Source: Candidatus Sumerlaeota bacterium (GTDB lineage Bacteria; Sumerlaeota; Sumerlaeia; JADFCT01). Taken from it: a stretch of DNA of 30,088 nt. A program made the position numbers and the translations under genes. This document shows, piece by piece, positions 1-30,088 of the stretch; position 1 is the first letter of the stretch, and each line of letters begins with the position of its first letter. Under the pieces are notes generated by a model. The model saw only the letters and a list, made by a program, of their open reading frames with translations. It was not told the origin of the DNA and did no database searches. Location: contig JAPLSP010000057.1 of assembly GCA_026398575.1 (NCBI GenBank), positions 1 to 30,088 of the forward strand. The letters are read 5' to 3'.

Positions 1-139
1 AGCCGGTTATTCCGCTTTTTCCATTTCCTCCCATGCCTTCGAAAACTCAAACGATGATCACGTTCATGCTGATTCCAAGTTACGACTGTGCACTCAGGAT
101 GAGCACCGCTTTTCACCCACTAATTCCTCAAGGGAACCT
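1..139. repeat. Left copy of 139-bp inverted terminal repeat
   Basis: Bases 1-139 are the exact reverse complement of 29950-30088. Identity stops abruptly at base 140. Read inward to outward (minus strand here), the repeat has a stop codon, then a GTG at about 116 that stays open for 38 codons to the contig edge, encoding a basic, Trp/His-rich peptide. The same reading frame exists in the right copy. The sharp boundary and an open frame starting about 23 bp inside it suggest the end of an insertion sequence or another multi-copy gene where assembly stopped. A true linear-replicon terminus is the alternative. The family is not recognised. Bases 140-324, between the repeat and the first gene, show nothing I can name. 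Confidence 0.9.
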
Positions 140-324
140 AAAAATGAATGACAATACAGTTCCAAGTAGCACGCCCACGAGACCGGATAGCGAGCTGATG
201 ATAGCAGGAAGAGCTACTGACCAATTACTGTGCATTGGGCTGCTTCCAGAGCTGACAACCAAGGAACATGATGTGACATACAAAACGCCAGATGTGATAT
301 CCATATTCGATTGCTCCTTAAATA

Positions 325-648
325 TTACGCAATTCGTATGCCCTCGCTTCGGGCGGTAATGATGAGAGGCGAGACTTCGTCAGATTCAAATCGCCGAGCT
401 GATACAGGCCAAGTCTCGATTCGAGTATCAATACCGATTGTCATTAATCCAAGCTTAGGCCAGATATTCGCAATGTCTTTCGGCGTCAGTTGATTATCCA
501 GCAGAACCAAAACGTCAATGTCGCTATCTCGTCTGGCTTCCCCCCGCGCGTACGAACCGTAGAGCACAAGTCCTTGGACTGGCAATTTTTCCTTCCTCAA
601 GCGATCCCAATAGCGTTTTAGGATATTCATAATCTGTTCAGAAGCCAT
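325..648 (-). CDS. MNT-type nucleotidyltransferase, antitoxin of a HEPN/MNT pair
   Basis: A 107-aa minimal nucleotidyltransferase (NTP_transf_2/MNT fold). The GSx10DxD signature is visible as GSYARG at residues 31-36 and D43/D45 within DSDID; an acidic residue near 74-78 could be the third metal ligand. In known HEPN/MNT systems the MNT protein neutralises the HEPN RNase, in studied cases by AMPylating a tyrosine. The start overlaps the end of the upstream HEPN gene by 22 bp, so translation is probably coupled. The length is normal for the family. The role as antitoxin is inferred from the fold and the pairing. Confidence 0.85.
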   Translation of the reverse strand: MASEQIMNILKRYWDRLRKEKLPVQGLVLYGSYARGEARRDSDIDVLVLLDNQLTPKDIANIWPKLGLMTIGIDTRIETWPVSARRFESDEVSPLIITARSEGIRIA

Positions 649-1004
649 TGTTGAAACTCCATTGCCGAATTTAAGATGCGCATCGCGGTTTTGTCATCTG
701 GCTCTGGAATACTCATATCTGGATAGCGGGCAAAGCGTTGGTAGTCGTTTAGCTCTTGGCAGAGAAGATGCTGCGTTTGAGAAAGAGAAATATCGGCGAT
801 TTCAGCTAAACGAGAAAGATTGTGAATATATGGAGGGATCGCTTGCGTTCTCTTAGCGACATTCGCTTTGAGAGCTTTTTCAACTGCCAGGTGCATCCAG
901 AATAAAGCCTCAGTCCAAAACTTGCCCTTGATAAGCGTTGGAACAGAACGCAAAGACTCTCCCGAACCTTTTTGCCAGTACTCGATTTGTTTTGGGACAT
1001 CCAT
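627..1004 (-). CDS. HEPN-domain protein, toxin partner of MNT
   Basis: A 125-aa all-helical protein of the small HEPN family (PF05168-like). It shows the typical W..HLAVEKALKA helix (residues about 36-47), a PPYIHNL segment and the late F.RYPD motif. A canonical RX4-6H ribonuclease motif is not evident, so catalytic activity cannot be asserted from sequence. The ATG is preceded by AAGGAG about 6 nt upstream. Its start lies only 10 bp beyond the stop of the PurC-PurS gene, so it may be read from the purine transcript. It precedes and overlaps the MNT gene, the usual toxin-first order of this module. Confidence 0.82.
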   Translation of the reverse strand: MDVPKQIEYWQKGSGESLRSVPTLIKGKFWTEALFWMHLAVEKALKANVAKRTQAIPPYIHNLSRLAEIADISLSQTQHLLCQELNDYQRFARYPDMSIPEPDDKTAMRILNSAMEFQQWLLNRL

Positions 1005-1014
1005 CGCTATCTCC

Positions 1015-2358
1015 TTACAAGATACAAATCTTGAAATCCTCGATCACCGGATTGCTCAGGAGGTCGTGGCTGATTTTTTCCAGTTGTGCACGGGCGGCTT
1101 CGGCGCTTTCGGATTCGAGCTGAATCTCGAACCACCTGCCGGCGCGCAGACGCTCGATGTTCCGGTGCTTCAAATGCCCGAGCGCCTGCTGGATCGTTTG
1201 TCCCTGCACGTCAAAAACGCCGGGCTTGAGCGTCACAGCCACCGTCGCGTCAAACATGCGCTTGCCCGCAGCAGGCGCCGCCGCCGCGGTCTGGGACGCT
1301 TCCTCCGGCGCCTTGGTGGTCGCAGGCGCCGCCGCCGCGGTCTGGGCTGCTTCCTCTGGCGCGTTGGCTGTCGCTGCTGTCGCCGCCGCCGCCGTCCCTC
1401 CCGTCCCTTCATCCACCACCGCCGCTCCGGCCTCGTGCGCGATTGCCGACGCCATCTCCTTCACCGCTGCTTTATTGAGCATGTCCAGGAGCGCGGTGTA
1501 TTGGCGCGAGGCTTCCTCGATGATTTCCGCGGGCAGCGACGGCGCCGGATACGTCTTCGGCCAGTCGAGCGATTCGAGATAGTCGCGTACGCGCTGCTTG
1601 TCGTAGCAGACGGATTTCATGCCTGGTTGATAGGTTGCCGTCTCGTAGTAGCGCGAAGAATCGGGCGTCATGCACTCGTCAATCAGAATGATTTCGCCCC
1701 CCGGCGCGCGCCCGAATTCAAACTTCGTGTCCACGAGCGTGATGCCCAGCGGCGCCATGAAATCGTGACCGAAATTATAGATCCTAAACGCCGCGTAGCG
1801 GATAAAAGCGGCGGTCTCGGCGCCCAGGATTTCCACGACGCGCTCATAAGTGATATTTTCGTCGTGACCGCTGACGGCCTTGGTCGCCGGCGTGAAAATC
1901 GGCTCGGGCAGTTTGCTTTGGAGCTCGAGTCCCTCCGGCAGGCGGTTACCGCAGACGATCCCCGTTTCCTTGTATTCCTTGACCGCCGAGCCGTGCAAGT
2001 AGCCCCGCACAACGCATTCGACCGGCAACGGTTCGCTCCGGCTGACGAGCATCGAACGCCCTTCGAGCTGGTCGCGATAGGGCGCGCACTCAGGCGGAAA
2101 ATCCTTGAAGTCGCAGGAAATAAAATGCGACTTGATGATCGGCTTGATGCGCTCGAACCAAAACTTCGAGACATACGTCAGGACGTGTCCCTTGTTGGGG
2201 ATCGGGTTCGACATGATGACGTCGAACGCGCTTAGGCGGTCGGTGGCCACCAGCAGCAACCGGTCGCCAAAGTCATAGATATCGCGCACTTTGCCTCGCC
2301 CGATGAGTTTCAGGTCCGGGCAATGGGTCTCATACAAGGGAAGACGGTCGTCGCTCAT
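1015..2358 (-). CDS. purC: PurC-PurS fusion: SAICAR synthetase with C-terminal FGAM synthase subunit PurS
   Basis: A 447-aa protein with two purine-biosynthesis modules. Residues 1 to about 298 are SAICAR synthetase (PurC: CAIR + Asp + ATP to SAICAR), with the GKVRDIYD, ATDRLSAFDV and VRGYLHGSA segments and the DECMTPDSSRY segment seen in long-form PurC. Residues about 299-366 form an Ala/Thr/Pro/Glu linker holding a duplicated unit of about 17 residues. Residues 367-447 are a complete PurS (VTLKPGVFDVQG near the start, NPVIEDFKI near the end), the small subunit that joins PurL and PurQ in FGAM synthase. The two modules serve non-adjacent steps. PurL and PurQ are not in the window. The ATG at 2358 has a GGGAGA ribosome site. 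No frameshift separates the modules: the frame is open throughout. Confidence 0.93.
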   Translation of the reverse strand: MSDDRLPLYETHCPDLKLIGRGKVRDIYDFGDRLLLVATDRLSAFDVIMSNPIPNKGHVLTYVSKFWFERIKPIIKSHFISCDFKDFPPECAPYRDQLEGRSMLVSRSEPLPVECVVRGYLHGSAVKEYKETGIVCGNRLPEGLELQSKLPEPIFTPATKAVSGHDENITYERVVEILGAETAAFIRYAAFRIYNFGHDFMAPLGITLVDTKFEFGRAPGGEIILIDECMTPDSSRYYETATYQPGMKSVCYDKQRVRDYLESLDWPKTYPAPSLPAEIIEEASRQYTALLDMLNKAAVKEMASAIAHEAGAAVVDEGTGGTAAAATAATANAPEEAAQTAAAAPATTKAPEEASQTAAAAPAAGKRMFDATVAVTLKPGVFDVQGQTIQQALGHLKHRNIERLRAGRWFEIQLESESAEAARAQLEKISHDLLSNPVIEDFKICIL

Positions 2359-2540
2359 AGGTTCTTTCTCCCGAAGGGGAATCGTGAATCAATGAAAACA
2401 TCAGCTGGCTAAAGCAACTCACTCGCTCGGAAAGGATCAAATCCGCGCGTAATTGCTCCACACCGGAAAAATTATCATGGCCTCGGGACTGAAGGGAAGC
2501 GCAAATCACGCAAAATCCTGGGAGCGCGAGGGGCTTCGCC

Positions 2541-2741
2541 TGGGAGCGCGGGCGTCCTCGCCCGCATGAATATCTTTTTCATGCTGCGTAAGCGGGCGAG
2601 GACGCCCGCGCTCCCAGCGTAAGCGGGCGAGGACGCCCGCGCTCCCAGCGTAAGCGGGCGGGGACGCCCGCGCTCCCAGCGTAAGCGGGCGAGGACGCCC
2701 GCGCTCCCAGCGTAAGCGGGCGAGGACGCCCGCACTCCCAA
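2541..2741. repeat. 31-bp hairpin repeat array (five tandem copies plus one inverted copy)
   Basis: Five near-identical 31-bp units lie head to tail at 2587-2617, 2618-2648, 2649-2679, 2680-2710 and 2711-2741; a sixth copy lies inverted at 2541-2565. Each unit holds a GC-only stem (GCGGGCG, 4-nt loop, CGCCCGC). Read on the minus strand the unit is GGAG followed by the hairpin, which matches the layout of REP elements. The array sits between the FlhB-C-like gene and purC, both on the minus strand. The frame stays open across it, but that coding is spurious. The rest of 2359-2795 is the purC leader, with no promoter I can defend. Confidence 0.9.
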
Positions 2742-2795
2742 GGGCTTTGCTCTTGCGGCTTTCGGAAGATGGCTCTTGGGCTAAACATGCTGATT

Positions 2796-3236
2796 TTATT
2801 TTTTCTGTGACCGATCCGGAAGGGCGCGGGGCTTGGGCAGTTCATCCAAGGTTGCTTCGCCTGGCTCGACCGAAACATGCTTTTCTCCTGCCAGCGCGGC
2901 GGCGGTTTTTTGAGCCGTGGCGCCGGATGTCTCATCCGCCGCAGATTGCGCAACCTCTTCCTGTCCGGCAGCTTGATTCATCGAATAGGCAAACCCCAAC
3001 AACTCGGCCACCAGCGAATAGAGCTCCGGCGGCAGCGCCTGCTCCAGGTCCAGCTTGGCCAGCAGCCCCACCATGTCCTCGTCTTCCTTGACGGGGATGC
3101 CATGCTCTTTGGCCAGCGCGATGATTTTTTCGGCGAGCCGGCCCGATCCGCGGGCGGCCAGCGTGCCCGAAACCTTGTCGCGTTCGAGGCCTTTGATGGC
3201 TACGGCTTGTTTGCGATGGGTGGTTTTGCGCGCCAT
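2796..3236 (-). CDS. Stand-alone FlhB C-terminal-domain-like protein
   Basis: A 146-aa protein whose residues about 9-90 match the cytoplasmic part of FlhB/YscU export-switch proteins that follows the NPTH cleavage site: KQAVAIKGLERDKV, RLAEKIIALAKEHGIPV, then LPPELYSLVAELLGF. It lacks FlhB's membrane half and the NPTH motif itself, like the YlqH/FlhX stand-alone paralogues. The C-terminal 50 residues are low-complexity (Ala, Glu, Pro). I chose the start at MARKTT (3236), where conservation begins, with GGAG about 10 nt upstream; an in-frame ATG at 3329 would add 31 residues unlike the family. No other flagellar or type III gene is present, so the function is unknown. Confidence 0.78.
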   Translation of the reverse strand: MARKTTHRKQAVAIKGLERDKVSGTLAARGSGRLAEKIIALAKEHGIPVKEDEDMVGLLAKLDLEQALPPELYSLVAELLGFAYSMNQAAGQEEVAQSAADETSGATAQKTAAALAGEKHVSVEPGEATLDELPKPRALPDRSQKK

Positions 3237-3462
3237 AATCCAGCTGCTCCAAATGCATTCCGAAGATTGAATTCCAAATGCATAGTTTTCGCAGCCGCCA
3301 TTGTCCTTCTCTTGAGGAAAAGCGATCAAGGGATTTACAGCGAATAAGGCGCCTCGCTGTGAGAAAAACGCTAAAAAAGTATTGCCTCTTTGGCATTATG
3401 GGTCCTAGCATGCCTTTCGTCATCATTGATAAAAGGCGCGCTGCCCCGTTCAAGGCAAGAGA

Positions 3463-3918
3463 ATGAATCTCTACGACGAGTTTTTTTCGATCATCGGTTT
3501 GTTCAATCAGCTCGGCGTGCGCTATGCCGTGGTTGGCGGGCTTGCCGTAGCGTTTCATGGCAAGCCGCGCTTCACTCGCGACATTGATATTCTTGTAGCG
3601 CCCGAGGACATCACGCTCGTGAGAGAGGCGTGTGAACGTCTCTCTTTCCATGAGCGTGCGAAGCCGTGGACCTTCAGAAATAGCAATCTAACCCTGCATC
3701 GGTTTCTGAAGATCGCCGGCGGAGACGATCTCATGGTTGACGTGCTTCTCGCCAATGCAGATGAGCATAAGCAGGTTATCGCTAACGCTATTCCTACTGA
3801 GTTCCAGGCAGGTACCGCGCGAATTGCCTCGAAGAAAGACATTATCTGGATGAAAAAGAGCCGGAATTCAGATCAAGATAAGGCAGATATTCAGGAGCTT
3901 GAAAATGACAAAGCTTGA
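3463..3918 (+). CDS. Nucleotidyltransferase of the AbiEii/MNT superfamily
   Basis: A 151-aa protein with the polymerase-beta-like nucleotidyltransferase core: VVGGLAVAFHG (residues 23-33), RDIDI with D40 and D42 as metal ligands, and VDV (D93) as the third acidic strand. The C-terminal KKSRNSDQDKADIQEL has the K..R..D..DI pattern of AbiEii-like and DUF6036-like proteins. Its end overlaps the start of a 57-aa ORF by 14 bp with a good ribosome site inside this gene, so the two form a coupled pair. The context suggests a toxin-antitoxin or tRNA/protein nucleotidylation role, but the substrate cannot be read from sequence. Confidence 0.8.
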   Translation: MNLYDEFFSIIGLFNQLGVRYAVVGGLAVAFHGKPRFTRDIDILVAPEDITLVREACERLSFHERAKPWTFRNSNLTLHRFLKIAGGDDLMVDVLLANADEHKQVIANAIPTEFQAGTARIASKKDIIWMKKSRNSDQDKADIQELENDKA

Positions 3919-4078
3919 AAAAGCCATTTGGGCGGTCAGCGACCTGCGCGATTTCTATCGCCGGATTCATGAATTGCCCGATGTGCGGCATAACGCGGTC
4001 CGCAAACGAAAAAAGTCTCAAGAATCTCGAAAATCACTTTTGCCAAGCGTAATTGATAACGATGCAAATAAGGCATAG
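3905..4078 (+). CDS. 57-aa partner protein of the nucleotidyltransferase
   Basis: A short ORF (ATG 3905-3907, TAG 4076-4078) overlapping the nucleotidyltransferase gene by 14 bp. CAGGAG lies about 8 nt before its ATG, inside the upstream gene, which supports real translation. The protein starts MTKLEKAIWAVSDLRDFYRR, looks helical, and is rich in Lys/Arg in its second half. No family is recognised. Small helical partners next to nucleotidyltransferases are often the cognate toxin or antitoxin, and that is the inferred role here. The gene could also be a truncated remnant of a longer partner. Confidence 0.6.
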   Translation: MTKLEKAIWAVSDLRDFYRRIHELPDVRHNAVRKRKKSQESRKSLLPSVIDNDANKA

Positions 4079-4107
4079 AATAATTCATCCCGCAAAAGGA
4101 GACTCCC

Positions 4108-5604
4108 ATGCTCGAACTCGTTGACACCGAAAAAGCAATCGCGAAAGACGTCTATGACAAGGTCTTTCCGGACTTGGAGGTGAAGATCGGCGAATGCCAG
4201 CGCGCGGCGCGCGCGGCGAACGTGCCCGTCATCATTGTGTTCGAAGGATGGGACGCCGCCGGCAAAGGCACCACGATCAACCGCCTCACGCAGGCGCTCG
4301 ATCCGCGCGGCTTCAAGGTTTATCCTATCAGCGCGCCGAATGAAGACGAGCGCCTGCGTCCCTGGCTGTGGCGATTCTGGCGGGCGCTGCCGCAAGACGG
4401 GTTCTTCGCCATCTTCGACCGGTCGTGGTATGGGCGCGTTCTCATCGAGCGGATGGGAAAGCTGACCGCCAAGCGCGAGTGGCAGCAGGCGTACGAAGGC
4501 ATCGAGGCGTTTGAGCGCCAACTGACCGACGCCGGCGCCGTGATCGTGAAGTTCTGGCTTCACATCTCGAAGGGCGAACAGAAGCGCCGCCTCAAACGCC
4601 TCGAAAAAAATCCCGCAACCGCCTGGACCGTCGGCAAGGAAGAATGGAAGCAGCACCGCAACTATGAGAAATGGAGCGCCGCCGTCGAGGAAACGATCGA
4701 ACGGACGAGCTCGGCTCGCGCCCCCTGGACCCTGGTCGAAGCGACGCAGGCTCGCTATGTCCGCATCAAGGTCTATGAGACCATCATCGAAACGGTGCAA
4801 GCCGAGATCGAACGCCGCGCCGCCGGACCCAAACCCGCGCGCAAGCCGATGGCGGAACCCAAGAAATCGCCGGCGGGGAACAAGGGCATCCTCGACCGTC
4901 TCGATATGTCTGTGACTATGGAGCGCGAAGAATACGACAGGCGTATTGACGAGCTGCAAAAAAGGCTCTTCGAACTCGAGCACGAGATGTACACCGCGCG
5001 CGTGCCCGCCGTGATCGTTTACGAGGGCTGCGACGCCGGCGGCAAGGGCGGAAACATCAAGCGTCTGACCAACGGCCTCGATCCGCGCGGATACGAAGTC
5101 GTCCCTATCGCCGCCCCGACGAAAGAGGAATTGGCGCATCATTATCTCTGGCGGTTCTGGAAACAGCTGCCCAAGGCCGGCCACATTACGATCTACGACC
5201 GTTCATGGTATGGCCGCATCCTCGTCGAGCGCGTCGAGGGATTCTGCACGGAAGAGGAATGGAAACGCGCCTTCCGCGAGATCAACGAATACGAGCGCCA
5301 GCTGGCCGAATTCGGCGCTGTCATCGTCAAGTTCTGGCTTCACATCTCCCAAGACGAACAAATGCGCCGCTTCAAGGAACGCCAGCGCCTGGTCCACAAG
5401 CAGTGGAAGATCACCGACGAGGATTGGCGCAACCGCAAAAACTGGAGCAAATACGCCGTCTGCATCGAAGACATGCTCAACCGCACCAGCACCAGTTATG
5501 CCCCCTGGACCATCCTCGAAGCCAACTGCAAACTCCACGCCCGCGTCAAAGCCCTCCAAACCGTCAAAGACGCGCTGGAGGCGGGACTGGCCAGACAGCG
5601 GTAG
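4108..5604 (+). CDS. pap: Polyphosphate:AMP phosphotransferase (two-domain PPK2, class II)
   Basis: A 498-aa protein made of two tandem PPK2 domains. Each has a Walker A (GWDAAGKGT at 47-55; GCDAGGKGG at 307-315), a lid motif DRSWYGR (104-110 and 364-370) and a KFWLHIS strand. Class II PPK2 enzymes transfer phosphate from polyphosphate to AMP, giving ADP. The length of about 500 residues fits the fused class, whereas single-domain PPK2 proteins are about 230-300 residues. Both domains retain the P-loop lysine. A Lys/Pro/Ala-rich linker (about 236-260) joins them. The ATG at 4108 has AAAGGAG about 7 nt upstream. The gene stands alone and has no visible regulatory element. Confidence 0.93.
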   Translation: MLELVDTEKAIAKDVYDKVFPDLEVKIGECQRAARAANVPVIIVFEGWDAAGKGTTINRLTQALDPRGFKVYPISAPNEDERLRPWLWRFWRALPQDGFFAIFDRSWYGRVLIERMGKLTAKREWQQAYEGIEAFERQLTDAGAVIVKFWLHISKGEQKRRLKRLEKNPATAWTVGKEEWKQHRNYEKWSAAVEETIERTSSARAPWTLVEATQARYVRIKVYETIIETVQAEIERRAAGPKPARKPMAEPKKSPAGNKGILDRLDMSVTMEREEYDRRIDELQKRLFELEHEMYTARVPAVIVYEGCDAGGKGGNIKRLTNGLDPRGYEVVPIAAPTKEELAHHYLWRFWKQLPKAGHITIYDRSWYGRILVERVEGFCTEEEWKRAFREINEYERQLAEFGAVIVKFWLHISQDEQMRRFKERQRLVHKQWKITDEDWRNRKNWSKYAVCIEDMLNRTSTSYAPWTILEANCKLHARVKALQTVKDALEAGLARQR

Positions 5605-5681
5605 GGCAAGAAAAGATAGTAAGGGCATGGCGGGAAAAGGCCGTATGATAATAATCCACGCATGCTGAAAGGAAACGAGGC

Positions 5682-6884
5682 ATGAACTTCGAAGCGCTTG
5701 TCCAAGCGATTGCCCACGTTCATCAACAACTGCAAGATCGTGCGGCCAAAGCCGTGAATATTAGTCTAACCGCGCGCAACTGGCTTATTGGCTGGCATAT
5801 TGTGGAGTTCGAACAGCGGGGAGAGGACCGAGCGGTATATGGACAAAGGTTGATCGAGGGGCTGTCGGAGCGCTTGCAGGAACTCACCATCCCCAGCTGC
5901 GAAGCACGGCGTCTGTACCTTTATCGAGATTTTTATGCCGCCTACCCCCACATTCGGGAGACGCTGTCTCCCGTTTTGCATTCGGCGCTTCCATCTGTTT
6001 CCCCAGGCGTGACAGAGCAAGTGGAAATACTGCGGACACTGTCCGCAGAATCTGCAGGACAATTACAACATCAACAAAATCAATCATTTGAAATTGTGCG
6101 GACACCGTCCGCACAATTGGGGGCGCTGCCGCATCTGCTCGTTGATCGCCTCTCTTATAGCCACTTCGAACTCCTGACCGCCTTGGATGCCCCCCTTAAA
6201 CGCGCCTTCTATGAAATTGAGTGTATCAAGGGCGGTTGGTCCGTGCGCGAACTCAAGCGGCAGATCGCCAGCCTCTACTTCGAGCGCTCAGGACTGTCGC
6301 TTGATAAAGAAGCCCTCTCTCGTCTCGCCAACGGGAAGATTAAAACCCAGGCGTCCGTGCTCACTTTCCGCGATCCTTATATATTCAATTTTGCTGGACT
6401 GCGTCCTTCCGAGGTTCTACCCGAGTCTGACCTCGAGGCCGCCCTACTCAATCATCTCCGGGAGTTCCTGCTCGAACTGGGCCATGGTTTCTGTTTCGAG
6501 GCTTGCCAGAAGTGGCTTGTCATCGGCGGCGAATACTTTTTCGTGGACCTTGTCTTTTATCACCGCGTCCTCAAGTGCCACGTGCTGGTCGAACTCAAAG
6601 CGGATGAATTCCGGCATGAATATCTCGGGCAGCTCAATACCTATGTAAGCTTCTATCGCGCCAATCAAATGACCGATGGCGACCAACCGCCTATCGGCTT
6701 GCTGCTTTGCACCGGGAAGAACCATGCGCTGGTTGAATACGCCCTCGCTGGCATGGACAACCGCCTATTTGTATCAAAATATCAACTTGAGCTACCCAAA
6801 TCCGAAGATCTTCAGCGCTACCTTGATAACCAGCGCAAGCAGATTGAATGCAGCCAAGCAGAAGCTCGAAATGGCTCAGGCTAA
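5682..6884 (+). CDS. DUF1016 (YhcG-type) PD-(D/E)XK nuclease-domain protein
   Basis: A 400-aa protein with the DUF1016 N-terminal helical domain (residues 1 to about 95, including ARNWLIGWHIVEFEQ and YGQRLIEGLSERL) and the C-terminal PD-(D/E)XK domain (about 165-380). The catalytic residues are visible as D289 in FVDLVFYH and E304/K306 in VELKADEF. The family occurs in defence islands and beside type I restriction genes, but its activity is little known. The linker between the domains (about 110-150) repeats the motif RT.SA because the DNA there carries two hairpins (see 6030-6118). The start has AGGAAACGAGG upstream. No partner gene is adjacent: the next gene is convergent, 27 bp away. Confidence 0.88.
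   Translation: MNFEALVQAIAHVHQQLQDRAAKAVNISLTARNWLIGWHIVEFEQRGEDRAVYGQRLIEGLSERLQELTIPSCEARRLYLYRDFYAAYPHIRETLSPVLHSALPSVSPGVTEQVEILRTLSAESAGQLQHQQNQSFEIVRTPSAQLGALPHLLVDRLSYSHFELLTALDAPLKRAFYEIECIKGGWSVRELKRQIASLYFERSGLSLDKEALSRLANGKIKTQASVLTFRDPYIFNFAGLRPSEVLPESDLEAALLNHLREFLLELGHGFCFEACQKWLVIGGEYFFVDLVFYHRVLKCHVLVELKADEFRHEYLGQLNTYVSFYRANQMTDGDQPPIGLLLCTGKNHALVEYALAGMDNRLFVSKYQLELPKSEDLQRYLDNQRKQIECSQAEARNGSG
6030..6118. repeat. Two related DNA hairpins inside the DUF1016 gene
   Basis: Bases 6030-6048 form a perfect 19-bp odd palindrome (arms CTGCGGACA and TGTCCGCAG around a single C). Bases 6092-6118 form a 12-bp perfect stem (AATTGTGCGGAC) with a 3-nt loop. Both share the core TGCGGACACyGTCCGCA, so they are copies of one short repeat inserted in frame within the linker-coding part of the gene. 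Confidence 0.85.
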
Positions 6885-6911
6885 AATCTGGACATAACCA
6901 CTGATCATATA

Positions 6912-8993
6912 TCATGGCGTAAAGACGCGCTGCGCGTCTTCGGCGGCGGGGCGCCAGTTGAACAGGCCGGTGGCCGGATCGAAGGCGCCGGGCATATTGT
7001 CCGCTTCGCACGGGTCGCTGTTCCAAGGCGTTTCATGGGCCGAGGATGGAACAAGGAAATTGTATCCGGTCGTCAATCGCAATGGCAGATTCAAGAGGCG
7101 CGCCAGGCTTTTCGGCAGAGCGGCGGTGGCGTGTTCGCCGGCGCGTTCGCTCATGCGGGGACCGCCCGCTGCGATGCGCGGTCGCAGCACTGTGAACCGG
7201 CCCGATTCGCGCGTAATGCCCGGAATCTCGCCCAGCGACGTCCCGGCGACGCCGAAGATTTTTTCCACCGGCGCGCCGGCGTGTTCGAGAATGCGCGCGG
7301 CATCCGTGGCGCGCTGCACGCCGCCGCCGTGCGCCGCCAGATAAATCGAATCGCCCGGCCGGGCGGCGGGGATATCGCTGTCCGGATCGGGGAATAAGAC
7401 GTCGCGCGCTATTTCGTATCCGGCGCCGTCCGAGAGGTTCAGCAATGACCAGAGCGTGTCGCAGAAGGTCCCATAGCGCGAGGGAATGGCCGCAACGTCG
7501 GCGCCGCTCGAGCACAACGCATTCGGGCGCGCGTAGGCCGTCGCCATCACCTGCTGCCAGGTTTGCGTGAATTGCTCTTTTTCCCCGCCGCCGCCGGACG
7601 CGCGCGCCAGGTAAACGCGCCGGCTCGATCCCGAACCGGCCGGCACGGCGCAAGGCGGCGGCGAAGGCAGAATCTTTCCAATGAGCGGCGTTTCTTCGAG
7701 GATGTCGCACAGACTTTGGTGCGGCCAGCGCGCGGGCCATGTCAAAAAGAGCGTTTCCCAGGTGGCGGCGATGCGCGGGACGCTTTGTCCGGCGGAGCAA
7801 AGCGAGTGATAAAATCCATATCGCGGCGCGCTGAAAACCAGCGACACCGGCGCGCGCACGGCTTCGCATACCGTCTGCTTGGCGCCAATGAACAGCTTGG
7901 CGATTCCCTCGAATGGCATGCACACCCCCACGCGCCATCCGGAGGCGTCCGCGCGCGTGATGCAGCCTTGTGGCGCCTGGTTTGGATGCGCAACGGCGGG
8001 AGGGCCGACAGCGGCAGGTTGGATGATGACGTCCACGCCGAGAAATACGGACGTGAGGCGCTGTCCATCCGGACCCACGACGTCCGCCTCGTCATCGAGA
8101 ATTCCCCAATAAAAAATCACGGCGTCGGTGCAGGCGTCCGGCTCGGGCGAAGCGGCGCGCGAGGCGCTGAAGACGCCGAGGCGCATGGAGCGGATCGTGA
8201 ATGAAGTGGCGCCGTCGCGCAGCGGAATGGCCGCGCCGGAGAGGGAGGGGATGCCAACGGACCGCCCTCCCGGACCAGCCGTCGCTTCCACGAGCATGTC
8301 GGTGAAATCTTTGGCGTAAGGATGGCGCGGGGAGAAGCGATAGATGCGCGGGACCGAAGCGTCATCGAAGAGCGCGGACGGCGCAGGCGAATAGGCGCCG
8401 CGAACCGCGTTGGGCGCGTCGCCGGCCACTCCGACGTAAACCGTTCCCAAGTTATACGGATAGACGCTGGAGTTCGAATCCGGATCGAGCGCAGCGCGCA
8501 CGTCGTAAATCGGATATGCCTTCTCGGCGAAGGTCAGCGACTGGCTCAAGCGGCCGGAGTCCAAGCTGGGATCGGCGCCATGCTGCGAATAAAGGATTTC
8601 CCGATAGCGGCGATGATACGGCGCGGTCGAACTGCTTTCGATAAGAATGGCGTCAATCTGGCGCCGCATGTTTTTGAAGCTGTTGATCGGCTTTGAAGCG
8701 ACCATCTGCTGGCCTTTGGTTGCGCCGCGCAGGGCCATATATGCGAGTTCGGCGTTCATGGCGGCGCCGGCCATGTCCAGCTCGCGAATCAGCGCGCGCG
8801 TGGCGGGAGCGGCGGCGCGCGGGTCCGGCTCCATTCCCTTCCAGCGCGCAGGATCGGACGTAAGACCATGCAATGCGCTTTGCGGTCTCATTGGCAGGCA
8901 TCCGGCAAGCGCGGCTAAAAGAATAAATCCCAGGAATGATGAAGGGCGATGGAGGGGATGAAAGGGATGGAGGGGATGGAGGGGCTGAGGCAT
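6912..8993 (-). CDS. Large putative lipoprotein of unknown function
   Basis: A 693-aa protein. The N-terminus has a His-Pro-Leu repeat (residues 5-15), then a hydrophobic stretch ending in a lipobox, LAGC with C32, so a lipid-anchored envelope protein is likely. No family is recognised with confidence. Near residues 547-585 the segment GDSIYLAAHGGGVQRA followed by a helix and a hydrophobic strand resembles the nucleophile elbow of alpha/beta hydrolases, but the expected Ser is not there, so catalysis is doubtful. The C-terminal FDPATGLFNW (about 674-683) resembles a motif of Ig-like domains. Many Cys residues are scattered after the lipobox. There is no good Shine-Dalgarno sequence at 8993, and the N-terminal repeat is encoded by a minisatellite, so the start is uncertain. 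Confidence 0.7.
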   Translation of the reverse strand: MPQPLHPLHPFHPLHRPSSFLGFILLAALAGCLPMRPQSALHGLTSDPARWKGMEPDPRAAAPATRALIRELDMAGAAMNAELAYMALRGATKGQQMVASKPINSFKNMRRQIDAILIESSSTAPYHRRYREILYSQHGADPSLDSGRLSQSLTFAEKAYPIYDVRAALDPDSNSSVYPYNLGTVYVGVAGDAPNAVRGAYSPAPSALFDDASVPRIYRFSPRHPYAKDFTDMLVEATAGPGGRSVGIPSLSGAAIPLRDGATSFTIRSMRLGVFSASRAASPEPDACTDAVIFYWGILDDEADVVGPDGQRLTSVFLGVDVIIQPAAVGPPAVAHPNQAPQGCITRADASGWRVGVCMPFEGIAKLFIGAKQTVCEAVRAPVSLVFSAPRYGFYHSLCSAGQSVPRIAATWETLFLTWPARWPHQSLCDILEETPLIGKILPSPPPCAVPAGSGSSRRVYLARASGGGGEKEQFTQTWQQVMATAYARPNALCSSGADVAAIPSRYGTFCDTLWSLLNLSDGAGYEIARDVLFPDPDSDIPAARPGDSIYLAAHGGGVQRATDAARILEHAGAPVEKIFGVAGTSLGEIPGITRESGRFTVLRPRIAAGGPRMSERAGEHATAALPKSLARLLNLPLRLTTGYNFLVPSSAHETPWNSDPCEADNMPGAFDPATGLFNWRPAAEDAQRVFTP
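8941..8990. repeat. GATGGAGGG minisatellite at the start of the lipoprotein gene
   Basis: A G-rich stretch of imperfect GGATGGAGGG / GGATGAAAGGG units. On the minus strand it encodes the HPLHPFHPLH run just before the signal peptide. Confidence 0.75.
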
Positions 8994-9119
8994 ATTTGGA
9001 GTCTTTAATATCCTTGGAAGTTGTATTTTCTTTTGCAGGGTTGAGGGAGACGGCGCGTAATTTCAAGATTCAATTGGGCGCTGAGGTTAGCATCTGATGT
9101 ATGCGGGGAAAAGAGGAAA

Positions 9120-9210
9120 AGCGCCGCCTGAAGGCGGAACTACGAGCGCCGCCTAAAGGCGGAACTACAAACGCGGAACTACGAACGCGGAACTACGAGC
9201 GTGGAACTCC
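9120..9210. repeat. GGAACTAC hairpin repeat cluster A
   Basis: Two units of 24-25 bp (9120-9143, 9144-9168), each with a CCGCCT..AGGCGG stem followed by GGAACTAC, then three 14-bp units without the stem (9169-9182, 9183-9196, 9197-9210). On the minus strand every complete unit starts GTAGTTCC. The last unit ends on the stop codon of the radical SAM gene. It belongs to the same family as 19777-19929, in opposite orientation. Confidence 0.9.
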
Positions 9211-10424
9211 TAACGCGCCAGCTGCTCGCGCCAATTGCCGTCGGCGGCGCCGTAATGCTCCAGCTCCAAAAGGAGAGTTCGGGTCTCGGGGCTGATGGGG
9301 GAGGGTGCGGCGTCCTCGAAGGGGGAACCGGGCAGCGGCATGAAGACGTGTCCGCGCACGCGGGCGTTTTTGCGAAATAATTCGCTCACAAGCGCGCGCG
9401 TCATGGCCGCCTCGTCTTCAGTCTCGCCCGGCAAGCCGAAGATCACGTCCACATAAGGGACGAAATCCGTTTCGAAGCAGATGTCCACGGCGCGCCGCAC
9501 GTCATCCACGGTATGACCCCGGGCGATCGCCTTGAGCATCCGCGGGCTTCCGGACTGCGCGCCGATGGCCATGACGCGGTTGTCCAGCAGCGGCCGGAGA
9601 GCGGCCAGAGCCTCGCGCGTAACGTAGTCCGGGCGAACTTCGGAGGGGAAATTCCCGAGATTCAGCCGCAATCGCGGATTAGAGTTGCGGCGGCGGATCG
9701 TTTCGAGCAAGTCCGTCAACGCGTGGACGTTGGGCTGGCCGGGGCGGTCGGATTGATAGCCCAGGGCGTTGGGCGTCAGGAATTGAATGTAGTGGCGATA
9801 GGATTCGCCGAGGCGCGCGGCGCTTTCGATGGAGCGATGCCGCTCGCGGCCATGCCAGAGCCGGGGCGTCTGACAATAGCGGCATCCCCAGCGGCAACCG
9901 CGCGTGATCTCCATCGGGCCGCACACGCTGAGCGATTCAACCAGGGAAGGCGCGCGGTCCAGATCCATCGGCGGCGCCATCGGGTTTTCAACCATGCGGT
10001 CCCCATCGAGGAATCGAAGATTCGGCGCCCCGCGCCAATCTTCGCCCTCGATCAAGCGGCGGATGAAATCCGCAAAGGCGATTTCTCCTTCGCCCGCAAA
10101 AACAGCGCCCACTCCCATCTCGAGCGTTTCGCGCGGACGCGCCGTGGGATGCGGTCCGCCGGCGGCAATCAAGTCGCCCGCGCGGCGGCAATCGCACAGC
10201 GCGGCCAGGCGCCCGCGAGTTTCCAGCGCCGCGCGCGACAGGAGCGAAAAAGCCAGGACGGCGCTTTGACCGGATGAATGCGCTTCGTCAAAAGCCGCCG
10301 CTGCTCCCTCCCATCCGGTCAATCGCACCTCAAGCCGCGCCAACAACCCTTCAACCTCGAGCATTCCAAGCAACGGCATCCAGGTGGCATTGTAAGATTG
10401 ATTAAAGATGACGATCAGAAACAT
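9210..10424 (-). CDS. B12-binding-domain radical SAM protein (resembles MJ_1487 family)
   Basis: A 404-aa protein. Residues 1 to about 125 look like a cobalamin-binding Rossmann domain ending in the GEGE motif (111-114) typical of B12-radical SAM enzymes. Residues about 165-390 are the radical SAM barrel, with CRWGCRYC giving the 4Fe-4S ligands C177, C181 and C184. The rest (FGLPGETEDE, VFMPLPGSPFED) fits the family often labelled TIGR04013. The substrate is unknown; related enzymes are mostly methyltransferases or C-C bond-forming. I chose the ATG at 10424 because upstream codons run through repeat and promoter sequence; no strong ribosome site is visible. The gene is divergent from the importer operon. 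Confidence 0.85.
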   Translation of the reverse strand: MFLIVIFNQSYNATWMPLLGMLEVEGLLARLEVRLTGWEGAAAAFDEAHSSGQSAVLAFSLLSRAALETRGRLAALCDCRRAGDLIAAGGPHPTARPRETLEMGVGAVFAGEGEIAFADFIRRLIEGEDWRGAPNLRFLDGDRMVENPMAPPMDLDRAPSLVESLSVCGPMEITRGCRWGCRYCQTPRLWHGRERHRSIESAARLGESYRHYIQFLTPNALGYQSDRPGQPNVHALTDLLETIRRRNSNPRLRLNLGNFPSEVRPDYVTREALAALRPLLDNRVMAIGAQSGSPRMLKAIARGHTVDDVRRAVDICFETDFVPYVDVIFGLPGETEDEAAMTRALVSELFRKNARVRGHVFMPLPGSPFEDAAPSPISPETRTLLLELEHYGAADGNWREQLAR

Positions 10425-10440
10425 TGGGATGAAAATGGAT

Positions 10441-10480
10441 AATTGAAAATGAGAAATGTAAAATGAGAGATGTAAAATGA
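10441..10480. repeat. AAATGAGA-type minisatellite
   Basis: Imperfect units of AAATGAGA / AAATGTA just upstream of the radical SAM gene, of the same family as the two arms at 16768-16977. The rest of the 335-bp divergent region 10425-10759 holds the importer promoter (10640-10667) and otherwise nothing recognised. Confidence 0.75.
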
Positions 10481-10639
10481 ACTCCTGAAGGGACGGGGCA
10501 AAAAACAAAACAGAATAAATCAAAATCATGTCACATTTTGGAACGAAGGCGAAAGTTTTATGGAGGATGATAGCAGAGTCAATGGAAAGAGAAGGCAAGC
10601 AGAAACGTCGGAAAGCTGGCGCCGCTTGGCATCCAGCCA

Positions 10640-10667
10640 TTGACAGCGCATGGACCAACCCTATAAT
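10640..10667 (+). promoter_or_regulatory. Consensus sigma-70-type promoter of the importer operon
   Basis: TTGACA (10640-10645), a 16-bp spacer, then TATAAT (10662-10667). Both hexamers match the consensus exactly. It lies about 92 bp upstream of the binding-protein ATG on the same strand, with no other gene between. Confidence 0.75.
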
Positions 10668-10759
10668 TTGCGGAACGGCAATATGCGCGCATGGCGGCGC
10701 CCCATTTCCTGATCTCTGGTTGCGCATATATCCGATATTTCCCCAAAGGCGGTCTTCCG

Positions 10760-12952
10760 ATGAAACGAAGCGGTTTCTTCACGATTTTCTCTGCCTTCCT
10801 CATGCTCCTCATTCTGGTCGTCTTCACGATTCACCTCTTTCAGTTTGGCAATCTGGAGGGGCGATTGGAGAATCAGAGCAAGCAAATCCGGACCATGGGT
10901 GAAAGCGTGGACCGATTGCGAGGCGAACTCAATAAGATGACGCAGAAGATCCAGATGGGGGGCGTTTCAGCCTCCAGCAGTCTTCCTTCGCCCGGCGAAA
11001 GCCAGCCGGCGCCGGTCGAAAACACGGCGCCCCCAACCGCAACCGGGCCTTCGCCCTCGCCGGCGCCCAAGAAGCTGACCATGGCGACTCCCTCTCTCAT
11101 CGAGCCCAAGAAGATTGAACCCGCCGTGACCGCAAATGGCGCCCCGAAGGAAGAGGCAAACAGCGCGGCCGTCATGGCCGCCGCGCCGTCCAATAATCCC
11201 ACAGGCCGTAAATGGCTGCACCCGGAAGTCAGGAACTACCTTCAAAAAAACGATTACGTCATGACCGCTCCCGAGGCGCAAATGGAGGGTGTCATGATCC
11301 GCAGCCTGAACAGCGAAGTCAAAGGTTTCAATCCCTTCACGGAAAACGCCGCCGACCTCAGCTATTTCATCAACGCATACTGCAACAGTTCCATCGCCGA
11401 CCGGAACGGTTGGACCAATGCGGAGATCTGGCATGGCGACCTGGCCGAGCGCTTCGAGATCACCGACGATGGGAAGGAATTTACGATCTACCTGAAAAAG
11501 GGCATCAAATGGCAAAAGCCGGCGGGCGTGGATCTGAGCTCTGATAAATACGCCTGGCTCGACAAGCCGCATGAGATGACGGCGCGAGACTTCAAATTCA
11601 CGCTCGACGTCACGATGAATCCGCAAGTCGAGAACGGATTCGCGCGAAACTACTATGAGGATTTGGAAAGCTGGAAAGTCATTGACGACTATACCTTCGT
11701 TGTACGGTGGAAGCGAAAACTATACGGGAATATTGAGAATACGATTTCAATGGGTCCGGTTCCCGAATTCCTGTGGGCTTATGATGAGAACGGCGAGCGC
11801 TTTCCGAATAGCACGATCGGCATGAAGATCAATCAACATTGGTACGCCAATAAAGGCGTTGTGGGCACAGGTCCCTATCGCTTCGCCGATTACAAACCGG
11901 GCGAATATATCCGGCTCGAACGCAATGAAGACTACTATGATACATTGCCGGCGATAAAGGAAATCCGTTACAACATTATCCAGGATACGGATCAGGATTT
12001 CCTCAATCTGAAAGCGGGCAAATTGCGCTTCAGCGGTCTGCGGCCCAGCCGCTATCACGATGAAATCCAGCAGTATGAAAAAATGGCCAAGGATAAGTGG
12101 CCTCAAGACAGCCCTTTCCTCGATGGGCGCATTAACAATAAACGCTTTTTGGCGATGCAGTATAGCTATATCGGATGGAATGCCGACAAGCTGCTCTTCA
12201 AAGACAAGCGCATCCGCCGCGCCATGACCTTGGCCTGCAATCGGCAGGGAATGATTGACTCCATTTACTATGGCTTGGGCGTAGTGGCCGTCGGTTCGTC
12301 CTATCAATTGAGCGGCAATAATGACCCCAACATCAAGCCCTTGCCCTTCGATTTGAAGCAAGCCGCTGCGCTCCTGAAGGAAGCCGGCTGGGAAGACACC
12401 GACGGCGACGGCATCGTGGACAAAAATCTTGCCCCGGAGGATCCCAAAGCGCCTCGCTCGCCGTTTGAGTTCACACTGCTGATCTATGGGCAGTTGCCTG
12501 AATGGGAGTCTGTCGCCAATTTTTACAAGGAAGATCTTAAGAAAATTGGGGTGAAAATGAAATACGACAAGGCCGAGTGGAGCCTGATGCAAAAAAAAAT
12601 GGATGAAAAAGCCTTCGATGCATTCACGGGCGGGTGGGCATTGGCCTGGTCCGACGATCCGTATCAATTATGGCACGGCTCGCAAGCGGACATCCCGAAG
12701 GGATCCAACCGCGTGGGATTTCGCAATACGGAGGCCGACCAGATCATTGAAAAACTGCGCGTGGCGTTCGACGAGAAAGAACGCGTAGAGCTGTTTCACC
12801 GTTTCCACCGCATCCTGCACGAGGAACAACCTTACACCTTCTTCCGCGTTCCGGAAGCAGTGGTCTGCTGGTGGAATGAAGTCAAACGCGTAGAAATCCG
12901 CAAAACACCCCCGCAGACTTATTCGTTGCCCTGGTGGATGGCAACACAGTAA
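10760..12952 (+). CDS. Peptide-type ABC transporter substrate-binding protein, membrane-anchored
   Basis: A 730-aa family-5 solute-binding protein (OppA/DppA-like). It has an uncleaved N-terminal membrane helix (residues 6-27), a predicted coiled coil (about 31-66), a long Pro/Ala/Ser linker (68-150) and the binding domain (about 175-725), with WHGDLAERFEITDDGKEFT, VGTGPYRFADYKPGEYI and DKRIRRAMTLACNRQ. DTDGDGIVD resembles a Ca-binding loop. Typical relatives are about 520-600 residues with a signal peptide or lipobox; the coiled coil and linker are additional. The start at MKRSGFF (10760) was preferred over an in-frame ATG at 10691 because the hydrophobic helix begins there. It is the first gene of the operon with the two permeases downstream. 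Oligopeptides are the likely ligand class, not proven. Confidence 0.9.
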   Translation: MKRSGFFTIFSAFLMLLILVVFTIHLFQFGNLEGRLENQSKQIRTMGESVDRLRGELNKMTQKIQMGGVSASSSLPSPGESQPAPVENTAPPTATGPSPSPAPKKLTMATPSLIEPKKIEPAVTANGAPKEEANSAAVMAAAPSNNPTGRKWLHPEVRNYLQKNDYVMTAPEAQMEGVMIRSLNSEVKGFNPFTENAADLSYFINAYCNSSIADRNGWTNAEIWHGDLAERFEITDDGKEFTIYLKKGIKWQKPAGVDLSSDKYAWLDKPHEMTARDFKFTLDVTMNPQVENGFARNYYEDLESWKVIDDYTFVVRWKRKLYGNIENTISMGPVPEFLWAYDENGERFPNSTIGMKINQHWYANKGVVGTGPYRFADYKPGEYIRLERNEDYYDTLPAIKEIRYNIIQDTDQDFLNLKAGKLRFSGLRPSRYHDEIQQYEKMAKDKWPQDSPFLDGRINNKRFLAMQYSYIGWNADKLLFKDKRIRRAMTLACNRQGMIDSIYYGLGVVAVGSSYQLSGNNDPNIKPLPFDLKQAAALLKEAGWEDTDGDGIVDKNLAPEDPKAPRSPFEFTLLIYGQLPEWESVANFYKEDLKKIGVKMKYDKAEWSLMQKKMDEKAFDAFTGGWALAWSDDPYQLWHGSQADIPKGSNRVGFRNTEADQIIEKLRVAFDEKERVELFHRFHRILHEEQPYTFFRVPEAVVCWWNEVKRVEIRKTPPQTYSLPWWMATQ

Positions 12953-13048
12953 GGGGTCGGGGGTCAGGGGTCAGGGGCCAGGGGCTGGGGGTCAGGGGCT
13001 GGGGGTCCGTGTTGGTCCGTGCCAGTCCGTGCCAGTCCGTGTCCGTCC
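12953..13048. repeat. GGGGTCA and GTCCGTGCCA tandem repeats
   Basis: Bases 12953-13004 are G-rich heptamer-like units (GGGGTCA, GGGGCCA, GGGGCTG) with at least eight runs of four or more G. Bases 13005-13048 are four 10-bp units, GTCCGTGyyr, plus a partial one. They fill the gap between the binding-protein gene and oppB and leave oppB without an evident ribosome site. Confidence 0.85.
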
Positions 13049-13072
13049 ACTCCTCTCCACAAAATCACGATC

Positions 13073-14521
13073 ATGAAGACATACATCCTCAAGCGCCTTT
13101 TGCTCATGATTCCGACGTTCCTCGGAATCACGTTGATCGTCTTTGTGGTGCTGAATTTCGCTCCCGGCCATCCGGGGGGAAGCAAAATGAACCAGGATCT
13201 GGCCGCCAACATGCGGGGTGAAAAAACGCAGGAATCGTTTCGTATCTTCCGCGAGCAGTTCAACCTGGACAAGCCCGTCCTCTTCAACACGCTCTTCTGG
13301 CTTTCGGAAAAAACCGTCGCGAAAAATCTCCAGATCATCGCGGGCGTCACGACGGCCACCGCCGCGCAGAAAATCCGCGCGCAGGAGGGCATGGAAGATT
13401 ACGGGCAATATGCGGTCCCGCATTTGGCCCATATCATGGAAACCGCGCAAAATCCGCGTCTGCGCGACGTGTCAGTATATTTCATGAGTTTGAACGCGCG
13501 CCGGCCCCTGATTGATCCCTTCAACAAGAACCTGAGCGAAGCCAGGCGCAAGATGAACACGGAAATTGACATCGAAAACGCGTTGTTCCGCGAGATGCGC
13601 TACCCGCTGGAAGCCCCCGAAGCGCAAAAGCAAAAAGTGATCGCGCAATGGAAAACCTGGTATCAGGGGCACAAGAATCGCTGGGAATACAGCGGGATGG
13701 ACAAGTTTCGGATCTTTTTTTTCGAAACGCGCTTTGCCTGCTACATGGGCAATCTGATGCGGCTGGATTTCGGCGTCTCGCTCGTGACGAAAGAACCCGT
13801 GCTCAAAACACTGGTTTATAAACTGCGCTACTCCATTCCCCTGTCCGTTGGCTCGCTGATACTCGCATATCTGATCTCGATTCCCATCGGCATCTTTTCG
13901 GCGGCGCGCAAGGATTCCACCGTGGATCAGAGCGTCACCATTTTCCTTTTCATCCTGTATTCGCTGCCCAGTTTCTTTGTCGCCACGGTGCTGCTTTATT
14001 TCTTCTCCAAAGGATCGGACTACAAGTGGCTGCAATGGTTCCCCATCGGGGGCTGGCGCTCGCCGGAGTATGACACAATGACCACGCTGGAGCGTATCGG
14101 AGACATCGGCTGGCACATGGTTCTGCCCGTCATCTGCATGACGTATGGGTCGCTGGCATATCTCAGCCGCTATATGCGCGCCGGACTCCTGGATGTCATC
14201 CGTTCCGATTATATCCGCACGGCGCGCGCCAAGGGATTGACGGAAAAGACGGTGATCTTGAAGCACGCGCTGCGCAACGGCCTGATTCCGATCCTGACGA
14301 TCCTGGCCGGCTTGCTCCCCGCGCTGCTCGGCGGTTCGATCATCATCGAATATATCTTCGGGATTCCGGGCATGGGGCAATGGCTGATCGAATCCATTTA
14401 TAACCGCGACTACAACGTGATCATGGCCGAACAGCTCGTCTCGACGATCCTGGTGCTGCTGGGCATCCTGCTGTCGGATCTGAGCTACGCGCTGGTGGAT
14501 CCGCGGATTACTTATGATTAA
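13073..14521 (+). CDS. OppB/DppB-family ABC permease with enlarged periplasmic insertion
   Basis: A 482-aa inner-membrane permease. The first TM helix (residues about 9-30, LLLMIPTFLGITLIVFVV) is typical of OppB. LDFGVSL (231-237) and the following helices match the family core. The EAA loop is seen as YIRTARAKGLTEKTVILKHA (380-399), and the end VDPRITYD is characteristic. OppB proteins are usually about 305-340 residues; the extra 130-150 residues lie between TM1 and LDFGVSL (about 35-220). Part of that insert, QYAVPHLAHIMETA then PRLRDVSVYFMSLNARR, looks like a HEAT-type helical repeat. The ATG at 13073 (MKTYILKR) was chosen from family alignment. It works with the binding protein upstream and the OppC-like permease downstream. 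Confidence 0.9.
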   Translation: MKTYILKRLLLMIPTFLGITLIVFVVLNFAPGHPGGSKMNQDLAANMRGEKTQESFRIFREQFNLDKPVLFNTLFWLSEKTVAKNLQIIAGVTTATAAQKIRAQEGMEDYGQYAVPHLAHIMETAQNPRLRDVSVYFMSLNARRPLIDPFNKNLSEARRKMNTEIDIENALFREMRYPLEAPEAQKQKVIAQWKTWYQGHKNRWEYSGMDKFRIFFFETRFACYMGNLMRLDFGVSLVTKEPVLKTLVYKLRYSIPLSVGSLILAYLISIPIGIFSAARKDSTVDQSVTIFLFILYSLPSFFVATVLLYFFSKGSDYKWLQWFPIGGWRSPEYDTMTTLERIGDIGWHMVLPVICMTYGSLAYLSRYMRAGLLDVIRSDYIRTARAKGLTEKTVILKHALRNGLIPILTILAGLLPALLGGSIIIEYIFGIPGMGQWLIESIYNRDYNVIMAEQLVSTILVLLGILLSDLSYALVDPRITYD

Positions 14522-14605
14522 GAGATACAATCAATTCTTTGATGCGGGTTAATATTTCATTGCTGATGCTGGGCGAGATTACAACCATCAGAAGGAGAAA
14601 TCAAA

Positions 14606-15001
14606 ATGCCGAAAGCGATAAACTGGGAAGAGAAAAAGCAATCCTGGATTGCCCAAGTGAAGGAATTATGCGCGACCATCGAAAAGTGGGCGAAACAAAA
14701 AAGATGGTTTGTGGATGAGCAGGAAAAGGTCATCGAGGAGCCACATTTGGGAGAGTACACAGTTCCGGTGCTCTATATTCAAACGCCTCAGGGGCGCTTC
14801 TTTGTTGAGCCCATGGCGCGGGAGATCTTAGGAGCGGAAGGACGTGTGGACATCACGGTGTTTCCAACTTATGTGCGTTTTTTGCTAGTGAGATCGAAAA
14901 ATCAATGGGTCATCAATACTGATTCGAGAGTGGAATGGCCGGAACCGTGGTCACAGGAAGCGTTCTATAACATTGTTAAGGCAATGGCTGCCGCTGCATG
15001 A
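14606..15001 (+). CDS. Unknown 131-aa protein, first gene of a coupled cassette
   Basis: No family recognised. The N-terminal 40 residues look helical and charged (WEEKKQSWIAQVKELCATIE); the rest alternates short strands and aromatic residues (LGEYTVPVLYIQTPQG, VDITVFPTYVRFLLVR, WVINTDSRVEWPEPW). No signal peptide or membrane segment is seen. AGAAGGAG lies about 7 nt before the ATG, a strong ribosome site. Its stop overlaps the next start as ATGA, so the two are translated as a pair. The pair sits between oppB and oppC of the importer operon, to which it has no obvious relation. A toxin-antitoxin role is inferred only from the partner. Confidence 0.75.
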   Translation: MPKAINWEEKKQSWIAQVKELCATIEKWAKQKRWFVDEQEKVIEEPHLGEYTVPVLYIQTPQGRFFVEPMAREILGAEGRVDITVFPTYVRFLLVRSKNQWVINTDSRVEWPEPWSQEAFYNIVKAMAAAA

Positions 15002-15441
15002 ACCCTAAGCAAAAATTTGAGCGCATCATCGCTTGCGAGCAAATGTGCAATGCCGGCATGGTCGCTACAGCGTACTACTTTAGCCTGTGCCAAACACAGC
15101 CAGAACTGCTTGATAAATCACTATGTCGGATAAAGGATTTTCAGGATTGTCATCAAGATTTGGAAACCACTTATCTTATCAGAATTTTTGCTGAATTTGA
15201 AGCGACGCTTCGCGACTATTGGGAAAATGCTTGTTCTCGACAAAAGAGACCCATCATGGAAATGCTTATGAACAGGATTATCTCCCGTTGTCAAGTTTGG
15301 CCTGCCGTGGCTGAAAAAGCGCACATGGTTCGTGAATACCGGAACTCCTTGATGCATGGCGGCGCGGCAGCCCCAGTGACATTATCCGAAGCAAGGTCCT
15401 ACCTTTGCCAGTTTCTATCCCATTTGCCTTATACATGGTAA
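14998..15441 (+). CDS. HEPN-like protein with RX4H motif, partner of the 131-aa protein
   Basis: A 147-aa predicted all-helical protein. The segment YLIRIFAEFEATLRDYW (59-75) and later VREYRNSLMHGG (111-122) look like the two halves of a HEPN fold; R115 and H120 form the RX4H ribonuclease motif, best matching RiboL-PSP/MAE_28990-type HEPN proteins. HEPN RNases with an intact motif are usually toxins or defence effectors. It starts inside the stop codon of the previous gene (ATGA overlap) and ends 24 bp before oppC, so it is embedded in the importer operon. Base composition is lower in G+C than the flanking permeases, which suggests acquisition. Six Cys residues are present. Confidence 0.65.
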   Translation: MNPKQKFERIIACEQMCNAGMVATAYYFSLCQTQPELLDKSLCRIKDFQDCHQDLETTYLIRIFAEFEATLRDYWENACSRQKRPIMEMLMNRIISRCQVWPAVAEKAHMVREYRNSLMHGGAAAPVTLSEARSYLCQFLSHLPYTW

Positions 15442-15465
15442 AGCAAATCCTATCGCGGAATCTTC

Positions 15466-16761
15466 ATGAAAAAATCATACGAGCCAAATAATTCAACGGG
15501 TGATTCCTCTGCGGCCGGTCGCGCGCTGCAGGCTGAGCAGCATGCCGCTTCGCTGCGCGTATCGTATTGGGCGATCGTCTGGGGCCAGTTCCGCAAGAAA
15601 CGGATCGCGGTCTTTGGGATGTGGTGCGTGATCGCGCTGTTTCTTCTGGCTATTTATGCCCCGCTGATATGCCTGGACAAGCCATTCTTTTATAAGGACC
15701 ACACGGGGCTTTCATTCCCGCTCTTCAAACATCTCTTCAACCGCCTGTTCTTTGAAAACTCCGTGGATGTTTTTTTCAATCTGATTCTGACGCTTTCGCC
15801 GTTGTACATCGCGCTCTATTATATAGGCTGCCGCGTTTTGCGCAACTCCCGGCGCTGGGGCCGCGGGCATATCGTCGGATTCCTTGTCGCGGCGCAGTTC
15901 CTGATTTTCTTCGCGGTCTCTCCGCAGCGGATTTTGGGATGGGCGAATCCGCTGTATTCTTCGTCGGCGAGCAGGAACTACGCCGAACCGGCGCCGAATC
16001 AAAGCACATCGTCCACGGCGCTTTGCCTCTTTCCGATCTATCGCCATAACTACAGCAACACCGATCCCAAGCAAAGCCTCAACGCCCCCAGCTGGACGCA
16101 TTGGTTCGGCACGGACAAGGAAGGGCGCGATGTCTTGGCGCGCATTCTCTATGGCACGCGCATTTCGCTGACAATCGGCGTCGTGGCGGTTTCGATCTAC
16201 GTCGCCATCGGCATTTTCCTCGGCGCGCTGGCCGGATATTTCGGCGGTTGGATTGACATGCTGATTTCGCGCCTGATCGAGGTGATGATCTGCTTCCCGA
16301 CGTTCTTCCTGATCCTGACGCTGGCGGCGTTCGTCGAGGAGCGCTCGATTTTTCACGTCATGGTGATCATCGGCATAACCAGCTGGCCGGGCGTGGCGCG
16401 GCTGGTGCGGGCCGAGTTTCTCAAACAGCGCAATCTCGAATATTCGCAGGCGGCGCTGGCGTTGGGGATTTCGCGTCCGCGGATCATCTTCCGGCATATC
16501 CTGCCGAACGCGCTGGCGCCGGTGCTGGTCGCGGCTACGTTCGGCGTCGCGTCGGCGATCCTGACCGAATCGGCCCTGTCATTCCTGGGATTGGGCGACG
16601 TCTCGGCGCCGAGCTGGGGCGCGCTGCTCAACGCCGGGCGGCTGGATCATAAACTCTGGCTGGTCCTGTTCCCTGGGTTCCCGATCTTTTTTGTGGTCAG
16701 CATCTTCAACCTCGTAGGCGAAGGCCTGCGCGACGCCCTGGATCCAAAGCTTAGAATATAA
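15466..16761 (+). CDS. OppC/DppC-family ABC permease with extra membrane segments
   Basis: A 431-aa inner-membrane permease. The hallmark HWFGTDKEGRDVLARILYGT is at 212-231, followed by the five-helix core and an EAA loop (YSQAALALGISRPRIIFRHI, about 325-344); the end EGLRDALDPKLR is typical. OppC proteins are usually about 280-310 residues. Here about 110 extra residues lie between TM1 (about 48-68) and the hallmark motif and include two further hydrophobic segments (about 103-122 and 137-152). With the OppB-like protein it forms the channel of the importer. The cognate OppD/OppF ATPases are not in the window. Confidence 0.92.
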   Translation: MKKSYEPNNSTGDSSAAGRALQAEQHAASLRVSYWAIVWGQFRKKRIAVFGMWCVIALFLLAIYAPLICLDKPFFYKDHTGLSFPLFKHLFNRLFFENSVDVFFNLILTLSPLYIALYYIGCRVLRNSRRWGRGHIVGFLVAAQFLIFFAVSPQRILGWANPLYSSSASRNYAEPAPNQSTSSTALCLFPIYRHNYSNTDPKQSLNAPSWTHWFGTDKEGRDVLARILYGTRISLTIGVVAVSIYVAIGIFLGALAGYFGGWIDMLISRLIEVMICFPTFFLILTLAAFVEERSIFHVMVIIGITSWPGVARLVRAEFLKQRNLEYSQAALALGISRPRIIFRHILPNALAPVLVAATFGVASAILTESALSFLGLGDVSAPSWGALLNAGRLDHKLWLVLFPGFPIFFVVSIFNLVGEGLRDALDPKLRI

Positions 16762-16767
16762 ACCGCC

Positions 16768-16977
16768 AAGCGCAAAACAAATAATGTAAAATGCAAAATG
16801 AGAAATGAGAAATGAGAAATGAAATCTCAATCGCTATTCGCTTGAAGAAAATGAATCCCTATCGCGATGAGTATGAAGAAAAGGACGTTCTATCGTTGTC
16901 CAGCTTAGTACCTGCCACAAATTCGTTCTTCATTTCTCATTTCTCATTTCTCATTTTACATTTTACATTATGCGCTT
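16768..16977. repeat. Long inverted repeat made of AATGAGA minisatellite arms
   Basis: The left arm 16768-16823 (AAGCGC, then AATGTAAAATG-type units, then GAGAAAT units) is the reverse complement of the right arm 16929-16977, except for a 7-nt insertion and one substitution. The spacer of about 105 bp has no recognised feature. The 7-bp unit ATGAGAA is repeated three times in each arm. The structure follows oppC and could act as a transcript-end hairpin. Confidence 0.88.
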
Positions 16978-17023
16978 GCTTGTAGTAGTTCGCTTCACTT
17001 CATATCATTGACGGATTCGCATT

Positions 17024-17716
17024 ATGCCCGCAGATCCCAATAGCCCCGCCATCCATGTAGCAAAACTCACGAAATCCTATGCTACGGCTCGCGGGCCTGT
17101 GGAGATTCTGCGCGGGGTTGATTTATCGGTTTGCGCGGGACAGTCCGTGGCGATCATGGGGCCTTCGGGGTCGGGCAAGAGCACGCTGCTGCACATTCTG
17201 GGAACGCTCGACCGCCCGAGCAGCGGCAGCGTCCTTCTTTCCGGACGCGATCCGTTCGCGCTGGCCGACAAGGCGCTGGCGGATTTCCGGAATCGCGAGA
17301 TTGGATTCGTTTTTCAGGAGCATTATCTCCTGCCCCAATGCACGGCGCTGGAGAATGCGCTGGTTCCCGCGCTGGTTTCAGCGGCGGATCGCAGGCAGGC
17401 CGCCGAGCGCGCCAGACGGCTGCTCGAACGCGTGGGGTTGGCCGGATTGATGGACAGCCCGCCCGCCATGCTCTCCGGGGGCGAGCGCCAGCGCGTCGCC
17501 ATTGCGCGCGCCCTGATCAACCGCCCGCATATTCTGCTGTGCGATGAGCCGACCGGCGCGCTGGATCAGGCCACGGGCGAAGCGATGGCGGACCTGTTAC
17601 GCGAAATTCAGCGCGACGAAGCCGTGGCGCTCGTCGCCGTGACGCACAATGAATCATTCGCCCGCCGCTTCGATCGTCTTCTGAGGCTGAAAGAGGGGAA
17701 ACTGATGGAAGCGTGA
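17024..17716 (+). CDS. LolD/MacB-type ABC transporter ATP-binding protein
   Basis: A 230-aa ATPase with a complete set of motifs: Walker A GPSGSGKS (46-53), Q-loop FQEH (97-100), signature LSGGERQ (150-156), Walker [13 protein letters not shown] (170-181) and H-loop VTHN (206-209). The length, and the pattern around VEILRGVDL and GTLDRPSSG, place it in the LolD/MacB/FtsE group rather than with OppD/OppF. That group normally works with an FtsX/LolC-type permease, and none is adjacent. It lies about 260 bp after oppC, separated by the long inverted repeat, so joint transcription is uncertain. No strong ribosome site precedes the ATG. Confidence 0.9.
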
Positions 17717-17756
17717 CCGCCTCCTGGCGCCCTAAAGCTCTATTTCATTCAGCACA

Positions 17757-18122
17757 GACATCCCCGCAGGGGATATGGAGTTTAGACATTTTTTCCCCGA
17801 AGGGGAACTACAATCATAGCCGTGGGTGAAGCGAAGCGAACCCACGGTAGAGGCAAACCAATCATCGGTCCCCGAAGGGAGCCAACGCCGTCGCAAGAGC
17901 AATCCTTTACTTAGCCAATTCGAAACGCGTAGATGAAATGTAACGCGCCATTCGGTCCGTGTTGGCCCCCTCCGGGGACCTGCTGTCGCACTCATCGTGT
18001 CCGCGGGTTCGCTTCGCTTCACCCACGGCTATGATAGTTTTCCCCCTTCGGGGGATTCAAATGTCCAAACTCCAGATCCCCGAAGGGGATGCCCCGGTGG
18101 CAACCATCCCCGAAGGGGATGA
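17757..18122. repeat. Cluster of CCCCGAAGGGG hairpins with an enclosing inverted repeat
   Basis: At least seven short hairpins of the form CCCC-GAA/TTC-GGGG occur near 17760-17775, 17789-17807, 17867-17883, 17965-17981, 18041-18055, 18076-18090 and 18106-18121. A 31-bp perfect inverted repeat (17813-17843 and 18005-18035) encloses the middle part. The cluster fills the 505-bp gap between the convergent LolD-like and DUF2314-like genes. No gene is seen in it. Confidence 0.88.
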
Positions 18123-18221
18123 ATCTGAATAGCTGCCCTGGTGTCATCCGGTGGGTATGCATCCGTGTAATGACCCCACCCCGGAGATATTGAACCGGAT
18201 CAACGAGGCATGGCTGTCAAT

Positions 18222-19658
18222 CTATGAGAGTATTTGCCCTTCCAATTCGCCGGCGATCTCATCCAGAAGAACGATGCTGTCAGGATCGTAAAGCCGCTCG
18301 GGGACTTGCACGCGCCAATCCGTCAGGCGGCTCAGCTCATGCCAGTCCGATTGGCCTTCGCGCATCCGGGCGATGTCCAGCGGCTCATTGACCAGGAGCC
18401 CGAAGATGCGCGTATCCTCCATCTTCAGGCACTGAAACCACAGATGCTCGCAATCCGATCCTTCCTTCGCATGATCCGTCGGATAGCCGAACTTGGCGAA
18501 AAAATTCCAGTTCGAATCGTGCCGGTGCTTCTCAAACACCCGGCGGAACAGCCGATAGCGGATGGTCGCGATCTGCCGCATCCGAAGCGTCTCGGCGTCG
18601 CTGAAATAAAGGGGTGCGCCCTTGGCCAGGTCATGGAGCGCCCCCAACGGCGCGCGGTATCGCCGCCACAGGGGCCAGCCGGTTCGCTCGACCAGAACTC
18701 CCGAAGTCAATCGGTGAAAGTCGTCGCGGTCTTGCGGCTTGGAGCCGCGCAATCCTGCGAACCAACGCAGGGCTTCGGGCCATTCGAGCCATTCCATGAC
18801 GATGTTTTCCCCGGGCGAAAAGGGAACGCCCGGCGGCCCCGCGCCTTCCTCGATCGCGTGGATGCTGATGGTTTCAAGCAGTTCAACCGCCTGCGCGAAT
18901 GACTCCTGAGGGATGCCGAGGATTTCAAATTCGATCGAACCGCAGCGCAGCAGGCCGTGAGTGTGCAGCCAGACCGGTTCGGAAGTTTTTGCGTCGCGCG
19001 TTGCGTCGCCGTTATTCGGCTTGCCATCATTCGGCTTGCCATCATTCGGCTTGCCGTCATCCGGTCCGCCGCTGACGCTATGGATGCTGAACAAATGACG
19101 CGGACTGGGGGCGATGGGGCATTGGGCCACCTCGCGCAGCCAGCGGCCTGGTTTCAGCATGCAGGAAGAGATATCCAAATAGGCGGGCGCGGCGGGCGAC
19201 AGGGCATAAGCCATTCTTGCCAGCCGGTGATAATCCGCGAGGACGCTGTCTTCGAGCAACGTCCCAATCCCTATGCTCCAAAGGGCGCTGCGCGTGCGAA
19301 GGTATTCCTCTTGAGTCAGTTCGAGTTCTTCGAAATGCCATCCTTCCAAAGGGGCCTGCTTCTGAAGCCAGATCTCGTATGACCGCACATTGAAAGCTGG
19401 CGGGGGTGTTTGTGCGCCGCCGTCGGGAGTGGCAGGCGTGGCAGGCCATCGAATGGCGATATGCGCTTTCCAGATTTCCGGCGTGCCGCGCGTCAAAGGC
19501 GCCACGGCCCAGTCAACGACCTCGAACGCCGCTTGGGCGCGCTCAATAATACATGAAACGGTAGGCGGATTATCCGCCGGATCCGTCAGAATCGCCAGAA
19601 GGCGAGAGGCCAGCCGTGGACCGCTATCCTGAGGCGCGCCCGCAATTTCGTTGCTCAT
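18222..19658 (-). CDS. Uncharacterised protein with C-terminal DUF2314-like domain
   Basis: A 478-aa soluble protein with no signal peptide. Residues about 386-455 (FAKFGYPTDHAKEG, EHLWFQCLKMEDTRIFGLLVNEP, DWHELSRLTDW) match the DUF2314 pattern. The upstream part (about 1-380) may correspond to a DUF4026-like region, as such pairings exist, but I am less sure of this. A small tandem repeat (DGKPN three times, near 206-222) is in the middle. The function is unknown in the family. The gene lies downstream of, and on the same strand as, the HTH and terminase-like genes, about 350 bp away across a repeat cluster. The ATG at 19658 has only a weak ribosome site. Confidence 0.7.
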   Translation of the reverse strand: MSNEIAGAPQDSGPRLASRLLAILTDPADNPPTVSCIIERAQAAFEVVDWAVAPLTRGTPEIWKAHIAIRWPATPATPDGGAQTPPPAFNVRSYEIWLQKQAPLEGWHFEELELTQEEYLRTRSALWSIGIGTLLEDSVLADYHRLARMAYALSPAAPAYLDISSCMLKPGRWLREVAQCPIAPSPRHLFSIHSVSGGPDDGKPNDGKPNDGKPNNGDATRDAKTSEPVWLHTHGLLRCGSIEFEILGIPQESFAQAVELLETISIHAIEEGAGPPGVPFSPGENIVMEWLEWPEALRWFAGLRGSKPQDRDDFHRLTSGVLVERTGWPLWRRYRAPLGALHDLAKGAPLYFSDAETLRMRQIATIRYRLFRRVFEKHRHDSNWNFFAKFGYPTDHAKEGSDCEHLWFQCLKMEDTRIFGLLVNEPLDIARMREGQSDWHELSRLTDWRVQVPERLYDPDSIVLLDEIAGELEGQILS

Positions 19659-19776
19659 AAACGCTCAAACTCAAAAAAACAGCGCCGGAATGGACAGCCG
19701 TCCATCGGCAAACACATGCGCAAGCGTTTCATAACCCCCCGTCCCGGCGCAAGCGGTGTTTGTTAGTAGTATGTTA

Positions 19777-19929
19777 GTAGTTCCACCTTCAGGTGGCGCT
19801 TGTAGTTCCATGTTTGTAGTTCCACCTTTAGGTGGCGCTTGTAGTTCCGCCTTTAGGTGCCGCTTGTAGTTCCATGTTTGTAGTTCCGCCTTTAGGTGGC
19901 GCTCGTAGTTCCACCTTCAGGTGGCGCTC
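19777..19929. repeat. GTAGTTCC hairpin repeat cluster B
   Basis: Five 25-bp units (19777-19801, 19816-19840, 19841-19865, 19880-19904, 19905-19929), each GTAGTTCC plus a CCACCT..AGGTGG-type stem plus GCGCT, with two 14-bp stemless units (19802-19815, 19866-19879). It is the same family as 9120-9210. The GTAG head followed by a hairpin is the layout of REP sequences. The remainder of 19659-20009 holds no gene I can support. Confidence 0.92.
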
Positions 19930-20009
19930 GTTATATCCACTGTATCAAGCATTTTCAAACTATGGCTGCACTAATTCCAAGTGCCATAAAAAATCCCATA
20001 AATCCCCGC

Positions 20010-20471
20010 TCATCCCTCGCAAAAAAAAGACTTCAATTGAGAAACATACCTGCCCCGAACCGCCGCTTCCCGCCCCTTTGAGACACGCCTGGCTTTCCGC
20101 TTGCCCTCCTCCCTCTTCATCTTTCCCGCGCACTCCATGCCATTCCGGCTTGGCTGGTTCGCAGCCCTGATTCCCGATCCGGACAACTGCAAACCGCCGC
20201 TCATCGTCCGGGCGCCGGCGCCGTTCGCAAAAGCAGCGCCCCCGTCCGGCACGCCAGGCTCGGGCAGCTCATCCCCCCGCGCGATGCGTTGCTGCCGGCG
20301 CAGGTGTTCGATGTATTGATCGTAGCTGTCTTTGAGGATGCGCGTCTGGCGCGGACCCAATTTTACGATCTCCAGTTTGCCCTCCTGGATGAGATGATAG
20401 ACGCGCTTCTTGCAGACGTCCAGCATCACGGCCACGCGCGGCACGCGCAGCATCTGTTCCCGTCCCGTCAT
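20010..20471 (-). CDS. Helix-turn-helix (excisionase-like) DNA-binding protein
   Basis: A 153-aa protein. Residues about 6-60 form a MerR/excisionase-type winged HTH: LRVPRVAVMLDVCKKRVYHL, then EGKLEIVKLGPRQTRILKDS and a following helix. The C-terminal half is Arg/Lys/Gly-rich and looks disordered. AAGGAGG lies 8 nt before the ATG, a strong ribosome site. It lies 133 bp after the terminase-like gene on the same strand. It may be a phage regulator, an excisionase or a divergent small terminase subunit; the HTH call is firm and the role is inferred. Confidence 0.75.
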   Translation of the reverse strand: MTGREQMLRVPRVAVMLDVCKKRVYHLIQEGKLEIVKLGPRQTRILKDSYDQYIEHLRRQQRIARGDELPEPGVPDGGAAFANGAGARTMSGGLQLSGSGIRAANQPSRNGMECAGKMKREEGKRKARRVSKGREAAVRGRYVSQLKSFFCEG

Positions 20472-20604
20472 GGGGATGTCCCTCCTTCTCGTGAATTGAT
20501 TGACGCCCGGAATTTTTGCCCATTGCGCCCAATATTGTCACTTTGGATTTACTTTGGATTTGTTCTGGATTTTATCTTGATGATGTCTTGAATCCGTCTT
20601 GGGT

Positions 20605-22515
20605 CTAAAAATTCCTGAGCGGCGCGCGCGATTCGCGCTTGCGGCTTTGCGCCTTCAGAGGCGCGCCCGATTGATTGCGCCGGACCAGCTCGACGGCGCC
20701 CGCCAGCGCGTCCGGGCCATCGTCGTAGCGGCCGGGATAGCCTTCGAGCTGCTGGAGAAAAGTCTCGCCCAGGCCGCGGGCAAATCGCAGGATTCCATTT
20801 TCGATGAGGGATTCCAGCGAACGGATACGCGCATCCTTCGAAGCGCGGTTCGAGACGGGTTCGACCGCCACCTGGCAGGGGCGTTTCCCGGCGCGGCGCC
20901 GGGCGCGCTCATCTTCGATCGGGATCATCATCAATTCCTGGAAGCAGTTGCCTTCCACGCCGATGACTCGATGCCCCCAGCGCTCGGCCAGATCGAAGAC
21001 CCATTGCGCCTGCTGGCTGGGGCGTGCCCGCTCGACCCGCGCGTCGAGCACATAGATGAAGCCATGCGCGTCGGCTCCCACTGTCACGAGGGCGGCGTAG
21101 TCTCCTCCCCGCGTTCGCCCGCTCGAAGCGGACTTGCCCATCGCCGCATCCAGAAAGCCCGCCACGGTCAGCTCAGCCAATTCAACTCGCTCGCCGTCGC
21201 CTCCGGTTCCTTTGCTTCCTGTGCTCCGATCCTCGGCGGACGGCGACGTCTCCAAGACAAGGGCGTCGCGCTCCAGGCGGAAATGCCGCGCGCGGGCGGG
21301 ATCGAAAATCGCCACGTCCGCCAGTGAAGGATCGTTCTGCTTTTCCTGGAAAAACGCGCGCCGGCCCTGCGTGGCCAGCTGGATCATCAATTTGTAGTAG
21401 GTTTCTTTTTCGGGCCAAAGCGCCCGCGCGCCCTCCAGCATCTCGCGCTTGTGCTCATAAAAAAACGTTTGGGCCGTCTTGATGCGCGCGGGATCGCGCA
21501 GATTCGAGTAGAGCTCGCGCCAGCGTTCCCACAGGTCCGCGCGCTTGGCAAAAGCCCGCACGGCGCGGAAGCGGGCTGTCTTGAAATCAGGCCGCTTCAG
21601 CAGCGACGCCAGCAGGCTTTGCGGATGCAGCAGCGTTCCGACGATGGTCAGGTTCGTGTACCCGTTGCCAAGATGCTCGATGACTTCGCTGAACCAGGCG
21701 GCGAGTTTTTCGCGCTGTTCCCCAGATTCGACGGATTCGGAGTCCTCGACGTCGTCCAGGATGACCAGCGTCGGGCGGTATCCTTTGTGCACGAGTCCGC
21801 GAACTTCGCTTCCGGCCGAATAGGCCTCGATCCGAGTGTCGAAAGCCTCGATGACGGTGGACGAAAATTTGGCGTCCTTGCTCTCGGCTGCCCCAAAGAC
21901 GCGGTGCAGCCGGGCATTTCTTTGCAGCTGATAGCCAATGGCTTCCAGCTTCTGCTGGCTCTGTTTGAGCGTGGCCGACAGGATTACGATGTACTTTTCG
22001 CGTTGATAGAGGAGGCTGTGGATCGGCAGAATGAGCGATTGAAGCGTGGACTTGGCGTGTCCGCGCGGCGCCGCCAGCGCCAGACGCCGCCCTTCGCGCA
22101 GCGGCGGCTTCATCCCTGCCCGGCGGTTGTACTCCCGGAATACCCAGCGGTGAAACACCGAGGGCGCCAGGCGGCAATACTCATGAAAAAACTCGCGCGC
22201 GAAGCGGGCGACGTCGCGCTCGCAGGCCTCACGGAGCGCCTTTTCCGCCTCGGTTCGCGAGGCTTCCGCCGCGGCCAGATCCGGCGATTGCTTGAGCGCG
22301 CGAATCTTGTGCCATTCCGTAAAGTAGCTTTCGCGTCCCTCCTGAAGGCGCCGCTGCGTCATCGAGAAATCCTTGATGGCTTCATAGGCTTCTTTTTCGT
22401 TTTCTGCATCCCGCTCGATGACAGGCATGTAGCGCATTAAGACGCACTCTTCAAAATCAAGCATCTGATCATGGCGATCTAAATAGCGGTCGAATTGTTC
22501 CAGATTCTCCGGCAA
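20605..22515 (-). CDS. Phage terminase large subunit-like protein
   Basis: A 636-aa TerL-type protein. The ATPase domain has Walker A APRGHAKST (149-157), Walker B TLVILDDVED (249-258) and coupling residues near IVGTLLH (291-297). The nuclease domain is RNase H-like with D456 (FLDAAMG), E521 (GVEGN) and D602 (GPDALAG). An N-terminal helical, charged region of about 110 residues precedes it. TerL packages phage DNA into proheads. The start is a TTG at 22515 behind AAAGGAG and AGGA. No portal, capsid or tail gene is present, so this is a prophage remnant or a domesticated terminase. The frame is intact, with no decay. Confidence 0.88.
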   Translation of the reverse strand: MPENLEQFDRYLDRHDQMLDFEECVLMRYMPVIERDAENEKEAYEAIKDFSMTQRRLQEGRESYFTEWHKIRALKQSPDLAAAEASRTEAEKALREACERDVARFAREFFHEYCRLAPSVFHRWVFREYNRRAGMKPPLREGRRLALAAPRGHAKSTLQSLILPIHSLLYQREKYIVILSATLKQSQQKLEAIGYQLQRNARLHRVFGAAESKDAKFSSTVIEAFDTRIEAYSAGSEVRGLVHKGYRPTLVILDDVEDSESVESGEQREKLAAWFSEVIEHLGNGYTNLTIVGTLLHPQSLLASLLKRPDFKTARFRAVRAFAKRADLWERWRELYSNLRDPARIKTAQTFFYEHKREMLEGARALWPEKETYYKLMIQLATQGRRAFFQEKQNDPSLADVAIFDPARARHFRLERDALVLETSPSAEDRSTGSKGTGGDGERVELAELTVAGFLDAAMGKSASSGRTRGGDYAALVTVGADAHGFIYVLDARVERARPSQQAQWVFDLAERWGHRVIGVEGNCFQELMMIPIEDERARRRAGKRPCQVAVEPVSNRASKDARIRSLESLIENGILRFARGLGETFLQQLEGYPGRYDDGPDALAGAVELVRRNQSGAPLKAQSRKRESRAPLRNF

Positions 22516-22667
22516 TTTTCCTGGCTCCTTTCATAAGGGGGCGCCCGGGGGCGTTTTCGCGGAGCGCCGTTCGCAAAATAGCGGCAAGTCTCAAAACAGA
22601 TTCCTGCCATGTAAAGCGATCTCCGGGCAATTCCCTTATAGACTCTTATTGTGATAGCTTTTCATAA

Positions 22668-22703
22668 TTATGTCCTTGCAACATTATGTTATGCATGCAT
22701 AAT
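22668..22703. repeat. AT-rich 36-bp motif, left copy, upstream of the AAA ATPase
   Basis: It begins TTATGTC and ends GCATAAT, with a 14-bp perfect palindrome TTATGCATGCATAA at 22689-22702. It matches 24147-24182 at about 25 of 36 positions in the same orientation. It lies 33 bp before the ATPase ATG, so it could be an operator or a boundary. Confidence 0.5.
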
Positions 22704-22735
22704 ATTAGCCGTTGGCGCTAGGGAGGCGCCGGAAC

Positions 22736-24121
22736 ATGACGTTGCCTTTTTTAGACAGAACTGAAGAAAAGGCGCGTCTGAATCGCGCGCTTTCGGGACC
22801 TGCGGGAAATCTGGTTTGCTTGTATGGGCGGCGGCGCTGTGGCAAATCCAGATTGCTATTGGAAGCGCTGAAAAGCCGGCGGGCGGTTTACTATGTGGGA
22901 GACGATCGCGAGGCGCGATTGCAGCGGCGCTCGCTGGCGAGGGCGATCGGCGTCCTTCTCGATGGTTTTGACCGGGTTGAATACCCCGATTGGGACGCGC
23001 TCTTGGAGCGATGGTTCCGCGAGGCGCCCGCTGGAAGCGTCCTTGCCTTGGATGAGTTTCCGGCGATGGTTAAAGCCAGTCGCGACCTGCCAAGCCTGAT
23101 TCAAAAACAAATGGATCGCCCGCGCCGTGCAGCGGCGCATTGCGTCTTATGCGGTTCGTCGCAGCGCATGATGCAGGGACTCGTTCTTGACGCAGCGGCG
23201 CCCTTGTATGGCCGCGCCAGGGAAATCATGAGGATTCGTCCTCTCGGGGCGCACTGGATTGCGTCCGCGCTTAAGCTCAAAAATGCGGCCAAGGCTTTGG
23301 AGGCTTATGGCGTCTGGGGCGGCGTGCCGTTGTATTGGGAACGCGCGCGCGAATATGGCTCGCATTGGGAAGCCGTGGCGCAGATGGCTCTGGACCCATT
23401 GGGGCCATTGCATGAAGAGCCGCGGCGGCTGCTGATGGATGACGGCGCCGAAATTGCCCAGCCTGCTTCCATTCTGTCGCTTGTCGCCGGCGGCTGCCAT
23501 CGGGTCTCGGAGATAGCCGCGCGCCTTGGCAAGCCGTCATCCTCCCTGGCCCGCCCGATCCAACGCTTGCTGGAACTGGAGCTGTTGAAGCGCGAACAGC
23601 CTTATGGAGCGCCGGAACGCGATAACAAAAAATCGCTTTATAAAATCGCCGATCCATTTCTGCAATTTTGGTATCGCTTCGTCGAACCCAATCGTTCGTG
23701 CCTTCAGGCGGGGCAAGTCCGCCAAACCCTTGCCGAAATCCGCAAAGATTATCCCGCGCATCTTGGCGGCATCTGGGAAGATTTGGCGCGCGCCAGCGTT
23801 GCCCGTATGGAGATTGCCGGACGGCGATGGCGGCCGGCCGCGCGCTGGTGGGGCAGCGGCCTGGATCGTAAGCCGATGGAGCTCGATATCGTCGCGCAAT
23901 CCGAGGATGGTGGCCAATTGATCGTGGGAGAGGCAAAACTTTTGTGCGAGGGCAAGGGGCGCGCAAGCATTGAAGCGGAATTGTTGAGAAAAATAGAACT
24001 CTTTCCATTGGCCGAAGGCAAGCCTGTGATTCCATGTATCTGGAGCGCTTATGGAAGCAAGACGCCGGCCCAAGGCGTTCCAACTTTTACCGCCGAAGAG
24101 GTATTCGGCGTCCTTCGCTGA
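22736..24121 (+). CDS. Archaeal-type AAA ATPase with C-terminal DUF234 domain
   Basis: A 461-aa protein. FLDRTEEKARLNRAL (5-19) and the P-loop GRRRCGKS (31-38) are typical of this group; Walker B follows in VLALDEFPAMV. After a winged-helix region (VSEIAARLGKPSSSLARPIQRL) the DUF234 part follows, with FWYRFVEPN and a PD-(D/E)XK-like core ELDIVAQ....GEAKL. The biological role is unknown; the family is widespread in mobile and defence-rich regions. The ATG at 22736 has GGGAGG 9 nt upstream, better than a TTG at 22712. The gene is single and bracketed by related AT-rich motifs. Confidence 0.87.
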   Translation: MTLPFLDRTEEKARLNRALSGPAGNLVCLYGRRRCGKSRLLLEALKSRRAVYYVGDDREARLQRRSLARAIGVLLDGFDRVEYPDWDALLERWFREAPAGSVLALDEFPAMVKASRDLPSLIQKQMDRPRRAAAHCVLCGSSQRMMQGLVLDAAAPLYGRAREIMRIRPLGAHWIASALKLKNAAKALEAYGVWGGVPLYWERAREYGSHWEAVAQMALDPLGPLHEEPRRLLMDDGAEIAQPASILSLVAGGCHRVSEIAARLGKPSSSLARPIQRLLELELLKREQPYGAPERDNKKSLYKIADPFLQFWYRFVEPNRSCLQAGQVRQTLAEIRKDYPAHLGGIWEDLARASVARMEIAGRRWRPAARWWGSGLDRKPMELDIVAQSEDGGQLIVGEAKLLCEGKGRASIEAELLRKIELFPLAEGKPVIPCIWSAYGSKTPAQGVPTFTAEEVFGVLR

Positions 24122-24146
24122 TCTTGATACAGCCGGATCCCAATAG

Positions 24147-24182
24147 TTATGTCAGCGCGACATAATGTTGCGTCTGCATAAT
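24147..24182. repeat. AT-rich 36-bp motif, right copy, downstream of the AAA ATPase
   Basis: It shares TTATGTC, ACATAATGTT and GCATAAT with the copy at 22668-22703. Its first 19 bp form an inverted repeat, TTATGTC/GACATAA around AGCGC (24147-24165). Confidence 0.5.
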
Positions 24183-24251
24183 TATTTCAACCGGCGTTTG
24201 CAGCTAAGAATCCACCCGCTGAAAAAAACGCCTCGAGCGAAAATTTTAGAT

Positions 24252-24279
24252 TGACATGTCGAGAAGTCTCGATATATAG
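24252..24279 (+). promoter_or_regulatory. Sigma-70-type promoter of the arsR-type/sulfur operon
   Basis: TTGACA (24252-24257), 16 bp, then TATATA (24274-24279), 21 bp before the ArsR-type ATG. The spacer carries the palindrome listed next. Confidence 0.72.
24260..24273. promoter_or_regulatory. Palindromic operator candidate between -35 and -10
   Basis: TCGAGA-AG-TCTCGA, a perfect 6+6 inverted repeat filling the promoter spacer. An ArsR-type dimer bound here would block RNA polymerase, so autorepression is inferred. Confidence 0.65.
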
Positions 24280-24300
24280 ATTTCCCCGGAGCCGGCAAAC

Positions 24301-24615
24301 ATGACTGCGAACACCGCCAAAAAAATCAACTTGCTGCCGCGCGGCGCGCTGGATGAGGCCGCCGAATGCCTGAAGGCCATGGCGCATCCGCTGCGGCTGC
24401 GCATGGTGGATATATTGATGCAGGGGGAATTTCCCGTCGGTGAAATCGCCGGGATGTGTCAGCTCCCGCCGCATCAGACCAGCGAGCACTTGCGGCTGTT
24501 GAAAGCGATGGGATTGCTCGATTGCCGCCGGCGCGGCCGGACCATTTTCTATTTCATCGCCAATCCGCGCTTGCCGCGGCTGATCGAATGCATACGAAAA
24601 ACGTGCAAAACATAA
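24301..24615 (+). CDS. ArsR-family winged-helix transcriptional regulator
   Basis: A 104-aa regulator. The winged helix is seen as LKAMAHPLRLRMVDIL (24-39), VGEIAGMCQLPPHQTSEHLRLL (46-67) and a wing RRRGRTIFYFI (76-86). The ELCVCDL arsenic-site motif is absent. Five Cys (23, 53, 75, 97, 102) remain. As it sits 27 bp upstream of a persulfide-handling protein, thiol or persulfide sensing, as in SqrR/BigR-type members, is plausible but inferred. It has its own promoter and a palindromic operator in the spacer. Confidence 0.88.
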   Translation: MTANTAKKINLLPRGALDEAAECLKAMAHPLRLRMVDILMQGEFPVGEIAGMCQLPPHQTSEHLRLLKAMGLLDCRRRGRTIFYFIANPRLPRLIECIRKTCKT

Positions 24616-24642
24616 TCTAAAAAATGCCAAGGAGAAATATTA

Positions 24643-27183
24643 ATGTCTTCTGTCAAAAAAATCGTAATCGTCGGAGGCGTGGCGGGAGGCGCTTCGGCGG
24701 CGGCGCGCGCCCGGCGGCTTTCGGAAGAGGCCGAAATCATTGTGCTCGAACGAGGGCCGTATATTTCGTTCGCCAACTGCGGCCTGCCCTATCATATCGC
24801 AGGAACCATTTCCGAACGCCAGAAACTGCTCGTGCAGACGCCCGAAGGGTTCCGCAAGCGCTTTCGCATCGTCGCGCGCGTCAACAGCGAAGTAACGGGC
24901 ATAGATCGGGAGCGCAAGGAGGTTCATGTCCGGGATCACGCCGCCAAACGCGATTATGTCGAGTCGTACGACGCGCTGCTGCTGAGCCCCGGCGCCGAAC
25001 CCGTGCGTCCGCCGATTCCCGGCGCCAACAGCCCGCGTATCCGGACTTTGCGCAGCCTTTCCGATATGGACGCAATTATCACGGCGATTGCAAAAGACAA
25101 AACCAATCGCGCGCTCATTGTGGGCGGCGGCTATATCGGGCTTGAAATGGCCGAGGCGTTCGTTCAACGCGGCCTGAAAACAACGCTCGTCGAGATGGCG
25201 CCGCAGGTGATGGGGCCGGTGGACCCCGAGATGGCCGCGCCGATTCACAACGAACTGAAATTGAACGGCGTGGATTTGCGCCTGGAAACCTCGGTCACAA
25301 GCTTCAATGAACAGGACGGCGCCCTTGCGGCCCAACTCAGCAACGGCGATACCGTCACGTGCGGACTGGCGATCATGGCCATTGGCGTCAGGCCCGAGTC
25401 GCGGCTGGCGCGCGAGGCAGGGCTCGACATCGGCCCGCTCGGCGGCATCGCCGTGGACGCGAACATGCGCACGAGCGATCCGAATATCTACGCGGTGGGC
25501 GACGCCGTTGAAGTCAAGGATTTCGTCAGCGGAACGCCCGCGCTGATTCCGCTGGCCGGTCCCGCCAATCGTCAGGGGCGCATTGCCGCCGACAATATGC
25601 TGGGCCGGTCGAGCGTTTATCGCGCCACGCAGGGGACGGCGATCTGCAAGGTTTTCAACCTGGCTATCGGCATGACGGGCCAGAGCGAAAAAGCCCTCAA
25701 GCGCGCGGGCGCGCCCTATCAAAAGGTCTATGTGCATCCCGCCAGCCACGCCAGTTACTATCCCGGCGCCAGCCCGGTCAGCCTCAAACTCCTGTTCCAC
25801 CCCGAAACCGGCAAGATTCTCGGCGCCCAGGCGGTGGGGAGCGACGGCGTGGACAAGCGCATTGACGCGCTGGCCATGGCGCTGCGCGGCGGCATGACGG
25901 TGTATGATCTGGAGGAGGCGGAGTTGTGTTATGCGCCGCCCTATGGATCGGCCAGGGACGTGATCAACTATGCCGGATTCGCCGCGGCAAACGCCTTGCG
26001 GGGCGACGTGCGGCTCTGCCACGCGCAGGACGCCGTCAATCTGCGCGAGGATCAGGCGCTGCTGGACGTGCGGACGAAAGAAGAAGTGGCCGCCGGCACA
26101 ATCCCCGGCGCGATCAACGTTCCCATAGACGAGTTGCGCGGAAGACTGGGCGAACTGCCCAAAGGCAAAGAGCTGCTTGTTTTCTGCCAAGTGGGATTGC
26201 GCGGATACCTGGGCTGCCGCATTCTGACGCAGCACGGGTTCCCCTGCGCCAATCTCTCGGGCGGATACAAAACCTATCTGATGGCCACCGGGCATCTGCC
26301 AAGCAAGCCCGCGCCGAAGGCGATGCAGGACGACACCGGCGAGAAAGAAGCGCCCGCCGGTGGGAAAAAGAAAGATGAGCTTTTAGCCGCGGCGTCGCAG
26401 CCCGCTATCAAGATTGACGCCTGCGGCCTGCAATGTCCCGGACCCATTGTGAAACTCAAGGAAGCCATGGACGCAGCCGCCATCGGCCAGCGCGTTGAAA
26501 TCGTGGCAACCGATCCGGGCTTTGCGTACGACGTTCCGGCGTGGTGTCAGGCGACGGGCCATGAACTGCTCGAAGTCGCTCCGGACAAGGAAAGCAAAGG
26601 CTATCGCGCGGTGATTGCCAAGCGTTCGAGCGCGCCGGCGCCGGCGTTCACATGTGGCGTCCCAGCTCCCGCGCAAACGGTGGGCGCATCTAGCGGCGCA
26701 TCTGTCGCCGCCGGGAGGAAAATGACCATCGTCGTCTTCAGCGGCGACTTTGACAAAGCGATGGCGGCCTTTATCATCGCCAACGGCGCGGCGGCGATGG
26801 GCTACGAGCCGACCCTCTTCTTCACATTCTGGGGCTTGAACATCCTGCGCAAAGCCCAAAGTGTTCCAGTCAGCAAAAATCTCATCGAACGGATGTTCGG
26901 CTGGATGATGCCGCGCGGCGCTGAAAAACTGGCCCTCTCGAAGATGAACATGGCCGGCATGGGTCTGGCGATGATCAAGGGTATCATGCGCAAAAAGGGC
27001 GTCGCCTCGCTGCCCGAACTGATCCAAAGCGCCCAAAAAGCCGGCGCGCGCCTGGTCGCCTGCAACATGTCCATGGACCTGATGGGCCTGAAGCGCGAGG
27101 AATTCATCGAAGGCATCGAAGAAGGCGGCGTCAGCATGTATCTGGGCCAAGCGGGTCAGGGCAATATTAACCTCTTCGTCTGA
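24643..27183 (+). CDS. CoA-disulfide reductase-rhodanese-TusA-DsrE2 multidomain sulfur-transfer protein
   Basis: An 846-aa protein with four modules. Residues 1 to about 445 are a FAD/NAD(P)H CoA-disulfide reductase: GGVAGGASAA (11-20), redox C46 in SFANCGLPY, NAD site GGGYIGLEMAE (161-171) and the FAD GD motif near 286. Residues about 451-555 are a rhodanese with C515 in CQVGLRG. Residues about 588-660 are TusA, with CGLQCPGP (C594, C598). Residues about 693-846 are DsrE2-like, with C807 in ACNMSMDLMG. Together they could reduce CoA or glutathione persulfide or polysulfide and pass sulfane sulfur along the chain. Such fusions are known in other bacteria. The ATG has AAGGAG 8 nt upstream. It is co-transcribed with the ArsR-type regulator. 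Confidence 0.93.
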   Translation: MSSVKKIVIVGGVAGGASAAARARRLSEEAEIIVLERGPYISFANCGLPYHIAGTISERQKLLVQTPEGFRKRFRIVARVNSEVTGIDRERKEVHVRDHAAKRDYVESYDALLLSPGAEPVRPPIPGANSPRIRTLRSLSDMDAIITAIAKDKTNRALIVGGGYIGLEMAEAFVQRGLKTTLVEMAPQVMGPVDPEMAAPIHNELKLNGVDLRLETSVTSFNEQDGALAAQLSNGDTVTCGLAIMAIGVRPESRLAREAGLDIGPLGGIAVDANMRTSDPNIYAVGDAVEVKDFVSGTPALIPLAGPANRQGRIAADNMLGRSSVYRATQGTAICKVFNLAIGMTGQSEKALKRAGAPYQKVYVHPASHASYYPGASPVSLKLLFHPETGKILGAQAVGSDGVDKRIDALAMALRGGMTVYDLEEAELCYAPPYGSARDVINYAGFAAANALRGDVRLCHAQDAVNLREDQALLDVRTKEEVAAGTIPGAINVPIDELRGRLGELPKGKELLVFCQVGLRGYLGCRILTQHGFPCANLSGGYKTYLMATGHLPSKPAPKAMQDDTGEKEAPAGGKKKDELLAAASQPAIKIDACGLQCPGPIVKLKEAMDAAAIGQRVEIVATDPGFAYDVPAWCQATGHELLEVAPDKESKGYRAVIAKRSSAPAPAFTCGVPAPAQTVGASSGASVAAGRKMTIVVFSGDFDKAMAAFIIANGAAAMGYEPTLFFTFWGLNILRKAQSVPVSKNLIERMFGWMMPRGAEKLALSKMNMAGMGLAMIKGIMRKKGVASLPELIQSAQKAGARLVACNMSMDLMGLKREEFIEGIEEGGVSMYLGQAGQGNINLFV

Positions 27184-27192
27184 CAGGGGAGT

Positions 27193-27520
27193 GGTGCAAT
27201 CCAGAATTCTGGTCGTATTTCCCACCGAAAGTCAGCATGCCACCACCGGGCCTTGTGCCGGTGGAGCGATGAGTTTGCGCTAGCAGTGACCGCTTTTTTC
27301 TCGCCGCCACCACTGGGCCTTGTGCCAGTGGGGCGATGATTGTCGGCTAAAATCGCGTGCTACCAACATAATCATCGCTCCACCGGCACAAGGCCCGGTG
27401 GTGGCGGCAGACGAAATTGGCATACCTTTCTAGCGCAAAATCATCGCTCCACCGGCACAAGGCCCGGTGGTGGCATGCTGATCTTCGGTGAAAAATACGA
27501 CCGGAATTCTGGATTGCACC
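27193..27520. repeat. Nested palindrome of four hairpin units
   Basis: The outer arms 27193-27283 and 27430-27520 (91 bp each) are reverse complements at about 85 of 91 positions. Inside, a second pair of related units is also inverted (about 27302-27341 and 27370-27408). All four contain a unit of the form CCACCrGG, GCCTTGTG, CCrGTGG, GCGATGA, itself a hairpin with a 7-bp stem. The whole could fold into a long cruciform between the sulfur protein and the LysE-like gene. No gene is seen in 27184-27666. Confidence 0.92.
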
Positions 27521-27666
27521 CGCCGCCCTGCCGCCGATCATTATTCATTTGATTTATGGACTCAGAAATCGCAGCCTCGAAACCAGTTTGGTTGGCAAAT
27601 CCGCAGAAAAATTCATTGTCATTCATCAGCAAGGCCACAACGAAGGAAAGACTAATCGGAACGCAA

Positions 27667-28296
27667 ATGAATTTCATACATTTCCTGGAAGGCGCAGTCA
27701 TTGCGTTTTCTCTTGCTGCGCCGATTGGACCTGTCGGCATCCTCTGCGTCCGGCGCACGCTGGAACACGGCGCGCGATACGGCCTTGTAATCGGGATAAG
27801 CGCTGCGGCCTGCGATATGGCCTATAGCGTCGTCGCGGCCTTCGGGATTACGCTCATTTCCGACTTCATCACTCTCGAACAACGCTGGATTCGGCTCGCC
27901 GGCGGGCTTATCCTGCTCGTAATTGGATATAGCGCCTTCCGTCCCCATCCGCTCGCAGACAAGGCGGCGCCGGCGCCGGCGCCCTCCGGCCACACGTGGG
28001 CCTTCTTCTCCACCGCCATTCTCATCTTTACCAATCCCTTGTCGCTCTTCGCTTTTGCGGCTGCGTTTGCATTCATCGGAGCCGATAAAATCGTCGGCCA
28101 TCCTTTCTCCGGCCTGATGCTCGTTGCCGGCGTCTTCTTCGGTTCCCTGACATGGTTTGTCCTGCTCCTGGGGCTTGTCCACTTCTTCAAAGAGAAAGTC
28201 ATGCGAGTCGAACTCACGATTGTGAATCGGATCGCAGGGGCGCTGTTGATGCTCTGCGGACTTTATGCTCTCTGGAATGGCGTCAGCGGGCGATAA
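27667..28296 (+). CDS. LysE/RhtB-family amino-acid exporter
   Basis: A 209-aa inner-membrane protein with about six hydrophobic segments. The first carries the family signature FSLAAPIGPVGILCVRRTLEHGARYGLVIG. A conserved TNPLSLFAF follows mid-protein. Family members (about 200-210 residues) export amino acids or small metabolites with protons. I moved the start to the ATG at 27667 because the 37 residues before it are unlike the family; GGAA lies about 6 nt upstream. The substrate is not readable. It ends 14 bp before the glycosidase gene, so the two may be cotranscribed. Confidence 0.88.
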   Translation: MNFIHFLEGAVIAFSLAAPIGPVGILCVRRTLEHGARYGLVIGISAAACDMAYSVVAAFGITLISDFITLEQRWIRLAGGLILLVIGYSAFRPHPLADKAAPAPAPSGHTWAFFSTAILIFTNPLSLFAFAAAFAFIGADKIVGHPFSGLMLVAGVFFGSLTWFVLLLGLVHFFKEKVMRVELTIVNRIAGALLMLCGLYALWNGVSGR

Positions 28297-28310
28297 GGAG
28301 GCAAAAGGCT

Positions 28311-29792
28311 ATGCCGTTCGACTTGACGGTTCCCGCCTGCCACAACCACGGCTCGGCGGCGAGGCGGCGCATTGCATTGACCGGAAGAATTGCGATGGCG
28401 GGACGAATCCTGTTTGCCGCGCTGGCGGGATCGGCGCTCGCATGGGGAGGCCCAACTCTCACGTCTCCGAGCCAAACCGGCGAGGGCCCGCGGTTTGAGC
28501 TGCGCCCCAGCGAGAGCTACTTCCGGGTAGATGGCCGGCCAACATTCGTGCTGGGGCGCAACCCGGTGGGCATGAGCCCGAAAGCCTACGAAGATCATTT
28601 TCGCCATGCCGCCGAGGCCGGCGAGCGATTCATGCGCATCCATTTCACTTTCAGCCCGCCCAACGAGAAGGCCGGCGAAATTGATGCGGCGATGCTGAAG
28701 TCCTGGGATGAGGTCCTGGACACCGCCGAAAAGAGCCGTCTCGCCGTGCTGCCTGTCCTGGGCGTGTGGGCCGACTGGAACGACGGCAGCAAAAAGGAGG
28801 TCTGGCACACCTGGGACAAGAATCCCTTCAACATCGCACGCGGCGGCCCGGCGAAACGGCCCGATGAGCTGTTCGACGATACCCCCTGCCGCCAGCTCTG
28901 GCTGAAACGGCTGGAGACGTTCGTCAAGCGCTGGTCGGACCGCCGCGCCATCGTTGGATGGGAAATTTTTTCAGAACTGGATCTGGTCACGGGGGCGACC
29001 GAAGAGCGCGCGGTCCGGTTCGCCGAATGCGCCGCCGCCGTGATCCGCGCGGCGGACCCATGGAAGCGCCCGGTCACAGCCTCACAGGGCGGCGTCAATG
29101 AGTGGCCGCAACTGCTGAAAAGCCACGCGCTCGATTTCATCCAGATTCACCCGTACGCCGGCGGGCCCTTCGGGGGCAACCTCGATAACCTCATCATTAC
29201 ATCAGTGCGCAAGCGGCTCCAAAAATATGGCAAGCCGGTCCTCATCGGCGAGTGCGGGCTGAATGCTGCCCCGCCGCGCGGCACGCGGGACGTCGCGGCG
29301 CGGGCGGAGATCGGCATCCGGCATGCCATCTGGGCGTCGGTGGTGAGCGGCGCCATGAACGGTCGCATGCTCTGGTGGCAGGACGGCTACGACCAGTTCG
29401 AGCAAGCCGACCTTTGCCGCCACTACCACCAGGCCGCCGCCCCGGCTGCCGCCTTCATTCGCGATGTTGACTACGCCGGCTTCAAGCCGCTTCCGTGCGA
29501 AGTTTCCGACGGGTTGATCGGGGCCGTGATCGGCAACGACAAGGCGCGCCTGGGATGGTTCCGCGATCTGCAATGCTGCCCGCCGGATTGGCCGATAAAG
29601 CCGGTGGCGGGGCAAACCGTGACCACGGACGCGCCCGGTGATTCCTGGCAGGCCGAGTTCTTCGATCCGGCTACTGGTCAATCCATTGGCGAGAGCCGGG
29701 CGCCCGTTCGCGATCGTCGCCTTCGGATAGCACTTTCGGAGTTTCAGGGGTCCATAGCGGTTCGGCTCAAGCGATCAGCGCTCAAACAATAA
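28311..29792 (+). CDS. Secreted GH5-like glycoside hydrolase
   Basis: A 493-aa protein. A hydrophobic segment (about 32-46, GRILFAALAGSALAW) suggests export. The (beta/alpha)8-type catalytic region (about 60-410) has E222 in FSELDL as the likely acid/base, IQIHPY (277-282) and E314 in IGECGL as the likely nucleophile, the layout of clan GH-A, nearest to GH5 mannanase/cellulase-like proteins. The acid/base motif is SEL rather than the usual NEP. A beta-rich tail (about 415-490) follows. ATG 28311 has AAGGAGG 8 nt upstream; an in-frame ATG at 28395 would give a more normal signal peptide. The substrate is unknown. Confidence 0.78.
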   Translation: MPFDLTVPACHNHGSAARRRIALTGRIAMAGRILFAALAGSALAWGGPTLTSPSQTGEGPRFELRPSESYFRVDGRPTFVLGRNPVGMSPKAYEDHFRHAAEAGERFMRIHFTFSPPNEKAGEIDAAMLKSWDEVLDTAEKSRLAVLPVLGVWADWNDGSKKEVWHTWDKNPFNIARGGPAKRPDELFDDTPCRQLWLKRLETFVKRWSDRRAIVGWEIFSELDLVTGATEERAVRFAECAAAVIRAADPWKRPVTASQGGVNEWPQLLKSHALDFIQIHPYAGGPFGGNLDNLIITSVRKRLQKYGKPVLIGECGLNAAPPRGTRDVAARAEIGIRHAIWASVVSGAMNGRMLWWQDGYDQFEQADLCRHYHQAAAPAAAFIRDVDYAGFKPLPCEVSDGLIGAVIGNDKARLGWFRDLQCCPPDWPIKPVAGQTVTTDAPGDSWQAEFFDPATGQSIGESRAPVRDRRLRIALSEFQGSIAVRLKRSALKQ

Positions 29793-29949
29793 TCAGAAAA
29801 TCCACTTTCAATTCGTACGCCTGATATTTTCAGCGGGGCATTTGGCTCTTGACGGCCTTAGCATTATGAGCCACTGTTTGCTTGACAGATATTAGATGGA
29901 TAAAACCTTTCTTTGCTGATGCAAGCAATGATGCGGGAGAAATATTTTA

Positions 29950-30088
29950 AGGTTCCCTTGAGGAATTAGTGGGTGAAAAGCGGTGCTCATCCTGAGTGCA
30001 CAGTCGTAACTTGGAATCAGCATGAACGTGATCATCGTTTGAGTTTTCGAAGGCATGGGAGGAAATGGAAAAAGCGGAATAACCGGCT
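29950..30088. repeat. Right copy of 139-bp inverted terminal repeat
   Basis: An exact reverse complement of 1-139. A GTG at 29973 after GAGG opens a frame running 38 codons off the contig end. The inner flank (29793-29949) differs from the inner flank of the left copy and holds no recognised gene. Confidence 0.9.

Follow-up and report, generated by a model that had tools for sequence, protein, structure and literature searches.

The two overlapping genes located between the permease genes of an oligopeptide importer in contig JAPLSP010000057.1 of a Candidatus Sumerlaeota bacterium form a real, recurrent two-gene HEPN module. The first gene (ORF A) is followed by the second (ORF H), mostly with an overlap, in many different genomic settings, and the two have diverged together. 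They most likely work as a toxin-antitoxin pair, and it is considered probable that the pair is a toxin-antitoxin-like RNase cassette in which H is an endoribonuclease toxin that is bound and inactivated by A. The whole analysed stretch of 30,088 nt is referred to as the window, in which the locus comprises the following features:

10691..12952, + strand: substrate-binding protein of the same oligopeptide importer (SBP_bac_5 match, Pfam)
13073..14521, + strand: oppB-type permease, flanking gene (BPD_transp_1 match, E 2.7e-39)
14593..14597, + strand: AGGAG, ribosome-site-like sequence 8 nt 5' of the A start
14606..15001, + strand: ORF A, 131 aa, frataxin-like fold predicted; proposed restraining partner (antitoxin) of H
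14998..15001, + strand: ATGA, the A stop TGA (14999-15001) overlapping the H start ATG (14998-15000); translational coupling, read from the sequence
14998..15441, + strand: ORF H, 147 aa, HEPN protein with RNSLMH as residues 115-120; proposed RNase toxin
15466..16761, + strand: oppC-type permease, flanking gene (BPD_transp_1 and OppC_N matches)

The A-H locus and its surroundings

A sequence-only reading of the window had described two ATGA-joined genes preceded by a ribosome site, the second with an intact RX4H motif, between oppB and oppC. Both reading frames are present where it placed them, with AGGAG at 14593-14597 and the unbroken motif R115-N-S-L-M-H120, and Pfam matched both flanking permeases as well as the SBP_bac_5 gene further upstream. 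The oppB stop is separated from A by 84 nt and the H stop from oppC by 24 nt, and the G + C content of the pair is 47.1% as compared to 58.1% in the flanks. A pattern scan of positions 14300-15700, in which the host's own signals may differ, yielded no sigma-70-like promoter (1.9 in shuffled sequences), which agrees with read-through from opp; the terminator-like hairpins detected in the same way on the + strand, one within A (14784) and one within H (15391), count against such read-through. No Rfam match was obtained in this region.

A had also been described as belonging to no recognised family, and this holds: it remained below every Pfam cut-off (best match PrgU, E 0.04), had no NCBIfam match at E<=10 and was unmatched in PADLOC. 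PrgU and the other weak Pfam matches of A were dropped, being under cut-off and present in one or two members. The best Pfam matches of H, DUF7062 (E 0.047) and DUF4145 (E 0.079), were likewise under cut-off; H had no NCBIfam match at E<=10 and a single weak PADLOC match to the HEPN part of the CARF-HEPN model (E 6.6e-4, 16.9 bits). No title or abstract describing the A-H pair was found, nor a paper combining “frataxin-like fold” with “toxin”, and the A partner family was found nowhere described in the literature searched, which left most subscription journals outside its coverage.

Several other genes of the window deserve mention. A HEPN gene (PF05168, E 5.4e-14) followed by a nucleotidyltransferase gene (PF01909, E 9.3e-12) with a 22-nt overlap lies at 325-1004 (- strand), so that the window contains two unrelated HEPN pairs. 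A DUF6036 nucleotidyltransferase-like gene (3463-3918, +) and a YhcG/DUF1016 PDDEXK nuclease gene (5682-6884, +) are located some 8-11 kb 5' of A-H, and a possibly phage-derived gene encoding a terminase RNaseH-like domain (PF17289; 20605-22515, -) follows about 4 kb past oppC. A short protein encoded at 2796-3329 (-) matches the C-terminal part of FlhB/YscU only (PF01312, profile positions 262-333 of 335).

Linkage, distribution and conservation of the pair

Direct protein searches retrieved 7 A and 12 H proteins, the window's own counted in each. Scanning named genomes with the H alignment yielded 17 loci, all titled Planctomycetota or groups within this phylum, and an A relative was found immediately 5' of H in 16 of them; the exception (L017) starts at a contig end. 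A pattern scan of genome contigs for A, made with a narrow alignment of 7 close sequences, confirmed nothing, and the A family proved common in genomes once wider profiles were used. An A profile search of proteins gave at least 806 matches at E 1e-3 among 7,995 candidates scored. None of the 120 matches listed carried a precomputed Pfam domain, and four of those listed were named Gemmataceae, Planctomycetaceae, Candidatus Xenobia and Candidatus Nealsonbacteria; the range of the A family may thus extend past the Planctomycetota.

Both profiles were further scanned on 111 of 238 loci, with short duplicate loci and the trpB, leuC and opp comparison loci excluded and some places still present twice. 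H was located downstream of 101 of the 110 A matches and A upstream of 104 of the 106 H matches. The two H matches without A are close to contig ends, at a distance of 30 nt in L017 and 167 nt in L065. The nine A matches without H include L164 and L193, both at contig ends; L165 contains A followed by an ORF of HEPN length reading RHWLAQ, L170 and L171 are A remnants, L190 is degenerate, and in L167, L168 and L176 no H could be recognised beside the A gene.

Removal of duplicates left 91 unique pairs, the window pair not included. The start of H precedes the end of A in 76 of these and lies within 20 nt in 9 and further away in 4 (no start was found in 2). The order kept in homologues and this frequent overlap indicate a pairing beyond chance, and the arrangement has the layout of type II toxin-antitoxin systems, which is a two-gene operon with the partner gene first and coupled. 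The distances among A proteins correlate with those among H proteins (r = 0.70 over 55 pairs; maximum of 500 shuffles 0.35), which indicates joint inheritance and is by itself no proof of contact. The motif R[NHD]xxxH is unbroken in 84 of the 91 pairs. Among the seven exceptions, L066 has a frameshift inside the motif, L233 reads RYHNWLSH, and L061, L194, L201, L200 and L202 are cut or damaged before or at the motif. The sequence-only reading had expected a mobile pair to recur in unrelated contexts, and homologues indeed retain the A-H order and RX4H across differing neighbourhoods. None of the findings that it had named as contrary to its proposal materialised as a rule: among the loci scanned, A genes without a recognisable HEPN partner are the three mentioned above, the pair occurs in many contexts other than opp operons, and the residues corresponding to R115 and H120 are conserved.

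The frequency of the pair was determined in groups of genomes around several loci, with E limits of 1e-5 or 1e-8; every count includes the centre genome, which was itself picked for having the pair, and low counts are lower bounds since fewer candidates were scored per genome when many genomes were searched. Within the order to which G002 belongs (its locus is titled Planctomycetaceae), H was found in at least 8 of 246 genomes and A in at least 10 of 246, and in the order of G003 A was found in at least 12 of 170. Higher frequencies were obtained for A in the order of G694 (an Isosphaeraceae locus; 24 of 45) and for H in the order of G693 (a Gemmataceae locus; 26 of 102). When genomes were drawn across the phylum of G001, H was detected in at least 2 of 294 and A in at least 2 of 99. 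Some genomes carry multiple copies, with 7 A matches in G301 and 6 in G737. In G670, similar but non-identical copies of the pair are situated at the extreme ends of two contigs (L059 on C271 and L060 on C270), as if repeated copies had broken the assembly.

The two proteins in comparison with known systems

The predicted structure of H is the all-helical bundle of the HEPN superfamily and is nearest to HepT structures. HEPN proteins with an Rx4-6H motif are RNases in toxin-antitoxin and several abortive infection systems, with the antitoxin gene often located 5' (PMC3710099). H is presumably a metal-independent HEPN endoRNase that acts as a dimer through RX4H. Weak Pfam matches link some of the 12 H proteins to RiboL-PSP-HEPN (PF18735; 3 of 12), Swt1-like HEPN (PF18731; 1 of 12) and DUF4145 (3 of 12), with best E-values of 0.0085 to 0.056, but H of the window is a single short domain without a fused partner domain. 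The pair shares with HepT/MntA the two-gene organisation, a small RX4H HEPN protein encoded second, a partner encoded 5' and the HepT-like fold of H. As defined in PMC7641770, HepT/MntA systems are recognised by RX4HXY, whose tyrosine is the AMP acceptor, and GSX10DXD. In contrast, a tyrosine two positions after the histidine is present in none of 86 H motifs, that of the window included, so AMPylation there cannot be the restraint. Family searches did not identify A as an MNT nucleotidyltransferase, with no NTP_transf_2 match, and even the looser pattern G[ST]x(7-13)DxD is unconserved, being restricted to 4 of 92 A proteins. The restraint must thus differ from that of HepT/MntA and, judged by these motifs, A-H does not belong to the HEPN/MNT family. 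The pair also resembles the dyad of MAE_18760 HEPN and a ParA/Soj ATPase in having two genes and the partner 5' (PMC3710099, section 14), but A has another predicted fold and no ATPase family match; none was present among the Pfam matches (E<=1) of 21 A3 members either.

A is predicted to adopt the alpha-beta-alpha fold of frataxin/CyaY, although no frataxin family was found among the Pfam matches of A and its relatives and the comparison with E. coli CyaY by hhalign gave an E-value of 0.2. Furthermore, the first 35 amino acids of E. coli CyaY have a net charge of -10, whereas helix 1 plus strand 1 of A have a mean net charge of -1.0 (range -4 to 1, n = 52). Since the acidic helix 1/strand 1 surface of CyaY is thus missing, frataxin-style iron binding by A was rejected. 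Among 123 typed A proteins, 32 have the N-terminal extension of P0022 (“beta type”) and 12 that of P0024 (“helical type”), both labels being interpretations of the sequences; 79 have neither, as does the minimal A of the window. In L047, a helical-type extension is joined to an unrelated C-terminal part beside a small protein without Pfam match (1195-1812 and 675-1181, - strand), perhaps a sister two-gene system. A candidate A-H fusion, P0074 (398 aa), was rejected, as it lacks a HEPN match and the additional residues precede the A part.

Damaged copies were used to infer the toxic partner. In seven loci a read-through A stands next to an H that is disrupted by a premature stop past the motif (L053), frameshifts (L056, L059, L066, L238), an internal deletion (L058) or truncation (L194). 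A damaged A next to H was found in L007 only, on a contig with a run of N; parts of both genes are lost in L190, L192 and L201, and the A genes of L213 and L216 are read through. In the H-led surveys, every H that lacked A was located near a contig end. Ten cases (seven with H damaged and three of A alone) versus one (L007) fit A as the protective partner, in a tally that was based on draft genomes and rows sorted by eye, that includes two loci with A touching a contig end (L059 and L194), and that excludes 15 rows scored “broken” for both genes, mostly divergent members partly covered by the profiles.

In the proposed mechanism, A would be translated first and translation of H would be coupled to it. 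A would keep H inactive by binding, in contrast to MntA, which acts by nucleotidyl transfer, direct binding being the simplest proposal for a restraint that is unlike that of HepT/MntA. H would be set free once A is titrated, altered or lost, and would then cut host RNA, whereupon growth would stop. The N-terminal extensions, present in about a third of the typed A relatives, may tune the trigger. No DNA-binding family was found among the Pfam matches of A and its relatives, and the cassette therefore is probably not self-regulating as classical type II modules are; it would probably be transcribed with the operon in which it has landed, in the window opp.

The same extensions are interchangeable, as expected of a sensor, and could instead point to a phage-defence (abortive infection) module, in which a sensor A holds the effector H and frees it on infection, its use being defence rather than an arrest of growth whenever A is simply lost. 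The employment of Rx4-6H HEPN RNases in several such systems (PMC3710099) and the patchy distribution (from at least 2 of 99 genomes up to 24 of 45) are in line with this explanation, which nevertheless is deemed unlikely: the immediate neighbours examined are mostly metabolic or housekeeping genes and not defence islands, PADLOC lacks a match to A, neither A nor H had a tblastn match among phage and plasmid records, and exact pattern scans of viral contigs for both confirmed nothing.

Genomic contexts and insertion into operons

The pair is found in diverse neighbourhoods, of which the following are examples (Pfam assignments of the neighbouring genes):

L066: PALP (trpB), pair, Trp_syntA
L064: Aconitase (leuC), pair, Aconitase_C (leuD)
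L015: PSCyt/PSD1 (DUF1553), pair, DUF1501
L009: guanido phosphotransferase (mcsB-like), pair, VanZ
L003: Fe-ADH, pair, M20 peptidase
L051: alpha/beta hydrolase, pair, PAD_porph
L007: SmpB ahead of the pair
L055: DeoC ahead of the pair

The proposal of the sequence-only reading that the pair was inserted into an existing operon is supported by a G + C content lower than that of the flanks in 33 of 37 loci (exceptions L009, L058, L059 and L060) and by trp, leu and opp relatives without the insert. Thirty trpB loci were compared, one being the place of L066 itself (gap 1,072 nt) and 5 lacking trpA; the trpB-trpA gap is 99-298 nt in 23 of the remaining 24. Correspondingly, one of 30 leuC loci was the place of L064 (1,208 nt) and 10 lacked leuD, and the leuC-leuD gap is 58-144 nt in 13 of the remaining 19. 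Neither A nor H was present in 30 opp loci compared, in the best of which (L127) OppB is 51% identical and the gap is 239 nt. Seven wide gaps are filled by other small ORFs (trpB-trpA in L071; leuC-leuD in L099, L105, L106, L121, L124 and L126), with Uma2 occupying that of L099, and the leuCD and trpBA gaps in several Planctomycetota look like common insertion sites. In L171, a C-terminal A remnant (1501-1677, +) is flanked by genes for a fabG-like reductase and an acyl carrier protein and appears to be the scar of a past insertion in a fatty-acid operon.

The occupation of such gaps by other small genes, together with several damaged H genes, would also be compatible with a mobile or duplicated passenger that has little effect on the host and is tolerated in operon gaps like Uma2. 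This is regarded as quite improbable, as damage falls on H and not evenly, and as even strongly divergent members, in which the identity of A falls to 17-30%, have kept the overlap, the gene order and RX4H, a sign of selection acting on A as well as H. The location within an operon, and the precedent of MtlR, a HEPN protein that regulates the mannitol operon (PMC3710099, section 14), could furthermore suggest that the transcript containing the pair is under its control. Such a role is very improbable, since relatives occupy unrelated operons or lie outside operons and the pair is absent from close relatives of the host operons. Based on own gene calls, both neighbours have the same direction within 300 nt in 15 of 30 pairs, the other 15 not being flanked on both sides, versus 48 of 155 other genes (Fisher p = 0.058). 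This value is suggestive only and was not taken to establish that the pair prefers operons, and the intra-operon position does not appear to be special to the A-H pair.

The toxin-antitoxin reading may be extended to a new class of operon-embedded addiction cassette, although this is rather doubtful. Promoterless A-H pairs in gaps of essential operons (trpBA, leuCD, opp and fatty-acid genes) would be kept since loss or shut-off of the host transcript would remove a labile, frataxin-fold A and free the RNase, so that the cell would pay for deleting or silencing the operon.

The repeated placement inside biosynthetic operons offers a clean case for studying how small two-gene cassettes get into operons and leave them intact. 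If the toxin-antitoxin function proposed for A-H is true, a HEPN RNase would be restrained without a nucleotidyltransferase, by a fold best known from iron-sulphur biology. With A in 24 of 45 genomes of one order, the pair is frequent enough for testing in planctomycetes.
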